This document shows, piece by piece, positions 1-64,000 of a DNA stretch of 64,000 bases. How positions within the stretch are numbered: the stretch's first letter is position 1; every line of letters begins with the position of its first letter. The translations under genes and the position numbers were made by a program. This stretch comes from Nitratireductor alexandrii (GTDB lineage: Bacteria > Pseudomonadota > Alphaproteobacteria > Rhizobiales > Rhizobiaceae), in contig NZ_RBVY01000001.1 of the NCBI RefSeq assembly GCF_004000215.1, positions 186,001 to 250,000 on the forward strand, given 5' to 3'. Below the pieces are notes generated by a model. The model was not told the DNA's origin and did not search any database. It worked only from the letters and a program-made list of their open reading frames with translations.

Positions 1-1418
1 ACAAGATGACGGCGATGAAGGTCGACACGATCGCCAATTTCGGCGCCTACATGTCGCTGTTTTCGTCCTCGGTGCCGACCTATCTCTACGCCACCTTGCT
101 GTCTGGCCAGTACAATATTCCGGCCATTCACTGCAATGTGCGGGCCGTCTACACCAACACCGCGCCGGTCGACGCCTATCGCGGCGCCGGCCGCCCGGAG
201 GCGACCTATGTGGTGGAACGCGTCGTCGAAACGGCGGCGCGCGAACTGGGCATGAGCCCGGCCGAATTGCGGCGCAGGAATTTCATCACCGAGTTCCCGC
301 ACCAGACCCCGGTGATCATGAATTACGACGCCGGCGACTATGCCGCCTCGCTCGACGCGGCGATGAAGGCGGCCGACTATGCCGGCTTCGAAAAGCGCCG
401 CGAGCAGGCCAAGAAGGCCGGCAAGCTGCGCGGCATCGGCATGAGCTGCTATATCGAGGCCTGCGGCATCGCGCCGTCGGCCGCGGTCGGCTCGCTCGGC
501 GCCGGCGTCGGCCTGTGGGAGTCGGCCGAAGTGCGCGTCAACGGCGTCGGCACCATCGAAGTGCTGACGGGTTCGCACTCGCACGGCCAGGGCCACGAGA
601 CGACTTTCTCCCAGCTCGTCGCCGATCGTTTCGGCGTGCCGCTCGATTCGGTCTCGATCGTGCATGGCGACACCGACAAGGTGCAGATGGGCATGGGTAC
701 CTACGGCTCGCGTTCCGGCGCGGTCGGCATGTCGGCGATTGTCAAGGCGCTCGACAAGGTCGAGGCCAAGGCCAAGAAGATCGCCGCCCACCTGATGGAG
801 GCCGACGAAGGCGACATCGTCATCGAAAACGGCGAACTGAAGGTGGCGGGAACCGACAAGACGGTGCCCTGGTTCCAGATGGCGCTCGCCGCCTACACGG
901 CCCACAACCTGCCGGAAGGCATGGAGCCGGGCCTGAAGGAAGGCGCCTTCTACGACCCGGCCAACTTCACCTTCCCGGCTGGCTGCTACATCTGCGAGGT
1001 CGAGGTCGATCCCGAGACCGGCCGCACAGAGATCGTGCAGTTCGTCGCCGCCGACGATTTCGGCAACATCATCAATCCGATGATCGTCGAAGGCCAGGTC
1101 CATGGCGGCATCGCCCAGGGCGTCGGCCAGGCGCTGCTGGAAGGGTGTCACTACGACGATAACGGCCAGCTGATCACCGCCAGCTACATGGATTACTGCA
1201 TGCCGCGGGCCGACGATCTGCCCTCGTTCCAGGTCTCGACCTCGAACACGCCGTGCCCGTCCAATCCGCTCGGCATCAAGGGCTGCGGCGAGGCCGGCGC
1301 GATCGGGTCGCCACCGGCCGTCATCAACGCCATCACCGACGCGATCGGCAACAACGATCTGACCATGCCGGCGACGGCGCAGAAAGTGTGGTCGATACTG
1401 AACGCGGCGAAACATTGA
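1..1418 (+). CDS. Molybdenum hydroxylase large subunit, CoxL-like form II (5' end outside window)
   Basis: This is the C-terminal part (about 470 residues) of a xanthine dehydrogenase/CO dehydrogenase-type large subunit. The frame is open back to base 1 and full-length relatives are near 780 residues, so the start lies upstream and the ATG at 6 is internal. Molybdopterin-binding signatures are visible: a [11 protein letters not shown] loop, a [11 protein letters not shown] segment, and [14 protein letters not shown] near the end with the usual catalytic Glu. The AYRGAGR loop marks a form II protein; true aerobic CO dehydrogenases carry AYxCSFR. The substrate is therefore unknown, an aldehyde, purine or other hydroxylation target being possible. 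The FAD subunit follows 139 bases downstream on the same strand. Confidence 0.9.
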
Positions 1419-1557
1419 GGACGAAACCCGTGCGGGGACGCCTGCAAGCCAGGCCGAGCGTGGTCGCGGACAAGGCCCGTCGGGCGCCGCGGCCCGCGCC
1501 CCCGCAAACGGCCGGCGCGCAGGCGCGCGCACGGTCCGCAAGCGAAAGGAATGCCAG

Positions 1558-2358
1558 ATGTATTCGGTAAACTATCACCGTGCTTCGTCCGTGGCCGATG
1601 CGGTCAAGCTTTTGAAAAAGGCCGAGGACGGCCAGGTCGTGTCGGGCGGCATGACGCTGATCCCGGCGATGAAGACCAGGCTCGCCGCCCCGTCCGATCT
1701 CGTCGACCTGCGCCATGTCGATGAGCTCAAGGGCATCAAGGTCTCCGGCAAGACCGTCACCATCGGCGCGGCGACCACCCACGCCGAGGTCGCCGGCAAC
1801 GACAAGCTCGCCAAGGTCTGCCCGGCGATCTGCGGTCTCGCCGCTCATATCGGCGATCCGCATGTGCGCCACATGGGCACGATCGGCGGGTCGCTCTCCA
1901 ACAACGACCCGGCCGCCGACTATCCCGCGGCGATGCTGGCGCTCGACGCCACCATCGTCACCAACAAGCGTGAGATCGCGGCGGCGAAATTCTTCAAGGG
2001 CCTGTTCGAGACGACGCTCAAGGACGGCGAGATCGTCACTGCCGTCACCTTCACAGCACCGGCCAAATGCGGCTACGCCAAGTTCCCCAACCCGGCCTCG
2101 CGCTACGCCATGACCGGCGTGTTCGTCGCCAAGGGCAAGGACGGCGTGCGCGCCGCGGTCACCGGCGCCGGCGATGACGGCGTTTTCCGCTCCAAGGAGA
2201 TCGAGGCGGCACTGGCCAAAAAGTTCGACGCCGCCGCGCTCGAGGGTGTCGCGGTGTCGTCGCGCGACCTGATGAGCGATATCCACGCCTCGGCCGAATA
2301 CCGCGCCAATCTGGTCGTGGTGATGGCCAAGCGCGCGGTTGCCGCCGCCAACGCCTGA
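1558..2358 (+). CDS. Molybdenum hydroxylase FAD-binding (medium) subunit, CoxM-like
   Basis: A 266-residue protein of the CoxM/XdhB FAD-binding family. It passes electrons from the Mo/Fe-S subunits to FAD. The two flavin motifs are present: SGGMTLIP around residues 29-36 and [17 protein letters not shown] at 107-123. The length is normal for the family. An AAGGA-type ribosome site lies about 8 bases before the ATG. It is the last gene of the operon, since a strong terminator begins 36 bases after the stop. The small 2Fe-2S subunit is not in the window and presumably lies upstream of the truncated large subunit. Confidence 0.93.
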
Positions 2359-2393
2359 ACGGCGTCGCGACGACAACGGCAGCATCCGTGTCG

Positions 2394-2424
2394 ATACCCC
2401 CGCCGCGTGCGGGGGTATTTTTTT
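2394..2424 (+). terminator. Rho-independent terminator after the molybdenum hydroxylase operon
   Basis: A 10-bp perfect stem (ATACCCCCGC / GCGGGGGTAT) with loop CGCGT is followed by an uninterrupted run of T. It closes the operon and separates it from the ampH-like gene. Confidence 0.93.
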
Positions 2425-2545
2425 GCCGAGTGTGCCGGGTCACGGATTGGCAAGCATGAATGATCCTTGCCAGTGGACAGCGGGCGGCAAAACCGCCTAA
2501 TTCGACCGGTCGTCCGATTTCCGTTCCCCAGGCCGGAGTAAGTCC

Positions 2546-3697
2546 ATGGTTCGCCTGTGCCGGCAGCTCGCCGCTGCCCTTCTTGCCTCGTCGGTTGCCG
2601 GTTTTGCCGCCACTCCGGCCGCGGCCGGTCCGCTCCTCGACGAGACGGTTTCGTTCGCCGCCGAGATCTTCTTTCTCGATGTCGACGTGCCCGGCGTCGT
2701 CGTCGCCGCCGTCAAGGATGGCGAGACGACGGTGGTCGGGCTTGGCGAGACCCGCAAGGGCAATGGCCGGACGCCGACCGGCGACACGGTGCTGCGCATC
2801 GGCTCGATCACCAAGGCCTTCGCCGGCGCGATGCTGGCCCATGCGGTCGCCGCCGGCGAGGCCGGCTTCACCGATCCGGTCGCGCCGCTTCTGCCCGACG
2901 CGCTCGGCGCGGCGGCGGCCAAGCGTCAGCCGATCCGGCTGATCGATCTTGCCACCCATGCCGGCGGCCTGCCGCGCGAGGTGCCGCGCGCGCCAGGGCC
3001 GGACAGCGATCCGTTTTCCACCATCACCGACGATGCCTTCGCAACCTGGCTCGACGGCAACGACTTGCTGTTCCGGCCGGGCAGCGCCGTGCTCTACTCC
3101 AATTTCGGCTTCGACCTTCTGTCGGCGGCGCTGGCTGGTGCAGGCAAGAAACTCTATCCGCAACTGCTCGCCGAGCGCGTCACCGGCCCGCTGGGTATGG
3201 TTGACACGCGCTTCGAGCTCGCCGGCGACATGGCCGAACGGCTGATGAGCGGTCACGGTTTCGATGGCGCGCCGCTGCCGGACGTGCCCTCGGGCGCCGT
3301 GATTACCGGGTCGGGCGGCCTGCGCAGCACCGCCAACGACATGCTGCGCTGGCTGCAATGGCATCTCGACGACACCGCCGACGGGGCAGCGCGCGAGGCG
3401 CGGTTCCTCGACCACGCCGTCTATCTCAGGCGCGACGGGCTGGCGACGGTCGTGGGGATGGACGAATCCGGCCGCATGGATGGCATGGGGCTTGGCTGGG
3501 TGGCGATGAACGCGACCGCACAACGCCCGTTCGTGCTGCAAAAGGCCGGTGCGCTGCAGGGGCAGATGTCTTATCTGGCCTTTGCGCCGGAAAAACAGGT
3601 CGGCATTTTCGTGAGCATGAACAAGTTCGATTTTTCCGCCGCCTATGCGATGGCCGCCTTCGCCAACCAGTTGCTGGTCGAGTTGGCCGGTGATTGA
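2546..3697 (+). CDS. ampH: AmpH-like D-alanyl-D-alanine carboxypeptidase/endopeptidase (class C beta-lactamase fold)
   Basis: A 383-residue serine hydrolase of the beta-lactamase/penicillin-binding fold, with an N-terminal signal peptide (hydrophobic stretch, cleavage likely after ATPAAA near residue 27). The nucleophile motif is SITK (87-90), the second motif YSN (184-186), and the third is KAG (333-335) where many relatives have KTG or HTG. Length and several short segments (GETRKGN, LATHAGGLPRE, NFGFDLLSAAL, GLGWV) match what I remember of E. coli AmpH, a periplasmic murein peptidase. A GGAG ribosome site lies 8 bases before the ATG. It appears to stand alone between a terminator and a transporter gene. 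A generic class C esterase or lactamase is the alternative. Confidence 0.8.
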   Translation: MVRLCRQLAAALLASSVAGFAATPAAAGPLLDETVSFAAEIFFLDVDVPGVVVAAVKDGETTVVGLGETRKGNGRTPTGDTVLRIGSITKAFAGAMLAHAVAAGEAGFTDPVAPLLPDALGAAAAKRQPIRLIDLATHAGGLPREVPRAPGPDSDPFSTITDDAFATWLDGNDLLFRPGSAVLYSNFGFDLLSAALAGAGKKLYPQLLAERVTGPLGMVDTRFELAGDMAERLMSGHGFDGAPLPDVPSGAVITGSGGLRSTANDMLRWLQWHLDDTADGAAREARFLDHAVYLRRDGLATVVGMDESGRMDGMGLGWVAMNATAQRPFVLQKAGALQGQMSYLAFAPEKQVGIFVSMNKFDFSAAYAMAAFANQLLVELAGD

Positions 3698-3800
3698 CAT
3701 ATGCGGCGGCAACGCTGCGCAAGCGGGCGAGGGCGCTGGCAGCGCCGCTTGCCGGTGTTGGCCCATTTTGCCGTGCCGCCGGGATGTTTAACCTTAAACG

Positions 3801-4721
3801 ATGACCAAAGACCGTCCTCTTCTCGGCATCGCGCTGATGACCGGCTTTTGCGCGCTGGCGCCGCTGGCCGATTCGATCGCCAAGATCCTCGGCGACACGA
3901 TCCCGCTGATCCAGCTCCTGCTCGTGCGCTTCGCCTTCCAGGGCCTGCTGTTGTTGCCCTGGGTCGGCTGGCGGACGATCCGGCTGGCGCTGTCGCGCCG
4001 CTTCCTGTGGCTGACCGGATTGCGCACGCTGTTCCACATGATCGGCATCGGGGCGATGTTCGCCTCGCTGCGCTACCTGCCGCTGGCCGATGCGATCGCG
4101 ATCGCCTTCGTCATGCCCTTCATCATGCTGTTGCTCGGCAAGCTGGTGCTCAAGGAGGAGGTCGGCCCGCGCCGACTGGCGGCCTGCGCCGTCGGATTCG
4201 CCGGCACGCTGCTGGTCATCCAGCCCAGCTTCCAGGATGTCGGCTGGCCCGCCCTGCTGCCGCTTGTGGTGGCGGTCGCGTTTTCGTTCTTCATGCTGGT
4301 GACGCGCCAGCTCGCCCGCGAAAGCGACCCGATCGCGCTGCAGGCGGTCAGCGGCCTGATGGCGAGCGCGGTGCTCGTGGTCGCGGTCGCCATAGGCTGG
4401 CGGTTCGCGGTTCCGCAACTGACGATGATTGCGCCGGAGGCGAACGAGATCGCGCTTCTGGTCACGATCGGCGTTTTGGGCACGTTCGCCCATCTGCTGA
4501 TGACCTGGTCGCTGCGCTACGCGCCCGCGTCGACGCTGGCGCCGATGCAATATCTCGAAATTCCGTTCGCCACGATCATCGGCTGGGTGATCTTCCGCGA
4601 CCTGCCGGACGGACTGGCGGCGCTGGGGATCGCGATCACCATCGCCGCCGGGCTCTATATCGTCGTGAGGGAGCGTCGCCTGGCGCGCGCGCAGAAAGCC
4701 GTGGCGCCGGCGGCGGAATAG
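3801..4721 (+). CDS. DMT superfamily (EamA) transporter
   Basis: A 306-residue integral membrane protein with about ten predicted transmembrane segments arranged as two EamA repeats. The second repeat ends in the conserved MQYLEIPFATIIGW region, which is typical of these drug/metabolite exporters. The substrate cannot be read from the sequence. No convincing Shine-Dalgarno motif precedes the ATG. Its 3' end faces the minus-strand DgcN-like gene, 24 bases away. A second, only distantly similar DMT exporter lies at 7788-8669. Confidence 0.9.
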   Translation: MTKDRPLLGIALMTGFCALAPLADSIAKILGDTIPLIQLLLVRFAFQGLLLLPWVGWRTIRLALSRRFLWLTGLRTLFHMIGIGAMFASLRYLPLADAIAIAFVMPFIMLLLGKLVLKEEVGPRRLAACAVGFAGTLLVIQPSFQDVGWPALLPLVVAVAFSFFMLVTRQLARESDPIALQAVSGLMASAVLVVAVAIGWRFAVPQLTMIAPEANEIALLVTIGVLGTFAHLLMTWSLRYAPASTLAPMQYLEIPFATIIGWVIFRDLPDGLAALGIAITIAAGLYIVVRERRLARAQKAVAPAAE

Positions 4722-4745
4722 AAAGGCCGGACCTGAAAGACCGCT

Positions 4746-5744
4746 CTACGCCGCTAGCGCGTCGACCAGCCGCTCGGCGCCGTCGCGGAACGGATCGACG
4801 GTCGGCAGTCCCATCCGGCTTTCGATCGCAGACAGGCATTCGGCCGCTTCTTCCGGGCTCAAGGCGGCGGTATTGACCGAAATTCCGGTCACGCGGACCT
4901 CGGGATTGACGATCCGAGCGACCGACAGCGAAAGTTCGCGCAAATCTTCCAGCGACGGCAACCCGTAATGGGGCAGGCCGCGCATATGGGTGCGGGTCGG
5001 TTCGTGGCACAGCACCAGTGCGTCGGGCTGTCCGCCATGGATCAACGCCATCGTCACGCCGGAAAAAGACGGGTGAAACAGGCTGCCCTGGCCCTCGATC
5101 AGGTCCCAGTGATCGTCGTCATTGTCCGGCGTCAGCCATTCGACGGCGCCGGCCATGAAGTCGGCCACCACCGCGTCGAGCGGGATGCCGGAGCCGGTGA
5201 TCAGGATGCCGGTCTGCCCGGTGGCACGGAACGTCGCCTTCATCGCCCGTTCGCGCATGGTCTTTTCCATGGCGAGCGCGGTGTACATCTTGCCGACCGA
5301 GCAATCGGTGCCGACCGCCAGGCAACGCTTGCCCCTGCGTTTCTTGCCGTCGGCGATCGGGTAGGTGTCTTGCGGCACGCGAACGTCGAACAGCCGGGTG
5401 CCGGCATCGCGCGCGGCCGCGACGAGTTCGGGAATGTCGGCAAGCTGATTGTGCAGCCCCGAGGCGACGTCCATGCCGGCGCGGCAGGCTTCGATCAGGC
5501 TGGCGCGCCAATTCTCGGCGATGACGCCGCCGCGATTGGCCGCGCCGACGATCATCGTTTGGGCACCGGCCGCACGGGCCTCGGCGATGCTCATCTCCGG
5601 CAGGCCGAGATCGGCCTTGCAGCCGTCGAGCCGGTGCTGGGCGAGCGCGAATTCGGGCCGCCAGTCCTTGACGCCCTGGGCCACCTTGGCCGCGAGCGGA
5701 TCCGGCGCGTCGCCGAGAAAGAGCAGGTAAGGTGTCTTGAGCAT
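4746..5744 (-). CDS. DUF1611 family protein, DgcN-like
   Basis: A 332-residue DUF1611 protein. The family has an N-terminal Rossmann-like part (SANRGG-type segment) and a C-terminal P-loop-like part, here GTDCSVGK at residues 145-152, followed by GQTGILITGSGIP and IEGQGSLFHP. DgcN of marine Pseudoalteromonas is reported to N-acetylate D-glutamate for catabolism; its partner DgcA is not in this window, so the role is open. The frame also allows an ATG at 5822 (26 residues longer), five bases after the MoaD-like stop, which would give translational coupling. I chose 5744 because the family usually begins near TPYLLFLGDAPD. It is the third gene of a minus-strand cluster with a beta-propeller and a MoaD-like protein. 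Confidence 0.82.
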   Translation of the reverse strand: MLKTPYLLFLGDAPDPLAAKVAQGVKDWRPEFALAQHRLDGCKADLGLPEMSIAEARAAGAQTMIVGAANRGGVIAENWRASLIEACRAGMDVASGLHNQLADIPELVAAARDAGTRLFDVRVPQDTYPIADGKKRRGKRCLAVGTDCSVGKMYTALAMEKTMRERAMKATFRATGQTGILITGSGIPLDAVVADFMAGAVEWLTPDNDDDHWDLIEGQGSLFHPSFSGVTMALIHGGQPDALVLCHEPTRTHMRGLPHYGLPSLEDLRELSLSVARIVNPEVRVTGISVNTAALSPEEAAECLSAIESRMGLPTVDPFRDGAERLVDALAA

Positions 5745-5827
5745 GGGCGTCGCAACGTTTTTGAAAATCAGTGCCGGAACGGCCCGCGATAGAGCCGCAA
5801 GCCGGCCGGCAATGTCAAGCATGCGTT

Positions 5828-6106
5828 TTATCCGCCGCTGATCGCGGTGAGGATGTGGACCTGGGCGCCCGGTTCGAGTGTCGCCTCGAGCCCGCAGCGC
5901 TCGCCGTCGACGAACACGTTCATATGCCGGCGTATCGCCGGCCGCGTGTCGCAGATGCGGTCGCGCATGCCCGGCCAGCGCCGGTCGAGCGCGTCGATCA
6001 GGCCGCGCACGCTGTCGGCCTCCACCTCGAGGTGGCGCGGCGCGCCCGGAAACAGGTCGGCCAGCACGCCGGCAAGGGTCACCCGTACCGGTTTTGGTTG
6101 CGTCAT
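5828..6106 (-). CDS. MoaD/ThiS family ubiquitin-like protein
   Basis: A 92-residue beta-grasp protein ending in Gly-Gly (91-92), the C-terminus that MoaD, ThiS and ubiquitin-like carriers need for adenylation and thiocarboxylation. The middle has the family pattern MNVFVDGERCGLEATLEPGAQVHIL. It sits 47 bases downstream of the beta-propeller gene and just before the DgcN-like gene, all on the minus strand. No E1-like (MoeB/ThiF), MoaE or ThiG gene is nearby, so the activating enzyme would have to be encoded elsewhere. That makes a classical molybdopterin or thiazole role uncertain. Confidence 0.85.
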   Translation of the reverse strand: MTQPKPVRVTLAGVLADLFPGAPRHLEVEADSVRGLIDALDRRWPGMRDRICDTRPAIRRHMNVFVDGERCGLEATLEPGAQVHILTAISGG

Positions 6107-6153
6107 CGGCAAAGTCCCTTCAGGCGGGTGAGGCGGAGGACCGGGTTTCGCCC

Positions 6154-7236
6154 CTAACCGTCGAGCACCATCGTTTCCACCGAGAGGATCGCCGGCAGGT
6201 GCTGGGCGATCGTCTGCCAGCTTTCGCCCTCGTCGGCGCTGGCAAACAGCGCGCCGCCGCTGGTGCCGAAATAGACGCCGGCCGGATCGAGCCGGTCGCT
6301 CGCCATCGCCTGGCGCAGGACGCCGAAATAGGCGTTTTCCTGCGGCAGCCCGCGGCGCAGGTCCTGCCAGCTCTTGCCGCCGTCGCGTGTGCGCCAGACC
6401 GCGGCCCTGGCGTCGGGCACGTAGCGGCCGGCCGAATCGCCGTTGAGCGGCAGCAGGAACAGCGTGTCGGGCTGCCTGGGATGCGCGGCGGCGGGAAAGC
6501 CGAACGAGGAGGGCAGGCCGTCCTCGATACTGTGCCAGTTTCGTCCGCCATCGTCGCTGCGATACATGCCGCAATGGTTTTGCTGATAGAGCCGGTCGGG
6601 CATGCCGGGCGCCATCACCAGGCAGTGCACGCATTGGCCGAATTCGGGATAGTTCTGGCCCTCGGGCAGGAAATCGGCGCGCGTGCCCAGATTGCGCGGC
6701 TCCCAGCTATCGCCGCCATCGGCGCTGTAAAACACGCCGGCGGCCGAAATGCCGACCCAGATGCGCCTGGCGTCGGCGGGGTCGAAAACCAGCGAATGCA
6801 GGATGAGGCCGGCACCGCCCGGGTTCCATTCCGGCCGGGTTGGATGTTTCTGCAGCCCGTCGAGATGACGCCAGCTTGCGCCGTCGTCCTCGCTCTTGAA
6901 CAGGCCGGCCGGCTGCACGCCGGCGTAAAGCCCGTCGGGCGCCAGCGCCAGGCTCCAGCCGGCCGCGACCGGCTCCTCGCCCTCGTCGTAGGCGAGCCCG
7001 TCGCTGGAATGCGTCCAGCTTGCGCCGAGATCGGGCGATTTCCAGACCGCCGGCCCGAACCATTCATTGCCGCCGGTGCCGTAGATCGTGCCGCTCCGCG
7101 GATCGCCGATGACATGGTTCATCGGCCATGTTTCGCAAAAGGGGCCGCGCAAGGTCCAGCCCTGACGGGTCTTGTCGCTTTCGGCGATGAAGACGCCCTT
7201 TTTGGTTCCGATCAGAACAACTACCTTAGCGGGCAT
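6154..7236 (-). CDS. BNR/WD40-type beta-propeller protein (sialidase-like, not necessarily an enzyme)
   Basis: A 360-residue protein made of repeated BNR-like blades with Asp-box variants such as SPDLGASW, SEDDGASW, SADGGDSW, SDDGGRNW, TRDGGKSW and SADEGESW. No signal peptide is visible, so it should be cytoplasmic. Automated annotation often calls these exo-alpha-sialidase, but I see no sialidase catalytic set and treat it as a ligand-binding or scaffold propeller. It is the first gene of the propeller, MoaD-like, DgcN-like cluster and diverges from marR; the intergenic space carries a palindromic operator. Confidence 0.85.
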   Translation of the reverse strand: MPAKVVVLIGTKKGVFIAESDKTRQGWTLRGPFCETWPMNHVIGDPRSGTIYGTGGNEWFGPAVWKSPDLGASWTHSSDGLAYDEGEEPVAAGWSLALAPDGLYAGVQPAGLFKSEDDGASWRHLDGLQKHPTRPEWNPGGAGLILHSLVFDPADARRIWVGISAAGVFYSADGGDSWEPRNLGTRADFLPEGQNYPEFGQCVHCLVMAPGMPDRLYQQNHCGMYRSDDGGRNWHSIEDGLPSSFGFPAAAHPRQPDTLFLLPLNGDSAGRYVPDARAAVWRTRDGGKSWQDLRRGLPQENAYFGVLRQAMASDRLDPAGVYFGTSGGALFASADEGESWQTIAQHLPAILSVETMVLDG

Positions 7237-7283
7237 TGCGCTCCTCCTCGTGCTGCCAGCGATCAGCCGGCGCTGGACAATGC

Positions 7284-7295
7284 GTTGATATCAAC
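7284..7295. promoter_or_regulatory. Perfect 12-bp palindrome in the marR / propeller divergent promoter
   Basis: GTTGATATCAAC is a perfect inverted repeat located 20 bases before the ATG at 7304 and 48 bases before the start of the divergent propeller gene. Its position and its TTGATATCAA core suit a MarR-family operator that autoregulates marR and controls the opposite cluster. The regulatory role is inferred. Confidence 0.65.
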
Positions 7296-7303
7296 ATAAT
7301 ACG

Positions 7304-7756
7304 GTGACCATGTCAAAACCCGAACCGCTGACCTTCGCCACGACGCTGGAAGTCCGCGACGCCTGCCTTTGTCTCCACGTCCAGCGGGCGGCGCGCGCCT
7401 TGGCGCGCCATTTCGACGAGGTGTTGCGCCCATACGGATTGTCGAACGGCCAGTTTTCCCTGCTGATGGCGCTCAACCGGCCCCAGCCGCCGCGCATGAA
7501 GGACGTCGCCGCCACGCTGGCCATGGATCGCACCACGTTGACGGCCGCGCTCAAGCCTCTGGAAAGGCGCGGCCTGGCCTCGTCGCAAATCGATCCGGCC
7601 GACCGGCGCAACCGCGTGCTTCATCTGACCGAGGCCGGCCGCGCCGCGCTGGCCGCCGCCGTGCCGGCCTGGCGCGCAAGCCACGCCGAGATCGAGGCCA
7701 GGCTGCCGGGGCGCGACGCCGACGGTTTGCGCGCCGCCCTGTTGGCGCTGTCATGA
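7304..7756 (+). CDS. MarR family transcriptional regulator
   Basis: A 150-residue winged-helix regulator. The recognition region runs from about residue 45 to 115 (LSNGQFSLLMAL, MKDVAATLAMDRTTLTAALKPLERRGL, DRRNRVLHLTEAG), the standard MarR arrangement with the wing at DPADRRNR. A second in-frame ATG at 7310 is equally possible as start. The gene diverges from the propeller/MoaD/DgcN cluster and the 12-bp palindrome between them is the likely binding site. The ligand is unknown. Confidence 0.92.
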   Translation: MTMSKPEPLTFATTLEVRDACLCLHVQRAARALARHFDEVLRPYGLSNGQFSLLMALNRPQPPRMKDVAATLAMDRTTLTAALKPLERRGLASSQIDPADRRNRVLHLTEAGRAALAAAVPAWRASHAEIEARLPGRDADGLRAALLALS

Positions 7757-7787
7757 GCCGGCTGCGGTGTTGCGGCCGGGCCGGGTT

Positions 7788-8669
7788 TCAGCCGCGTAGC
7801 CTCTCCCGCCAGGCGATGGCGACCGCGCCGGTTACGATTAGCACCGAGCCGGCCAGGCTGTAGATGCCGGGCTTTTCGCCAAAAACGGCGAAATCGTAGA
7901 GGCCGGCGAAGACGAGGGTGGTATAGAACAGCGGGACGATGAAGCTGGCGTCGCCGCGCCGCAGCGCTTCGAGGAAAAGCGCCTGGGCGGCGACCATCGC
8001 AATCCCGATCGCGGCAAGCAGCGCCCATTGCGACGCGCTCGGCTGGCGCCACACGAACCCCGCCGCCGCGACCGACAGCACGGTGCCGAGGAAATTGCCG
8101 ACCACGAGGATGCGCAGCGTCGGTTCGCGATTGGTCAGCTTTTTGACCAGCACGACTTCGAGCCCGATGAAAAGCGCCGCCGCCAGCGCGATCAGCGCCG
8201 CTGGCTGGAAGGCGTCGCTGCCCGGATTGGTCAGCACGAGCGCGCCGGCGAGCGCGATCGTCGCCGCGCCCCAGCGCCAGCGACCGACGGACTCGCCGAG
8301 GAGCGGGATCGCCAGCACCATCGCCACGATCGGGTTCAGGAAGCTGATCGCCGTGGCGTCGGCAAGCCGCATCAACGCCGAGGCGGCGAACAGGCAGGTA
8401 ACGCCGGACCATCCGGCCGCCACCCGTGCCAGATGGTTGCCCCATGCGGTGCCGGCAAAGCGCGGGCGGCGCCACAGGATGATCGGCACCAGCGCGAGCA
8501 AGGCGAAGAAATAGCGTCCGGCCGAAACCTGCAGCGGGTGGATCGGCGCGCCGTCCACCGCGCGGCCGAGCATTTTGGCGAACAAGGTGGTGCCGGCGAC
8601 CAGCGCGCAGGCAAGCACCATCATCCCGACGGCGGCGGCGACGTCTCCGGCGCGCCGCGTCCGGTTCAC
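7788..8669 (-). CDS. DMT superfamily (EamA) transporter
   Basis: A protein of about 293 residues with two EamA repeats and roughly ten membrane spans. I chose the GTG at 8669 because it overlaps the stop of the upstream nitronate monooxygenase gene (GTGA type), which implies translational coupling; an ATG pair 15 codons further in is the alternative. The co-transcribed flavoenzyme suggests linked uptake or efflux, but no substrate can be read. Its 3' end faces marR, 31 bases away. Confidence 0.88.
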   Translation of the reverse strand: MNRTRRAGDVAAAVGMMVLACALVAGTTLFAKMLGRAVDGAPIHPLQVSAGRYFFALLALVPIILWRRPRFAGTAWGNHLARVAAGWSGVTCLFAASALMRLADATAISFLNPIVAMVLAIPLLGESVGRWRWGAATIALAGALVLTNPGSDAFQPAALIALAAALFIGLEVVLVKKLTNREPTLRILVVGNFLGTVLSVAAAGFVWRQPSASQWALLAAIGIAMVAAQALFLEALRRGDASFIVPLFYTTLVFAGLYDFAVFGEKPGIYSLAGSVLIVTGAVAIAWRERLRG

Positions 8670-9619
8670 GCGGCCAGTCTGGTCTTGGCGGCCTCGTATT
8701 CCTGCGCGAGGCGATCGACGAGTTCGCCCGCGCCGACGATGTCGGTGACGGCGCCGATGCCCTGGCCGCAGCCCCAAATCTGTTTCCAGGCCTTGGTTTC
8801 GCGGCTGTCGAAATTCATCTTCGACGGATCGGAGACCGGCAGGTTGGCCGGGTCGAGCCCCTGGGCCTCGATCGAGCCCTTGAGGTAGTTGCCGTGCACG
8901 CCGGTGAACAGGTTGGAATAGACGATGTCGGCGGCCCTGGAGTCGACGATCATCTGCTTGTAGTCCTCCACAGCCCGCGCCTCGTGGGTGGCGATGAAAG
9001 GCGAGCCGATATAGGCCATGTCGGCGCCCATCGCCTGTGCCGCCAGGATCGCACCGCCATTGGCGATCGCCCCCGACAACAGCAGCGGCCCGTCGAACCA
9101 TTGCCGGATTTCCTGGACCAGCGCGAAGGGCGACAGCGTGCCGGCATGGCCGCCCGCGCCGGCGGCGACCGCGATCAGCCCGTCCGCGCCCTTTTCGATC
9201 GCCTTGCGCGCGTGCCGGTCATGGATGATGTCGTGCAGCACGATGCCACCGTAGGAGTGGACGGCCTGGTTGACCTCCTCGACCGCGCCGAGCGAGGTGA
9301 TGACGATCGGCACCTTGTGCTCGACGCAGGCCCGCAAATCGTGATCGAGGCGCGAATTGGATTTATGCACGATCTGGTTGACGGCGAACGGCGCCGCCGG
9401 CCGGTCGGGATGCTTGGCGTCATGGTCGGCAAGCGTCTCGGTGATTTCGGCCAGCCAGTCGTGCAGTTGGGCCTCGGGACGGGCGTTGAGGGCGGGAAAA
9501 GCACCGACGATGCCGGCCTTGCACTGCGCCAGCACGAGCGGCGGGTGCGAGATGATGAACAGCGGCGACCCGACCACCGGAATCCTGAGGTTTTTCTTCA
9601 AAATGTCCGGCAGCGCCAT
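8666..9619 (-). CDS. Nitronate monooxygenase (2-nitropropane dioxygenase family, FMN-dependent)
   Basis: A 317-residue TIM-barrel flavoenzyme. Family segments are visible in order: VVGSPLFIISHPPLVLAQ near the N-terminus, the GADGLIAVAAGAGGHAG FMN-phosphate region, and LSGAIANGGAILAAQAMGADMAYIG. These enzymes oxidise alkyl nitronates; many paralogues act on enoyl-CoA-like or unknown substrates. A strong GGAGGT ribosome site lies 5 bases before the ATG. A palindrome 24 bases upstream of the start (9643-9664) closely matches the one ahead of the acyl-CoA dehydrogenase operon at 25.7 kb, which suggests shared MerR control and a link to acyl-CoA metabolism. Confidence 0.92.
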   Translation of the reverse strand: MALPDILKKNLRIPVVGSPLFIISHPPLVLAQCKAGIVGAFPALNARPEAQLHDWLAEITETLADHDAKHPDRPAAPFAVNQIVHKSNSRLDHDLRACVEHKVPIVITSLGAVEEVNQAVHSYGGIVLHDIIHDRHARKAIEKGADGLIAVAAGAGGHAGTLSPFALVQEIRQWFDGPLLLSGAIANGGAILAAQAMGADMAYIGSPFIATHEARAVEDYKQMIVDSRAADIVYSNLFTGVHGNYLKGSIEAQGLDPANLPVSDPSKMNFDSRETKAWKQIWGCGQGIGAVTDIVGAGELVDRLAQEYEAAKTRLAA

Positions 9620-9642
9620 GCGCACCTCCCGCGTCGGCTTGA

Positions 9643-9664
9643 TTGACGTTTCCGTAAACGTCGC
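9643..9664. promoter_or_regulatory. Near-palindromic operator, second copy of the MerR-linked motif
   Basis: The left arm TTGACGTTTCC joins the right arm GTAAACGTCGC; the core GACGTTT..AAACGTC is a good inverted repeat. It differs at only a few positions from the site at 25706-25727. It lies just upstream of the nitronate monooxygenase start, where a regulator would overlap the promoter. Confidence 0.7.
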
Positions 9665-9874
9665 TTTTCTAGCAGATGCCGTCGGGCAGGCAACCGGGAA
9701 TCTCGTTCGCCCGGCCCGGCTCCGTTCGCCGGGTGGCGATTTGCGGACCGACTGTTGCCGTAGGGGCATCATCGTCCGGAATCGTCGCCCGTGCCGTTCC
9801 GCGCCGGTCGGGTTTGGTTGATTGACGGCGGCACTGCCGCTAACGGTTACGAAAAGCGCAATGGGAATGATGCA

Positions 9875-11068
9875 TTGAACCCGATTGAAAAGGCGATCAG
9901 GAACGCCCTCGACAAGGGCGATGCCGGTGACCGCGCTTTTCGCGAAAAGGTCTACCGATCCGTTCATGCCGCGCTCGAAAGAACGCTGCAGGCAAATCCC
10001 GACGTCACGCCGGACATTCTGCGCCAGCGCCGCCAGGCGCTGAAGACGGCGATCAGCGCCATCGAAACCGAATTCATTCCCGCCGTGGCGCCGCCCACCG
10101 CCGCTGACGGGCGGCCCGGCCCGGGCGACGAAGACCCGGCGGATGCGGCGCCGGCGGTGGATGCGGGGCCGCGCGAGCCGGCCGCGGGCAAGGCGCCGGG
10201 TGTGGAACTCGACGTCGCGGAAAAGCACGCGCCGGCGGCGCCGGCGGTGGAGATTGAAACCCCGCGCTCCCCGGCAGCGGCCGACGTCCCCGCCGCCGGG
10301 CCGCGCCGGGCGCGCGCGGCCGAGCGGCGCGAGCCGGCTTTCGAGACGGGCGGCGAAACCGTTGCCGTCAAACGCGACGAGAACGGCGATTTGCGCGCCG
10401 AAACCCGGCCCGCGCCGCGGCGCCGTCGCGGACGGCTGTTTGCCGGGCTGTTTCTGGCCGCGACCGTCGTGGCCGCGGTCGGCATCGGTGTGTGGTGGGT
10501 GTCCGAACAGGGTCTGCTGCGTTCGCCCGAGGAGCGCGACACGTCTGTGCCCAACCCGCCCAAGACGCTCGAGGAAGAGGAATTCCAACCGGCCGACCCG
10601 CCAAGGCTTGGAAGCGAGCCGAGCGAAGAGCGGAACTGGATCACGATCTTTTCCCCGGATAATCCGGGCGCGGTGGTGACGCCCGCCGGGGCGAGCGCGG
10701 AGGTGGTCGACTCCGATGGCGAGCCGGCGCTGCGGATCCGCGGCGAGGGTGCCGACACGCCGGTCCTGTTCGATGTCGGCCAGGGCGTGCTGCAGCAGAT
10801 CGCCGGCCGGCGCGCTTTGTTCGACATTGTCGCGCGGTCCGAGGAGGGCGAGGAGACCCAGGTTTCCGTTACCTGCAATTTCGGCGAATTGGGCGATTGC
10901 GGCCGCAACCGCTACAGCGTCGTGCCGACGCGTTCGGACTACCTGTTCGACCTCGCCATGCCGGACGCGGCGCCGGGGGCGGCAGGCACGATCGCCATCG
11001 TGCCCGACGTCGACGCCGGCGCCAGGGCGGTCGACATTTTCGAGATCCGGGTGTCGATTGCGCAGTAG
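9875..11068 (+). CDS. Hypothetical membrane-anchored protein with extracytoplasmic C-domain
   Basis: About 397 residues if the TTG at 9875 is the start (LNPIEKAIRNALDKG); the frame also opens at an ATG at 9791 but that leader looks non-coding. Parts in order: an alpha-helical N-domain of about 75 residues, an Ala/Pro-rich low-complexity linker, a basic patch, one transmembrane helix (LFAGLFLAATVVAAVGIGV) and a C-terminal domain of about 170 residues containing two Cys (SVTCNFGELGDCGRNRY) that could form a disulfide. The layout is that of a bitopic inner-membrane protein with its C-domain in the periplasm. I do not recognise a named function. Its stop is 5 bases from the convergent ligase stop. 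Confidence 0.75.
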   Translation: MNPIEKAIRNALDKGDAGDRAFREKVYRSVHAALERTLQANPDVTPDILRQRRQALKTAISAIETEFIPAVAPPTAADGRPGPGDEDPADAAPAVDAGPREPAAGKAPGVELDVAEKHAPAAPAVEIETPRSPAAADVPAAGPRRARAAERREPAFETGGETVAVKRDENGDLRAETRPAPRRRRGRLFAGLFLAATVVAAVGIGVWWVSEQGLLRSPEERDTSVPNPPKTLEEEEFQPADPPRLGSEPSEERNWITIFSPDNPGAVVTPAGASAEVVDSDGEPALRIRGEGADTPVLFDVGQGVLQQIAGRRALFDIVARSEEGEETQVSVTCNFGELGDCGRNRYSVVPTRSDYLFDLAMPDAAPGAAGTIAIVPDVDAGARAVDIFEIRVSIAQ

Positions 11069-11073
11069 CCGGC

Positions 11074-12675
11074 CTACCGGTCGAGCAGCGCCTGCAGGGT
11101 TTCGAGCCTGTCGGCCTCACCCGCCGGCTTGTCCCAGCGCAGACGCGCGATGCGCGGAAAGCGCATCGCCAGGCCCGAGCGGTGCCGCTTCGAGCGGTTG
11201 AGCCCCTCGAAGGCGATTTCCAGCACCAGCCCGTGCCCGGGTTCGGCGCGCACCGCCCTGACCGGGCCGTAGCGCTCGACCGTGTTGTCGCGCACGAATT
11301 TGTCGATCTGTCGCAATTCCGCGTCGGTGAAGCCGAAATAGGCCTTGCCGACCGGGACAAGCTCGGGCGCCTCCGCCGCGCCGGTCCACACCCCGAACGT
11401 ATAGTCCGAATAATAGCTCGACCGTTTGCCGTGGCCGCGCTGGGCGTACATCAGCACCGCGTCGACCGTGAAGGGATCGCGCTTCCACTTGAACCAGGGA
11501 CCTTTCGGTCGGCCGGCGACATAGGCCGCGTCCCAGCGCTTGAGCATGACGCCTTCGATCACCGGGTGCGGCGGCGCGCGCCGCAAAGCCTCGAGCGCGC
11601 TCCAGCTGTCGAACCGAACCAGCGGCGACAGGTCGAATTTCGGTGAGGCGAGCGTGCCGACAAAACCTTCCAGCCTTGTGCGCCGTTCGCGAAAGGGTTT
11701 GTCGCGCAGCGTCTCGCCCTCGAGCTGCAACAGGTCGTAGCAGCGGATGAAGGCCGGATGGGTCTCCAGCGTGCGGGCCGAAACCGTCTTGCGGTTGAGC
11801 CGCTGCTGCAGGTCGGAAAAACTGCCGGTCTCGCCATCGGGTCGGCCGACCAGCAATTCGCCGTCGAGCGCGGCCTCGAAATCCAGACGGTCGATTATGT
11901 CGGGAAAGGCGGCTGAGATGTCGTCGCCGGTGCGCGAGTAGAGCCGGGCGCGGCCCCGTTCCGCGACCGCCTGCACGCGGATGCCGTCCCATTTCCATTC
12001 GGCCGCATAGTCGTCGGGATCGAGCGTCTCCAGATCGCGCTCGCCGAGCGGACTGGCGAGCATGACCGGTTTGAACAGCGCCGGCGCGCTGGCCTGCGGC
12101 CGCTCCGCGCGCCCTTCGAGCCAGGCGAACAGCTCGAGATAAGGCGGTTCCAGCCCATGCCACAACTCCTCGATCTCGGCGATGTCGACGTCGCCCATTG
12201 CCGCCAGCGCCTGTTTTGCGCTGCGCGCCGACACGCCGATCCGCAGGCCGCCAGTGGCGAGCTTGATCAGCGCGAACCGGGCCGAGGCGTCGAGCCTGTC
12301 GAGCAGACCGGCGAAGACGGCTGCGCCGCGCACGCGCCCGGCCGCCATCAAGGCCTCGACGGCCTCGCCAAGACGCGGCGCCGGTCCGTCTGACGGCTTG
12401 TGCGTCGTGGGCCACACCAGCGAGACCGTTTCGGCGAGATCGCCGACATAATCGTAGGAATAGGCAAACAGCACCGGATCCATACGCTCGCCGACCAGGG
12501 CGCGCAGCATGGCCGGCTTGATGCCGGGTATGTCGAGATCTCCTGTCAGTGCCGCCAGCGCCAGGCCGCGATCGGGGTCCGGCGTCGTGGCGAAATAATC
12601 GACCAGCAGCCGGAGCTTGGCGTTGCGCGAGGGCGTCAGCACCAACCGGTCGAGCAGTTCGGCGAAGCGTCTCAC
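11074..12675 (-). CDS. ATP-dependent DNA ligase of the ligase-associated repair cluster (TIGR04120 type)
   Basis: A 533-residue ATP-dependent DNA ligase. It has a helical N-terminal DNA-binding region, then the nucleotidyltransferase motif EWKWDGIR with the AMP-accepting Lys at 228, then motifs YSRTG, ALDGELLV, EGVMLKR and the C-terminal OB region with FKWKRDPF. Length and context fit the family annotated as cisplatin damage response ligase, which occurs with an MBL exonuclease, an Lhr-type helicase and the phosphoesterase PdeM; all four are in this window. The start is GTG. It is separated from the exonuclease gene by a small plus-strand gene of unknown function. Confidence 0.94.
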   Translation of the reverse strand: MRRFAELLDRLVLTPSRNAKLRLLVDYFATTPDPDRGLALAALTGDLDIPGIKPAMLRALVGERMDPVLFAYSYDYVGDLAETVSLVWPTTHKPSDGPAPRLGEAVEALMAAGRVRGAAVFAGLLDRLDASARFALIKLATGGLRIGVSARSAKQALAAMGDVDIAEIEELWHGLEPPYLELFAWLEGRAERPQASAPALFKPVMLASPLGERDLETLDPDDYAAEWKWDGIRVQAVAERGRARLYSRTGDDISAAFPDIIDRLDFEAALDGELLVGRPDGETGSFSDLQQRLNRKTVSARTLETHPAFIRCYDLLQLEGETLRDKPFRERRTRLEGFVGTLASPKFDLSPLVRFDSWSALEALRRAPPHPVIEGVMLKRWDAAYVAGRPKGPWFKWKRDPFTVDAVLMYAQRGHGKRSSYYSDYTFGVWTGAAEAPELVPVGKAYFGFTDAELRQIDKFVRDNTVERYGPVRAVRAEPGHGLVLEIAFEGLNRSKRHRSGLAMRFPRIARLRWDKPAGEADRLETLQALLDR

Positions 12676-12778
12676 GCGCGTATGCCGCCAAACGCGGAGG
12701 AGAGCGTTTCTCCGGGTAAAAATTCTATGATAGATTGCATAAAGCCTAGTTTAACAACTCAACGTTGGGGTAGGGGAA

Positions 12779-13102
12779 ATGACGGGAGTAATTTCGATCC
12801 AATGGCGGGCCTGGCATGATCTGATGCCCGGAGTGACGCCAACGCTTTATGTGACCGGCGAGGTCCAAACCAGCGCGGGGAACATGGTGCCCAAACTCAG
12901 GCCGGCCGTTCCCCAGGGGATCAATCCGCAGATCCTGATTCTTGAACTTTCCATCGAGCAGGAAGGGGATGCCGGAATACAACTCGTCGCCTTCCGCCCT
13001 GCCCGCTACACTCAAGAGGCGGGCGCGGGGGCCTATACGCAGGTCCATATCCGTCACGAAGGTGAGGAGATCGCGCAACTGGATGTGAACGAGGTTCGCT
13101 GA
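12779..13102 (+). CDS. Small hypothetical protein within the DNA repair cluster
   Basis: A 107-residue protein without signal peptide or membrane span. Its alternating hydrophobic pattern (TPTLYVTGEVQTS, PQILILELSIEQEG, YTQVHIRHEGEEIAQLDVNEV) suggests an all-beta sandwich. The leader is AT-rich compared with its surroundings and has a GGGGAA ribosome site 4 bases before the ATG. It is transcribed away from the ligase gene and ends 6 bases before the convergent exonuclease stop. I do not recognise a named function. The opposite-strand frame across the same bases looks like a shadow. Confidence 0.65.
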   Translation: MTGVISIQWRAWHDLMPGVTPTLYVTGEVQTSAGNMVPKLRPAVPQGINPQILILELSIEQEGDAGIQLVAFRPARYTQEAGAGAYTQVHIRHEGEEIAQLDVNEVR

Positions 13103-13108
13103 CACCGA

Positions 13109-14119
13109 TCAGTCGCCCTCGTCCTCGTAGCCGACGAGGTGGAGCGGCCGGGCCTTGATGCCCTGAAGCTCGCACCAGCGCACCAGCGCCTCCTCGCGGC
13201 CATGCGTGACCCACACCTCGCCGGCGCCGGTCTCGCCGATGGTGGCGACCAGTTCGTCCCAGTCGGCATGGTCCGACACGATCAGCGGCAGCTCGACGCC
13301 GCGCTGCCTGGCGCGCTGGCGAATCCGCATCCAGCCGGAGGCGAAGGCCGACACCGGATCGGGAAAGCGCCGCGCCCAGCGCTCGGCGAAGGCGGCCGGC
13401 GGGCCGATCACCACCGCGCCGGCGAAACGGCCGCGCTCGCTGTCATCGACGGTTGCCGGCGCGAGCGGGCCGAGCGCGATGCCGCGGCTTTCGTAATAGG
13501 CGCACAGTTTTTCCAGCGCGCCGTGAATGTGAATCGGGCCGTCATGGCCGGCGGCGCGCAAAAGTGCGATCACGCGCTGCGCCTTGCCGAGCGAATAGGC
13601 GCCGACCAGATGGGCGCGCTCGGGAAACTGGGCCACCGACCTGATCAGCCGGGCGATCTCGCCGCGGTCGTCGGGATGGCGGAAGACCGGCAGGGCGAAC
13701 GTGGCTTCGGTGATGAAGACGTCGCAGGCGACCGGCTCGAAGTCTTGGCAGGTTGGGTCGTGCCGGCGTTTGTAGTCGCCGGAGGCGACGATGCGCAACC
13801 CGTCCTTTTCGACTGCGATCTGGGCCGAGCCCAGAACGTGGCCGGCGGGATGAAACGAAACCCGCACCCCGCCAAGCGTCGTCGTCTCGCCCAGCTTGGC
13901 GGCCTGGCTGCTGGCGGCGAAATCCGCGCCGTAGCGCAGCGCCATGATGTCGAGCGTTTCCCGGGTGGCCAGCACGGCATGGTGACCGGCGCGGGCGTGG
14001 TCGGCATGGCCGTGCGTGATCAGCGCGCGCGCAACCGGCCGCACCGGATCGATGAAGAAATCGCCGGCCGGGCAATAAAGCCCCTCGGGGCGCGGATGAA
14101 GCAGGTCCGGGGCGCGCAT
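13109..14119 (-). CDS. Ligase-associated DNA exonuclease (metallo-beta-lactamase / beta-CASP-like fold)
   Basis: A 336-residue MBL-fold nuclease. The metal-binding motif HGHADH is at 36-41; further metal ligands are expected in HPAGHVLGSAQ, SGDY and the late SDHADW. This is the exonuclease partner (TIGR04122 type) of the ligase, helicase and PdeM set, which act on damaged DNA ends. The start is the ATG at 14119, beginning MRAPDLLHPR; an upstream in-frame extension exists but looks non-coding. It lies on the same strand as the ligase, separated from it by a small opposite-strand gene. Confidence 0.93.
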   Translation of the reverse strand: MRAPDLLHPRPEGLYCPAGDFFIDPVRPVARALITHGHADHARAGHHAVLATRETLDIMALRYGADFAASSQAAKLGETTTLGGVRVSFHPAGHVLGSAQIAVEKDGLRIVASGDYKRRHDPTCQDFEPVACDVFITEATFALPVFRHPDDRGEIARLIRSVAQFPERAHLVGAYSLGKAQRVIALLRAAGHDGPIHIHGALEKLCAYYESRGIALGPLAPATVDDSERGRFAGAVVIGPPAAFAERWARRFPDPVSAFASGWMRIRQRARQRGVELPLIVSDHADWDELVATIGETGAGEVWVTHGREEALVRWCELQGIKARPLHLVGYEDEGD

Positions 14120-14234
14120 GGGAGTAAGATAGCGCGTTGCCGGCCCGGAGGAACCCCGCGAAAAAATCCTCTTGCCAAAGCGGGAAAGCCGGCGGATAAG
14201 CCTCGCCCGCTTTTTGCGGTTTTGGAAAAACCGA

Positions 14235-15212
14235 ATGACCATGCCCTTTTTCTGCTCCGGAGATCGCATCGCCGACCGGCGGGCGGATTATGCCGCTATG
14301 TTGTGGGATATGGGCGACAAGCCCGCCGCCATCGATCTGATGGCCGACGCGCTGGCGTTGGCACCGGGCTGGGCGCCGGGTTGGTTCCGGCTCGGCGAGA
14401 TGCGCGAAGAGGTAGGCGATCTGACCGGCGCGGCCGGAGCCTGGACCGAGGCGCTGCGGCTCGATCCCTCGGACCGCATGGGCGCCAGCCTCAAGCTCTG
14501 CCTGATCGGGGCCGCGCAGGGGATCGAGACGGCGCCGGCCGCCTTCGTGGAAACGCTGTTCGACCAATATGCGGACCGTTTCGACATGTCGCTGGTCGAG
14601 AAGCTCGGCTACCGGGTGCCCGACCTGATTGCCGGGGCTCTCTCCCGCCTCGGCGCGCGCACCTTCGCGCATGTCGTCGATCTCGGTTGCGGCACCGGCC
14701 TGATGGGCGAGAGGCTGCGTGGCCGGGCCAGTTTCCTGGAGGGCAACGACATTTCGCGCGCCATGCTGCGCAAGGCGGAGGCGAAACGGTTCTACGATCG
14801 GCTCGACCGCGTCGATCTTTCCGTGATGGAAGCCGGCGCGTGCCGGGCGGATCTCGTCGTCGCCGCCGACGTGCTGATCTATCTCGGCGCGCTGGACCGG
14901 ATCGTGTCGGTGGTCGCGGGCATGGTGAAGCCGAACGGGCTGTTCGCCTTCTCGGTCGAACTCCACGATGGCCCGGAGCCGATGATGTTGCGGTCGTCGC
15001 GGCGTTTCGCGCATGCCCCGCATCATCTTCGGGCGTTGTTGACGCGCAGCGGTTTCGAGCTCGTTTTCATAGAGGAGACGGAACTGCGCCGCGATCGCGG
15101 CGAAGCCGTCGCCGGCCTGATCCTCGTCGCGCGCCGCACCGTCTCGGTCGGCGCCGTCGAACGGCTCGACGATCCCCACGCCGTCGGGCCCGCCCGCCCG
15201 GTGGCGCGATAG
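14235..15212 (+). CDS. Class I SAM-dependent methyltransferase with N-terminal TPR-like region
   Basis: A 325-residue protein. The first part (about residues 15-80) has two TPR-like helical repeats (GDKPAAIDLMADALALAPGWAPGW, GDLTGAAGAWTEALRLDPSD). The second is a Rossmann methyltransferase with motif I VVDLGCGTGLMGERL followed by GNDISRAML and an acidic motif IV region (ADLVVAADVLIYLG). Proteins of this layout are often described as putative TPR-repeat methyltransferases; the substrate is unknown. I took the ATG at 14235 rather than 14172. It lies between the two halves of the repair cluster and immediately before the helicase, so a functional link is possible but unproven. Confidence 0.85.
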   Translation: MTMPFFCSGDRIADRRADYAAMLWDMGDKPAAIDLMADALALAPGWAPGWFRLGEMREEVGDLTGAAGAWTEALRLDPSDRMGASLKLCLIGAAQGIETAPAAFVETLFDQYADRFDMSLVEKLGYRVPDLIAGALSRLGARTFAHVVDLGCGTGLMGERLRGRASFLEGNDISRAMLRKAEAKRFYDRLDRVDLSVMEAGACRADLVVAADVLIYLGALDRIVSVVAGMVKPNGLFAFSVELHDGPEPMMLRSSRRFAHAPHHLRALLTRSGFELVFIEETELRRDRGEAVAGLILVARRTVSVGAVERLDDPHAVGPARPVAR

Positions 15213-15251
15213 CGGCTTGGCGGCCAGTTCGTTCTGGTTTAGTTCTGGCGT

Positions 15252-17774
15252 GTGAGCGAGCAAATCAGCCTTTTCGACGGCGAGACAGCCGCGCGCCTGC
15301 CCGAGCCCTTCCTGCGCTGGTTCGCCGAGCGGGGCTGGTCGCCGCGTGCGCATCAGATCGAGCTCTTGGCCCGCGCCCAGCGCGGCGCCTCGGTGCTGTT
15401 GATCGCGCCCACCGGCGCGGGCAAGACGCTGGCCGGGTTTCTGCCCAGCCTGACCGGGCTCGCCGCCCGCGCACCGCGCAAACCCGGCCAGGCCTTCCGC
15501 GGCGTGCATACGCTCTACATCTCACCGCTCAAGGCGCTCGCCGTCGACATCGAACGCAATCTGGGTAAGCCGGTCGCCGAGATGGGCCTGCCGATCGCCA
15601 TCGAGACGCGCACCGGCGACACGCCCACCCACAAGCGGCAGCGTCAGAAACACGTCCCGCCGGACATCCTCCTGACGACGCCCGAGCAACTGGCGCTTTT
15701 GATCGCGTCCGCGGACGCCGAACGGTTTTTCGCCGGACTGCGTTATGTCGTGTTCGACGAGCTGCATTCGCTGGTCGTCTCCAAGCGCGGCCATCTCTTG
15801 TCGCTTGGGCTGGCGCGACTGCGCCGGCTCGCTCCGGACCTGCAGACCATCGGCCTGTCGGCGACGGTCGCCGATCCAGACGCGCTCAGGCGCTGGCTCG
15901 TGCCGCAGCACCCACCCGGCCGCATGGCCGACCGCATCGCGGTCGAGGGCGGAGCCAAGCCTGAGATCACCATTCTCGCCTCCGACGAGCGCGTGCCCTG
16001 GGCCGGCCACTCGGCGCGCTACGCCGTGCCCGAGCTTTACCAGGCGATCCGCCGTCACAACACCACGCTGTTGTTCGTCAACACGCGCAGCCAGGCCGAA
16101 ATCCTGTTTCAGGAATTGTGGCGCGTGAACGAGGACGGCCTGCCGATCGCGCTGCATCACGGATCGCTCGACGTCGGCCAGCGCCGCAAGGTCGAAAAGG
16201 CGATGGCAGACAACGCCCTGCGCGCCATCGTCGCCACCTCCACCCTCGATCTCGGCATCGATTGGGGCGACGTCGACCTGGTCGTGCATGTCGGCGCGCC
16301 CAAGGGCGCGAGCCGGCTCGCCCAGCGCATCGGCCGCTCCAATCACCGCATGGACGAGCCGAGCCGCGCCATACTCGTTCCGGCCAACCGTTTCGAGGTG
16401 ATGGAATGCCGCGCCGCGCTCGAGGCCAATTATATCGGCGCCCAGGACACGCCCCCTTTGCTCGACGGCACGCTCGACGTGCTTGCCCAGCATGTTCTGG
16501 GCGCGGCCTGCGCGGCGCCGTTTTCGGCCGACGCGCTGTTCGACGAGATCCGCACCGCCGCGCCCTATGCCGCGCTCGACCGCGCCACGTTCGACAAGGT
16601 GGTCGATTTCGTTGCCACTGGCGGCTACGCGCTCAAGAGCTACGAGCGCTATGCACGCATCCGCCGGACCAAGGATGGGTTGTGGCGCATCAGCCATCCG
16701 CGCGTCGCCCAGCAATACCGGCTGAATGTCGGCACGATCATCGAGGCGCCGATGCTCAATGTGCGCTACGTGCGCGCCGGTCGCGGTACGGCCTCGCGCG
16801 GCGGACCGGTGCTCGGCAAGGTCGAGGAATATTTCCTGGAGACGCTGAGCCCCGGCGACACGTTCATGTTTTCCGGCAAGGTGCTGCGTTTCGAGGGCAT
16901 CCGCGAGAACGAGGCCTATGTGTCGAACGCCGCCGGCAGCGACGCGATGGTTCCTTCCTATGCCGGCGGCAAGTTTCCGCTGTCGAGCTATCTCGCCGAT
17001 CAGGTGCGCGGCATTATCGCCGATCCGGCGCGCTGGCAGGCCCTGCCGGCGCAGGTTGCCGACTGGCTGCGCCTGCAGCGCGACAAGTCGGTGCTGCCGA
17101 AGCGCCGCGACCTGCTGGTGGAAACCTTTCCGCGCGGCGACCGCCATTACATGATCGTCTATCCGTTCGAGGGACGGCTGGCGCACCAGACGCTCAGCAT
17201 GCTGCTGACGCGCCGGCTGGAGCGCGCCCGCGCCCAGCCGCTCGGCTTCGTCGCCAGCGAGTACGCGCTGGCGATCTGGGGGCTGCGCGACATGGGCGGC
17301 ATGATCGGGTCGGGACGGCTGTCGCTGGCCGAGCTGTTCGACGAAGACATGCTGGGCGACGACCTCGAAGCCTGGCTGGCCGAGAGCTGGCTGTTGAAAC
17401 GCACCTTCCGCGCTTGCGCGGTGATCGCCGGCCTGATCGAGAAACGCTATCCCGGCCAGGAGAAATCCGGCCGCCAGGTGACCGTCTCGGCTGATCTGAT
17501 CTACGACGTCCTGCGCGCCCACGAGCCCGACCATATCCTGCTCAGCGCGACCCGCGCCGATGCCGCCGCCGGGCTGCTCGACATTCACCGGCTCGGCGAA
17601 ATGCTGTCGCGGATTCGCGGGCGAATCGTGCATAAGCATCTGGAGCGCATCTCGCCGCTCGCCGTGCCGGTGATGCTGGAGATCGGGCGCGAGCCGGTGA
17701 CGGGCGAGGCCAACGACGTGTTGCTGTCGGAGGCCGCCGGCGATCTGATCGAGGACGCGATGGGACCGACATGA
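15252..17774 (+). CDS. Ligase-associated DEXH-box DNA helicase (Lhr-like core)
   Basis: An 840-residue superfamily 2 helicase. Motif I is APTGAGKT (52-59), motif II DELH (169-172), motif III GLSATV, and motif VI in the QRIGRSNHR segment; a winged-helix and Lhr-core C-terminal region follows. It belongs to the TIGR04121 type, a 3' to 5' helicase that works with the ligase, exonuclease and phosphoesterase. The start codon is GTG at 15252. Its end overlaps the ATG of PdeM by 4 bases, so the two are translationally coupled. Confidence 0.95.
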   Translation: MSEQISLFDGETAARLPEPFLRWFAERGWSPRAHQIELLARAQRGASVLLIAPTGAGKTLAGFLPSLTGLAARAPRKPGQAFRGVHTLYISPLKALAVDIERNLGKPVAEMGLPIAIETRTGDTPTHKRQRQKHVPPDILLTTPEQLALLIASADAERFFAGLRYVVFDELHSLVVSKRGHLLSLGLARLRRLAPDLQTIGLSATVADPDALRRWLVPQHPPGRMADRIAVEGGAKPEITILASDERVPWAGHSARYAVPELYQAIRRHNTTLLFVNTRSQAEILFQELWRVNEDGLPIALHHGSLDVGQRRKVEKAMADNALRAIVATSTLDLGIDWGDVDLVVHVGAPKGASRLAQRIGRSNHRMDEPSRAILVPANRFEVMECRAALEANYIGAQDTPPLLDGTLDVLAQHVLGAACAAPFSADALFDEIRTAAPYAALDRATFDKVVDFVATGGYALKSYERYARIRRTKDGLWRISHPRVAQQYRLNVGTIIEAPMLNVRYVRAGRGTASRGGPVLGKVEEYFLETLSPGDTFMFSGKVLRFEGIRENEAYVSNAAGSDAMVPSYAGGKFPLSSYLADQVRGIIADPARWQALPAQVADWLRLQRDKSVLPKRRDLLVETFPRGDRHYMIVYPFEGRLAHQTLSMLLTRRLERARAQPLGFVASEYALAIWGLRDMGGMIGSGRLSLAELFDEDMLGDDLEAWLAESWLLKRTFRACAVIAGLIEKRYPGQEKSGRQVTVSADLIYDVLRAHEPDHILLSATRADAAAGLLDIHRLGEMLSRIRGRIVHKHLERISPLAVPVMLEIGREPVTGEANDVLLSEAAGDLIEDAMGPT

Positions 17775-18478
17775 ATCTGGCAGCAAGGCCGCAGGACGCG
17801 ACATCGCTCGCCGATTTGAACGGCGAGGCGGCGATGCTCGATCATCGCGGGGCCTTGTTCTTGCCCGACCACCGCCTGCTGGTGGTCTCCGATCTGCATC
17901 TGGAAAAGGGCTCGGCGCTGGCACGGCGCGGCGCGTTGATGCCGCCCTACGATTCGGCCGCCACGCTGGCGCTGCTGAGGGAACTGATCGAGGTCTACCG
18001 GCCCGAGATCGTCATCAGCCTGGGAGACAGTTTTCACGACGGCTGGGGCGCCGCGCGCATGCCCGAGCCGTTCCGGGCGCGATTGATGGCATTGATGGAC
18101 GGCCGCGAGTGGTTCTGGGTCGCGGGCAATCACGATCCGGAGCCGCCCGCCGGCCTGCCCGGATCGACGGTGCGCGAAATCGCCGTCGGTCGCCTGGTCT
18201 TTCGCCACGAGCCGAGTCGCGCCGACGCGGCCGGCGAGGTCGCCGGCCATCTCCACCCCGGCGCGCGCATCGTGCGGCGCGGGCGCTCGGTGCGGCGGCG
18301 CTGCTTTGCCACTGACGGGCGGCGGCTGGTGATGCCGGCTTTCGGCGCCTTCACCGGCATGCTGAACCTGCGCGAGCGCGTGTTGTGGGGGCTGTTCGAG
18401 CCGGCGCGCCTGCACGCCTACATGCTGGGACGCGACCGCGTCTATCCGATCGCAGGCGCCCTGCTGCGGCCCGGATAG
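17771..18478 (+). CDS. pdeM: Ligase-associated DNA damage response endonuclease PdeM (calcineurin-like phosphoesterase)
   Basis: A 235-residue binuclear metallophosphoesterase. The metal-ligand motifs are in the standard order: SDLHLEKG (D41, H43), GDSFHDG (83-89), GNHDPE (N118, H119) and GHLHPG near 157-162. Family members are Mn-dependent DNA endonucleases encoded next to the Lhr-type helicase. The 4-base ATGA overlap with the helicase gene supports a common operon. A Rhizobiales-type intergenic repeat lies about 70 bases downstream. Confidence 0.93.
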   Translation: MNLAARPQDATSLADLNGEAAMLDHRGALFLPDHRLLVVSDLHLEKGSALARRGALMPPYDSAATLALLRELIEVYRPEIVISLGDSFHDGWGAARMPEPFRARLMALMDGREWFWVAGNHDPEPPAGLPGSTVREIAVGRLVFRHEPSRADAAGEVAGHLHPGARIVRRGRSVRRRCFATDGRRLVMPAFGAFTGMLNLRERVLWGLFEPARLHAYMLGRDRVYPIAGALLRPG

Positions 18479-18544
18479 GGCCGGGCGCTTCTGGAGTCGT
18501 TCTGCTTTTCACGGTTTCACAGACCGGCTCCACCCTATTGTTTT

Positions 18545-18596
18545 AACGCGTTTCCGAACGGCGAACCGGCGTCCACCTCGCCTGGAAACGCTTCTA
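18545..18596. repeat. Intergenic repeat element of Rhizobiales type with inverted ends
   Basis: The stretch starts with AACGCGTTTCC and ends with GGAAACGCTTC; GCGTTTCC (18548-18555) and GGAAACGC (18584-18591) form inverted ends around GAACCGGCGTCCACC. From memory, very similar sequences are scattered through intergenic regions of rhizobial genomes. I see only this copy in the window, so the repeat status rests on that recollection. Confidence 0.5.
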
Positions 18597-19055
18597 GGCC
18601 GTGGTCAGAAAGGCGAGGATCATCGCGCCGACGATCACGACGGTCGCGAAAAGGCGGGAACGGGCGAAGCGGGCGGTCGCGCCGCCGTCAGGCGCGGCGA
18701 CCGCGTTCCAGGCACCCTGCGCGGCAAAGGCGACCGCAAACAGCGCGAAGCCATAGGGCATGGGAACGAAAAAAAGCGCCCAGCCGACGAACAGTGCCAG
18801 GAGGCCGGCCGCCAGATCGCGCGGTGCGGTCGCGACGCCCCCGTCGGCGATGCCCCAGCGCGCCCCGCCGACGAAACACAGGGTCAGCGCCGCATAGGCT
18901 TTCAGAAGATCGACGGTCGCGCCGCGCCAGGGGTGGTCGTCGGCAATTCCGGCCAGCCACAGGGCGAGCACGACGAACGGCGCCAGCGCGAGCGCCGAAA
19001 GGAAGCGGAAAATGCGGAGCGACGGTGCCGGCTGCTGGTCGTCTGGATCGGACAT
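18594..19055 (-). CDS. DUF3429 membrane protein
   Basis: About 153 residues with four or five hydrophobic spans (for example FLSALALAPFVVLALWLAG, LLALFVGWALFFVPMPYGFALFAV and a last span at the C-terminus). The FVGGARWGIA segment is characteristic of DUF3429 inner-membrane proteins of unknown function. An ATG six codons upstream (19073) is an alternative start. It follows the TIGR02186 gene on the same strand with a gap of about 30 bases and may be co-transcribed with it and the TauE exporter. Confidence 0.82.
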   Translation of the reverse strand: MSDPDDQQPAPSLRIFRFLSALALAPFVVLALWLAGIADDHPWRGATVDLLKAYAALTLCFVGGARWGIADGGVATAPRDLAAGLLALFVGWALFFVPMPYGFALFAVAFAAQGAWNAVAAPDGGATARFARSRLFATVVIVGAMILAFLTTA

Positions 19056-19085
19056 CGCAGGCTCTGGCCTCATGTCGGGCGAACG

Positions 19086-19913
19086 TCAGTCGCGCCGGAA
19101 GATGATGCGCCCCAGCCAGCCGGTGAACACGGCCAGAACGGACGCGAAAATTCCGTAGAACAGGCTGTATTCGTGCGCGAAGCGGAACACGCTCTGCTCG
19201 AAGCCGGCTTTGACGATGACGAGCTGGGCGGAGTTTTCCTTGATGAAGATGCCGTTGCGGAACAGGAAGGCGCGCGCCTTGTGGGTGCCTACCGGCACGT
19301 TGGGGGCGAGCGTCAGCGTCGCGCGGAACAGGCTCTGCGTGAGGAACTGCACGCCGCCGATGCGCTCCGAATAAAGGCCGGTGGTTTTCTTGAGCTGCCG
19401 CAGCGCGGTTTCGAATTCCTTGATGGTGGCCGTGTCGAGGTCCTTGTCGAGCGGTTCGATGTAGATGTTGTCGGCGCCGAGCGCGAGCTGGCGATAGTTG
19501 ATCGGATCGGTGATGTCCTGGGGAACCCGCGTCGTGGCGACCGAATAGGACACCGGCACATTTACGAACACCTCGGACTGGGTGTTCATCCACACGCCGA
19601 GAATGCGCTGCTTGCGCCTGACCATGACCGGGCGGGCCGGTCCTTCCAGCACGACGATGACGTCGTAGCGGCCCTGCCTGTTGATCAGCGGATCGGCATT
19701 GTCGAGCGCGCCGAAGATCGTCAGATCGGCGCCGGAGAAATCCGAGGTGATCGAAATCCTGTCCGTCGACAGGCCGATCTGGATGCTTTCGGCATTCGCC
19801 GGCGGTTCCGGGTCGGCACGCGGCACCGGCCCCTGCGCGCGTGCGCAGGCGACCGCCAGGAGGAGCGACAGCACCGTCACGGCGGGAAGGGTCGGGCCGC
19901 GCACGCGCATCAC
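19086..19913 (-). CDS. TIGR02186 family membrane-anchored periplasmic protein
   Basis: A 275-residue protein with an N-terminal signal (LPAVTVLSLLLAVACARA) and a C-terminal membrane anchor (FYGIFASVLAVFTGWLGRIIF), so the central beta-rich domain should lie in the periplasm. The pattern FSGADLTIFGALDNADPLI and YDVIVVLEGPARPVMVRRK matches the TIGR02186 family, which in Alphaproteobacteria sits beside a TauE/SafE exporter. Its ATG overlaps the exporter stop by 4 bases, so translational coupling is likely. It probably acts with that exporter, but the role is not established. Confidence 0.9.
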   Translation of the reverse strand: MMRVRGPTLPAVTVLSLLLAVACARAQGPVPRADPEPPANAESIQIGLSTDRISITSDFSGADLTIFGALDNADPLINRQGRYDVIVVLEGPARPVMVRRKQRILGVWMNTQSEVFVNVPVSYSVATTRVPQDITDPINYRQLALGADNIYIEPLDKDLDTATIKEFETALRQLKKTTGLYSERIGGVQFLTQSLFRATLTLAPNVPVGTHKARAFLFRNGIFIKENSAQLVIVKAGFEQSVFRFAHEYSLFYGIFASVLAVFTGWLGRIIFRRD

Positions 19914-20833
19914 AGCGCCCCCAGCGCCGACAGCGAGTAGAGATTGGGCGGACGCACGAACAGATCGTAGGCCAGCCTGAGGGCGACGGCGAGCACCAGC
20001 GAGGCAAGCAGGGCGCGCAGCTGCTCGCCGCGCAGCTTCTGCCCCGCCTTGGCGCCGTACTGCGCGCCGGCCACGCCGCCGACCATCAGCGCCATGGCCA
20101 GAATGATGTCGACCGTCTGGTTGGTGGTGGCGTGGACGATGGTGGTGTAGGCCGACACGACCACGATCTGGAACAGCGACGTGCCGATGACGACGTTGGT
20201 CGGCACCTTCAACAGATAGATCATCGCCGGCACCATGATGAAGCCGCCGCCCACGCCCATGATCGAGGCCAGAAAGCCGATCGCCGCGCCGAGCACCAGG
20301 ACGGGGATGATGCTGACGAACAGTTTCGAGGCGCGAAAGCGCATCTTCAGCGGCAGACGATGGATCCAGTTGTGCTGACCGGGCCTTTTCAGGCTCGGAT
20401 TGACCCCGCGCCGTGCGTTACGGATGGCGTTGACGCTTTCCACGAACATCATGCCGCCGACCGTGCCGAGCAGGATGACGTACAGCAGCGATACGAACAG
20501 GTCGAGCTGTCCCATCTGCCGCAGCAGCGAAAACACGTAGATGCCCAGGGTCGAGCCGACGATGCCGCCGGCAAGCAGCACCGTCCCCAGCTTGATGTCC
20601 AGCGTGCCGCGCTTGAAATGCGCCAGCGCACCGGAAAAGGATGAGGCCACGACCTGATTGGCGCCGGTGGCGACCGCGATCGCGGGGGGGATGTTGTAAA
20701 AGATCAGAAGCGGCGTGATCAGAAACCCGCCGCCGACGCCGAACAGACCGGACAAGAAGCCCACCGCCGCGCCCATCGCCAGGAGCACGAAGATATTGAC
20801 TGACATTTCAGCGATGGGGAGATAGATGCCCAC
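19910..20833 (-). CDS. TauE/SafE family anion exporter
   Basis: A 307-residue polytopic protein with two repeated halves, each starting with a glycine-rich helix (VGFLSGLFGVGGGFLITPLLIF and IGFLASIMGVGGGFIMVPAMIY), the hallmark of TauE/SafE transporters that export sulfite, sulfoacetate or related organic anions. It is the first gene of the TauE, TIGR02186, DUF3429 group. A short hairpin (20863-20882) lies 30 bases before the start and could affect its leader. Confidence 0.93.
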   Translation of the reverse strand: MGIYLPIAEMSVNIFVLLAMGAAVGFLSGLFGVGGGFLITPLLIFYNIPPAIAVATGANQVVASSFSGALAHFKRGTLDIKLGTVLLAGGIVGSTLGIYVFSLLRQMGQLDLFVSLLYVILLGTVGGMMFVESVNAIRNARRGVNPSLKRPGQHNWIHRLPLKMRFRASKLFVSIIPVLVLGAAIGFLASIMGVGGGFIMVPAMIYLLKVPTNVVIGTSLFQIVVVSAYTTIVHATTNQTVDIILAMALMVGGVAGAQYGAKAGQKLRGEQLRALLASLVLAVALRLAYDLFVRPPNLYSLSALGAL

Positions 20834-20862
20834 GCGACGAACTCGACCGATCTACCTGAGAC

Positions 20863-20882
20863 AAGAGCCTGATTTGGCTCTT
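20863..20882. promoter_or_regulatory. Hairpin in the leader of the TauE gene
   Basis: AAGAGCC and GGCTCTT form a 7-bp perfect stem around loop TGATTT. It lies 30 bases upstream of the TauE start on the minus strand and has no T-run on that strand, so a 5' UTR structure or operator is as likely as anything else. Confidence 0.35.
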
Positions 20883-20961
20883 ACATTATCGTAGGAAGCT
20901 TAAGGTGTTCTTGCGCCGACATTGAGGCCATGTCAAACGCCGCGCCGGCCGAAACGGCAAA

Positions 20962-20987
20962 TCGTGCCGTCTTGGGAGACGGCACGA
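20962..20987 (-). terminator. Putative terminator of the PodJ-like gene
   Basis: An 11-bp perfect stem (arms TCGTGCCGTCT and AGACGGCACGA) closes a TGGG loop and sits 50 bases downstream of the minus-strand stop at 21037. On that strand it is followed only by TTTGCC, so the U-tract is weak. Confidence 0.55.
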
Positions 20988-21036
20988 GCCTGGAGGCATT
21001 TCGATGGCGCCGAAAACGGCCGGACGATCGGGCGGC

Positions 21037-24000
21037 TCAGTCCTGCTCGAGCAGCGAGCGCACCAGCGCCTCGTTGATCTGCCCGGTCGGCTCCATGCCC
21101 TGTTCGGCCTGGTAGGCGGCGATTGCGCTCTGTGTTTTGGCGCCCATGATCCCGTCCGCCGGACCGGCGTTGAAACCGCGCTTGTTGAGGATGTCCTGGA
21201 CCGCGCGGATCGCCTGCTTGACGTCGACGGCGGCGGTGACAGTCTCGCTCTCGCGCCAGGATTCGGGGATGTCGACCGTATTGGCCTCCTCGACGACCGG
21301 CTTGGGCTTCCACAATTCGGTCGCAGCGCGCGCCTTGGCGAGCTGCTCCGGCCGCAGCGCCTTGGCGACTTCGTCGCGCTTGACCGCGGCGTCCTTGTCG
21401 CCGGCCTCCGCGACGAGCGCGAACCATTTGTAGGATTCTTCCAGGCTCTGCGGCACGCCGAGTCCCTTGGCGGCCAGGATGCCGAGGTTGAACTGGCTGT
21501 CCTTGACGCCGAGTTCGGCCGCTTTCATGAACCAGCGCGCCGCCGAATCATTGTCGCGCGGCCCGTCGCCGCCCATGGCGAACAGCACCGCCAGATTGTG
21601 CATGGCGCTGGCATTGCCCTGGTCGGCGGCCAACTGGTACCAGGTCTTGGCCTTGGCGAGGTCGCGCGCCACGCCGACGCCTTTTTCGTAAAGATTGCCG
21701 ATCCGGTATTGCGCCGGCGCCAATCCCAGCTCCGCCGAACGCTCGTACCACTGCGCGGCCTGCGCCATGTCGGTGTCGGTGCCGCGGCCCTGCTGGTAAC
21801 GGTTGCCGATTTCGAACATGGCGCGCGGATCGCCGTCCTGCGCGGCCTCGCGCAGCGGCAGCGGTCCGGCCTCGTCCGGTATCGGCGCGGCGCGCGTGGC
21901 CGCCGCATCACTCGGCTCCGCAACCGGCTCGGCCGCGATTTCGGCGTCGTCCGCCATTGTCGGCTCGGGCCGCGCCATGTCCGTGTCCGGCGCCGGCGCG
22001 TCGATTTCGGCATTTTCCGCAGTTCGCGCCTCCGCTTCGGCGTCCGCCGCCTGCGCCATGTCGGCCGGCTCGCCGATCATGCGCACGGGCTCGGTCCGGG
22101 TCTCGTCCACCGGGGTCTCTTCGGCGTCGAGCATCGGCGCGCTGGCGATCAAGGGTTGCTCGACGGGCGCCTCGATGTCGCCGCCCGCGATGTCCTGCGA
22201 TCCGCCGATAAAGGCCTTGCCGAGCTGCAGGCCGGCCAGTGCCATCATGATCGCCGCCGCCGCCATCAGGATCGGCTTGCGCTTGGCGCGCAGGAACTCG
22301 CCGGGGCTCAACTTGCGCGATTTCTTGCCCTTGTCGGAGCCACGCTTGAAGGAATCGGCCTCGGCGGCGGCCGCTTGGGCGGCGCGCCGGGCGGCGGCGA
22401 TGAAATCGGCCTTGGCAGCGCCGGGGTCGCCGCCGGACGCCGCCGCCTGGGCCCGTTCGGTCCTGACGCGTTTCATGATCGCGTTCAGGTTGGGCGCGCC
22501 CGAGCCGGGTTCGAGCGGACGATCCACGGCTTCGGGGGCGACGGGCTCGGTCGTCTCCGGCGCCGCCGACAGGCTCGGCTCGGCCTTGTCCTTGCGCGGC
22601 GTGTCGGGCTTGTCGGTGCCCCTCTTGCTTGTCAGAGCGCGCGCCAACCCGCCCAGCATCGATGTCTTGACCGGTTCGGGGGCGGCCTTGTCGGCGTCGA
22701 CCGCGCTGAGCGCCGCCTTTGCGGCAGCGGCGGCGGCCTCTGCCGGCGAGCGGCTGCCGACAGGCGGTTCGGGGGTGAAATCGCCGGCAAGGGCGGGCTC
22801 GGGCAGCCTCGGCTCCAGGGCCGGTCCGACGTCTTCGGGTGCGATCGACGGGGCGCTTGCCACTGGAATCTTGGCCTTATCGGCCGGCTGGCTTTGCCTG
22901 GTTTCCAGAGTGCCGAGCCGGTCGACCACTTTCAAAAGCGTGTCGTGGATGGCCTCGAAGGTGCGCGAGTTGCGTTCGTCGGATTTGCGCATCAAGCCTT
23001 CAAGGGCCTTCAGGTCACCGGCAAGCAGGGTCGCGTCTTCGTCGGCGATGCCGGCCGTATCGAGCGAACGCACGGCGTTTTCGGCCGCTTCGCGCGCCGC
23101 TGCGACGATCATGTCGCGCTGCTCGCTCAAGGAGCGTTCGATGTCGTCGAGGCGTGGCGACAGCGTTCCGAGATCGTCGCTCGGCTTCGTCGGCCGGGAC
23201 AGATGCGCGGTCAGATCGGCAACCTGGCTTTCTAGGCTGCGAATGAGATCGGAATCGATGTCGGAGCTGCGCTGGCTCGACAGGTCGAGGCGTTCGGAGA
23301 TTTCCGTCAGCCGGCGTTCCAGGTCGGCCGCGAGTTGCGGCTGCACAGCGGTCTGGCTGTCGATACGGTCGCTCAGGTCGGCGAACTTCTCGTCGAGGGC
23401 GCGCAGCAATTCGGGATCGGCGGCCGGCGCTACCGCGCCCTGGTCGGCCATCTGCGCGTGCAGGTCCTCCAACCGACGGTCGAACTCCCTGAACAGCGCC
23501 TTGCTCTCGGCCTGCGAGTGGCCCTGCCGCTCCTCGATGAACGCCGCCATTTCCGACAGGCGCCGCTCCAGGCTGTCGACGATATCCTGCGCGCCGGCCT
23601 GGCCGCCGCCGCGGTCCAGCTTGGCGGCGATGTTGGCGACCTGGGCAGTCAGGTGCTCGATCGCCTGTTCGGGCATCGCGACGCGGCCGGCAAGGTCCTC
23701 CACGCGCCTAGACAGCACGTCCATGCGCTGCAGCAGCTTGTCGCCGGGTGCTTCGCTGGCGACATCCTCAAGCAGTTCGGCGAGCGCGGAGATCCGCGCC
23801 TCGATACGATCCAGGGGCGCGTGGTCGACGGACGGGCTGCCGGCCGATGCCGCGATCGCGCGCGAAATCTCATCGAGCCGGTCCTCGAGCTTGTCGATCA
23901 GGCCGGAATCGGGCTGCCCGGTCTGGGCGGCGAAATGTTCCAGTGCCGTGGCGAGCGAACGCACCTTGTCTTCCAGCGAGTGCAGCGACATCGAATCGGG

Positions 24001-24747
24001 CAGGTTGCCGACCGCCGCGCTGATCTGCTCGAGCCGGTCGGACAGGGCGCGGATTTCGGGATCGGGCACGCCGCCGGCCGCGCGGTCCTGCAATTTCTCC
24101 CATCGACGGTCGAGCGACCGGACCGTGTCCTCGCGCGCCAGTTCCGAGAGCGATTGGCGCACCTGCTCCAGCTCGAGCCGCAGCAGGCCGATGCCGCGGT
24201 CGTCGCTGCGTTCGGCGAGCGACTGGATCGTTTCGGAGAGGCGTTCCAGCTCGGCATGCAGAGCCTGTCCGTCGGCGTGCGGGCCGCGCTGGGCGGCGAC
24301 GCCGTCGATCTTGCGGCGCAGCGCGCTAAATTCCTGGCTCAGGTCGCTGGCGATCTGCTCATGCAGTTCCCGGCGCAGCGCCTTCAGGTCGCCGGCCAGG
24401 GCCCGGTGCGCGCCGTCGTCGCGATGATCGTCCTCGAACCGTGTCTGCGACCGCTCCCAGGGATAGGGCCGTACCGGGTCGTTGCCGCCCGCCGGGCGTT
24501 GGCGGCGGGGTTCGTCGCCGGAAAAGGTCCGTTCCAGCGACGTTCCGGAGGCCAGACGCCGGTCCCGGCGCGAACGCGCGTCGATGCCTTCGGTCTGCGG
24601 GCCGCGTTCGGCCGCGCCGCTGCGCGGCATGCCGAAGCGGCTCTCGAGATCGTCGAGTGTTTGATTGAGGTCCTCGATCGACGTGCGAGGCCGCCTTTGG
24701 CGCCCGACATTGAGGGACTCGAGATAGGAACGATGGCTGCTCATCAA
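21037..24747 (-). CDS. podJ: PodJ-like polarity/localisation factor: coiled coils, one TM, Sel1 repeats, peptidoglycan-binding domain
   Basis: A 1236-residue protein. The first 700 or so residues are rich in heptad-like E/L/R/D sequence with repeated DDIERSL and LEDRLDEISRAI patterns, giving a long coiled-coil region. A single transmembrane helix (ILMAAAAIMMALAGLQLGKAF) is near residue 825, so the remainder is periplasmic. After an acidic linker come four Sel1-type repeats (APAQYRIGNLYEKGVGVARD and neighbours) and a final peptidoglycan-binding domain (DILNKRGFNAGPADGIMGAKTQSAI). This architecture and length match PodJ of Rhizobiales and Caulobacter, a pole-organising protein. Assignment rests on domain order, because coiled-coil sequence is poorly conserved. 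Confidence 0.8.
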   Translation of the reverse strand: MMSSHRSYLESLNVGRQRRPRTSIEDLNQTLDDLESRFGMPRSGAAERGPQTEGIDARSRRDRRLASGTSLERTFSGDEPRRQRPAGGNDPVRPYPWERSQTRFEDDHRDDGAHRALAGDLKALRRELHEQIASDLSQEFSALRRKIDGVAAQRGPHADGQALHAELERLSETIQSLAERSDDRGIGLLRLELEQVRQSLSELAREDTVRSLDRRWEKLQDRAAGGVPDPEIRALSDRLEQISAAVGNLPDSMSLHSLEDKVRSLATALEHFAAQTGQPDSGLIDKLEDRLDEISRAIAASAGSPSVDHAPLDRIEARISALAELLEDVASEAPGDKLLQRMDVLSRRVEDLAGRVAMPEQAIEHLTAQVANIAAKLDRGGGQAGAQDIVDSLERRLSEMAAFIEERQGHSQAESKALFREFDRRLEDLHAQMADQGAVAPAADPELLRALDEKFADLSDRIDSQTAVQPQLAADLERRLTEISERLDLSSQRSSDIDSDLIRSLESQVADLTAHLSRPTKPSDDLGTLSPRLDDIERSLSEQRDMIVAAAREAAENAVRSLDTAGIADEDATLLAGDLKALEGLMRKSDERNSRTFEAIHDTLLKVVDRLGTLETRQSQPADKAKIPVASAPSIAPEDVGPALEPRLPEPALAGDFTPEPPVGSRSPAEAAAAAAKAALSAVDADKAAPEPVKTSMLGGLARALTSKRGTDKPDTPRKDKAEPSLSAAPETTEPVAPEAVDRPLEPGSGAPNLNAIMKRVRTERAQAAASGGDPGAAKADFIAAARRAAQAAAAEADSFKRGSDKGKKSRKLSPGEFLRAKRKPILMAAAAIMMALAGLQLGKAFIGGSQDIAGGDIEAPVEQPLIASAPMLDAEETPVDETRTEPVRMIGEPADMAQAADAEAEARTAENAEIDAPAPDTDMARPEPTMADDAEIAAEPVAEPSDAAATRAAPIPDEAGPLPLREAAQDGDPRAMFEIGNRYQQGRGTDTDMAQAAQWYERSAELGLAPAQYRIGNLYEKGVGVARDLAKAKTWYQLAADQGNASAMHNLAVLFAMGGDGPRDNDSAARWFMKAAELGVKDSQFNLGILAAKGLGVPQSLEESYKWFALVAEAGDKDAAVKRDEVAKALRPEQLAKARAATELWKPKPVVEEANTVDIPESWRESETVTAAVDVKQAIRAVQDILNKRGFNAGPADGIMGAKTQSAIAAYQAEQGMEPTGQINEALVRSLLEQD

Positions 24748-25210
24748 GACGTCCGTTCGAGTTCGGCGTCACGGGCGGGTGCCCGTGTCATGACAGGGTG
24801 CACCAACGGGCTGGACACAAGGCCTGGCCGCTTGCGGGCCATCTGCGCGGGCAATGTGCCTTCAACCCCGGTGCGCATCGCCGTGAAGAACGCGAAACAG
24901 AATAACCACGGAAAATCGACAGCCGAACAATTCCCCACACGTGGTAAACAAGGCGTTAACCAAGCTTACCAAAGTGCTGACCGGCCCCCGATTTGCCGGC
25001 AATGCGGGCGCTCCGGTCGTGGATTGAAACAGTTTGTCGTCAAACTTGAGTTGAAATTCCGCATCGGCGTATTAGGTGCACTGCACAATCGGGTCGTCGA
25101 TGTCGTGATTCGCGACCGTACGGCCGAACCAGCGATAGACCTGACAGGACCGTTCGGCGCGCGATGCGTTTGACGCCGTCGCCGCTGACACGCTTTTTTG
25201 GAACCATTGA
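24748..25210. other. Divergent intergenic region between podJ-like and merR genes
   Basis: There are 463 bases without a convincing gene. The part near 24895-24975 is clearly more AT-rich than its surroundings and includes GTTAACC, resembling half a CtrA site. A TTGAGT (25048-25053) and TATTAG (25070-25075) pair with 16-base spacing could be a promoter for merR. I see no RNA gene. Confidence 0.5.
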
Positions 25211-25669
25211 ATGATGAAGACTGTCTCAGCCATCGAAGCGATGGCCAACGCCGCCGAGGCGTTCGCCGAACCCCGGGACGGCTACGCGCGGATCGGCGAT
25301 CTCGCCAAGACATTCGGCGTGTCGTTGCGCACACTGCGTTTCTACGAGGCCAAGGGCTTGCTGAGCCCGCGTCGCGACGGCAGCGTGCGGCTTTATTCGC
25401 GGCGCGAAAGCGCGCGTCTGAAGCTGATCCTGCTCGGCCGCCAGGTCGGCTTCTCGCTGCGCGAGATCAAACAGATGCTCGATCTCCACGATCCCTCGGG
25501 CAGCAATGTGAAGCAGCTCAGGGTGACGCTGGAAAAGTCGGAAAAGCAGCTCGCACGCCTTCACAGGCAGCGCGCGGCGATCAGCGAGGCGATCGACCAG
25601 CTCGAGACCGCCGCCGACGTCGTCCGCGACAGGCTCGCGCAGCGCGCCGTCGCGGCCGCCGCCTCGTAA
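25211..25669 (+). CDS. MerR family regulator of the adjacent acyl-CoA degradation operon
   Basis: A 152-residue MerR-type regulator. The winged helix starts at YARIGDLAKTFGVSLRTLRFYEAKGLLSP, followed by RLYSRRESARLKLI and GFSLREIKQML, then a dimerisation coiled coil (LEKSEKQLARLHRQRAAISEAIDQLE). It has no cysteines, so a metal sensor is unlikely. Placement directly before an acyl-CoA dehydrogenase operon recalls LiuR-type MerR proteins that control branched-chain or fatty acid breakdown. The 22-bp palindrome downstream is the probable operator. A second ATG lies at 25214. Confidence 0.88.
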   Translation: MMKTVSAIEAMANAAEAFAEPRDGYARIGDLAKTFGVSLRTLRFYEAKGLLSPRRDGSVRLYSRRESARLKLILLGRQVGFSLREIKQMLDLHDPSGSNVKQLRVTLEKSEKQLARLHRQRAAISEAIDQLETAADVVRDRLAQRAVAAAAS

Positions 25670-25705
25670 GGCGCGCGCGAGCACATTTCGACGTGGCAGC
25701 AAAAA

Positions 25706-25727
25706 TTGACGTTTACGCAAACGTCAA
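25706..25727. promoter_or_regulatory. 22-bp near-palindromic operator upstream of the beta-oxidation operon
   Basis: Arm TTGACGTTTAC is followed directly by GCAAACGTCAA; 10 of 11 pairs are complementary. It lies 37 bases after the merR stop and 80 bases before the first acyl-CoA dehydrogenase start. A second copy is found at 9643-9664. It probably binds the MerR protein encoded beside it. Confidence 0.78.
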
Positions 25728-25806
25728 AGTTTGATACGGCTTGTCTCCGAAATCGGTGCCGCGCGCCGGCCTGTCGGCGCGCGGTCAGCTTTTGCCGGAG
25801 GAAATC

Positions 25807-27603
25807 ATGCCGACCTATCGCGCGCCCGTCGAAGACACGCTGTTCGTTCTGAAGGATGTGCTCGGTTACGAGCGCTATTCCAATCTTCCCGGATTTTCCG
25901 ACGCCACGCCTGACGTTCTCGAGGCGATCCTCGCCGAGGGCGCCAAGCTGGCCGAAAACGTTATGCATCCGCTGAACCGCGTCGGCGACGAACAGGGCTG
26001 CGTGCGCGCCGAGGACGGCTCGGTCAAGACGCCGGAGGGCTTCAAGGACGCCTACGACCAGTATCGCGAGGGCGGCTGGATGGGCCTGGCCACGCCGGCC
26101 GATTATGGCGGCCAGGGCCTGCCCTACACGGTGCATTCGGCCGTCGGCGAATATATGTCGTCGGCCAATATGGCGCTGATGATGTATCCGGGCCTCACCC
26201 AGGGCGCCATCGCCGCGATCCTGGTCCACGGTTCCGACGAGCAGAAGCAGACCTATGTGCCGAAGATGGTCGAGGGCCTGTGGACGGGGACCATGAACCT
26301 GACCGAACCGCATTGCGGTACCGATCTGGGCCTGCTGCGCACCAAGGCGGTTCCCGACGGTGACGGGGCCTACAAGATTTCCGGTCAGAAGATCTTCATC
26401 TCGGCCGGCGAGCACGACATGGCCGAAAACATCATCCATCTGGTGCTGGCCCGCATCGAGGGCGCGCCGGAAGGGGTGAAGGGCATTTCCTTGTTCATCG
26501 TGCCCAAATTCAAGCTCGACGCCGACGGCAATGCCGGCGAGCGCAACGCCGTCGCCTGCGGCTCCATCGAGGAAAAGATGGGCATTCACGGCAATTCGAC
26601 CTGCGTGATGAACTACGACGAGGCGACGGGTTATCTGATCGGCGAGGAGAATGGCGGCCTCAAGGCGATGTTCGTGATGATGAACGAGGCCCGCCTCGGT
26701 GTCGGCATGCAGGGCCTGTCGGTTTCCGAGATCGCCTATCAGAACGCGGCCGCCTATGCCCGCGAGCGGATCCAGGGCCGCGCCCTGTCCGGGGCCAAGG
26801 CCAAGGACAAGAAGGCCGATCCGATCATCGTCCATCCCGACATCCGCCGTAACCTGATGACGATGAGGGCGATCAACGAGGCCGGTCGCGCGCTGGTGTT
26901 GTGGACGGCGCTGAAATCGGACGTGGCGCACCGCTCGGGCGACGAAAAGGAACGCCAGGCGGCCGACGATCACATGGGCCTGATGACGCCGGTCATCAAG
27001 GGCGTGCTGACCGACAAGGGCTTCGAGCATGCCGTCATGGCCCAGCAGGTCTTCGGCGGGCACGGCTATATCGAAGAGCACGGCATGAGCCAGTTCGTGC
27101 GCGATGCCCGCATCACCATGATCTACGAGGGCGCAAACGGCATCCAGGCGCTCGACCTGGTCGGCCGCAAGCTGCCGCAGAACGGCGGCCGCGCCGTCCA
27201 GGCCTTCTTCAAGGAGGTCGGCGATTTCTGCGAGGAAAACCGTTCCGACGAGCAGATGGCGCCACTGACCAAGGCGCTGAAAAAGGGCTTGAACGATCTG
27301 CAGGCGGCCACCATGTGGCTGATGCAGAACGCCATGCAGAAGCCCGACAATGCGGGCGCTGCCTCGAGCGACTACATGCATCTGTTCGGGCTGGTCGCCC
27401 TCGGCTACATGTGGGGGTTGATGGCCAAGGCCGCGCAGGACAAGATCGCCGCGGGCGCCGACGGCGCGACGGCGTTCTGCGAGAACAAGTTGGTGACGGC
27501 GCGCTATTTCATGGAGCGCGTCATGCCCGAAACGGCTGCCCATCTCGCCCGCATCTCGGCCGGTGCGGACTCCATGATGGCGCTCGATGCGGAGGCTTTC
27601 TGA
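25807..27603 (+). CDS. Acyl-CoA dehydrogenase, long (about 600 aa) type
   Basis: A 598-residue FAD-dependent acyl-CoA dehydrogenase with the extra C-terminal domain typical of the FadE5/DmdC-like subgroup. The flavin-contact region is [19 protein letters not shown], followed by [17 protein letters not shown], and the catalytic-base region [19 protein letters not shown]. It catalyses alpha,beta-dehydrogenation of an acyl-CoA; whether the chain is fatty, branched or sulfur-containing cannot be read. A strong GGAGG site lies 6 bases before the ATG at 25807, which I preferred to the upstream in-frame ATG at 25741. It is the first gene of the operon behind the MerR operator. Confidence 0.93.
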
Positions 27604-27675
27604 CCGTCGGCGGCGATCTACTCTGTTCAGACTTGAACGACTTTGCTATAGGCAATAACCAAAGAGGAGACGTCC

Positions 27676-28848
27676 ATGGCCACCGATCCGGCAACCGTCC
27701 TCGCTCTTCCAAAGCCCGCCTGGGCGGACGAGGAGGTCACCATGCTTTACGACATGGCGACCAAATACCTCCAGGCCGAGATCGCGCCGCATTACGAGGC
27801 GTTCGAAAAGGCCGAGATCGTCGATCGCGCAAGCTGGGAAAAGGCCGGCGCCAACGGCCTGTTGTGCGCCTCCATGCCGGAAGAATACGGCGGGGCGGGC
27901 GGCAGCTACGCCCATGAAAGCGCGATCATCGAAGCGATCAGCCATGTCGGCGTCGACGGCTTCGGCATCGCGCTGCACAATTCGATCGTCGCCCCCTATA
28001 TCGCCCATTACGGCTCGGACGAGCAGAAGAAGAAATGGCTGCCGAAGATGGCGAGCGGCGAGCTGATCGGCGCCATCGCCATGACCGAGCCGGGCGCGGG
28101 CTCCGACCTGCAGGGCGTCAAGACGCGCGCCGAAAAGGACGGCAACCACTATCGCATCAACGGTTCGAAGACCTTCATCACCAACGGCCAGCTCGCCAAT
28201 CTGATCATCGTCGTCGCCAAGACGGATCCCGAAAAGGGCGCCAAGGGAACGTCGCTGATCGTGGTCGAGACCGACGAGGTCGAGGGGTTCGAGCGCGGCC
28301 GCAACCTCGACAAGATCGGCCTGAAGTCGAACGACACGTCCGAGCTGTTCTTCAACGATATGCGCGTGCCGACCGCCAACCTGCTCGGCCACGAGGAAGG
28401 CCAGGGTTTTGTCCAGCTCATGCAGCAATTGCCGCAGGAGCGCCTGCAGATCGGCGGCACGGCGATCGCCATGGCCGAGCGCGCGCTGGCGCTGACCATC
28501 GACTACGTCAAGGAACGCGGCGCGTTCGGCCGCAAGGTGATTGACTTCCAGAACACGCAGTTCAAGCTGGCCGAGTTGAAGACCGAGGTCACGATCGGCC
28601 GCGTCTTCTACAATGATTGCGTCGCCCGCCATGTCGATGGCGGGCTCGATCCGGTGACGGCGTCGATGGCCAAATACTGGCTCTCCGACCTGCAGGGCAA
28701 GGTCGTGGACGAATGTCTGCAGCTTCATGGCGGCTACGGCTACATGAACGAATACCCGATCGCGCGCATGTATCGTGACGCGCGCGTGCAGCGCATCTAT
28801 GGCGGCACCAACGAGATCATGAAGCTTTTGATCGGCAGGAGCCTTTGA
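27676..28848 (+). CDS. Acyl-CoA dehydrogenase, standard type
   Basis: A 390-residue acyl-CoA dehydrogenase. Signatures: AMTEPGAGSDLQGVKT (flavin), FGRKVIDFQNTQFKLAEL, LQLHGGYGYMNEYPIARMYRDARV and the terminal IYGGTNEIMKLLIGRSL. It oxidises an acyl-CoA to the 2-enoyl-CoA, feeding the FadB-type enzyme downstream. It starts 72 bases after the first dehydrogenase with an AGAGGAG ribosome site. A thioesterase gene begins immediately after its stop. Confidence 0.94.
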   Translation: MATDPATVLALPKPAWADEEVTMLYDMATKYLQAEIAPHYEAFEKAEIVDRASWEKAGANGLLCASMPEEYGGAGGSYAHESAIIEAISHVGVDGFGIALHNSIVAPYIAHYGSDEQKKKWLPKMASGELIGAIAMTEPGAGSDLQGVKTRAEKDGNHYRINGSKTFITNGQLANLIIVVAKTDPEKGAKGTSLIVVETDEVEGFERGRNLDKIGLKSNDTSELFFNDMRVPTANLLGHEEGQGFVQLMQQLPQERLQIGGTAIAMAERALALTIDYVKERGAFGRKVIDFQNTQFKLAELKTEVTIGRVFYNDCVARHVDGGLDPVTASMAKYWLSDLQGKVVDECLQLHGGYGYMNEYPIARMYRDARVQRIYGGTNEIMKLLIGRSL

Positions 28849-28850
28849 AG

Positions 28851-29294
28851 ATGGGCGCGGCGATCGTACCGGGCTTTTCCGCCGACCAGGCGCCGGCCAC
28901 CGCCCGCTGGCTGGGCATGGATGTGGTGTCCTGGGACCGCGAGGCCGCCACCCTCAGGGTCTCGTTCGATCCGCCGCGCGACGTGATCAATTTCGGCGGT
29001 GTGATCCAGGGCGGTTTCCTGGTCGCCATGATGGACGACGCGATGGGCTTCAACGCCTTCATCAGCATGGACATGAAGAACGCCCAGGCCTCGATCGACA
29101 TCCACACCCACTTTTTCCGTCCGGTCGCCTATGGCCGCACCGAGGTCGAGGCGCGTATCGTCAGGGCCGGCCGCAACGTCGCCTTCGTCGAGGCGGAGCT
29201 GTTCGACAAGGACGGCGTTCTGGCCGCGCGGGCGGTGTCCAGCACCAAGCTGACGCCGATCGGCGCCAGCCGAGCGGAGGCAAACCCGGCATGA
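28851..29294 (+). CDS. PaaI-type hotdog thioesterase
   Basis: A 147-residue hotdog-fold thioesterase. The FGGVIQGGFLVAMMDDAMGFNAF segment is the PaaI/YigI active-site helix region with the usual Gly-Gly and acidic residues. It would hydrolyse acyl-CoA intermediates, releasing CoA when beta-oxidation stalls. I chose the ATG at 28851, two bases after the dehydrogenase stop; a TTG at 28845 would overlap it. Its stop overlaps the GST start by 4 bases. Confidence 0.9.
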   Translation: MGAAIVPGFSADQAPATARWLGMDVVSWDREAATLRVSFDPPRDVINFGGVIQGGFLVAMMDDAMGFNAFISMDMKNAQASIDIHTHFFRPVAYGRTEVEARIVRAGRNVAFVEAELFDKDGVLAARAVSSTKLTPIGASRAEANPA

Positions 29295-29923
29295 GCGAGT
29301 TCACCCTGCATTGCTTCGCCGAGAGCGGCAACGCCTACAAGGCCGCGCTGATGCTGGAGATGTGCGGCGCCGACTGGCAGCCCAGGGGCATCGGCTTCTT
29401 CAAGGGCGAGACCCGCGGCGCGGACTATCGCGCCCTCAACGTCATGGGCGAGGCGCCGGTTCTGGTCCATCACCGCGCCGACGGCGATTTCACGCTGTCG
29501 CAATCGGGCGCGATCCTTATCTATCTGGCGCGTCATTTCGAAAAATTCGGCCACGAGACCGAGGCCGAGGAGTTCGAGATTCTGCGTTGGGTGCTGTTCG
29601 ACAACCACAAACTGACCAGCTACACCGCGACGGAGCGTTTCATGCGCCATTTCCGCGGCAAGGCCGGCGATCCGACCGCCGAATTCATCTATGCCCGCGC
29701 CAAGGACGCCTGGAACGTCCTGGAAACCCATCTGCGCGGTCGTGACTGGGTTGCCGCCGACCGGCCGACGATCGCCGATCTGTCGCTGTGCGGCTATCTC
29801 TATTGGCCCGAGCAGATCGGCGCGGACTGGAGCGACTATCCCGCCATCGACCGCTGGCTGCACAGGCTGAAGAAACTTCCCGGCTGGCAGGCGCCCGAGG
29901 CGCTGATGCCGTCCGGGCAATGA
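29291..29923 (+). CDS. Glutathione S-transferase family protein
   Basis: A 210-residue protein with a thioredoxin-like N-domain (FTLHCFAESGNAYKAALMLE, then GEAPVLVHH with the cis-Pro, then LSQSGAILIYLA where SQS would contact glutathione) and an all-helical C-domain with the PTIADLSLCGYLYW core. Its function in an acyl-CoA operon may be detoxification of reactive enoyl intermediates, which is inference. It is translationally coupled to the preceding thioesterase gene by an ATGA overlap. Confidence 0.92.
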   Translation: MSEFTLHCFAESGNAYKAALMLEMCGADWQPRGIGFFKGETRGADYRALNVMGEAPVLVHHRADGDFTLSQSGAILIYLARHFEKFGHETEAEEFEILRWVLFDNHKLTSYTATERFMRHFRGKAGDPTAEFIYARAKDAWNVLETHLRGRDWVAADRPTIADLSLCGYLYWPEQIGADWSDYPAIDRWLHRLKKLPGWQAPEALMPSGQ

Positions 29924-29990
29924 CTGAACCAAAGACGCGACCCCTGCGCGGCCGCCCTCGGGCGCACCCGCCAGAAAAAGGAGACATCCA

Positions 29991-31199
29991 ATGGCTGATG
30001 CATATGTCTACGACGCCGTGAGGACGCCGCGCGGCCGCGGCAAGAAGGACGGATCCCTGCACGAGGTGCCGGCCGTGCGCCTGGCCGCCCGCACGCTGGA
30101 GGCGGTGCGCGACCGCAACGGGCTCGACACGTCCAAGGTCGACGACATCATTTTCGGCTGCGTCGATCCGGTCGGCGAGGCCGGCTCGGTGATCCCGCGC
30201 GCGGCGGCCTTCGAGGCCGGCTACGCGACCGAGGCGCCGGGCATGCAGATCTCGCGTTTCTGCGCGTCCGGCCTCGACGCGATCAATTTCGGCGCGGCCA
30301 AGATCGCCGGCGGCTCCGACGAAATCGTGATCGCCGGCGGCGTGGAATCGATGAGCCGCGTCGGCATGGGCATGTCGGGCGGTGCCTGGTTCATGGACCC
30401 GTCCGTGGGCCTGCCGTCCTATTTCATGCCGCAGGGCGTGTCGGCCGACCTGATCGCCACCAAATACGGCTTTTCGCGCGACGACGTCGACGCCTACGCG
30501 GTCGAGAGCCAGAAGCGCGCCGACGCCGCCTGGAAGGACGGTCGCTTTAAGGACTCCGTGATCGTGATCAAGGACCAGAACGGGCTGACCATTCTCGACC
30601 ACGACGAACACATGCGGCCGGGCACCGACATGCAGTCGCTGGCCTCGCTCAACCCCTCCTTCGTCATGCCGGGCGAGATGGGCGGCTTCGATGCCGTCGC
30701 CGTGCAGCGTTACCCCGAGATCGAAGGCGTCAACCACGTTCACCACGCCGGCAATTCGTCGGGCATCGTCGACGGCTCGGCGGCCGTCCTGCTCGGCTCC
30801 AAGAAGGCCGGCAAGACCATGGGCCTGACGCCGCGCGCCAGGATCAGGGCCTTCACCAATATCGGTTCGGAACCGGCGATCATGCTCACCGGGCCGGTCG
30901 ACGTCACCGAGAAACTCTTGAAGAAGGCGAAGATGACGATCGACGACATCGATCTGTTCGAGCTCAACGAGGCCTTCGCCTCGGTGGTGCTGCGCTACAT
31001 GCAGGCCTTCGACATCCCGCACGACAAGATCAACGTCAATGGCGGGGCGATCGCCATGGGTCATCCGCTCGGCGCGACCGGCGCGATGATCTTCGGCACG
31101 GTGCTCGACGAGCTCGAGCGGCGCGACCTCAACACGGCTCTGGTGACCTTGTGCATCGGCGCCGGCATGGGCACGGCGACCATCATCGAGCGGGTGTGA
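29991..31199 (+). CDS. Acetyl-CoA acyltransferase (thiolase)
   Basis: A 402-residue thiolase. The acyl-accepting Cys is in SRFCASGLDAINFG (C91), the His in GGAIAMGHPLGATGA, and the second Cys in TLCIGAGMGTATI near the C-terminus. It performs the last step of beta-oxidation, cleaving 3-ketoacyl-CoA. A clear AAAGGAG ribosome site precedes the ATG at 29991. With the FadB-type protein next door it makes a complete FadAB-like pair. Confidence 0.95.
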   Translation: MADAYVYDAVRTPRGRGKKDGSLHEVPAVRLAARTLEAVRDRNGLDTSKVDDIIFGCVDPVGEAGSVIPRAAAFEAGYATEAPGMQISRFCASGLDAINFGAAKIAGGSDEIVIAGGVESMSRVGMGMSGGAWFMDPSVGLPSYFMPQGVSADLIATKYGFSRDDVDAYAVESQKRADAAWKDGRFKDSVIVIKDQNGLTILDHDEHMRPGTDMQSLASLNPSFVMPGEMGGFDAVAVQRYPEIEGVNHVHHAGNSSGIVDGSAAVLLGSKKAGKTMGLTPRARIRAFTNIGSEPAIMLTGPVDVTEKLLKKAKMTIDDIDLFELNEAFASVVLRYMQAFDIPHDKINVNGGAIAMGHPLGATGAMIFGTVLDELERRDLNTALVTLCIGAGMGTATIIERV

Positions 31200-31357
31200 C
31201 GGCCTCGGTCCTCTCCGAAAGGGGAGGCAACGGGCGCCGGGAGGGTCGAACGGGCGAAGCGGCGGGCAAACCGGTCGAAATCGCCGCCCCGGCCCCTCCG
31301 GCGACAAGCCCGCGCCACCTGCGACGCACAGAGATTTCGAAAGGGAGAAATCCTAAC

Positions 31358-33574
31358 ATGGCCTACACGAATTTCACGGTCGAAACCGACAGCGACGGCA
31401 TCGCACTCGTCACCTGGGACATGCCCGACCGCTCGATGAACGTCTTCACCGAGGAGGTGATGGACGAACTCGACCGCATCACCGACCAGATCGTCGCCGA
31501 CGAGGCGGTCAAGGGCGTGGTGATCACCTCCGGCAAGGAAGCCTTTTCCGGCGGCGCCGACCTGACCATGCTGCAGAAGATGCTGAAGGTCTTCCAGCAG
31601 GAGGAGGCCCGCGACCACGAAGCGGCGATCAAGATGCTGTTTGAGGGCGCCGGGCGCATGAGCTGGCTGTTCCGCAAGATCGAGACCTGCGGCAAGCCCT
31701 GGGTCTCGGCGATCAACGGCACCTGCATGGGCGGGGCATTCGAATTGTCGCTCGCCTGCCACGGCCGGGTCGCGGCCGACGGCGACAAGGTCAAGATGGG
31801 CCTGCCCGAGGTCAAGGTCGGTCTTTTCCCGGGCGCCGGCGGCACCCAGCGCGTGCCGCGCCTGACCGACGGCCAGCAGGCTTTGCAGATGCTGACCACG
31901 GGTGCTGCCTTGTCGCCGAAAAAGGCCAAGGGCATGAACCTGATCCACGAGATCGCCGAGCCGGCCAAGCTGGTCGACGCCGCCAAGGCGATGATCAGGA
32001 ACGGGCTCAAGCCGGTCCAACCCTGGGACGAGAAGGGCTTCAAGCTGCCGGGCGGGCCGGTCTATTCGGCCGCGGGCGCCAATCTGTGGCCGCCGGCGAT
32101 CGCCATCCTGCGCCGCGAGACCTACAACAACTATCCGGCCGCCGCGGCGGTCCTGAAATGCGTCTATGAGGGGCTTTTGGTGCCCTTCGAGACCGGGCTG
32201 ACCATCGAGCAGCGCTATTTCACCGAAATCCTGCAGACCACCGAGGCGGCGATGATGATACGCTCGCTGTTCGTGTCGCTGCAGGAACTCAACAAGGGCG
32301 CGCGCCGTCCCGAGGGCGTGGCCCCGACCAAGTTCACCAAGATCGGCGTGATCGGCGCCGGCTTCATGGGCGCCGGCATTGCCTATGTCACCGCCAAGGC
32401 CGGCATTCCGGTCGTGCTCCTCGACCGCGACATGCCGTCGGCCGAAAAGGGCAGGGACCATTCCGCCGGCCTGATGGACGGGTTGATCAAGAAGGGCCGC
32501 GCCACGGCCGAGGACAAGGAAAAGCTGCTGTCGCTGATCACCCCGAGCGACGATTACGGCCAGCTCGACGGCTGCGAGCTGGTGATCGAGGCGGTGTTCG
32601 AGGATTCCGACATCAAGAAGGGCGTCACCGAGAAATCGGAGGCCGTTCTTGCCGCCTCGGCGACCTTCGCCTCCAACACTTCCACGATCCCGATCACCGG
32701 CCTGGCCAAGAACTCCAAGCGGCCGAAGAACTTCATCGGCATCCATTTCTTCTCGCCGGTCGACCGCATGATGCTGGTCGAGATCATTCTGGGCAAGAAG
32801 ACCGGCGACGAGGCGCTGGCGGTGGCGATCGACTATGTGCGTGCGATCCGCAAGACGCCGATCGTGGTCAACGACACGCGCGGCTTCTACGTCAATCGCT
32901 GCGTGCTGCGCTACATGTCGGAAGCCTATCAGATGCTGATCGAGGGCGTGCCGGCACCGATGATCGAAAACGCCGCCAAGATGGCCGGCATGCCGGTCGG
33001 CCCGCTGGCGCTGACCGACGAGACCGCGATCGATCTCGCCCAGAAGATCATGAAACAGACGATCCGCGATCTCGGCGAAAAGGCGGTCGACCAGGAGCAG
33101 TTCGCGCTGATCAACACCATGGTCGACACCCATGGCCGCCACGGCCGCAAGAACGGCAAGGGCTTTTACGACTACCCGGCCAAGCCGGCGAAAAAGCACC
33201 TGTGGCCGGGGCTCAAGGATCTCTATCCGCAGAAGGCGCCGGAGGAGATCGACGTCGAGGTGCTCAAAAAGCGCTTCCTCGTCACCATCGCGCTCGAAGC
33301 CGCGCGGGTGATGGGCGAGGGCATCGTCACCGATCCGCGCGAGGCCGATGTCGGCTCGATCCTGGCCTTCGGCTTCGCGCCCTATACCGGCGGGGCGCTG
33401 TCTTATATCGACGGCATGGGCTCGGCCGCGTTCGTCAAGCTCGCCAAGCAGCTGCAGAAGAAATACGGCCCGCAGTTCAAGGCGCCGAAAGTGCTGGTCG
33501 ACATGGCCGCCAAGGATGAAAGCTTCTACCAGCGTTTCGACCCTTACGCGGATCGCCGGCAAAAGGCGGCCTGA
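31358..33574 (+). CDS. FadB/FadJ-type multifunctional enoyl-CoA hydratase / 3-hydroxyacyl-CoA dehydrogenase
   Basis: A 738-residue fusion protein. The N-terminal crotonase part (about 1-190) has SGGADLTML for the oxyanion hole and LPEVKVGLFPGAGGTQRVPRL with the catalytic Glu region. The dehydrogenase part begins at IGVIGAGFMGAGIAYVTAKAG (NAD-binding, near 330) and has IGIHFFSPVDRMMLVEI; two C-terminal dehydrogenase domains follow. It hydrates 2-enoyl-CoA and oxidises the 3-hydroxy product, then hands over to the thiolase. I used the ATG at 31358 with its AAGGGAG site; the long upstream open frame is not coding. A terminator follows. Confidence 0.95.
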   Translation: MAYTNFTVETDSDGIALVTWDMPDRSMNVFTEEVMDELDRITDQIVADEAVKGVVITSGKEAFSGGADLTMLQKMLKVFQQEEARDHEAAIKMLFEGAGRMSWLFRKIETCGKPWVSAINGTCMGGAFELSLACHGRVAADGDKVKMGLPEVKVGLFPGAGGTQRVPRLTDGQQALQMLTTGAALSPKKAKGMNLIHEIAEPAKLVDAAKAMIRNGLKPVQPWDEKGFKLPGGPVYSAAGANLWPPAIAILRRETYNNYPAAAAVLKCVYEGLLVPFETGLTIEQRYFTEILQTTEAAMMIRSLFVSLQELNKGARRPEGVAPTKFTKIGVIGAGFMGAGIAYVTAKAGIPVVLLDRDMPSAEKGRDHSAGLMDGLIKKGRATAEDKEKLLSLITPSDDYGQLDGCELVIEAVFEDSDIKKGVTEKSEAVLAASATFASNTSTIPITGLAKNSKRPKNFIGIHFFSPVDRMMLVEIILGKKTGDEALAVAIDYVRAIRKTPIVVNDTRGFYVNRCVLRYMSEAYQMLIEGVPAPMIENAAKMAGMPVGPLALTDETAIDLAQKIMKQTIRDLGEKAVDQEQFALINTMVDTHGRHGRKNGKGFYDYPAKPAKKHLWPGLKDLYPQKAPEEIDVEVLKKRFLVTIALEAARVMGEGIVTDPREADVGSILAFGFAPYTGGALSYIDGMGSAAFVKLAKQLQKKYGPQFKAPKVLVDMAAKDESFYQRFDPYADRRQKAA

Positions 33575-33626
33575 GGACGACTCTGCTGCCGCGTCGCGGG
33601 CGCGGAAAGGATAAGCAAAGCAAAAG

Positions 33627-33655
33627 GGAGGACCGGCGCGCTGCCGGTCCTCCTT
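33627..33655 (+). terminator. Terminator after the beta-oxidation operon
   Basis: An 11-bp perfect stem (GGAGGACCGGC / GCCGGTCCTCC) with loop GCGCT is followed by only two T. A second small hairpin (GCCCCTTCGGGGC) follows directly. Confidence 0.75.
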
Positions 33656-33709
33656 GCGCCCCTTCGGGGCCCTTCTTCCCGTCGATGGGGAGGAGGAAAG
33701 GAGCATTCC

Positions 33710-34255
33710 ATGTATGTGTGGGGACGATTGTTGCGGGTCGCGCTGACCTCCAAATCGCGCGGCGCGTACCGCCTCGGCGAGGAAAGCAGGCTCTCTTTCC
33801 GCTGCCTGCCGTCCGATATCGATTCCAATATCCACTTGAACAATGCGCGCTACATGATGCTGGCCGATCTCGGCCGCATCGACTTGTTCCTGCGCGCCGG
33901 GCTTTTGGGGCTGGCGCGGAGCAATAAATGGGCGCCCATGATGGGCGGCGTGCAGTCGGTCTATGTGCGCGAGATCAGGCTGTGGCGGCGGTTCGACGTT
34001 TTGTCCTCGATCGAGACCTGGGAGGGCACCCAGGTGATCGGGCGCCACCGCTTCGTGCTCGAAAACGGCGAGACGGCGGCGCTGATCATGACGACGGCGG
34101 GCGTTTACGATTCCCCCAACCGGCGTTTCCTGGCGATCGACGAGGTCGTCGAGGCGCTCGGTGCGCGGGTGAGACCGCGTGCGCCCAATCCCGCGGAAGC
34201 CGAATTCATGGGCTCGCACGGACGCCTGCGGGCGCTCGCCAAATCGCTGCGCTAA
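33710..34255 (+). CDS. Acyl-CoA thioesterase-like protein (4HBT hotdog)
   Basis: A 181-residue hotdog protein similar to the THEM6/4-hydroxybenzoyl-CoA thioesterase-like group. The region SDIDSNIHLNNARYMMLADLGRIDLFLRAG contains the D-x-N-x-H-x-NN pattern expected around the active site. It lies just after the beta-oxidation terminator, so it may be separately transcribed even though its likely substrate (acyl-CoA) is related. A GGAGG site precedes the ATG at about 8 bases. The true substrate is unknown. Confidence 0.85.
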   Translation: MYVWGRLLRVALTSKSRGAYRLGEESRLSFRCLPSDIDSNIHLNNARYMMLADLGRIDLFLRAGLLGLARSNKWAPMMGGVQSVYVREIRLWRRFDVLSSIETWEGTQVIGRHRFVLENGETAALIMTTAGVYDSPNRRFLAIDEVVEALGARVRPRAPNPAEAEFMGSHGRLRALAKSLR

Positions 34256-34376
34256 GCGGTCCTGGCGCCCGGGGAGGCGGGAGGGCAGGGCCCCCCGCGA
34301 ATGTGAACGCCGTGGGCTTTCCCGGCCCGCGCGCGCCCACTACTGTGCCGGGTCAAACCCCGGAGAGCAGCCAGCC

Positions 34377-34997
34377 ATGTCCGCCGTCATCGACTATTAT
34401 TTCACCGCCGTGTCGCCCTATGTCTATCTCGGCCACCAGGCCATGGTCGACCTGGTCAAGAAACATGGCGCCTCCATCCACTACAAGCCGGTTCTGCTTC
34501 CCGGCCTGTGGGAGGTTTCGGGCTCGGTGCCGCTGGCCCAACGCTCGCCCACCCGCCAGCGATATCGCCTGCTCGAGCTGCAGCGCGCGGCGTTCCGGCG
34601 CGACCTGCCGATCAATCTGAAGCCGAAGTTTTTTCCAGCCGATCCGGCACTCGCCGACCATGTGGTGATCGCGCTGCTTCAGCGTCAGGCCGACCCGACC
34701 GGCTTCATGGGGCGCGTCTTTGCCGGTGTCTGGGCGAACGATGAAAACGTCGCCGACGCCGACACGCTCGCGCGCTATCTGGATGCCGAGGGGCACGACT
34801 CCGCCGACGTGCTGAACGCCGCTCAGGGCGAGGCGGTCAAGGCCGAGCGCATGCAAAACACGGCCGATGCCGTCGCCGCCGACGCGATCGGCGTGCCCGC
34901 CTATGTGTTGAACGGGGAAGTGTTCTGGGGCCAGGATCGGATCGAGGACCTGGCGCTGGCGCTGGAGACGGGACGGGCGCCGTTTACCGCGGGCTGA
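34377..34997 (+). CDS. 2-hydroxychromene-2-carboxylate isomerase family (kappa-GST/DsbA fold)
   Basis: A 206-residue thioredoxin-fold protein. It begins VIDYYFTAVSPYVYLGHQAM, where the Ser-Pro-Tyr at the first helix is the glutathione-contacting Ser of HCCA isomerases, and has IGVPAYVLNGEVFWGQDRIEDL near the end. HCCA isomerases act in naphthalene breakdown, but many homologues in Alphaproteobacteria lie outside such pathways, and no aromatic pathway genes are nearby. A GGAGAG site precedes the ATG at 34377; the longer upstream frame overlaps the previous gene and is not used. Confidence 0.9.
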   Translation: MSAVIDYYFTAVSPYVYLGHQAMVDLVKKHGASIHYKPVLLPGLWEVSGSVPLAQRSPTRQRYRLLELQRAAFRRDLPINLKPKFFPADPALADHVVIALLQRQADPTGFMGRVFAGVWANDENVADADTLARYLDAEGHDSADVLNAAQGEAVKAERMQNTADAVAADAIGVPAYVLNGEVFWGQDRIEDLALALETGRAPFTAG

Positions 34998-35138
34998 CCC
35001 CTCCGCGCCTTCGGGCGCCGGGCCGGTCGGCGACGGCCGGCCGCGGGCTGTTGCGGCACTGGCACTGGACAGCGGCGGCGCGGGGCATTAAAACGCCGCA
35101 AAAGGTATTTTTTCCTGTGTTTCCGCGAGGAATGCATC

Positions 35139-35789
35139 ATGCTCTCGCATGAACGCGTGTGGGCTGCGATCGACGCGCTGGCCGAGCGTTATTCGCTGTC
35201 GGTGTCCGGCCTGGCCAAGCGGGCAGGCCTGGATTCGACGGCCTTCAACAAGTCCAAGCGCAGTTCCGCCGACGGCCGTCCGCGCTGGCCGTCGACCGAA
35301 TCGCTTGCCAAGATCATGGAGGCGACCGGGGCCACGATGGACGAGTTCGCGGCCCTGGTCGGCCGTGGGCGGAGCGATGTGCAGGACGCGCTGCCGGTGC
35401 AGCGCTCGACCGTGCCGCTGCTCGGTTTCGCCCAGGCCGGCGCCGGCGGGTTCTTCGACGATGCCGGCTTTCCCGCCGGGCAGGGCTGGGACCTGGTCGA
35501 CATCCCGGCCGGTGCGCGCGAGGGCGCCTATGCGCTCGGCGTCCAGGGCGATTCCATGCTGCCGCTTTATCGCGACGGTGACGTGCTGATCGTCGAGCCG
35601 GGGGCCAGCGTCAGGCGCGGCGACCGCGTGGTGGTCAAGACCGTCGCCGGCGAGGTCATGGCCAAGGTTCTGGCCCGCCAGACGACGCGTCAGGTCGAGT
35701 TGCGCTCCCTCAACCCGGACCATGAAGACCGCACCCTGGCGGTCGGCGAGATCGAGTGGATCGCGCGGATCGTGTGGGCGAGCCAGTAG
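35139..35789 (+). CDS. XRE-type HTH repressor with LexA-like S24 peptidase domain
   Basis: A 216-residue protein with an N-terminal helix-turn-helix (SLSVSGLAKRAGLDSTAFNKSKR) and a C-terminal S24 fold. The serine is S139 in VQGDSMLPLY and the lysine is K176 in GEVMAKVL, 37 residues apart as in LexA and UmuD. An Ala-Gly pair in FAQAGAGGF (99-104) is a possible self-cleavage site. It is not LexA itself, but a conserved chromosomal repressor of this type is common in Rhizobiales. GAGGAA lies 8 bases before the ATG. No phage genes are nearby, so a prophage origin is not supported. Confidence 0.9.
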   Translation: MLSHERVWAAIDALAERYSLSVSGLAKRAGLDSTAFNKSKRSSADGRPRWPSTESLAKIMEATGATMDEFAALVGRGRSDVQDALPVQRSTVPLLGFAQAGAGGFFDDAGFPAGQGWDLVDIPAGAREGAYALGVQGDSMLPLYRDGDVLIVEPGASVRRGDRVVVKTVAGEVMAKVLARQTTRQVELRSLNPDHEDRTLAVGEIEWIARIVWASQ

Positions 35790-35796
35790 CGGGTCG

Positions 35797-36465
35797 ATGC
35801 GGGTCCTTCGTTTCGTCTCCCTGCTCGGCCTGTTGCTGGGGTCCGTGCCGGCCGTTTCCGCCCAGTCGCAGACGGCCCCCGCGCGCACGATCGCGCCCGA
35901 CGTCGTCGCGCCGCCGGCGGTCGATCCGGAAGAGATCGAGCGCGTCGCGCCGCGCGCCCCGCTGAGCGAGATCGGTCCGGCCCGTCCGCCCGGGCCGCTG
36001 GCCGGGCAGACCGACTGGACGCTGGCGCGCCCGCTGGTCACGGCCGCCGGCCGGCTTGAGGCGGGGGGCGTGACGGTGGTGCTTGCCGGCATCGACATCG
36101 TCGAGCCCGAGCGCCGGTGCCGGGGCCGGGACGGCAGCGATTGGCCTTGCGGCATGCGCGCCCGCACCGCGTTGCGCGGTTTCCTGCGCGGGCGCACCGT
36201 GGCCTGCGATCCGGTCGGCGAGGGGGACGGCGCGGTGCGTCGGGCCACGTGCCGGCTTGGCACGCGCGATCTGGGCGCCTGGCTGGTCGAGAACGGCTGG
36301 GCGATGGCGGCCGGACATGGCCCCTACGCCGACGCCCAGCGCAGGGCGATCGACAACAGGCGCGGCCTGTTCGCCCAGGGGCGCGGCAACCCGGCACCGG
36401 CCGCGGAAGCGCCGCCGGTCTCCATCCTGCCGGCCGGCGAGGCGGCCTCAGGCCTCGGCGGCTGA
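35797..36465 (+). CDS. Secreted thermonuclease-like (SNase fold) protein
   Basis: A 222-residue protein with a signal peptide ([22 protein letters not shown]) and a Pro-rich linker, then a staphylococcal nuclease-like domain from about residue 75 ([57 protein letters not shown]). Several catalytic positions of true SNases are not obvious, so nuclease activity is uncertain. It follows the S24 repressor by 7 bases and may be co-transcribed. Its 3' end overlaps the convergent lysyl-tRNA synthetase stop by 18 bases. Confidence 0.8.
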
Positions 36466-38106
36466 GGCCAGGGTACGCGCGATCATCGCGCGGGTTTCCT
36501 CGATGCCGTAAAGGGCGACGAACGAGCCGAAGCGCGGGCCGCGCTCCTGGCCGATCAGCACCTGATAGATCATCTGGAAAAACGCACCCGACACGCCGGG
36601 CCCGCCGCTCGGGCTGGTTTTTGTGTGGTCCTGGTAACGCTCGATGCCGCGCGCCACGTCCAGAAGCGCGTTCTGGATCGTCGCGCTGTCGGCGTCCGGC
36701 GGCAGCGTGGCGAGCTTGTCGGCCATGCCGACCAGCGCCGCGCGCTCGACCGCGTCCGGCGCGCGGAACGTTTTCGCCGGCTTCACGAAATCGTCGAAAT
36801 AACGGATCGCGTAGCCGACCAGCCGGTCGAGTTCGGGATGGGTTTGCGGCGTCACGCCGGGCGCGTAGCGGGAGATGTAGCCCCACAGCACGGCCGTGTC
36901 GTGGGCGTTGGAGGCGCTGACCAGGTTGAGCAGCATGGCAAACGGTACCGGCATGTCGATCGCCGGCGGCGCGCCGCTGTGAATATGCCAGACCGGGTTC
37001 GACAGGCGCGCCGCCCAGTCCTGGCGCGGATAGGCCGACAGGAACTGGTAATATTCGTCGACGGCGCGCGGAATGACGTCGAAATAAAGCCGCTTGGCGG
37101 TCTTCGGCTTCTGGAACATGTAGAGCGCCAGGCTCTCGGTCGGGGCGTAGGTCAGCCACTCGTCGATGGTCAGTCCGTTGCCTTTCGACTTGGAGATCTT
37201 CTCGCCGTTCTCGTCGAGAAAGAGCTCGTAGACGAAGTGCTCGGGCGGGCGGCCGTCCAGTGCCGCGCAGATACGGTCATAGACCGGCATGTTCGGGCCG
37301 TGATCCTTGCCGAACATCTCGAAATCGACGCCGAGCGCGGCCCAGCGCGCGCCGAAATCCGGCTTCCACTGCAACTTGACCTGGCCGCCGGTGATGCCGT
37401 GCGTGACTTCCTCGCCGTCCTCGTCGACATAGGTGATCGTGCCGGCATCGGCATTGACGGCCTTCATCGGCACGTAGAGCACGCGCCCGGTCTTGCGCGA
37501 AATCGGCAAAAACGGCGAATAGGTCGCGCGGCGCTCCTCGCCGAGTGTCGGCAGCATGATGTCCATGATCGCCTGGTAGCGCTCGGCCACCAGCAGCAGC
37601 ACGGCGTCGAAGCGGCCGGTCTTGTAATAGTCGGTCGCGCTGGCGAAATCGTAGTCGAAGCCGAACGTATCGAGGAACCGGCGCAGCATGGCGTTGTTGT
37701 GATGGCCGAAGCTCGCGTGGTCGCCGCCGAACGGGTTGGGCACGACGGTCAGCGGTTTGTGCAGATGCGGCTCCAGCGCCTTGGGATCGGGCACGTTGTC
37801 GGGGATCTTGCGCATCCCGTCCATGTCGTCGGAAAAGCACAGCAGCCGGGTCTTGACCTTGTCCCCGGTCAGGACGCGGAAGGCATGGCGCACCATCGTC
37901 GTGCGCGCGACCTCGCCGAACGTGCCGATATGCGGCAGGCCGGAAGGACCGTAGCCGGTCTCAAACAGCACCGTGTCGGGAAAGCCGGACTTTTCGTAGC
38001 GTGCGATGACCTTGCGGGCTTCCTCGAACGGCCAGGCTTTGCTTTTTGTGGCTTCCGCAACGAGGTCGGGAGCAAGATCGATCGCGATCGCGGCTTTGTC
38101 TGACAT
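36448..38106 (-). CDS. lysS: Lysyl-tRNA synthetase, class I
   Basis: A 552-residue class I LysRS, the archaeal-type enzyme also typical of Alphaproteobacteria. The HIGH-like motif is PHIGTFGE near residue 58 and the KMSKS-like motif is [10 protein letters not shown] in the middle; the C-terminal part is helical. It charges tRNA-Lys. The ATG at 38106 is preceded by a GAAAGA stretch; an upstream extension to 38163 is unlikely. It is transcribed divergently from the TerB-like gene, and its 3' end overlaps the thermonuclease-like gene. Confidence 0.97.
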
Positions 38107-38272
38107 GTCTTTCTTCCGTTCGGGCGCCCAACTGGAGCCAGTCCTGCGGTGAGGGGGTCGCACAGGCTCTAGAGCCGGCGGCTGACAGCGTCAATTGCGG
38201 GGCATATTTTTCCTTGCAGTGCAGCATACGGCTTTCTACTTTGCACCCGACCTTGCCGGACGGAGTTTTGCG

Positions 38273-38686
38273 GTGATCAAGCCAGAAAGCGTGCAGGAAG
38301 CCCTGATCCACATCATGGTGGTGGTGTCGGCGTCCGACAGCAACATGACCGACCGCGAACTGGCCAAGATGGGCAGTGTCGTGCGCACCATGCCGGTGTT
38401 CGCCAGCTTCGACCCCGACGCGTTGCTGGACGTGGCCAAGAAGAGCCAGGCGGTTCTTCAGCAGGAGGGCGCGCTCAACGCCATCCTCGCCTCGATCGTG
38501 GAAGCGGTGCCGGTGCGCCTGCACGACACCGCCTACGCCATCGCGGTGGAGATCGCGGCGGCCGATCTGCATGTCCGACCGGAGGAGCTTCGCATCCTGC
38601 AATTGCTGCGCGCGCAGCTCGGCGTCGACACGCTGACGGCAGCGGCGATCGAACGCGCGGCGGTGGTGCGCCATCGCACCGTCTGA
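38273..38686 (+). CDS. TerB-like tellurite resistance/DnaJ-like co-chaperone family protein
   Basis: A 137-residue all-helical protein of the TerB family. The pattern ALIHIMVVVSASDSNMTDRELAKMGSVV and YAIAVEIAAADLHVRPEELRILQLL shows the two acidic helix-loop-helix halves that in TerB bind divalent metal. I chose the GTG at 38273 (CGGAG nearby) because relatives start close to this point; the frame is open further upstream. The role is unknown, and despite the family name no ter gene cluster is present. Confidence 0.82.
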   Translation: MIKPESVQEALIHIMVVVSASDSNMTDRELAKMGSVVRTMPVFASFDPDALLDVAKKSQAVLQQEGALNAILASIVEAVPVRLHDTAYAIAVEIAAADLHVRPEELRILQLLRAQLGVDTLTAAAIERAAVVRHRTV

Positions 38687-38780
38687 GCGCGCCGGAATCG
38701 CGCTCACCGCCTGTTGATTGGTGTTTGCCATTGCACGGTGGCACTGACCGCCTGAGCGAGCGAAAGCCGGTGGTGGAAAT

Positions 38781-39665
38781 ATGCAGGGGTTCGAGATATC
38801 CGAGGCGGCCGCGCGCCTGACCGCCTTTCTTGTCATATTCGGCGCCATGGCCGCGTTCGAACTGTGGTCGCCCCGTCTCGAGCGCGCCGAGATGGCCGGC
38901 GCTCTGAAGGCCCGGCGCTGGTTCACCAATCTGTCGATGGTGCTGATCTCGTCGATCCTGCTGCGGCTGATCTTTCCCGCGGCGGCCGTCGGGGCCGCGG
39001 TGTGGGCCGAAAGCCGCGGCTGGGGCATCTTACGCTGGTTCGAGGTCGATCCGCGCCTTGCCGGGTTGATCGGTTTCGTGCTGCTCGACTTCGCTGTCTG
39101 GCTGGAACACGTCGCCAGCCACAAGATCCCGCTTTTGTGGCGCATCCACCGGATGCACCATGCCGACACCGGCTTCGACGTGACCACCGGCCTGCGCTTT
39201 CACCCGTTGGAGATCCTGCTTTCGATGGTCTGGAAGGCGGCCGTCGTTGTTGCGCTCGGTCCGCCGGTGCTGGCGGTGCTGGTGTTCGAGATCGTGCTCA
39301 ACGGAACCTCGATGTTCAACCATTCCAATGCCAAGCTGCCGCTGGGCTTCGACCGGCTTTTGCGGCGGGTTCTGGTCACGCCCGACATGCACCGGGTCCA
39401 TCATTCCTCGATCCGCGCCGAGACCGATTCCAATTACGGCTTCAATTTCCCGTTCTGGGACCGCCTGTTTCGCACCTATCGCGCCCAGCCGCGGCTTGGT
39501 CATGACGGCATGGAAATAGGGCTTTCGGACTATCGCGGCGAGGCGCCGTCCGGCCTCGTGTGGGCGCTGTTGCTGCCGTTTCGCGCCTTGCGGGCGGCGG
39601 GCTCCAATACGCCGGGTGCCGGCAAGGAGGAACTGGCCGACGGAGCCGGGCCTAAAAGAAGCTGA
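38781..39665 (+). CDS. Sterol desaturase / fatty acid hydroxylase family di-iron membrane protein
   Basis: A 294-residue membrane protein with at least four hydrophobic spans and the histidine clusters of the family: EHVASHK, HRMHHAD, RFHP, FNHSN and MHRVHHSS, which bind a di-iron centre. The HRMHH and HRVHH motifs are typical of the bacterial C-5 sterol desaturase-like group. It would hydroxylate or desaturate a lipid; the substrate is unknown. Its 3' end overlaps the convergent substrate-binding protein gene by 14 bases. Confidence 0.92.
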   Translation: MQGFEISEAAARLTAFLVIFGAMAAFELWSPRLERAEMAGALKARRWFTNLSMVLISSILLRLIFPAAAVGAAVWAESRGWGILRWFEVDPRLAGLIGFVLLDFAVWLEHVASHKIPLLWRIHRMHHADTGFDVTTGLRFHPLEILLSMVWKAAVVVALGPPVLAVLVFEIVLNGTSMFNHSNAKLPLGFDRLLRRVLVTPDMHRVHHSSIRAETDSNYGFNFPFWDRLFRTYRAQPRLGHDGMEIGLSDYRGEAPSGLVWALLLPFRALRAAGSNTPGAGKEELADGAGPKRS

Positions 39666-40485
39666 TCGGGAAATAACGCAGATAAAGCTCGGCGAAAGTG
39701 CCGTTGGCGTTGATCTCGTGCAGCGCATAGTCGAAGGCGGCGGCAAGCTCTGGCCTGTCGCGTCGCGTGGCGATCGCCATGCCTGGGCCGAGATAGGCCG
39801 GAAGCAGGTAGGGGCCGCCGACGAAACGGCAGCAGGATTGCGATCCGGAGCCCGAAAGCCAGAAGGACAGCGCCATGCCGTCGGCGAACGCGGCCGCGGT
39901 CTTGCCCTGGCGCACGTCGTCCAGCATCCAGTCGGAACGCGAATAGACCACCGGGCGCAGATCGGGAAACAGCGCCCGCAATATTTTTTCGTGCACGCTG
40001 CCGCCGCGCACGCCGACGCGTTCGCCGGCCAGCGCCTCGTGCATGGGCTCGGCGACGGTCTTGTCCTTGGCCGCCACGAAGCGGGCCGGCAGCCGCAGAT
40101 AGGGCCGCGAGAAGGCGTAGAGCTGGCGCGTTTCGGCCGTGACCGCCAAGCCGGCCAGGATCGCCTCGCCCTGGCCCGCTTCCAGGGCGTTGGACAACTC
40201 GTCCCAGGGCAAAGCCTGTATCTGGCACAAATCTTCAAGCGACAATTCCGCGCAGATCGCGCGGGCGAGATCGACGTGAAAGCCGCTGAGGCGGCCATTG
40301 CGGTCGAGAAAATTGAAGGGCGGAAAATCGATCGTGGTCAGGAAGCGCAGGCGCGGCAACTCGCCGAGTTCGGGTTTCGCCAGCCTTTCGCGCGTGTCCC
40401 ATAGGTTCGGGATGGCGGGCTCGGCGGCTGCCGGGGCCGCCGACAACGCCAGATAGACGAACACGGTGCACAAGGCTCTCAGCAT
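39652..40485 (-). CDS. Periplasmic substrate-binding protein, amino acid ABC type (SBP family 3)
   Basis: A 277-residue protein with a signal peptide (ALCTVFVYLALSAAPAAA) and the family 3 fold: LRFLTTIDFPPFNFLDRNGRLSGFHVDLARAI at the front, FSRPYLRLPARFV, LAGERVGVRGGSVHE and AFADGMALSFWL. It has two adjacent Cys (SQSCC). No permease or ATPase gene is beside it, so it either works with transporter parts encoded elsewhere or has been recruited as a sensor-type protein. Confidence 0.9.
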   Translation of the reverse strand: MLRALCTVFVYLALSAAPAAAEPAIPNLWDTRERLAKPELGELPRLRFLTTIDFPPFNFLDRNGRLSGFHVDLARAICAELSLEDLCQIQALPWDELSNALEAGQGEAILAGLAVTAETRQLYAFSRPYLRLPARFVAAKDKTVAEPMHEALAGERVGVRGGSVHEKILRALFPDLRPVVYSRSDWMLDDVRQGKTAAAFADGMALSFWLSGSGSQSCCRFVGGPYLLPAYLGPGMAIATRRDRPELAAAFDYALHEINANGTFAELYLRYFPISFF

Positions 40486-40655
40486 GCATAAATCCCCAAC
40501 CGCCCCGTGCGATGGCTAGCACGTGAGCGCGCCTTTTTCATCCTCCCGCGTTGTGGCCCAATCGTTTGTCGTATTTGCAACCACGGGTTAATAGATGAAA
40601 AATCCGTACACGCTATAGTGCGTTGCGATTCCAATCCGGCCATTTGGGGTCAAGA

Positions 40656-41387
40656 ATGGGGCAGTTCGACGATACGCTGCAATTTATCGAAGAGCTGGAT
40701 CGGGCTGAAACACCGGAAACGGTGTGTCGGCAGTTGCTCGGTCTGACGCGCAGCTTCGGCCTGACGGCGATCATGGCCGGTACCGTACCGCGCCCGGGAA
40801 CGCCCAAGGGCAAGCAGAAAAGCCATGTCATGCTGTGCGACTGGCCGCAGGATTGGCTCGAGCGCTACGTGGCGCGCAACTATGTCGACCAGGATCCGGT
40901 GGTCACCTATATCAAACGCTCCCCCACGATGGTGAACTGGCGCAGCGCCACCAGCGAACTGCAGGCCGGCAAGACCGCCCGCCAGGTGATGGGCGATGCC
41001 GGCGAGTTCAAGCTCAAGGACGGTTTCGCCTTTCCCCTGATCACCATCGAGGGCACCATCGTGATGGTGTCGCTGGGTGGCGAGTTCGTCGACATCTCTC
41101 CCGAAGGGGTGGGGGTGGTTTCACTGGCTTCCACCTACGCGATCGGACGCGCCATGCAATTGCAAAATGCCCAGGCCATATTCGACCAGCGCCCCGATCT
41201 GACCCCGCGCGAGACCGAGTGCCTGAAATGGGCCGCGGAGGGCAAGTCGGAATGGGAGATCTCCCAGATCCTGGGAATTTCCGAGCACACATCGGAAAAA
41301 CACCTGCTCAACGCCAAGCGCAAGCTGGGCGCGGCCAATCGCGTGCACGCCGTCGCCGAGGCCATTCGCCACGGATACATTTCCTGA
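40656..41387 (+). CDS. LuxR-type quorum-sensing regulator
   Basis: A 243-residue LuxR protein. The autoinducer-binding domain keeps the key residues at a constant offset from TraR: W67, Y71, D80, P81 and W95 in DWLERYVARNYVDQDPVV and VNWR. The C-terminal domain is LTPRETECLKWAAEGKSEWEISQILGISEHTSEKHL, a standard GerE helix-turn-helix. It is followed 90 bases later by luxI, with an 18-bp palindrome between. It probably binds the signal made by that synthase and activates at the palindrome. The ATG at 40656 follows a weak ribosome site. Confidence 0.95.
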   Translation: MGQFDDTLQFIEELDRAETPETVCRQLLGLTRSFGLTAIMAGTVPRPGTPKGKQKSHVMLCDWPQDWLERYVARNYVDQDPVVTYIKRSPTMVNWRSATSELQAGKTARQVMGDAGEFKLKDGFAFPLITIEGTIVMVSLGGEFVDISPEGVGVVSLASTYAIGRAMQLQNAQAIFDQRPDLTPRETECLKWAAEGKSEWEISQILGISEHTSEKHLLNAKRKLGAANRVHAVAEAIRHGYIS

Positions 41388-41406
41388 TCGCGTGAGCAGG
41401 CCGGGC

Positions 41407-41424
41407 ATTACGTGATCACGTAAT
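41407..41424. promoter_or_regulatory. lux-box-like perfect 18-bp palindrome upstream of luxI
   Basis: ATTACGTGATCACGTAAT reads identically on both strands. It lies 53 bases before the luxI ATG and 19 bases after the luxR stop, the position expected for a LuxR-family binding site driving luxI. The regulatory role is inferred. Confidence 0.82.
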
Positions 41425-41477
41425 ATTCGCTCTCCGGACTCGTCGTAAGTTTTTCTCTCCATCCACAGGAGGGAACC

Positions 41478-42116
41478 ATGATCTACGCACTGACGACGAA
41501 CGAGTTGGCCGACCGGTCCGATCTGTGGGACGAGGTTCGCCGGCTCAGGCACAAGATCTTCGTCGAGGAGATGGGCTGGGACGACCTTCGCAGTCCCGAC
41601 AGCCTCGAAAGCGACCAGTTCGACCACGACGAAGCGGTCCATCACCTTTGCATGCGCAACGGCCGGCTCGCCGGCTACCAGCGCATGCTGCCGACCACAC
41701 GTCCGCATCTGCTGACCGACATTCTGTCGGATCTGTGCGAGGGCGAAGGGCCGAAGGGCCCCAACGTGTTCGAATTGACCCGCTATGCGGTTACCCACGC
41801 GCATCGGGACGGCCGGCGCGGCGTGTCCACGGTCGGCAGCGAGCTGATCGCCGGCTTCGTCGAATGGGGCCTGGAACGCGGCGTCGACCAGGTGATCATC
41901 GAATTCGAGCCAATGTGGGTGCTGCGCGCCCTGCAGCTCAGCTTCCTGGCCCGTCCGCTCGGCTATCAGCGGACCTATGGCCGCCAGCAGGTGGTCGCGA
42001 CCTTGCTGACCTTCAACGAACAGACGCTGGACGTGGTGCGCAGCCGCCGCGGCCATCATGCGCCGGTCTTGAGCCGGGGCATGCCGGAGGACGAGGTCTT
42101 TCGGCGCGCGTCCTGA
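41478..42116 (+). CDS. Acyl-homoserine-lactone synthase, LuxI family
   Basis: A 212-residue LuxI protein. All eight near-invariant residues are present: R24, F28, W34, D46, D49, R69, E99 and R102 (LRHKIFVEEMGWD, DQFDHD, GYQRML, FELTRYAV). It makes an N-acyl-homoserine lactone from S-adenosylmethionine and an acyl donor. The chain type cannot be read, but the adjacent crotonase suggests a modified acyl chain or an acyl-CoA donor. GGAGGGAA precedes the ATG by about 4 bases, an excellent ribosome site. Confidence 0.95.
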   Translation: MIYALTTNELADRSDLWDEVRRLRHKIFVEEMGWDDLRSPDSLESDQFDHDEAVHHLCMRNGRLAGYQRMLPTTRPHLLTDILSDLCEGEGPKGPNVFELTRYAVTHAHRDGRRGVSTVGSELIAGFVEWGLERGVDQVIIEFEPMWVLRALQLSFLARPLGYQRTYGRQQVVATLLTFNEQTLDVVRSRRGHHAPVLSRGMPEDEVFRRAS

Positions 42117-42176
42117 CGCCAGATGGGGCGCCGCGCGCCGGCAAAGGCCGCGCGGCTTGGACGATGGGAGAAAATC

Positions 42177-42926
42177 ATGGACAACGCACATGTCACCGAA
42201 TTCGGCAACCACACGCTCGCGCTGACGCTGTCGGACGCGGACGGCCGTCCGGTGCTCGATCACCGGGCCTATCTGCGGCTCGCCCAGGCATTGCGCGAGG
42301 CGGAGGCGCGTGACGACGTTCGCGTGGTCGTCCTGCGTGGCCTGTCGGGATGCTTCTGCCTCGGTGGCGATCTTTCGGAATTCCTCGACGCCAACAAGCA
42401 TCAATCCCTGATCGGGGCCGTCACCGACATGTTCCGCATGCTGGCGACCTTTCCCAAGCCGATTCTGGCCTGTGTCGACGGCGACGCGGTCGGCGTGGGG
42501 TGTACGGTGCTTTTCCACTGCGATCTGGTCTTCGCCTCGGTGCAGAGCACGTTCCGGGTGCCGTTCGTCGATTTCGGCCTTGTGCCCGACGCCGCGACCA
42601 GCATCCTGGCGCCGGAAAAACTGGGCTACGCCAATGCTTTCCGCTTCTTCTGCCTCGGCGAGACGCTCGACGCCAAAAAGGCGCAGGCGCTCGGCCTGGT
42701 GACCGATCTCGTGGAAACGGAAAAACCGGAAACCGCCGCCGCGCGGGTCGCCTGGCAACTGGCGAAGAAGCCAGTTCGGGCGCTCACCCAGACGCGGGGG
42801 CTTCTCAAGGGCGATGCCGCCCAGCTGTGCGCGCGCATCGACCGGGAGGTGTCGCTGTTTCACGACGCGCTGCAGGATGAAGCGACGCTGCGCCGGCTGA
42901 AGCGGATCGCGCGCATGGCCGCCTGA
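42177..42926 (+). CDS. Crotonase-family protein linked to luxI (isomerase-like active site)
   Basis: A 249-residue enoyl-CoA hydratase/isomerase family protein. The oxyanion-hole segments are CFCLGGDLSEF (60-70) and CVDGDAVGVGCT (99-110). At the position of the first catalytic Glu of classical hydratases it has Phe (RVPFVDFGLVPD, F130), while D138 sits where PaaG-type isomerases have their acid. It is therefore more likely an isomerase or other crotonase than a simple hydratase. It starts 60 bases after luxI with a GGGAGAAA site, so co-transcription is likely. A role in shaping the acyl chain of the signal is inferred. Confidence 0.88.
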   Translation: MDNAHVTEFGNHTLALTLSDADGRPVLDHRAYLRLAQALREAEARDDVRVVVLRGLSGCFCLGGDLSEFLDANKHQSLIGAVTDMFRMLATFPKPILACVDGDAVGVGCTVLFHCDLVFASVQSTFRVPFVDFGLVPDAATSILAPEKLGYANAFRFFCLGETLDAKKAQALGLVTDLVETEKPETAAARVAWQLAKKPVRALTQTRGLLKGDAAQLCARIDREVSLFHDALQDEATLRRLKRIARMAA

Positions 42927-43002
42927 GCGCCGGCGGCAGAACCGGGCGTGCCCGGCCGGGGGGACAACGGCTACGGGCGCGCCTCGCCAGGGAGGGGAGA
43001 CG

Positions 43003-44339
43003 GTGCAACAGCGCCTTGGAAAGGGCTGGCGCGGGCCGCAAGGCGCGCCGGGCGGGCTAAAGACGCCGCCCGCGCGGCGTCCATGGCGGCCGCCGTGGCA
43101 CGACGGTGCGCGCCTGCTCGCCGGCATGGCGACCTTGAGCGGCTGGCGCGGGATGCTGCGCCGGCTGCGCCTGTCGGAGGACGAGGCGCTGCGGCTTGCC
43201 GTGCGCGCCGACCTTAACGGCACCGAACTGCTCGACGAACTCTACGTGGCCGGCTTCGTGCCCGAAGACGCGCTCTACCGCGCCTTGGCGGACGAGATCG
43301 GACTCGCCTTCGAACCGGCCACGCCGTCGGGCGCGCTCGTCCTGCGCGACCGGGAACTGCTTATGCTGCTTTCCCGGCCGCGCGGACAGCTTCACGTGCG
43401 CACCGATGGCGGTGGACCGCCAGGGGTGCTGTTGTCGTCGACGAGGCTCAATCCGGGCGAGGCGCGCCGCCGCTTCGACGGTCGCGCCGATCTCGTCAGC
43501 CGCCTGCGCCTGGTCGCGCCAGGGAGCCTGCGCGCTGCGTTGCTGGATCTGGCGCGGCGTCTGTTGCTGGACGAGGCCTTGCGCGGCCTGTTCGCCGCCC
43601 GGCCGGACCTGTCCGCCCGCCAGGGCGCGACCTCCTGGCAGGGGCTGACGCTCGGGCTGCTGCTGATCGGTGGACCGGTCGCCTACGCCCTGGCGCCGGG
43701 AATTACGGTCTGGTCCGCCTTCGTGGTCATCACCGCGATCTTTTTCATGTGCGTCGGTCTGCGCCTGGCGGCGTTGACGCAAGCGCATCCCGCCGATCCG
43801 CGTCCGCCCGCCGTCGCGACCGCGCGGACGCTTCCGGTCTACACGATCCTGATCGCCCTGCATTCGGAAGCCGAGATCATCGACGATCTTTTCGACGCGT
43901 TGGCGCGGATCGTGTGGCCGCGCAGCAAGCTGGAGATCAAGTTCGTCTGCGAGGCCGATGACGCGCCCACGCTCGCCGCCATCGCCCGCCAGCGGTTGCG
44001 ACCGTGGATGGAGATCATTCGGGTCCCGCCGTGCCAACCGCGCACCAAGCCGAAGGCGCTCGCCTTCGCGCTGCCGGCGGTCGGCGGCGAACTGGTGGCG
44101 CTCTACGACGCCGAGGACCGCCCGCATCCCATGCAGTTGCTGGAGGCCTGGCAACGTTTTCGGGACGGCGACGAGCGGCTGGCCTGCGTCCAGGCGCCGC
44201 TGGTGGTGGCCAATGCCGCCGCCGGTGCGCTGCCACGCATGTTCCAGATGGAATATGCGTTGCATTTCAACGGGATTTTGCCCTGGCTCTCGCGGCACGG
44301 GCTGAGCTTCCCGCTCGGCGGCACGTCCAACCATTTCCG
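43003..44339 (+). pseudogene. Family 2 glycosyltransferase, N-terminal part (gene split by a transposon)
   Basis: Five-prime part of a membrane glycosyltransferase interrupted after residue 445; the open frame runs on into the element and stops at 44448. It starts at GTG 43003 behind a strong GGAGGGGAG site. Parts: a basic N-terminus, a domain resembling the N-domain of type II secretion ATPases (RADLNGTELLDELYVAGFVPEDALYRAL), two transmembrane helices (about 225-270) and the GT-A domain with CEADDAP and DAEDRPHP, the nucleotide-sugar metal site. The TED and QxxRW motifs needed for catalysis are on the other side of the insertion (48839-49540). Joined across the duplicated target the two parts give 676 residues in one frame. 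It lies 76 bases after the crotonase gene on the same strand. Confidence 0.9.
44332..44339. repeat. Target-site duplication, left copy
   Basis: CATTTCCG directly before the left end of the element is repeated exactly at 48839-48846 after its right end. An 8-bp duplication is the length made by IS1595-family elements. Confidence 0.92.
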
Positions 44340-44364
44340 CGGCCTTATGTATCAAAGGCACCAA
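44340..44364 (+). repeat. Left terminal inverted repeat of the transposon
   Basis: The 25 bases match the reverse complement of 48814-48838 at 23 positions; the outer 16 (CGGCCTTATGTATCAA) are identical. Confidence 0.93.
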
Positions 44365-44372
44365 GGCTGCGG

Positions 44373-44393
44373 GTGGAGTCATGATGACTCCAC
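44373..44393. repeat. Perfect 21-bp palindrome just inside the left end of the transposon
   Basis: The arms GTGGAGTCAT and ATGACTCCAC flank a single central G. It begins 9 bases inside the left inverted repeat and 31 bases before the first cargo ATG. I do not see an equivalent at the right end. It could be an operator for the cargo gene, a transposase-binding subterminal site, or a hairpin that blocks read-through. Confidence 0.7.
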
Positions 44394-44423
44394 AACCAGA
44401 CCGAAAGCGGGCATGCTGCTGCG

Positions 44424-45125
44424 ATGGGCGAGCCTCGAAATCTCTTAAAGAAAGTCATCCCGGCCGCGCTTCTGGAACTGGTCGTTTGGTTTCCAGTAGG
44501 TGGGTTGATAGACGCCGCATCGAAGTCTCTCTTTGGGAGACAATTTGAGATGGCGGAGTTTTTGACCGGCTACCTCCCACTACTTCGAGGTATCGGCATC
44601 GGTGCGGTGATAGCGTTCATCGTGGATGACCTCCTATCGCCGCGATCATGGGTTCTATCGACATGGAAGGAATGGCGAGGGCACCGAGCCACATTTGAGT
44701 TTCGATTCAATGCGAGGGATGATCGCGCCTTTGACTACGAAGTTAAGGTGAAGCTTGGCCGGAACAGCGGCAGAGTTTTTCTTACTGGCCGTGCCGCGAG
44801 GTTAAGGCACTACATGGACGGAACGACCAAATGGAAATGGGAGACGCCTCCCATTACCCTTTGGGAGACAGCGCGTGGGGCAAAGGGCGAGGAGGTCGAG
44901 CGGCAAGTATTTTTGCGGAAACCGGACGACGCTCATAAAGTCCGCGTCTTTGATCGAGACATCTCAATCAAGGATGTAGAGTTAATTCTTGTCGAGGTGA
45001 CAATCAACGTTGGCGGCAGGGTCGAAAGACGCAAAAAGGTGTTCGAGGTTTTTGTTCCAGAACGGATAATTACGAGGGCGATAGAGCCGTCATGGCTACC
45101 CTTCACGCCGAGCGAGCCTTCATAG
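44424..45125 (+). CDS. Transposon cargo: hypothetical membrane protein
   Basis: A 233-residue protein. The first 70 residues carry two hydrophobic stretches (VIPAALLELVVWFPVGGLI and LLRGIGIGAVIAFIVDDLL); the rest is a soluble, beta-rich domain with many charged residues (FEFRFNARDDRAFDYEVKVKLG, VELILVEVTINVGGRVERRKK). I recognise no family. Its base composition differs from the host genes. It lies between the left end and the transposase and its last six bases overlap the convergent DUF6471 gene. A membrane-linked effector or immunity role beside a restriction-modification gene is conceivable but unsupported. Confidence 0.7.
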   Translation: MGEPRNLLKKVIPAALLELVVWFPVGGLIDAASKSLFGRQFEMAEFLTGYLPLLRGIGIGAVIAFIVDDLLSPRSWVLSTWKEWRGHRATFEFRFNARDDRAFDYEVKVKLGRNSGRVFLTGRAARLRHYMDGTTKWKWETPPITLWETARGAKGEEVERQVFLRKPDDAHKVRVFDRDISIKDVELILVEVTINVGGRVERRKKVFEVFVPERIITRAIEPSWLPFTPSEPS

Positions 45126-45341
45126 CCGCAACGCTCTAAGATCAATCGCGATCATACATTGTAACAAGAACGCTGCCGTAAACTTGCCCCGCGAAAGCTT
45201 GTTGCGGATATTCACTTCCTTCTCGTCAACGCCTATCGCTGCCAGTTTCTCGACAAGCTGCGAATAGGTGACGCCTTTCCGCTTCAACTCGGCCTTCAGG
45301 AGGTTGGCCGCTAGAGCCTCATAGTCCGTCTTCTCTGCCAT
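45120..45341 (-). CDS. DUF6471 domain protein
   Basis: A 73-residue protein: DYEALAANLLKAELKRKGVTYSQLVEKL, then VNIRNKLSRGKFTAAFLLQCMIAI. This looks like a small helix-turn-helix-type fold and matches DUF6471 as I remember it, a family often found beside transposase genes. It is transcribed away from the transposase; the shared intergenic region has an inverted repeat (45414-45439), so a repressor of transposase expression is a reasonable guess. Confidence 0.78.
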   Translation of the reverse strand: MAEKTDYEALAANLLKAELKRKGVTYSQLVEKLAAIGVDEKEVNIRNKLSRGKFTAAFLLQCMIAIDLRALRL

Positions 45342-45413
45342 ATGTATCACCTTCGATGCAAAAAGTATCGCAAATGATGACATATGCCCTTGTAAGCCAT
45401 ACGTCAACGTACT

Positions 45414-45439
45414 ATATCCGATACGAACGTAACGGATAT
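45414..45439. promoter_or_regulatory. Inverted repeat in the DUF6471 / transposase divergent promoter
   Basis: ATATCCG (45414-45420) and CGGATAT (45433-45439) are inverted copies separated by 12 bases and end 8 bases before the transposase ATG. A protein bound here would block transposase expression. Confidence 0.5.
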
Positions 45440-45447
45440 GATGACAA

Positions 45448-46413
45448 ATGGCACAGCACTTCCTCCTTTCCGCAGAAGCCCGCACCCTTTCCCTGAAAGC
45501 GATCTATCAGGGCGGCGAGGAAAAGGCTTACGAGGCGTTCAAGCGTCTCCGCTGGCAGGAGACGAAAGGCGAGCCGGTTTGCCCCAAATGCGGATGCCTG
45601 GATCATTACGCGATCACCACCCGCCGCAAGTTCAAATGCGCGGCCTGTCATGCGCAGTACAGCGTTACCAGCGGCACGATGTTCGCTTCCCGCAAACTGT
45701 CCTTCACCGATCTGCTGGCCGCGATTTGCCTGTTCGTGAACGGCTCCAAGGGCATGTCGGCGGTCCAGTTCTCGCGCGATCTGGACGTGCAGTACAAGAC
45801 TGCTTTCGTTCTGGCGCACAAGCTGCGCGAGGCGTTGGCGGCTGAAACCGCGAATGAAATCCTCGACGGCGAAGTTGAAATCGACGGTGCCTATTTCGGC
45901 GGTCACGTTCGCCCGGAGAACCGCGAGGAAGATCGCCGCGACCGTCGCCGCACCGAGAACCGTTCCGACCGTCGCCGCGTCGTCATCGCCCTGCGCGAGC
46001 GCAAGGGCCGCACCCTGTCATTCGTGCGCAACCGGGAAGCCGAGGGCGTCGAAATCGCCCGCGCCCGTCTCGTCGCCAAGGCCAAGCTGTTTGCCGATGA
46101 AGCCACCCATTGGGATGTTCTGGAAATGCAGTTCGAGACGGGCCGGATCAATCACAGCGAAGCCTACAGCGACGGCAACGGCAAGCACACGAACTTTGTC
46201 GAAAGCTACTTCTCGCGCCTTCGCCGCATGGTCAGCGGTCAACACCACCACGTTTCGCACCGCTACCTGTACCAGTATGCGAACCATGCCGCTTGGCTTG
46301 AAGATCACCGCCGCCGCTCAAACGGTGCGAACGCCTTCGCCCTGCTTGGTGGCGCGCTCAATCATCCGGTGTCGCGGGTGTGGGCGGGGTACTGGCAGCG
46401 GCGCGCAGCCTAA
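45448..46413 (+). CDS. IS1595 family transposase
   Basis: A 321-residue transposase. It begins with an N-terminal zinc ribbon (CPKCGC, then CAAC), followed by the ISXO2-like catalytic domain: EVEIDGAYFGG carries the first Asp, then the second acidic residue in LFADEATHWDVL, and NGKHTNFVESYFSRLRRM near the end, where the family uses His/Asn-Phe-Val-E. The frame is complete and the element ends are intact, so it may be active. Its stop overlaps the convergent methyltransferase-nuclease stop by 4 bases. Confidence 0.94.
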   Translation: MAQHFLLSAEARTLSLKAIYQGGEEKAYEAFKRLRWQETKGEPVCPKCGCLDHYAITTRRKFKCAACHAQYSVTSGTMFASRKLSFTDLLAAICLFVNGSKGMSAVQFSRDLDVQYKTAFVLAHKLREALAAETANEILDGEVEIDGAYFGGHVRPENREEDRRDRRRTENRSDRRRVVIALRERKGRTLSFVRNREAEGVEIARARLVAKAKLFADEATHWDVLEMQFETGRINHSEAYSDGNGKHTNFVESYFSRLRRMVSGQHHHVSHRYLYQYANHAAWLEDHRRRSNGANAFALLGGALNHPVSRVWAGYWQRRAA

Positions 46414-48239
46414 GCCGTTTTCCGTTTGTCGCCCGGCGCGGAATAAACCATCGTGGGATTGAAGTGTCTTTTGACGCCAGTGGATTTCCCACCTGTAAAG
46501 CTCAGCGGCAGTTCGGGCTGCGACGGATCGGGCGGCCGAACCGCTTTCGCTTTGGCACGCCGTTTGGCAGTCGAGAATGCAGCCGTTGGCAGATGTTCAA
46601 GCGGCGGCAGCTTCGGCAACCGCCCATCGAACCAATCTTGAATAGACACGATCTGTATGCGTGGAATATCGCCGTGTACCGTGTCGGCGAAATTTGCCGC
46701 ATCCGCCTCTGCCTGCATCGCAGCTGTTGGATGATGCAAGCAAATGAAAAGCCCCATCTCGGCGTTTTCCCGTTCGATTACACCTCTGAAATCACGCACC
46801 ATGGCCGGCCCAACCGACGATCCACCTTTCACCGATGTGAGCATGCGCCCCCATGGGCGGGCCGGACCATTCGGGAAAAATAGTTCGCCGTCAATGCCGC
46901 GATCAGCACCCTTTTTTTGCTCGCGAAGTGCGTGGGGGTTGAAAAGGTAATTCGCCCACCACTGGAATTGATATTTGTCGCGTTCCGCCAGCTTCACCGC
47001 AGACGCAAAATCGCGAGGCATACCCTCTATATCGTATGCAACTTCGCCAATCCGCTCGCCTAATCGCGCCTCAATCACCTTGACCGCGTGGATCGCTATG
47101 TCGATGCCGATCCACTGCCTTCCAAGCCGTTGCGCAGCTTCGACAGTCGTACCGCAGCCGCAAAATGGATCGAGCACAATGCCGCCTTCGTCGGATGCCG
47201 CTCGAATAACGCGATCCAAAAGACCCAGCGGCTTTTGAGTCGGATAACCTATCCTCTCGCGGCCGCCTTGCGCTGGAAGCCATCTAACATCTTCGTCAAT
47301 CGCTTCCGCGCTTTCGTGAAGAAGACCCTTCGTGTACGGCTGGTAAGCCCATATGTCTTGCAACAGCAATCCAGGGCTGCTGTCGAGATACTGCCTGTAC
47401 GTTGGAAGAGACCCGGTCGAAGGATCGGGGAAGTCAACAAGGCCTAGATCAGCGAGGGTGTCCAGTTTTTCATGTTGCGGAAGGCTAGAGTCAATGCCAA
47501 ACGCTTCAACAAGTTCACCTGGAACCGCCCAATGCCTTCCTCGTGCGGTCGGATCATAACCGCGCCACTTTTGCCCGGATTCTCCATTACGCGTTCCTGC
47601 GCCATGGATGGAGTTTGTCCAATAGCGGCCCCGTTCATCGCTCTGCTTGAAATAGCTTTCGACGTGCCCCTTCAAATACGGTCGGAATACTGGCCGATGC
47701 CTATAGGCATCCGACTTGCGATAGAAGTGGATGACATCGTGAATCGGTCCAAAGCGGTTCGCCTTGTTGTGTGAGCCGGTGCGCCGCCAGATGATTTCGT
47801 TGAGATAGTTCTGAGGCCCGAATACCGCATCAAGTATGATTTTTAGATAGTGGCTAGCTGTTGGGTCGCAGTGCAGAAACAACGCACCTTCGGGCTTAAG
47901 CTTCCGGTGCAGTTCCTGTAGCCGCACGGCCATCATTACCAAGTAGGCCATCATGTCGCTCTGGCCCAAGGCGGATCGCAGAGCCTCGATGAATTTTGCG
48001 ACACCACCGCCCGAGGCCATTATCTCGCGATAGGCCCAATTGGTTTCGTCACCCCATGTCCATGTGTCCCTGAAAGCTTCGGCCTGCGCAGCTGCTGCTG
48101 CATTTTTTGGACTCTCAAAAAGGACATTGTACTGAGCTTGGCTGTTGAAGGGTGGATCAAGGTAGATCAGATCAATGCTTTGATCGTCCACATACTCTCG
48201 CAGGATGTCGAGATTATCGCCAAAGAATAGCTTGTTCAT
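46410..48239 (-). CDS. Transposon cargo: beta-class DNA methyltransferase fused to a Mrr-like restriction nuclease domain
   Basis: A 609-residue protein. Motif IV is DPPF at 28-31, preceded by GDNLDILREY, and SAM-binding motif I is VLDPFCGCGTTVEAAQRLG near 353; motif IV before motif I marks a beta-class N6-adenine or N4-cytosine enzyme. The specificity region lies between them. After about residue 440 comes GADRGIDGELFF and then LTSVKGGSSVGPAMVRDF, an arrangement (Asp, then Ser-Val-Lys) like the Mrr-type PD-(D/E)xK nucleases. It may be a single-chain restriction-modification enzyme or a modification enzyme with a decayed nuclease. No separate Res subunit is present. The wHTH gene upstream is 79 bases away on the same strand. 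Confidence 0.85.
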   Translation of the reverse strand: MNKLFFGDNLDILREYVDDQSIDLIYLDPPFNSQAQYNVLFESPKNAAAAAQAEAFRDTWTWGDETNWAYREIMASGGGVAKFIEALRSALGQSDMMAYLVMMAVRLQELHRKLKPEGALFLHCDPTASHYLKIILDAVFGPQNYLNEIIWRRTGSHNKANRFGPIHDVIHFYRKSDAYRHRPVFRPYLKGHVESYFKQSDERGRYWTNSIHGAGTRNGESGQKWRGYDPTARGRHWAVPGELVEAFGIDSSLPQHEKLDTLADLGLVDFPDPSTGSLPTYRQYLDSSPGLLLQDIWAYQPYTKGLLHESAEAIDEDVRWLPAQGGRERIGYPTQKPLGLLDRVIRAASDEGGIVLDPFCGCGTTVEAAQRLGRQWIGIDIAIHAVKVIEARLGERIGEVAYDIEGMPRDFASAVKLAERDKYQFQWWANYLFNPHALREQKKGADRGIDGELFFPNGPARPWGRMLTSVKGGSSVGPAMVRDFRGVIERENAEMGLFICLHHPTAAMQAEADAANFADTVHGDIPRIQIVSIQDWFDGRLPKLPPLEHLPTAAFSTAKRRAKAKAVRPPDPSQPELPLSFTGGKSTGVKRHFNPTMVYSAPGDKRKTA

Positions 48240-48318
48240 CGCCGTTGCCCTCGCCGCGCCGAATAGAAGTGTGCCGAAATGTGGTTAAGAAAGGAAAAGC
48301 GACCCGGTAAGGGATCGT

Positions 48319-48768
48319 TTACTTTTGAAGATTCCAGATGAACTCGCCGCGTACCTTTTCCGATGTCCGCGTTACAATACCGGCGTCCTGCATCTGCCGA
48401 AGCGCCTTCCCCATGCGCTTCACGATGTCGTTCATCATGCGCCGGTTGCGGGAGTCCTTGCCTTCGATCTGGATTAGGCGCTCTGCCATTTCGCGCGACG
48501 TTGACGGGCCATGTTCCTTCAATGACTGGCGAAGGAAGGCGCGCAACTCGCCACGGTAGAAAAGCACGATGCGCGGCGCTCTGGTCGCAATCGTCGGCAA
48601 ATCGCCCTGATAGCCGAGCGTTTCCAGGATGCGCTCCATGGCCTCTAGGTCGTTCGACTGGACCGCGATCTGTTCCCGCAGATCGGCAAGATTGGCGAGC
48701 ATTTCGCCGCGCTTGCGGAGCAACCCGGATATCGTGTGGTCGTAGGTGTCTGTACGTGAAGGTCTCAT
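48319..48768 (-). CDS. Transposon cargo: coiled-coil / winged-helix-like protein
   Basis: A 149-residue protein. The first half is helical with heptad-like spacing (ISGLLRKRGEMLANLADLREQIAVQSNDLEAMERIL). The second half looks like a winged helix (LRQSLKEHGPSTSREMAERLIQI, RMGKALRQMQDAGIVTRTSEKVRGEFIWNL). It reads into the methyltransferase-nuclease gene, so it could be its controller or a targeting subunit. I recognise no named family. Its start lies 46 bases from the right inverted repeat. Confidence 0.72.
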   Translation of the reverse strand: MRPSRTDTYDHTISGLLRKRGEMLANLADLREQIAVQSNDLEAMERILETLGYQGDLPTIATRAPRIVLFYRGELRAFLRQSLKEHGPSTSREMAERLIQIEGKDSRNRRMMNDIVKRMGKALRQMQDAGIVTRTSEKVRGEFIWNLQK

Positions 48769-48813
48769 AGGTGCGGATTCTATGGGAACCCGCTATGATG
48801 CGCCTTGGAAATG

Positions 48814-48838
48814 TTGGTGCTGTTGATACATAAGGCCG
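48814..48838 (-). repeat. Right terminal inverted repeat of the transposon
   Basis: The reverse complement matches the left end at 23 of 25 positions, the outer 16 bases being identical. Confidence 0.93.
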
Positions 48839-48846
48839 CATTTCCG
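48839..48846. repeat. Target-site duplication, right copy
   Basis: CATTTCCG, identical to 44332-44339. It is also coding sequence (His-Phe-Arg) of the interrupted glycosyltransferase. Confidence 0.92.
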
Positions 48847-49540
48847 TCGGCGCGCGCTGATCGCGGTCGGTGGCTGGGATCCCTACAACGTCACCGAGGA
48901 TGCGGATCTGGGAACCCGCTTCGCGCGGTTCGGCTATCGCTGCGAGACCATCACCTGTCCGACCCTGGAGGACGCACCCGACGAGGTCGGGGTCTGGCTG
49001 CGCCAGCGCACGCGCTGGTTCAAGGGCTGGATCCAGACCTGGTTCGTTCATATGCGTCGACCGGCGCGGTTTTATCGCGAGGTCGGGGCGGCGTCCTTCA
49101 TCGCGGTCCAGGTGATGTTCGCCGGCATGATCGCCTCGGCGCTCGCGCATCCCGTCCTGCTGGCGAGCATCGCCTATCTGGGGGCCAAGCTGGGCTGGGC
49201 CGGCACGCTCGATGGCGGCGACGCCGTGCTGCTGGCGCTCGCGCTTTTCAACATGGTGCTCGGCTACGGCTCGTTCCTGGCTCTGGGCTTGCGCTGCCTC
49301 GACAAGGCCGACAGGCGCGGTTTCTGGAAGAACGCCGCGCTGACGCCGGCCTATTGGCTTTTGATGTCGGCAGCCGCGTTGCGCGCCTGCTGGCAGATCT
49401 GCTGGTGGCCGCATTATTGGGAAAAGACGCCGCACAAGCGCCACGCCGGCACCGAGGGCGAGACCGGCAGCCCGCATGCCCGCTTCCGGAGGTCCCCACG
49501 CCCGCCGCAACCGGCCGGTCCGCGCGTCAGCTTCCGATGA
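48839..49540 (+). pseudogene. Family 2 glycosyltransferase, C-terminal part (gene split by a transposon)
   Basis: Three-prime part of the interrupted gene. It opens inside the duplicated target and reads RRRALIAVGGWDPYNVTEDADLG, with TED as the catalytic-base motif, followed by LRQRTRWFKGW containing QxxRW, the signature of processive membrane glycosyltransferases. Three or four transmembrane helices follow (for example FIAVQVMFAGMIASALAHPVLL). Without the N-terminal half it has no start signal of its own and should not be functional. The last 14 bases overlap the convergent ppk2 gene. The intact enzyme was probably a polysaccharide synthase or exporter-linked transferase. Confidence 0.9.
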
Positions 49541-50429
49541 TCTGCGGCCCGGCGCAGACGATCTTGTCGTCCTGATCGCCGATCAGCGCGTCGTCGCGGC
49601 CGTCATAAGGCAGCGACGACAGGATGTGGCGGATCGCCGCCAGCCGCGCGCGCCGCTTGTCGTTGGTCTTCAGCACGGTCCACGGGGCATGCGCGGTATG
49701 CGTGCGTTTCATCATCATGTCACGACGCCGTGTGTAGTCGTCCCAAAGGCCCATGCCGGCAATGTCGATCGGGGAGAATTTCCAGATCTTCAGCGGGTCG
49801 TGGCGCCGGTCATGAAACCGCTTGAGCTGCATTTCCTGGCCGATATTGAGCCAGAATTTGAAGAAATGAATGCCTTCATTGACGATCATGCGCTCGAAGG
49901 AGGGCGTTTCGCCGAGAAATTTCTCCGTCTGTGCCGGCGTGCAGAACCCCATCACCGGCTCCACGACCGCCCGGTTATACCAGGATCGGTCGAAGGTGAC
50001 GAATTCGCCCGCGGTCGGGAAATGCTCGATATAGCGTTGATAATACCATTGGCCGCGCTCGACCTCGGTCGGTTTCGGCAGGGCGACGTTGCGGGCCACG
50101 CGCGGGTTCATATATTGCCGGATGACGAAAATGGTGCCGCCCTTGCCAGCCGCGTCCCGTCCCTCGAAAAGCGACAGGACGCGATGTCCGCTGGCCTGCA
50201 GCCAGTATTGCAGCTTGACCAGCTCGATCTGCAGCCGTTCGAGCCGGTCTTCGTAGTCGTCCTTGTCCATCTTGTCGGCATAGGGATAGCCGCCGGACGC
50301 CATATCGTTGTCCTTGATCCAGTCCGGCAGCTTGGGATCGTTGATGTCGAACACGCGTTCCTCGCCGTCGATGGTAAGCTTGATCGGGTCTGCGTTCAGC
50401 TCAGGATGCGCGAGGTCGGCCTTGGACAT
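49527..50429 (-). CDS. ppk2: Polyphosphate kinase 2
   Basis: A 300-residue PPK2 enzyme. Walker A is [10 protein letters not shown] (90-99), the Walker B region is [18 protein letters not shown], and the lid carries [19 protein letters not shown]2 transfers phosphate between polyphosphate and nucleoside diphosphates. The ATG at 50429 has a GGAG site 10 bases upstream; the longer open frame is not used. It is transcribed divergently from phoR, so phosphate-related genes cluster here. Confidence 0.95.
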
Positions 50430-50552
50430 TGATTTTTCTCCGAATTGCGGTCGCGGCCATGCTATGGGGCGCTCCGGCAGGCGTCCAGTGCAGCGGGTCG
50501 ATTCCAAGACGCCCGCGCGTGGGGCGCGCACAGGCGGAGCGCGTTAGGCTCG

Positions 50553-51836
50553 ATGGCGGTTGACGAGGCGATAGATCGGTGGATGCGGCGCGGCGCATCC
50601 AATCTGAGACGGGCGAAATGGCTCGTTGCGACCGGTTGCGCGGCGATCGTCGTCCTGGCCTGGCTCGGCGGCCTCGACTGGCCGGTCGCGGGGCTTGCGT
50701 TGGCCGCGGTTCTGGCGGTCGCCGCGTTCGGGCCCGGCGCGCGCGCACCGCTGCCGACTTCCGCGGGCGCGGCGGCACCGGCTTCCGCCGGGCTTCAGCC
50801 TTATTCGGCCGAATATCTGGCCGCCGCCATTCCCGATCCGCTGGTGATGATCGACCAGGCGGGCGCGATCGTCCATGCCAACGACGCCGCCCGCGCCGCG
50901 TTCGGCGATTTCCGGGCCGGGACGCTGATCCAGTTGCGGTTCCGCACGCCGGAATTCCAGAGTTTTTTGAGCGGGCTTCGCGAGGGTGCGGCCGAACCGC
51001 ACGTTACCGACTATGCCGAGCGCGTTCCGATCGAACGCTGGTTCCGCGTCGTCGGACGGCCGCTCGGCCATGGCACCGAACTTTTCGTACTGGTCTTCAA
51101 GGACCAGAGCGAGACGCGGCGGATCGACCGCATGCGCTCCGATTTCATCGCCAATGCCAGCCACGAGTTGCGCACTCCGCTCGCCTCCGTGGCCGGGTTC
51201 ATCGAGACCCTGCGTGGTCCGGCCCGCAACGACGCCAAGGCCCGCGATCATTTTCTGCAGATCATGCAGGACCAGACCGCGCGCATGGCGCGGCTGATCG
51301 ACGATCTGCTGTCGCTGTCGCGACTGGAGATGAAGACCTATGCCGCGCCGTCAAGGGCGGTCGACCTGCGCCAGGTCATCGACCGGGTCATCGACGCGAT
51401 GAACCATCTGGCCGCCGAGGTGGGCGTGACGATCGTCAGGGAAGTCCCGCCCGTGCCGGTGGAAATTCTCGGCCAGCCGGACGAGTTGATCCAGGTGTTC
51501 GAGAACCTGGTCGAAAACGCCTGCAAATACGGCCAGTCCGGCGGCAAGGTGGTGGTGTCGCTGGATGCGGGCACGGGCGCGGAGGCGAGCGGCCCCAGCG
51601 TGACGGTGCGCGATTTCGGGCCGGGAATACCTGAAGAGCACATTCCGCGCCTGACCGAACGGTTCTACCGCGTCGATGCCGAAACCAGCCGCGCCCAGAA
51701 GGGGACGGGGCTCGGCCTGGCCATCGTCAAGCATATTCTAACCCGCTACAATGCACGCCTGACGATCCGTTCGCCGTCTGGCGAGGGTGCGGCTTTCACG
51801 GTTCAGTTCCCGCCAAGCCAAAGCCGTTCGTCATGA
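50553..51836 (+). CDS. phoR: Phosphate regulon sensor histidine kinase PhoR
   Basis: A 427-residue sensor kinase. Two hydrophobic helices are at the N-terminus (WLVATGCAAIVVLAWLGGL, VAGLALAAVLAVAAFG), then a PAS-like domain (AAIPDPLVMIDQAGAIVHANDAARAAFG), the phospho-accepting His H204 in NASHELRTPLASVAGF, and the ATPase boxes (ENLVENACKYG, DFGPGIPEEH, GTGLGLAIVKHI). PhoU follows after 93 bases. In most Rhizobiales pstSCAB lies between phoR and phoU, and phoB follows phoU; here all five are absent. Confidence 0.92.
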   Translation: MAVDEAIDRWMRRGASNLRRAKWLVATGCAAIVVLAWLGGLDWPVAGLALAAVLAVAAFGPGARAPLPTSAGAAAPASAGLQPYSAEYLAAAIPDPLVMIDQAGAIVHANDAARAAFGDFRAGTLIQLRFRTPEFQSFLSGLREGAAEPHVTDYAERVPIERWFRVVGRPLGHGTELFVLVFKDQSETRRIDRMRSDFIANASHELRTPLASVAGFIETLRGPARNDAKARDHFLQIMQDQTARMARLIDDLLSLSRLEMKTYAAPSRAVDLRQVIDRVIDAMNHLAAEVGVTIVREVPPVPVEILGQPDELIQVFENLVENACKYGQSGGKVVVSLDAGTGAEASGPSVTVRDFGPGIPEEHIPRLTERFYRVDAETSRAQKGTGLGLAIVKHILTRYNARLTIRSPSGEGAAFTVQFPPSQSRSS

Positions 51837-51929
51837 GACGCGACGGCTGCAAGCCGTTCGCCCCGTTCTTTTTTAGGTCATGTGCATGGCGTATAGAGGG
51901 CCGATCCTGCGCCTTGGAGTGGCACCGCG

Positions 51930-52643
51930 ATGAAGTCCGATCACATCATGAACGCCTACGACCAGGAACTGAAGTTCCTGGCCAATAGGATCGCCTTCAT
52001 GGGCGGCCATGCCGAACGTATGGTCGACCAGGCCGTCCAGGCGCTGGTCGCCTCCAACACCGATCTGGCGCGTAAGGTCGTCGCCGACGACATGGCGTTG
52101 GACGAGGCCCAGCGCGACATCGACGACAAGGCCGTCATCATCATCGCCCGACGCCAGCCGATGGCAGACGACCTGCGCGAGATCATCGGCGCGATCAGGA
52201 TTTCCTCCGATCTCGAACGGGTCGGCGACCTCGGCAAGAACATCGCCAAGCGTGTCGTGTCGCTGAGCGACGCCGCGCAACCGATACAGCTCTTTCGCGG
52301 GCTCGAGGCGCTGGCCCAGCTTGCGCTGACCCAGTTGAAGGAGGTGCTCGACGCCTACGCCACGCGCTCCGTCGCCCGTATCGGCCAGGTGCGCGACCGC
52401 GACGACGATATCGACGCCATGTACACCTCGCTGTTTCGCGAACTGCTCACCTATATGATGGAGGATCCGCGCAACATCGCCTCGTGTACCCATTTGCTGT
52501 TCTGCGCCAAGAACATCGAGCGCATCGGCGATCACGCCACCAACATCGCCGAAACCGTCTATCACATCGTGACCGGCGATCAGATGCCGGCCGAGCGCCC
52601 CAAGGAAGACAAGAGCCACAAGGTCGTCATCCCGACCAAATGA
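51930..52643 (+). CDS. phoU: Phosphate signalling protein PhoU
   Basis: A 237-residue protein of two homologous three-helix bundles. The metal-binding motifs of PhoU are recognisable as ISSDLERVGDLGKNIAKR in the first half and CAKNIERIGDHATNIAET in the second (E/D-xxx-D pattern). It couples the Pst phosphate transporter to the PhoR kinase and represses the Pho response when phosphate is plentiful. Its usual neighbours pstB and phoB are not present. It is followed by a hairpin without a T-run and by the convergent gcrA. Confidence 0.95.
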   Translation: MKSDHIMNAYDQELKFLANRIAFMGGHAERMVDQAVQALVASNTDLARKVVADDMALDEAQRDIDDKAVIIIARRQPMADDLREIIGAIRISSDLERVGDLGKNIAKRVVSLSDAAQPIQLFRGLEALAQLALTQLKEVLDAYATRSVARIGQVRDRDDDIDAMYTSLFRELLTYMMEDPRNIASCTHLLFCAKNIERIGDHATNIAETVYHIVTGDQMPAERPKEDKSHKVVIPTK

Positions 52644-52661
52644 GCCCGCCGGCCGGCGGGC
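52644..52661. terminator. Possible bidirectional terminator between phoU and gcrA
   Basis: GCCCGCCGGCCGGCGGGC is a perfect 18-base palindrome beginning one base after the phoU stop. No T-run follows on either strand, so an intrinsic terminator is uncertain. Confidence 0.35.
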
Positions 52662-52749
52662 CGCTTGAACGGTTTACAAGCTCCGACAGCCCGCGCGGGT
52701 CGAGGCGCAGCAAGCGCAATTTTGAGGGATCGCGGTCGCCGCGCCTCGG

Positions 52750-53265
52750 TCAACGCTGACGTCTGCGCTCGGAGGCCGGCTGAAAGGCGAGGCGGGAATG
52801 GTAGGTGCAGTAGGGCCCGGTTTCCGCCGTTTCGTTGCCGCAGAAGTGGAAATCCTCGTGTAGCGGATCGCCGTTCGGCCATTTGCATGTCCGCTCGGTC
52901 AGCTCCGCCAGCGAAAGGCGCCGCGAGATCGGCACCACCACGTCTTCTGCCGGCCGCGGCATGGGGCGCGGGACGGCGTCGGCGTCGATCGCGGCATTGA
53001 GAGCGTTGGCGCCCACCGTCTGCGGCAGCGGGCGTGAGCCCGAGGAACGCGGCGCGGGCTTGCCGGTGGCGCCGGGCCGCGCGGTCTTCTTCGGCCGGCT
53101 CGGCGCGGCCGAGGCGCGGCCACGGCTGGAAAGCTTCAGACGATGAACCTTGCCGATCACGGCATTGCGGCTGACACCGCCCAATTGGGCCGCGATCTGG
53201 CTGGCGCTCAGGCCTTCCGCCCACAGCTTCTTCAGCAGTTCGACCCTTTCATCCGTCCAGTTCAT
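52750..53265 (-). CDS. gcrA: GcrA cell cycle regulator
   Basis: A 171-residue GcrA protein. The N-terminal DNA-binding part starts MNWTDERVELLKKLWAEGLSASQIAAQLGGVSRNAVIGKVHRL, followed by a Pro/Ala-rich linker and the C-terminal sigma70-contacting region with TCKWPNGDPLHEDFHFCG and TGPYCTYHSRLAF. GcrA binds sigma70 and activates promoters with CcrM-methylated GANTC sites. The ATG at 53265 follows a GGAG site. Six GANTC sites lie in the intergenic region upstream. Confidence 0.96.
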   Translation of the reverse strand: MNWTDERVELLKKLWAEGLSASQIAAQLGGVSRNAVIGKVHRLKLSSRGRASAAPSRPKKTARPGATGKPAPRSSGSRPLPQTVGANALNAAIDADAVPRPMPRPAEDVVVPISRRLSLAELTERTCKWPNGDPLHEDFHFCGNETAETGPYCTYHSRLAFQPASERRRQR

Positions 53266-53296
53266 CCGCTCACGCTCCTGGTGCATTCGGGTGGCG

Positions 53297-53535
53297 GAAT
53301 CGGAATCGTTTCCCGTCCCGGCAAAGCCAGGAAGACACGAGATGTACCCGGTGAGATTGTCCGCCGCACGAAATATAGTTTTTTCTTGCGCTCAAACTAC
53401 AATAGCGGCTGACTCCATGACAAGAGTCGCGCCGGTTCGCTGAATCCGATTTCTCGGTTTTCCCCAACTTGCCGCCGCCGCGTCCGGTCGGCCGGATTTG
53501 CGGCCTCGCTTCCCACGAAGCCGCAACATTGACTC
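53297..53535. promoter_or_regulatory. Cluster of GANTC (CcrM) sites upstream of gcrA
   Basis: GANTC occurs at 53297, 53303, 53411, 53424, 53442 and 53531. Six sites in 239 bases is well above the roughly one per 256 bases expected by chance. They lie between gcrA and argD, with 53411 and 53424 close together. GcrA regulates through methylated GANTC, so autoregulation is plausible. Confidence 0.6.
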
Positions 53536-53568
53536 TGGCGCCAAAAAAACCGATATGCTGACGACGCG

Positions 53569-53590
53569 GCCGCCCGGAGGGCGGCTTTTT
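53569..53590 (+). terminator. Rho-independent terminator or attenuator in the argD leader
   Basis: GCCGCCC and GGGCGGC form a 7-bp stem with a GGA loop, followed by TTTTT. It lies 71 bases before argD, and no plus-strand gene precedes it for more than 900 bases. A promoter-like TTGACT (53529) and TATGCT (53554) lie just upstream. It could end a short RNA or attenuate argD. Confidence 0.7.
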
Positions 53591-53661
53591 GATTTGGTGG
53601 CCGCGGCCGGTTTTTACAAGGCTTTGCGGCCGATCCGAAACGCGGAACGGAGCGTGCGCTC

Positions 53662-54852
53662 ATGAGTGGTTCAGCGCTGTATGAAACTTTTGCACGGGCT
53701 CCGCTCGCCTTCGAACGCGGCGAGGGCAGCTGGCTGATTACGTCCGATGGCGAGCGTTTCCTCGACTTCGCCGCCGGGATCGCCGTCAATTCGCTCGGCC
53801 ATTCCCACCCGCATCTGGTCGCCGCCCTCGGCGAGCAGGCCGGCAAGCTGTGGCACGTCTCCAATCTCTACGAGATCCCCGGCCAGAGCCGGCTCGGCGA
53901 GCGTCTGGCGCAGAACACGTTCGCCGACAAGGTGTTTTTCACCAATTCCGGCGCCGAGGCGCTGGAATGCGCGATCAAGACGGCGCGGCGCTATCATTAT
54001 GTCGCCGGCCGGCCGGAGCGCAATCGCATCATCACCATCGAAGGCGCCTTCCACGGGCGCACGCTGGCCACCATCGCGGCCGGCGGTCAGAAGAAATATC
54101 TGGAAGGTTTCGGACCCGACGTCCAGGGCTTCGACCAGGTGCCGTTCGGCGATATCGAGGCGCTGAAAAACGCGATCACGCCGGCAACGGCCGCCATCCT
54201 CGTCGAGCCGGTGCAGGGCGAGGGCGGCATTCGTCTGGTTGCCAACGACATGCTGAAAGCGATGCGCGATCTGTGCGACAGGCACGGCATTCTGCTTATT
54301 CTCGACGAGGTCCAGTGCGGCGTCGGGCGCACGGGGCGGCTTTTCGCGCATGAATGGGCCGGGATCGAACCCGACATCATGGCGATCGCCAAGGGCATTG
54401 GCGGCGGCTTTCCGCTCGGTGCGTGCCTCGCGACCGACGAAGCCGCCACCGGCATGACGGCCGGCGTCCACGGCACCACGTTCGGCGGCAATCCGCTGGC
54501 GATGGCGGTCGGCAATGCCGTTCTCGATGTCATTCTAGGCGACGGTTTTCTCGACGAGGTCAACCGCAAATCCCTGCTCTTGCGTCAGGGTCTGGCCGAA
54601 CTCGTCGACGCCTTTCCGGCCGTGTTCGAGGAATTCCGCGGCACCGGGCTGATGCTCGGGCTGAAATGCCGGCAGGCCAATGCCGCCGTAACGCTCGCCT
54701 TTCGCGACGAAAACCTGCTCACGGTTCCCGGCGGCGACAATGTCGTGCGGCTGTTGCCGCCGCTGACGGTGTCGGACGAGGAAATCCGCGTCGCGCTTGG
54801 CCATATGCGCGATGCCGCCGAGAAGCTGTCCAAGGTGGCTGTCGATGCCTGA
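53662..54852 (+). CDS. argD: Acetylornithine aminotransferase
   Basis: A 396-residue class III PLP aminotransferase. The PLP lysine is K244 in [14 protein letters not shown], preceded by [14 protein letters not shown] with the cofactor Asp; [14 protein letters not shown] is also typical. It converts N-acetylglutamate semialdehyde and glutamate to acetylornithine in arginine synthesis. It opens the argD-argF-hslO operon common in Rhizobiales. Its last eight bases overlap the argF start. Confidence 0.96.
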
Positions 54853-55804
54853 CGCGACGGCAAACGCCCCGACCGCCAGGCGGCCGCGCCACTTCACCGA
54901 TCTGTCGGCGCTGCCGCCGGAGACGCTGCGCGCCATTCTCGAGGATGCAAAAGCGCGCAAGGCGGTGTTGAAATCGGGTGTGCGCGAGCGGCCGTTCGAG
55001 GGCAAGGTCATGGCGATGATCTTCGACAAACCCTCGACCAGGACGAGGGTGTCGTTCGATGTCGGCATGCGCCAGCTCGGCGGCGAGACGATCATGCTGA
55101 CGGGAACCGAAATGCAGCTCGGCCGCAGCGAGACGATCGCCGACACGGCCAAGGTGCTGTCGCGCTATGTCGACCTGATCATGATCCGTACGACCTCGCA
55201 CGATCGCCTGCTGGAAATGTCGGCCAACGCGACGGTGCCGGTCGTCAACGGCCTGACCGACGACACCCATCCCTGTCAGATCATGGCCGATATCCTGACG
55301 TTCGAGGAGCATCGCGGTCCGGTCAAGGACCGGTTGTTCGCCTGGACCGGCGACGGCAACAACGTGCTGCATTCCCTGGTCGAGGCGGCTGCCCGTTTCC
55401 AGTTCGCGCTCAACATCGCCGTGCCCGAGGGCTCGGAGCCGGAGCCGTCCTATGTGGCCTGGGCGCGCGGCGAGGGCGCCAGCATCGCCTTCCACGACAA
55501 GCCCGAGGATGCCGTGCGCGATGCCGATTGCGTCGTGACCGACACCTGGGTGTCGATGGGCCAGGAACACCGCGCCCGCGGCCACAACGTCTTCGTGCCG
55601 TATCAGGTCAATGAGGCGCTGATGGAGAACGCCAAGCCCGACGCCTTGTTCATGCATTGCCTGCCCGCTCACCGCGGCGAGGAAGTGACCGACGCCGTCA
55701 TCGACGGGCCGCATTCGGTGGTGTTCGACGAGGCGGAAAACCGGCTGCACGCGCAAAAGGCGGTGCTGGCCTGGTGCCTGGCGGGGACGGGCGCGGGTGA
55801 GTGA
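54845..55804 (+). CDS. argF: Ornithine carbamoyltransferase
   Basis: A 319-residue OTCase. The carbamoyl-phosphate motif is STRTR (64-68), followed by [12 protein letters not shown] and the ornithine/catalytic-Cys motif [12 protein letters not shown]. It makes citrulline from ornithine and carbamoyl phosphate. The ATG at 54845 lies inside the end of argD, an overlap implying coupled translation; the longer frame from 54797 is not used. Its stop overlaps the GTG of hslO. Confidence 0.97.
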
Positions 55805-56789
55805 ACGGTTGAAGCTCGGCGATTTCGGTCATGCCGGCGACGACGTCATCGTGCCGTTCCAGGTCGAGGCGCTGGACGTGCGCGGCCGGGCGGTGCAGGT
55901 GGGGCCGATGCTCGACACCATGCTCGCGCGCCACGACTATCCCGAGCCCGTGGCCCGGCTGCTGGCCGAATGCGTGGTGCTGACCGCGCTTCTGGGCAGT
56001 TCGCTCAAATTCGACGGCAAGCTCATCCTGCAGACCCAGTCCGACGGACCGGTTGACATGCTGGTGGCCGATTTCGCCGCGCGCGGTGCCATGCGCGCCT
56101 ACGCCCGTTTCGACGAGGCAAGGCTTGCCCGCGCCCAGGAAGAAGGACACACCGCGCCCGAGCAACTGCTGGGCACCGGCGTATTGGCCATGACGATCGA
56201 CCAGGGCGCGCATATGCAGCGCTATCAGGGCGTCGTCCAGCTCGACGGGGCGTCGCTGGAGGAAGTCGCGCGCAACTATTTCAGGCAGTCGGAACAAATC
56301 CCAACCGACGTGCGGCTGTCGGTCGCCCGCCAGGTCCTGCCGGAGGCAGGCGGCAAGGCGTCGTGGCGCGCGGGCGGCATGCTGGCGCAGTTTTTGCCCG
56401 ATGCGCCCGATCGCATGCGCCTGCCGGATCTGCCGGGCGGCGACGGCGAAAGCGACGCTGCCGAGCCGGTGCGTCTCGACGACGCCTGGGCCGAATTGCT
56501 GGCGCTGTTTGCCACCATCGAGGCGGACGAACTGCTCGATCCCACGATCGGGGCCGAACGGCTGCTTTATCGGCTGTTCCACGAGCACGGCGTGGTCGTC
56601 TTCCCCGGCCAGACGGTCGCCGACGACTGTTCGTGTTCGCGCGAGAAGATCAGCGCCATTCTCGACGGGTTTTCCGACGACGAGATCGCCGAAAGTGTCG
56701 AAAACGGCGAAATTCGCGTCAATTGCGAGTTCTGTTCCAAGGAATACCGGTTCGATCCGGCCGAATTCACGCGTTCCGACAGCGAGTGA
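55797..56789 (+). CDS. hslO: Redox-regulated holdase chaperone Hsp33
   Basis: A 330-residue Hsp33. The C-terminal zinc-redox switch is intact: C278 and C280 (CSC) with C310 and C313 (CEFC). Under oxidative stress these cysteines form disulfides and switch on holdase activity. The start is GTG 55797, overlapping the end of argF by 8 bases. It is the third gene of the arg operon, a common but functionally unexplained arrangement. Confidence 0.96.
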
Positions 56790-56811
56790 AGACAGGACCG
56801 TTCACGCCCGT

Positions 56812-57207
56812 TCAATTCAACGTGCGCGCATCGTCTGGCAGATCGAGCGAGAAGGCGGGAATGTCGATCTCGAACATGGATCCGGCCGCGTCGCGCATCG
56901 TATAGTGGCCGGTCATGATGCCCGAAGGTGTGGAAAGCGGGCAGCCGGACGTATACTGGAAACTATCGCCGGGCCCCAGTTGCGGCTGTTCGCCGACGAC
57001 TCCGGCCCCCCGCACTTCCTCGACGCGTCCCTCTGCGTCGGTGATGTGCCAGTAGCGCGACAGAAGCTGCACCGGCACCTGCGAATTGTTGGCGATCGTG
57101 ACCCGATAGGCCCAGACATAGCGCGATTGTGACGGGTCGGAGCGTTCATCGAGATAGAAAGGCTCCACGCGCACCTCTATGTTTCGCGTTACCGCCTGGT
57201 ACATCAT
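56812..57207 (-). CDS. apaG: ApaG (CoD) family protein
   Basis: A 131-residue ApaG protein: an immunoglobulin-like all-beta fold with the family core [52 protein letters not shown] and [20 protein letters not shown]. The function is not settled; it is linked to magnesium/cobalt tolerance in enteric bacteria and to protein binding. The start is one of two adjacent ATGs (57207 or 57204), with a GGGAG site upstream. It is divergent from the CDP-alcohol phosphatidyltransferase gene. Confidence 0.95.
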
Positions 57208-57289
57208 TGAGGCTCCCGAACGTTCATGCACAGAATCCTTGCCGAGCCGGCCCGATGGGTCAAGCCGCGATCCGCACACGGGCTCTCGC

Positions 57290-57949
57290 GTGCGTCGTTT
57301 CGATCCGCGCGGCGATTTGGCCGGGCGGTCGGTCGGGATATCGGTCGTGCTTGACGGCTGGGTCAAGCCGCGGCTCGATCCGATGCTCGACGGGCTGGCC
57401 AGAAAACTGGCCGCCACCGGCGTCGGCGCCGACACCGTCACGGTGGTGGCCTGCGCGGTCGGGCTCCTGGCGACCGGCGCGATCGCCCTCGGCTATCTCT
57501 GGTCCGGGCTGGCGCTGTTGCTGATCAGCCGCCTCGGCGACGGGCTGGACGGGGCCGTGGCGCGGCTCAACGGCAAGACCGACTATGGCGGCTTCCTCGA
57601 CATCGTGCTCGACTTCGTCTTCTACGGGGCGATTCCGCTTGGCTTCGTGCTGCTCGACCCGGCCGCCAACGCGGTCGCCGGCGCGGTGCTGATCTTCACC
57701 TTCTACGTCAATGGCGCGAGCTTTCTGGCGTTCGCCGTCATGGCCGAACGACGCGGGCTGTCGAGCGACGCGCGTGGCGAAAAATCGATCTTTTTCACCA
57801 CCGGGCTTGCGGAAGCGACCGAAACCATCCTGCTTTTTGTCGCTTTCTGCCTTCTGCCGGCCAGTTTTGCCACGCTTGCCTATGCTTTCGCGGCGTTGAC
57901 GGCCTATACGGCCGTCTCGCGCATCGTTCTGGCCAGGCGCAGCTTCTGA
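57290..57949 (+). CDS. CDP-alcohol phosphatidyltransferase family membrane protein
   Basis: About 219 residues from the GTG at 57290. The catalytic signature is present as [11 protein letters not shown] followed by [10 protein letters not shown], giving D-x2-D-G-x2-A-R with the downstream Asp pair. Five or six transmembrane helices follow. It transfers a phosphatidyl or related group from a CDP-alcohol; the acceptor is unknown. The frame is open to an ATG at 57179 inside apaG, so the true start is uncertain. Confidence 0.87.
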
Positions 57950-57987
57950 ACCGTCCGTGACGCCGCGGCCGCGACGGGCCGCCAGGA

Positions 57988-59181
57988 TCAGGCCGCCCGG
58001 GCCAGCGCCCGGTCGAGATCGTCGATCAGGTCGTCGGCGTCTTCGAGCCCCACCGAAAGCCTGACCGTGCCCGCATTGATGCCGAGCTCCAGCCGCGCCG
58101 CCTCGGCGAGGTTCTTGTGCGTGGTCGTCGCCGGATGGGTAATCAGGCTCTTGGCGTCGCCGAGATTGTTTGAGATACGGACCAGGTCGAGCCCGTTCTG
58201 GAAGGAAAAGGCCGCGCTCTTGCCGCCCTTGACGTCGAAGCAGATTAGGGTCGAGCCGCCCGTCATCTGCCGCGCGACGATGTCGGCCTGCGGGTGGTCG
58301 TTGCGGCCGGGATAGACGACGCGCTCGATCGCCGGGTGGCAGGCGAGATGGCCCGCGATCCGGGCGGCGCTTTCGGTCTGCTGGCGTACCCGCAACGGCA
58401 GCGTTTCCAGCCCCTTGAGCAGCGTCCAGGCGTTGAACGGCGACAGGCTCGGCCCGGTATGGCGGAAATAGTCGTGCAGCTTGTCGTCGATCCAGGCCTT
58501 GTCCGACAGGACGACGCCACCCAGGCAGCGGCCCTGGCCGTCAATATGCTTGGTTGCCGAATAGACCACGACATGCGCGCCGAGCGCGAGCGGCTTTTGC
58601 TGCAGCGGCGTGGCGAACACGTTGTCGACCACCAGCCGCGCGCCGCACTCATTGGCGATCGCGGCGACGGCGGCGATGTCGATCACCTCCAGCGTCGGAT
58701 TGGTCGGGCTTTCGAGGAAAAACAGCTTGGTGTTGGCGCGTACCGCGCTTTTCCAGGCGTCGATGTCGGTGCCGTCGACCAGCGTCGTCTCGATGCCGTA
58801 TTTCGGCATCAGCGTTTCCACGATCCACCGACACGAGCCGAACAAGGCCCGCGCGGCGACGACATGATCGCCGGCACCGAGCGAACACAGCAGCGCCGCC
58901 GCCACCGCCGCCATGCCGGATGCGGTTGCCCTGGCGTCTTCGGCGCCCTCCAGTTCGCACATGCGCCGTTCGAACATGTCGACCGTGGGATTGGCGTAGC
59001 GTGAATAGATGAAGCCGGGCGCCTCGCCCTTGAAGCGCGCCTCGGCCGCCTCGGCGCTGTCGTAAACGAAGCCCTGCGTCAGGTAGAGCGCCTCGGAGGT
59101 CTCGCCGAAGGCGGAGCGCTGGGTGCCGCCGTGAACCAAGGCGGTCGCGGGTTTCCAGTTGCGCTTCGTTTCGCTTGTCAT
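57988..59181 (-). CDS. metZ: O-succinylhomoserine sulfhydrylase
   Basis: A 397-residue gamma-family PLP enzyme of trans-sulfuration. The PLP lysine is K211 in YSATKHIDGQGR, preceded by VVDNVFATPLQQ with the cofactor Asp. MetZ condenses O-succinylhomoserine with sulfide to give homocysteine. A SAM-II riboswitch with a following terminator lies in its leader, so expression should fall when S-adenosylmethionine is high. A cystathionine gamma-lyase-type paralogue is the alternative, but length, motifs and riboswitch favour metZ. Confidence 0.94.
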   Translation of the reverse strand: MTSETKRNWKPATALVHGGTQRSAFGETSEALYLTQGFVYDSAEAAEARFKGEAPGFIYSRYANPTVDMFERRMCELEGAEDARATASGMAAVAAALLCSLGAGDHVVAARALFGSCRWIVETLMPKYGIETTLVDGTDIDAWKSAVRANTKLFFLESPTNPTLEVIDIAAVAAIANECGARLVVDNVFATPLQQKPLALGAHVVVYSATKHIDGQGRCLGGVVLSDKAWIDDKLHDYFRHTGPSLSPFNAWTLLKGLETLPLRVRQQTESAARIAGHLACHPAIERVVYPGRNDHPQADIVARQMTGGSTLICFDVKGGKSAAFSFQNGLDLVRISNNLGDAKSLITHPATTTHKNLAEAARLELGINAGTVRLSVGLEDADDLIDDLDRALARAA

Positions 59182-59198
59182 GGCCTTGCCTCGAACAC

Positions 59199-59230
59199 AA
59201 AAAAACCGGTCGCGGAAAGTCGCGAACCGG
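59199..59230 (-). terminator. Terminator of the metZ riboswitch leader
   Basis: On the minus strand CCGGTTCGCG and CGCGACCGG form a stem with one bulged base and loop GACTTTC or similar, followed by seven T (the A-run at 59199-59205). It lies between the SAM-II aptamer and the metZ start. Confidence 0.85.
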
Positions 59231-59240
59231 CTTGCGTTCG

Positions 59241-59294
59241 GCCCTTTAGCGACTTGTTTAACGTGGCTGCAAGCCGACCGGCCAAATCACCACG
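59241..59294 (-). ncRNA. SAM-II riboswitch aptamer upstream of metZ
   Basis: Reading the minus strand, CGTGGTGATTTGG is followed after a short loop by CCACGTTAAACAAG and TCGCTAAAG. These are the conserved blocks of the alphaproteobacterial SAM-II (metA) riboswitch: CGTGG pairs with CCACG to form stem P1 and the 3' segment closes the pseudoknot. The aptamer ends about 10 bases before the terminator stem, fitting transcriptional attenuation of metZ by S-adenosylmethionine. Confidence 0.94.
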
Positions 59295-59400
59295 GGATAA
59301 GTGTCCAATAAACGGCTGCCGGCCTTGCGTCAACAATTTGCTCCGCTAATGCTCGCCGCGCCCGAAACATGACTGTCGATTGGCCCGGGAGCCGCCGACC

Positions 59401-60492
59401 TTGCGCAAGACTGGCATTCTGCCCGATCACGAAATCTCGGCCCTGTTCGAGACGGGTGCGCTCGCCGCGCCGATCCCGCTCGACGCCGACCAGATACAAC
59501 CGGCAAGCCTCGACCTGCGCCTGGGCGAAAAAGCCTATCGCGTGCGGGCGAGCTTCCTGCCCGGTCCGCGCCATCGTGTCATCGACAAGCTCGATCGGCT
59601 GAAACTGCACGAGGTCGACCTGACGGGCGGTGCGGTTCTGGAAACGGGCTGCGTCTACATCGTCCCGCTTCTGGAGGCGCTGGATCTGGGCGAGGGCGTA
59701 TCGGCGGCCGCCAACCCGAAAAGCTCCACCGGCCGGCTCGACATCTTCACCCGCGTCATGGCCGATTTCGGACCCGAATTCGACAAGATCCCCGCCGGCT
59801 ACAAGGGCCCGCTCTATCTCGAGGTCAGCCCGCGCACCTTTCCGATCGTCGTGCGCACCGGCTCGCGCCTGTCGCAGATCCGCTTCCGCCGCGGCCGCGC
59901 GGCGCTCGACGAGGATGCGCTTCTGGCCCTGCACGACGCCGAAACGCTGGTCGCCTCCGACACGCCCAACATCACCGGGGGCGGCATCGCTCTGTCGATC
60001 GACCTCGAGGGGGCGGGCGGTGACGGCGGCCTGATCGGCTACCGGGCCAAGCATCACACAGCGCTGATCGACGTCGACCAGCGCGCCGCGCACGATGTCC
60101 GCGATTTCTGGGAGCCGCTCGACATTCGCGACCGGCGCGAACTGATCCTCGATCCCGACGAGTTCTACATCCTGGTTTCGCGCGAGGCCGTGCACGTTCC
60201 CCCCGGCTACGCCGCCGAGATGACGCCCTTCGATCCGCTGGTCGGCGAGTTCCGCGTCCACTATGCCGGTTTCTTCGACCCAGGCTTCGGCCATTCGGCC
60301 GCAGGCGGCACCGGCAGCCGCGCCGTTCTGGAAGTGCGCAGCCACGAGGTGCCGTTCATCCTCGAGCACGGTCAGGTCGTCGGCCGGCTGGTCTACGAGC
60401 ACATGGCCTCCGCGCCCGGCGCGCTCTACGGCGCCGATCTCGGCTCCAACTATCAGGCCCAGGGCCTGAAACTGTCGAAACATTTCCGCTGA
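59401..60492 (+). CDS. dcd: 2'-deoxycytidine 5'-triphosphate deaminase (two-domain type)
   Basis: About 363 residues from a TTG at 59401 (GGGAG 9 bases upstream); a TTG at 59380 would add seven residues. The sequence is the double-domain dCTP deaminase of Alphaproteobacteria: first half QIQPASLDLRLGEKAYRV and ANPKSSTGRLDIFTRV, second half DFWEPLDI, AAEMTPFDPLVGEFRVHYAGFFDPGFG and VPFILEHGQVVGRLVYE. It converts dCTP to dUTP for thymidylate synthesis. The end is convergent with the dipeptidase gene, 25 bases apart. Confidence 0.9.
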   Translation: MRKTGILPDHEISALFETGALAAPIPLDADQIQPASLDLRLGEKAYRVRASFLPGPRHRVIDKLDRLKLHEVDLTGGAVLETGCVYIVPLLEALDLGEGVSAAANPKSSTGRLDIFTRVMADFGPEFDKIPAGYKGPLYLEVSPRTFPIVVRTGSRLSQIRFRRGRAALDEDALLALHDAETLVASDTPNITGGGIALSIDLEGAGGDGGLIGYRAKHHTALIDVDQRAAHDVRDFWEPLDIRDRRELILDPDEFYILVSREAVHVPPGYAAEMTPFDPLVGEFRVHYAGFFDPGFGHSAAGGTGSRAVLEVRSHEVPFILEHGQVVGRLVYEHMASAPGALYGADLGSNYQAQGLKLSKHFR

Positions 60493-60517
60493 GCCGGCGC
60501 TGCCCGCGGGCCCGCGC

Positions 60518-61693
60518 TCAGTCCGGCAGGAGCTCGGCCAGGAGCCGAATCTGGTTGCCGCCCATCACCCGCGCGACGTCCCGCTCTCCCAACCCTTCGG
60601 CAAGCAAGGCCTCGGTCAGGAGCGGCAGGCCGGTGGTGTCGAACGGCACGTCGACGGCGCCGTCATAGTCGGAACCGAGACCGACATGCTCGGCCCCGAT
60701 CAGGTCGATCACGTATTTCTGCGCCCGGGCGATCGCGGCCGGATCGGTGCCGCACACAGCCGTGTCCCAATAGCCGATGCCGACAAGTCCGCCATTGGCG
60801 GCGATGGCGCGCAATTGCCCGTCGCTGAGATTGCGGTTGTTGTCGCAGGTTCCCTTGACCCCGCCATGCGACACCACGACCGGCCGGGTCGCCATGGCCA
60901 GCACCTCGTCGATCTGCTTCTGCGAGCCGTGCGCGATGTCGACGATCATACCGATCTCCTCCATGCGCGCGATCATCTTCCGGCCGGCCTCGGTCAGGCC
61001 GCCCTTGTCGATGCCGTGCGCCGAGCCGGCCATTTCATTGTCGAAGAAATGGGTCGGCGCCATCATCCGGTAGCCGGCCGCGAACATGGCGTCGACATTG
61101 GCGGGGTCGCCCTCCAGAACCTGCGCGCCCTCGATGCCGAGAATGCCGGCGACGATCTCCGGTTCGGATTTGCGGCGTTCGAGAAACGCCGTCAGATCGG
61201 CCTTGGTCTTGACGATGACGAAGCGATCGTTCGAGGCGTCCGCCATCGCGTGCAGCCTTTCGGCCTGGTAGAGCGCGCGCTGCTTGAGGCTGAACCAGGT
61301 GCGCAGCGGCCAGCGCTGGCCGATGGCGAGCCAGGTGACGTTGTCGCTGTCGTCGGCGTTGCGCTCGATATTGAGGCCGCTCGGGGTCTTGGAAACCAGG
61401 GTGAACATCTGCACGGCGACATTGCCCTCGATCAGCCGGGGAATGTCGACATGGCCGCGTTCGCCGCGTTCGAGCAGGTCGCGGCCCCACAAAAGCGAAT
61501 CCGCGTGCATGTCGGCGACAACCAGCGTCTCGTGCAGGCGCCGGGCGGCCGCCGTCGCCTCGTAGGGCGGCGCAACCAGCACCTGGTTCATCGAGCGCTC
61601 GACCATCGCCGGCGCGACGAAAAAGAAGATGCCGAGCCCGATCGCCACGACCAGCACGGCGGCGGCGGCCGCGATTTTCAGGAACCGGCGCAT
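60518..61693 (-). CDS. Membrane-anchored dipeptidase, M19 (renal dipeptidase) family
   Basis: A 391-residue zinc dipeptidase. The first hydrophobic helix (ILKIAAAAAVLVV-like, about 5-28) anchors or secretes it. Metal ligands: H63 and D65 in ADMHADSLLWG, the Glu in GIEGAQVLEGD, and His in MVDIAHGS and VVSHGGVKG; VGLGSDYDG also fits the family. M19 enzymes cleave dipeptides, including those with a D-residue. A voltage-gated channel gene lies directly upstream on the same strand. Confidence 0.93.
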   Translation of the reverse strand: MRRFLKIAAAAAVLVVAIGLGIFFFVAPAMVERSMNQVLVAPPYEATAAARRLHETLVVADMHADSLLWGRDLLERGERGHVDIPRLIEGNVAVQMFTLVSKTPSGLNIERNADDSDNVTWLAIGQRWPLRTWFSLKQRALYQAERLHAMADASNDRFVIVKTKADLTAFLERRKSEPEIVAGILGIEGAQVLEGDPANVDAMFAAGYRMMAPTHFFDNEMAGSAHGIDKGGLTEAGRKMIARMEEIGMIVDIAHGSQKQIDEVLAMATRPVVVSHGGVKGTCDNNRNLSDGQLRAIAANGGLVGIGYWDTAVCGTDPAAIARAQKYVIDLIGAEHVGLGSDYDGAVDVPFDTTGLPLLTEALLAEGLGERDVARVMGGNQIRLLAELLPD

Positions 61694-61741
61694 CGATCGT
61701 CCCCCTTGGCGCTAACGCTTCACGGCCCGAACGGCCGTGGC

Positions 61742-62530
61742 TCAAGTCTTGCTTGTTTCGGCGCGCTGGCGCAACTCCTCGCGCAGCGCCCGGATTTCGG
61801 CCAGGATCAGTTCCTGCTCGCTTTGCAGGGCCTGGCGTTCCGCCGTCGCCTCGGCGTCGTGCTCCTCCTGCATGGCCGACACGATGATGCCGATGAACAG
61901 GTTGAGCACGGTGAAGGTGGTCGACACGATGAAGGGGATGAAGAACAGCCACGCCCAGGGGAAGACCTCCATCACCGGCCGCACGATGCCCATCGACCAG
62001 CTTTCCAGCGTCATGATCTGGAACAGCGAATAGGCCGACAGCGCGATGCTGCCGAACCAGTCTGGAAAGGCCGCGCCGAACAGCTTGGTCGCCATGACCG
62101 AAAACACGTAATAGACCAGCGACAGCAGCAGCATGATCGAGCCCATGCCCGGCAGCGCAGCGATCAGCCCGCCGACGACGCGGCGCAGCGACGGCACCAT
62201 GCCGATGATCCTGAGCACGCGCAGGATGCGCAACGCGCGCAGCACCGACAGGTTGCCGGTGGCCGGCATCAACGCGATGCCGACGACCACCAGGTCGAAA
62301 ATGCGCCACGGGTCGCGGAAAAAATCGGCCCGGTAGACGATAAACCGGGCCAGCAACTCGGCCACGAACACCGCCAGGATCGCCCGGTCGATCACCACCA
62401 GCAGCGGGCCGGCGGCGTTCATCGCGCGCTCCGACGTCTCCAGGCCCAGCGTGATCGCGTTGATGACGATCAGGACGGTGATGGCGAGATCGAAGCGACG
62501 GGATTCGATCAGAGATTTGAGCTGGTTCAC
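61742..62530 (-). CDS. Voltage-gated sodium channel, BacNav/NaChBac-like
   Basis: A 262-residue single-domain six-helix channel. S4 carries the voltage-sensing arginines every third position (R98, R101, R104, R107 in SVLRALRILRVLRIIG), and the pore filter TLESWSM at 174-180 matches the TLESWAS filter of NaChBac, pointing to Na+ selectivity. The S6 helix FIVSTTFTVLNLFIGIIVSAMQ is followed by a C-terminal coiled coil (LQSEQELILAEIRALREEL) that assembles the tetramer. Such channels are common in marine and alkaliphilic bacteria. It is upstream of the dipeptidase gene with 48 bases between. Confidence 0.93.
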   Translation of the reverse strand: MNQLKSLIESRRFDLAITVLIVINAITLGLETSERAMNAAGPLLVVIDRAILAVFVAELLARFIVYRADFFRDPWRIFDLVVVGIALMPATGNLSVLRALRILRVLRIIGMVPSLRRVVGGLIAALPGMGSIMLLLSLVYYVFSVMATKLFGAAFPDWFGSIALSAYSLFQIMTLESWSMGIVRPVMEVFPWAWLFFIPFIVSTTFTVLNLFIGIIVSAMQEEHDAEATAERQALQSEQELILAEIRALREELRQRAETSKT

Positions 62531-62737
62531 GGCGGCGGGCTCCGGCAGGGTGGCAAGGTCGGCATCGCGGTCGCGGTGGACCGTTGCCGCCAGATAGGGG
62601 CTCGTCGGCGCCGTGGCCAGAGCCGCGGCGAATTATCATCGTGACTTCACGCCCCCCTCCGGCCTATGCGATGCTGGTTGGTGCCGGGTCCGCCTGGGCC
62701 TCGGCCTGGCGTCGCCCTCCGATCGCGGGACAATCGA

Positions 62738-63217
62738 ATGAGCCGCCTCGACTCCTTCATCCGCCGCATGAGCGCACAGCGCGATCTGCTCGACGAGGCG
62801 GCGCGCCGGCTCGCCGAAATCGACGGGCCGGTGGTGGAACTGGGGCTCGGCAACGGCCGCACCTTCGACCATCTGCGCGCCCTGTTCCCGCAACGCCGTA
62901 TTCTCGTCTTCGACCGCAAGATGTCGGCCTTCGCCGCGTCCAGGCCGGCGCCGGAGGATTTCGTCGAGGGCGAGATCCGCGAGCGCGCCGACGCCTTCGC
63001 CGGCATCGGCGCAGCACTCGTCCATTGCGACATCGCCACCGGCTATGCCGAGGTCGACGACGCCACCATCGCCTGGCTTGCCGGTGTCGTCGCGCCGCTG
63101 CTGCGCCCCGGCGGTTTGGCCGTCAGCGGCATGCCGCTCGAGCATGACAGGCTGGAAGCGCTCTCCCTGCCGCCGAGTGTGGCCGAGGGCCGTTATTTTT
63201 TCTACAGGCGGCGTTGA
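62738..63217 (+). CDS. Small class I SAM-dependent methyltransferase
   Basis: A 159-residue protein with the Rossmann motif I VVELGLGNGRTFDHL and a following acidic residue in VFDRKMSAF. It is short for the family but appears complete and ends RYFFYRRR. The substrate is unknown. I used the ATG at 62738; the frame opens earlier at 62666. It lies between the divergent channel gene and the tRNA. Confidence 0.85.
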   Translation: MSRLDSFIRRMSAQRDLLDEAARRLAEIDGPVVELGLGNGRTFDHLRALFPQRRILVFDRKMSAFAASRPAPEDFVEGEIRERADAFAGIGAALVHCDIATGYAEVDDATIAWLAGVVAPLLRPGGLAVSGMPLEHDRLEALSLPPSVAEGRYFFYRRR

Positions 63218-63285
63218 CGGCGGCGGCGTTCGTGTGGCGATTCCGCTTGACGCACGCCCGCCGCTCGCCGATTAATGGCGCGAAT

Positions 63286-63360
63286 GCGGGCGTAGTTCAG
63301 AGGTAGAACGCAAGCTTCCCAAGCTTGATGTCGTGGGTTCGATTCCCATCGCCCGCTCCA
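63286..63360 (+). tRNA. tRNA-Gly (anticodon CCC)
   Basis: The acceptor arms GCGGGCG and CGCCCGC pair fully, the discriminator is T and CCA is encoded. The anticodon stem CAAGC / GCTTG holds the loop TTCCCAA, giving anticodon CCC at positions 34-36, which reads GGG. The T-loop sequence GGTTCGATTCC is standard. Confidence 0.96.
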
Positions 63361-63432
63361 AATTCACGGATTTCGAACACACAGTGCCACTTCGTTCGCA
63401 AGGGTGCGCTCGGGAGCGGGGCGCAGCGATGG

Positions 63433-64000
63433 TTACGGTTCGCGCCGGGCGACCGCCTTGCCGTTGCGGTCGAACAGATGCGTCTTGCCGGCCACAAGGT
63501 TGAGCGCGACCGTCGCGCCGGGCGCAAAGCGCCGCTCGGGCGGCGCCTTGGCCACCAGCGTGGCGCCCGATTGCGTCTCCACCTCCAAGAGCGTCTGATC
63601 GCCGAGCCGTTCGACCAGGCGCACCGTTGCCAGCAGGTCGCCATTTGCGTCGGCGGCGGGAACGAGATGTTCGGGCCGGATGCCGAGCGTGACCGGCGCG
63701 CCTGGCGCAAGACCCTGCATGTCGCGATCCGTCACCAGCAATTCGCCGGTTTCGGGACTGCTGACGCGCAGGCCGTTTGCGTCGGGGCCGACAATCTCGG
63801 CGGCGAGGAAATTCATCTTCGGCGAGCCGATGAACCCGGCCACGAACAGGTTTTGCGGCCGATCGTAGAGCTCGATCGGCGTGCCGATCTGCTGGACGCT
63901 GCCGGCGTCGAGCACGACGATGCGGTCGGCGAGCGTCATCGCCTCGACCTGGTCGTGGGTGACGTAGATCATCGTCGCGCCGAGATCGGCGTGGAGCTTG
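63433..64000 (-). CDS. Sugar ABC transporter ATP-binding protein, MalK/UgpC type (N-terminus outside window)
   Basis: C-terminal 189 residues or more of an ABC ATPase. The visible part starts just before the H-loop ([31 protein letters not shown]) and continues into the OB-like TOBE domain ([19 protein letters not shown]). The extra C-terminal domain is typical of the MalK/UgpC/MsmK group that energises carbohydrate or glycerol-3-phosphate uptake. The Walker motifs lie beyond base 64000. The substrate cannot be deduced. Confidence 0.92.

Follow-up and report, generated by a model that had tools for sequence, protein, structure and literature searches.

According to the accessible parts of the sources, IS1595 transposases have a DDE_Tnp_IS1595 domain with an N-terminal zinc ribbon (PMC8101967), and the family includes passenger-carrying tIS elements, with MTnSag1/tISSag10 and tISCpe8 as examples (PMC5704250). 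Type IIG enzymes are described there as a gamma-class methyltransferase with an N-terminal cleavage domain (PMC3874165), and a Type IIG nuclease fragment, of another family than the protein considered here, is described as flanked by transposition genes (PMC4389544). The catalytic pattern of Mrr-cat domains is given as (D/E)..(D/E/Q)xK, and that of Mrr and MspJI as PD-QxK (PMC3874153, PMC12707154).

The window, i.e., the whole stretch of 64,000 nucleotides from Nitratireductor alexandrii that was analysed, contains a complete IS1595 transposon, apparently intact and 4,499 bp long (44340-48838; Table 1). Three things can be told apart here: a single-chain methyltransferase with a nuclease-fold domain, its carrier transposon, and an accessory gene that is part of this carrier.

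Table 1. The transposon, its genes and its insertion site, in window coordinates
Feature	Position	Strand	Remarks
Glycosyltransferase gene, 5' part	43003..44339	+	Pfam Glyco_tranf_2_3 8.2e-6, just below cut-off; start provisional
Target-site duplication, left copy	44332..44339	.	CATTTCCG, 8 bp
Terminal inverted repeat, left	44340..44364	.	25 nt
Passenger protein, 233 aa, no assigned function	44424..45125	+	Hydrophobic N-terminal part by eye
DUF6471 gene, 84 aa	45120..45374	-	PF20075 1.7e-29; divergent from transposase
IS1595 transposase, 321 aa, apparently intact	45448..46413	+	PF12762 7.7e-34; zinc ribbon PF12760 4.2e-14; NF033547 156.6 bits (cut-off 75)
Predicted beta-class DNA methyltransferase with C-terminal Mrr-like domain, 609 aa	46410..48239	-	One open frame; stop overlaps transposase stop by 4 bp
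Predicted Mrr-like PD-(D/E)xK-fold domain, residues 422-540	46620..46976	-	D450 and K471 kept; S469 at the (D/E/Q) position; Q426 at the helix-A acid
Methyltransferase part, residues 1-407	47019..48239	-	Motif IV DPPF before motif I DPFCGCGT
Winged-helix-like protein, 149 aa	48319..48768	-	Start 70 bp from the element's right end; N-terminal coiled coil by eye
Terminal inverted repeat, right	48814..48838	.	25 nt, 23/25 to the left one
Target-site duplication, right copy	48839..48846	.	CATTTCCG, 8 bp, exact copy of the left
Glycosyltransferase gene, 3' part	48847..49540	+	Frame resumes after the element on joining the flanks

Carriage by an IS1595 element, as proposed in a sequence-only reading of the same DNA, is real, since the transposase domain, the inverted ends and the 8-bp duplication are all present. 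Residues D146, D217 and E252 of the transposase, together with cysteines 45, 48, 64 and 67, are invariant across 24 transposases and would be its catalytic and zinc residues, respectively. The left repeat agrees at 21 of 25 positions with a consensus built from 17 other elements, while the best score in the flanks is 15. The element is inserted in a glycosyltransferase gene: the protein encoded by the joined flanks aligns without gaps, at 81% over 659 aa, with the product of an uninterrupted gene in a congener, which provides the empty site. Because four genes besides the transposase lie inside the element, it fits the passenger-carrying tIS form and not a simple IS with a single transposase gene. 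It shares the DDE_Tnp_IS1595 domain with zinc ribbon, 25-bp inverted repeats, 8-bp duplications and the presence of passengers with the tIS elements in the accessible text of PMC5704250, and differs from them in that the passenger is a methyltransferase with an Mrr-like domain and that a winged-helix-like gene recurs, usually with a DUF6471 gene.

A recent burst of the element is a different matter. One full copy is found in its genome; in three congeners there is no winged-helix-like gene and no transposase at E 1e-30, and any methyltransferase matches there are remote, the best having E 1.8e-21 and 27% identity over a part of the protein. As the nearest methyltransferase relative found is only 61-65% identical, recent spread is not supported, nor is the earlier suggestion of rapid spread between genomes.

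The methyltransferase is continuous with the Mrr-like segment, just as that reading had it. A single 609-aa frame holds DPPF (residues 28-31), FCGCGTT, GIDGELFF and SVKGG, and matches both Pfam N6_N4_Mtase (1.2e-39, residues 22-389) and Mrr_cat (1.2e-4, 22.6 bits with a cut-off of 21, residues 438-516). In beta-class enzymes, motif IV (DPPF/Y) precedes the SAM motif I. By this motif order and the N6_N4_Mtase domain, the protein is classed as a putative beta-class amino-methyltransferase. Its residues 1-407 resemble the beta-class m6A enzymes in motif order and in fold (Z 26 to M.BceJIV and M.RsrI, 25.5 to CcrM), and it differs from these by its C-terminal domain and, as judged by eye, a longer stretch between motifs IV and I. 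Like the Type IIG (IIC) enzymes in the accessible text of PMC3874165, it joins a methyltransferase and a nuclease-fold domain in one chain; unlike them it has the beta-class order, and its nuclease-fold domain is Mrr-like, lies at the C-terminus and has an altered active site. It thus falls outside Type IIG. A literature search on methyltransferase-Mrr fusions, mostly in papers outside subscription, returned Type IIG and modification-dependent enzymes among the matches listed.

When the whole protein is used as query, the list of fold matches is filled by methyltransferases, and the C-terminal domain was therefore folded alone. Taken by itself, it matches Mrr_cat with E 8.7e-6 (26.3 bits against the cut-off of 21) and falls just short of NA-iREase1, a family named inactive in Pfam (26.0 against 27); among 60 such domains, Mrr_cat matches 59 and NA-iREase1 58. 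A sequence search of the domain against solved structures gave chance matches only (best E 0.63). With its predicted structure, Foldseek placed an RNA polymerase subunit first (5xog_E, E 4.7e-4) and MspJI second (E 3.4e-3), while a second aligner had AF1548 and nucleases on top, where AF1548, AspBHI and MspJI are tied at Z 9.0-9.6 when rows within one Z unit are counted as equal. The model of the domain thus has an Mrr/MspJI-like PD-(D/E)xK fold, whose absence would have counted against a methyltransferase-nuclease chain.

The active site is where the domain departs from the described Mrr-cat nucleases. D450 and K471 are invariant in all 60 domains, whereas the (D/E/Q)xK position is occupied by serine in 54, the window included, and the position of the helix-A acid by glutamine in 55. 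In the window domain the catalytic pattern is accordingly incomplete, with S469 despite D450 and K471. Compared with MspJI/AspBHI and Mrr, as the accessible parts of PMC3874153 and PMC12707154 present these modification-dependent endonucleases, the Mrr-cat fold (Z about 9), the aspartate and the lysine are kept; what differs is that serine replaces Gln/Glu before xK, and that the fusion partner is a methyltransferase instead of a reader domain of the SRA-like or winged-helix type. Judged by these residues, nuclease activity of the domain is doubtful, and restriction by the 609-aa protein appears less likely because the (D/E/Q)xK position is a serine. Catalysis may nevertheless be kept, since D450 and K471 are invariant also in the homologues read from phages (two) and plasmids (two), and residue 469 can be S, Q or E among homologues. 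The conserved Ser-x-Lys motif raises a precise question: when a PD-(D/E)xK domain is joined to a methyltransferase, does it cut DNA or read it?

In the loci read, the relatives of the methyltransferase are for the most part not within IS1595 elements, and the family is met in plasmids and phages as well. For 77 of 80 loci the flanks read contain no IS1595 transposase, and no neighbour recurs in more than six of the 80, when frames of at least 80 aa are counted in flanks of up to 6 kb, shorter at contig ends. The two phage homologues are near integrase genes and keep the domain, with SVK; both of these and one of the two plasmid homologues have glutamate at residue 426. A Cellulosimicrobium plasmid has, next to the methyltransferase, a Mrr_cat gene of its own, whose motif is QVK.

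These observations bear on two ways of reading the protein. It could be a self-contained, single-chain restriction-modification enzyme that protects the host through its methyltransferase and uses the Mrr-like domain to cut DNA that is unmodified or bears a foreign modification, in the service of defence or of addiction to the transposon. The tied best structures, the invariant Asp and Lys, the lack of a separate recurrent partner gene and the toxin-antitoxin-like cargo of some other elements in the group agree with such an enzyme, but the Ser and Gln replacements do not, given the patterns stated for Mrr-cat, Mrr and MspJI in the accessible text of PMC3874153 and PMC12707154, and neither do the copies in phages; we regard it as rather unlikely. 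The account that we favour, and hold to be fairly probable, is a stand-alone modification methyltransferase which a modular IS1595 transposon carries as cargo, with an Mrr-like domain that has no, or nearly no, cutting activity. No separate endonuclease was recognised within the element, and the fused domain has its altered active site. The serine and glutamine replacements and the match of NA-iREase1 to most of the 60 domains speak for this account; the window protein's own scores, above the cut-off for Mrr_cat and just under that for NA-iREase1, and the glutamate at residue 426 in three homologues speak against it. The enzyme would be a solitary methyltransferase, probably making N6-methyladenine, and its Mrr-like domain, with cutting lost or nearly so, would bind or position DNA. 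Host and element DNA would both be marked, and the marked element DNA could be shielded from restriction on entering a new cell.

Consider now the 149-aa gene, which lies 79 bp upstream of the methyltransferase on the same strand. The window protein has no match in Pfam, NCBIfam, PADLOC or PHROGs. In a set of 16 homologues, nine Pfam families have one matching member each, with E between 0.003 and 0.04, and three of the nine are helix-turn-helix or winged-helix families (HTH_12 0.0068, HARE-HTH 0.02, HTH_32 0.034); the best, DUF4777 (0.0033), is not. Against solved structures the family profile gives only weak matches, most of which are named as coiled coils (best E 0.017). Of the wHTH gene claimed to precede the methyltransferase, the position and strand hold good, while the winged-helix label is weakly supported.

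Of the 18 elements with both ends located (bounded elements), 14 have the start of this gene 41-74 bp inward from the right end. A class-wide scan by transposase alone found it with 10 of 12 transposases and, in the remaining two genomes, near the end of another contig; the methyltransferase is in none of these 12 stretches. Conversely, the winged-helix-like gene is found at one of the 80 methyltransferase loci (flanks read), L003, which is itself an IS1595 element and has the gene on the transposase strand, with overlapping frames, convergent to the methyltransferase. The two genes as a unit, and as a pair to be met outside transposons, are therefore not borne out. The shared strand and the 79-bp spacing might suggest that the 149-aa protein serves the methyltransferase as a controller or specificity factor, but this is a very improbable reading: the gene goes with the transposase instead, an 80% identical copy in L116 overlaps the transposase frame in an element without methyltransferase, and L004 and L011 have the methyltransferase in IS1595 elements without the gene. 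On this co-occurrence it was rejected as a partner. It is a gene of the transposon, and its product, judged by the company that the gene keeps, and DUF6471 probably regulate or assist transposition.

According to the tree, IS1595 elements acquired the methyltransferase at least twice, in each case convergent with the transposase; it adjoins the transposase in the window, L004 and L011, and in L003 the winged-helix-like gene lies between. Dam methylation regulates IS10 and IS50. By analogy, the methyltransferase could regulate its own transposon, with methylation at the ends or the promoter tuning transposase expression or end activity, and the repeated, always convergent captures would be in keeping with this. 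However, the ends of L004 and L011 are unlike those of the window and their transposases are distant (28% and 31%), so that no shared target site is evident, and in the window's own group L003 alone, among the other elements read, carries the methyltransferase. Such self-regulation is improbable.

Seven of the 18 bounded elements were picked by the winged-helix-like gene and ten by the transposase, the window being the last; all 18 share an end consensus and have the winged-helix-like gene, and the methyltransferase is in the window's element only. They span 3.1-7.6 kb, and all 17 others have an 8-bp duplication, which is part of the search score. Without the consensus the end search is noisy, with chance scores of about 24-30 in these loci (inverted-repeat matches plus duplication); the ends of L120, L172, L117 and L164 therefore rely on a leave-one-out consensus test and not on the pair score alone. 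No ends were found in this search for L118, L119, L169, L170 and L171; the best pair in L170 (32.5) is 12.7 kb long in all and resembled an internal repeat. In L003 the contig stops 144 bp before its methyltransferase.

The genes that recur in the group are those for the transposase and the winged-helix-like protein and, in most elements (15 of the 18), a DUF6471 gene divergent from the transposase, which is also met without this transposase in the flanks read; the remainder is exchangeable cargo. Recurrent transposition genes with variable cargo are also seen in Tn7-like transposons with defence cargo, as the accessible text of PMC8649781 describes them, unlike which the present elements have an IS1595 transposase and the small size given above. 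Searches of the literature, mostly in papers outside subscription, for IS1595 with passenger, methyltransferase, restriction-modification, defence cargo or tIS gave, among the matches listed, nothing whose title or opening lines of abstract dealt with this group, and DUF6471 or winged helix together with IS1595 gave no match. A further reading takes this alphaproteobacterial group to have evolved a fixed set of genes (transposase, usually DUF6471, and a winged-helix-like accessory close to one end), along with cargo sites into which genes for addiction or defence are taken up again and again. The methyltransferase-Mrr protein would then be self-contained selfish cargo, and its Ser-x-Lys site a working, perhaps modification-gated, form of PD-(D/E)xK; taken as a whole, this is unlikely. 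The group does offer a compact, testable system for asking how a transposon of very small size acquires an accessory factor as well as exchangeable cargo, some of it toxin-antitoxin-like. The left site, occupied in the window's element by the 233-aa passenger gene, exemplifies this exchange: all 18 bounded elements have a frame there, from about 12 different families, three of which recur and together account for nine of the elements.

The IS1595 element in the window carries five genes and splits a glycosyltransferase gene. An exact 8-bp target duplication, CATTTCCG, stands on both sides of it, and rejoining the flanks with one copy of the duplication gives a continuous 676-aa glycosyltransferase frame. 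A congener has this gene intact, and the two align gaplessly (81% over 659 aa). The G+C content of the element, 56% as against 66% in the flanks, points to a foreign origin. The transposase looks intact, since D146, D217, E252 and four cysteines, presumably its catalytic and zinc residues, show no variation across 24 transposases. Elsewhere in the same genome (G000:C40 15250-16041) there is another IS1595 transposase, distantly related at 28% identity.

Features of the IS1595 element, in window positions
Feature	Position	Strand	Detail
IS1595 element	44340-48838		4,499 bp
Inverted ends, 25 nt	44340-44364 and 48814-48838		23 of 25 positions match
Cargo gene 1	44424-45125		233-aa protein without assigned function
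DUF6471 gene			PF20075, 1.7e-29
IS1595 transposase			PF12762, 7.7e-34
Methyltransferase-Mrr gene	46410-48239	-	609 aa
Winged-helix-like gene	48319-48768	-	149 aa

The sequence-only reading had suggested that the winged-helix-like gene and the methyltransferase-Mrr gene could be a mobile restriction-modification or defence unit. Among 151 relatives, ten other genomes are positive for the winged-helix-like gene; a transposase of the window's group, or fragments of one, lies beside it in nine; in G034, the tenth, the contig runs out and a transposase stands on a different one. The stretches read around the gene in these ten genomes contain no methyltransferase. Because this set had been picked by the winged-helix-like gene, a converse scan of 385 genomes of the class was run by the transposase alone; leaving out the own genome, it yielded 12 matches, spread over 11 genomes, at E 1e-100. 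The winged-helix-like gene lies less than 2 kb downstream of the transposase, or overlaps its frame, in ten of them. At the remaining two (L168 and L171; L numbers denote loci read from other genomes, plasmids or phages) a contig end lies at a distance of 217 and 1,255 bp; each of these genomes has the gene on a different contig, 656 and 126 bp short of that contig's end, with an end-like repeat alongside and the transposase side facing the break. Methyltransferase is absent from all 12 transposase-picked stretches. Since the winged-helix-like gene accompanies the transposase, and not the methyltransferase, in both scans, it is, as judged from gene neighbourhood, a gene of the transposon, and the proposed partnership falls.

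A profile search with the winged-helix-like gene gave 26 matches besides its own, ten of them already with a transposase read alongside. Fourteen of the other 16 were read: a transposase or fragment is present in seven, and an end-like match of at least 18/25 in 13, where 18/25 itself is near noise, because one such match, in L257, looks like chance (the best end match in the flanks of 18 bounded elements is 14-16 of 25). The winged-helix-like gene and the transposase share a strand and have overlapping frames in L116, L161, L170 and L003. The 149-aa protein is tentatively of winged-helix type and perhaps serves in regulation or end binding.

Eighteen elements are bounded, with two located ends and a perfect 8-bp duplication: the window's, seven selected by the winged-helix-like gene and ten by the transposase. 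All 18 contain the winged-helix-like gene. In 14 the distance from the right end to its start is 41-74 bp; the gene follows the transposase in L116 and L161, and lies further inside in L120 and L123. Compared with CGGCATTATGTAGCAAACGCACCAA as leave-one-out consensus, the ends of the elements each score 18-24 matches out of 25. DUF6471, found in 15 of the 18 (absent in L116, L167 and L174) and also without such a transposase in flanks read, is recurrent, not universal, in this group. A frame separates the left end from DUF6471 or the transposase in every bounded element (cargo gene 1 in the window). Three families of this frame recur (L117/L121; L123/L124/L162/L164; L165/L166/L172), and in nine other elements the frame matches none of them; about 12 families are seen, some with hydrophobic segments by eye. 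Besides the space that follows the transposase, this left position seems to be a second site for cargo.

Past the transposase, L117 and L123 have a gene pair in common, and L121 and L166 a single gene; L161 and L167 share one cargo gene, located before the transposase in L167. The shared pair (L117 7088-8055, L123 9069-10085; 54% identical each) has opposite orientations relative to the transposase, and Pfam gave no match for the three of its four genes that were scanned. Cargo and transposase converge in the window with stop codons that overlap by 4 bp (46410-46413). The same kind of overlap recurs in L117 (7088-7091), where the cargo is another one, as though docking took place exactly at the transposase stop. 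The largest bounded element, L167 (2061-9670; 7,610 bp), may be nested, because it contains a 361-aa frame resembling a second transposase by eye and a protein with HTH plus IrrE-peptidase.

From the 17 other elements, 26 passenger proteins were compared with Pfam (23 of 49 frames of at least 90 aa and three shorter ones, spurious-looking and several membrane-type frames being excluded); nine matched and 17 did not. The matches are HTH_3 and DUF3800 (L116), Phd/YefM slightly below cut-off (L120), IrrE-type peptidase (L161, L167), SocA/Panacea and WYL (L163), PemK (L166) and Fic (L174). From these matches, toxin-antitoxin-like genes are, by raw count, frequent within the recognisable cargo.

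In the genome collection 367 relatives of the methyltransferase were confirmed, and the surroundings of the best 80 were read, with flanks of up to 6 kb, shorter at contig ends. An IS1595 transposase adjoins three of these loci in the flanks read: L003 (an alphaproteobacterial MAG), L004 (a Pseudorhodoplanes MAG) and L011 (an Eremiobacterota MAG); no other gene family recurs there in more than six of the 80. L004 is a bounded element of 4,227 bp with the 8-bp duplication AAAATAAT and ends unlike the window's, and L011 one of 4,311 bp with an identical flank of 9 bases; a search for element ends in L003, where the contig stops 144 bp before the methyltransferase, found none. Methyltransferase and transposase are convergent in the window and all three loci, directly adjacent in L004 and L011 and with the winged-helix-like gene in between in L003. 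In a tree of 78 rows (81 were cut at internal stops, and three then excluded for their length) two changes are needed to place the four IS1595-borne copies, from which it follows that IS1595 elements captured the methyltransferase at least twice. The window, L003 and L004 copies cluster (support 91, below the starred level), and the L004 transposase is 28% identical to the window's; therefore, the methyltransferase of this cluster sits in two different IS1595 branches.

Residues 1-407 of the 609-aa protein are a beta-class methyltransferase, with DPPF followed by DPFCGCGT, an N6_N4_Mtase match of 1.2e-39, and a predicted model (mean pLDDT 82.7) at Z 25-26 to M.BceJIV, M.RsrI and CcrM. Among the best 25 of 79 PADLOC models, the calls are type II, type III or orphan methyltransferase, and DPPF would fit N6-adenine as the methylated base. 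The PD-(D/E)xK fold expected for the C-terminal region is present, since residues 405-552 folded alone (pLDDT 88.3, pTM 0.86) display a helix-strand-strand-helix-strand core and match nucleases in a second-look aligner: AF1548 9.6, AspBHI 9.2, MspJI 9.1 and 9.0, and the R.BspD6I small subunit 8.8, tied inside one Z unit and barely above 8, below which a match may be a mere common arrangement. Foldseek by itself placed RNA polymerase subunit 5xog_E first (E 4.7e-4) and MspJI second (E 3.4e-3).

Across 60 aligned rows (the window plus 59 relatives, drawn from the 74 free of internal stops among the 80 loci), D446, D450 and K471 never vary. Position 469 holds Ser in 54 rows, Gln in five and Glu in one; position 426 holds Gln in 55 and Glu in the other five. 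Reviews give the motif as (D/E)..(D/E/Q)xK for Mrr-cat (PMC3874153) and PD-QxK for Mrr and MspJI (PMC12707154), and the active site here is, by alignment, altered. Pfam NA-iREase1, named inactive, matches 58 of the 60 domains and Mrr_cat 59; the window domain is above the Mrr_cat cut-off and slightly below that of NA-iREase1. Because of the altered site and the NA-iREase1 matches, binding or positioning is the more likely role. That the domain cuts DNA stays a live rival because Asp and Lys are invariant, although Ser at 469 in 54 of 60, rather than D/E/Q, argues against cutting and for a binding or positioning domain.

The transposase would mobilise the element via its 25-nt ends, as established for the family, and the winged-helix-like and DUF6471 genes probably tune transposition. 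The methyltransferase, from its fold and motifs, would mark host and element DNA at some motif, and such marking may help the element escape restriction in a newly entered host, a role described in a review for orphan methyltransferases of mobile elements (PMC12707154). Passenger-carrying IS1595 elements are already known (PMC5704250), as are beta-class methyltransferases and Mrr-cat domains. Type IIG enzymes also join both functions, but in another order and with another class (PMC3874165). No publication on the accessory-gene IS1595 group or the methyltransferase-Mrr fusion appeared among the matches listed, mostly at title or abstract level.

Methyltransferase relatives occur also in six plasmid records (E 1e-60) and 28 records of Streptomyces, Mycobacterium and Marinitoga phages (E 1e-40); two phage relatives read have integrase genes nearby, keep the SVK motif and have Glu at residue 426. 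The relatives in Mycobacterium phage Amgine (L225 2492-4123) and Streptomyces phage Hippo (L226 2474-4117) have both domains and are annotated as methyltransferase only. On Cellulosimicrobium cellulans plasmid pTL2A (L227 1816-4740), a separate Mrr_cat gene reading QVK lies immediately upstream of a methyltransferase-Mrr gene whose fused domain reads SVK. On Sinorhizobium fredii plasmid pSfreGR64b (L182 5117-11669), a relative split into two annotated frames neighbours ThiF, Mov34/MPN/PAD-1, multiubiquitin and ImmA/IrrE genes, surroundings that look like a defence island.
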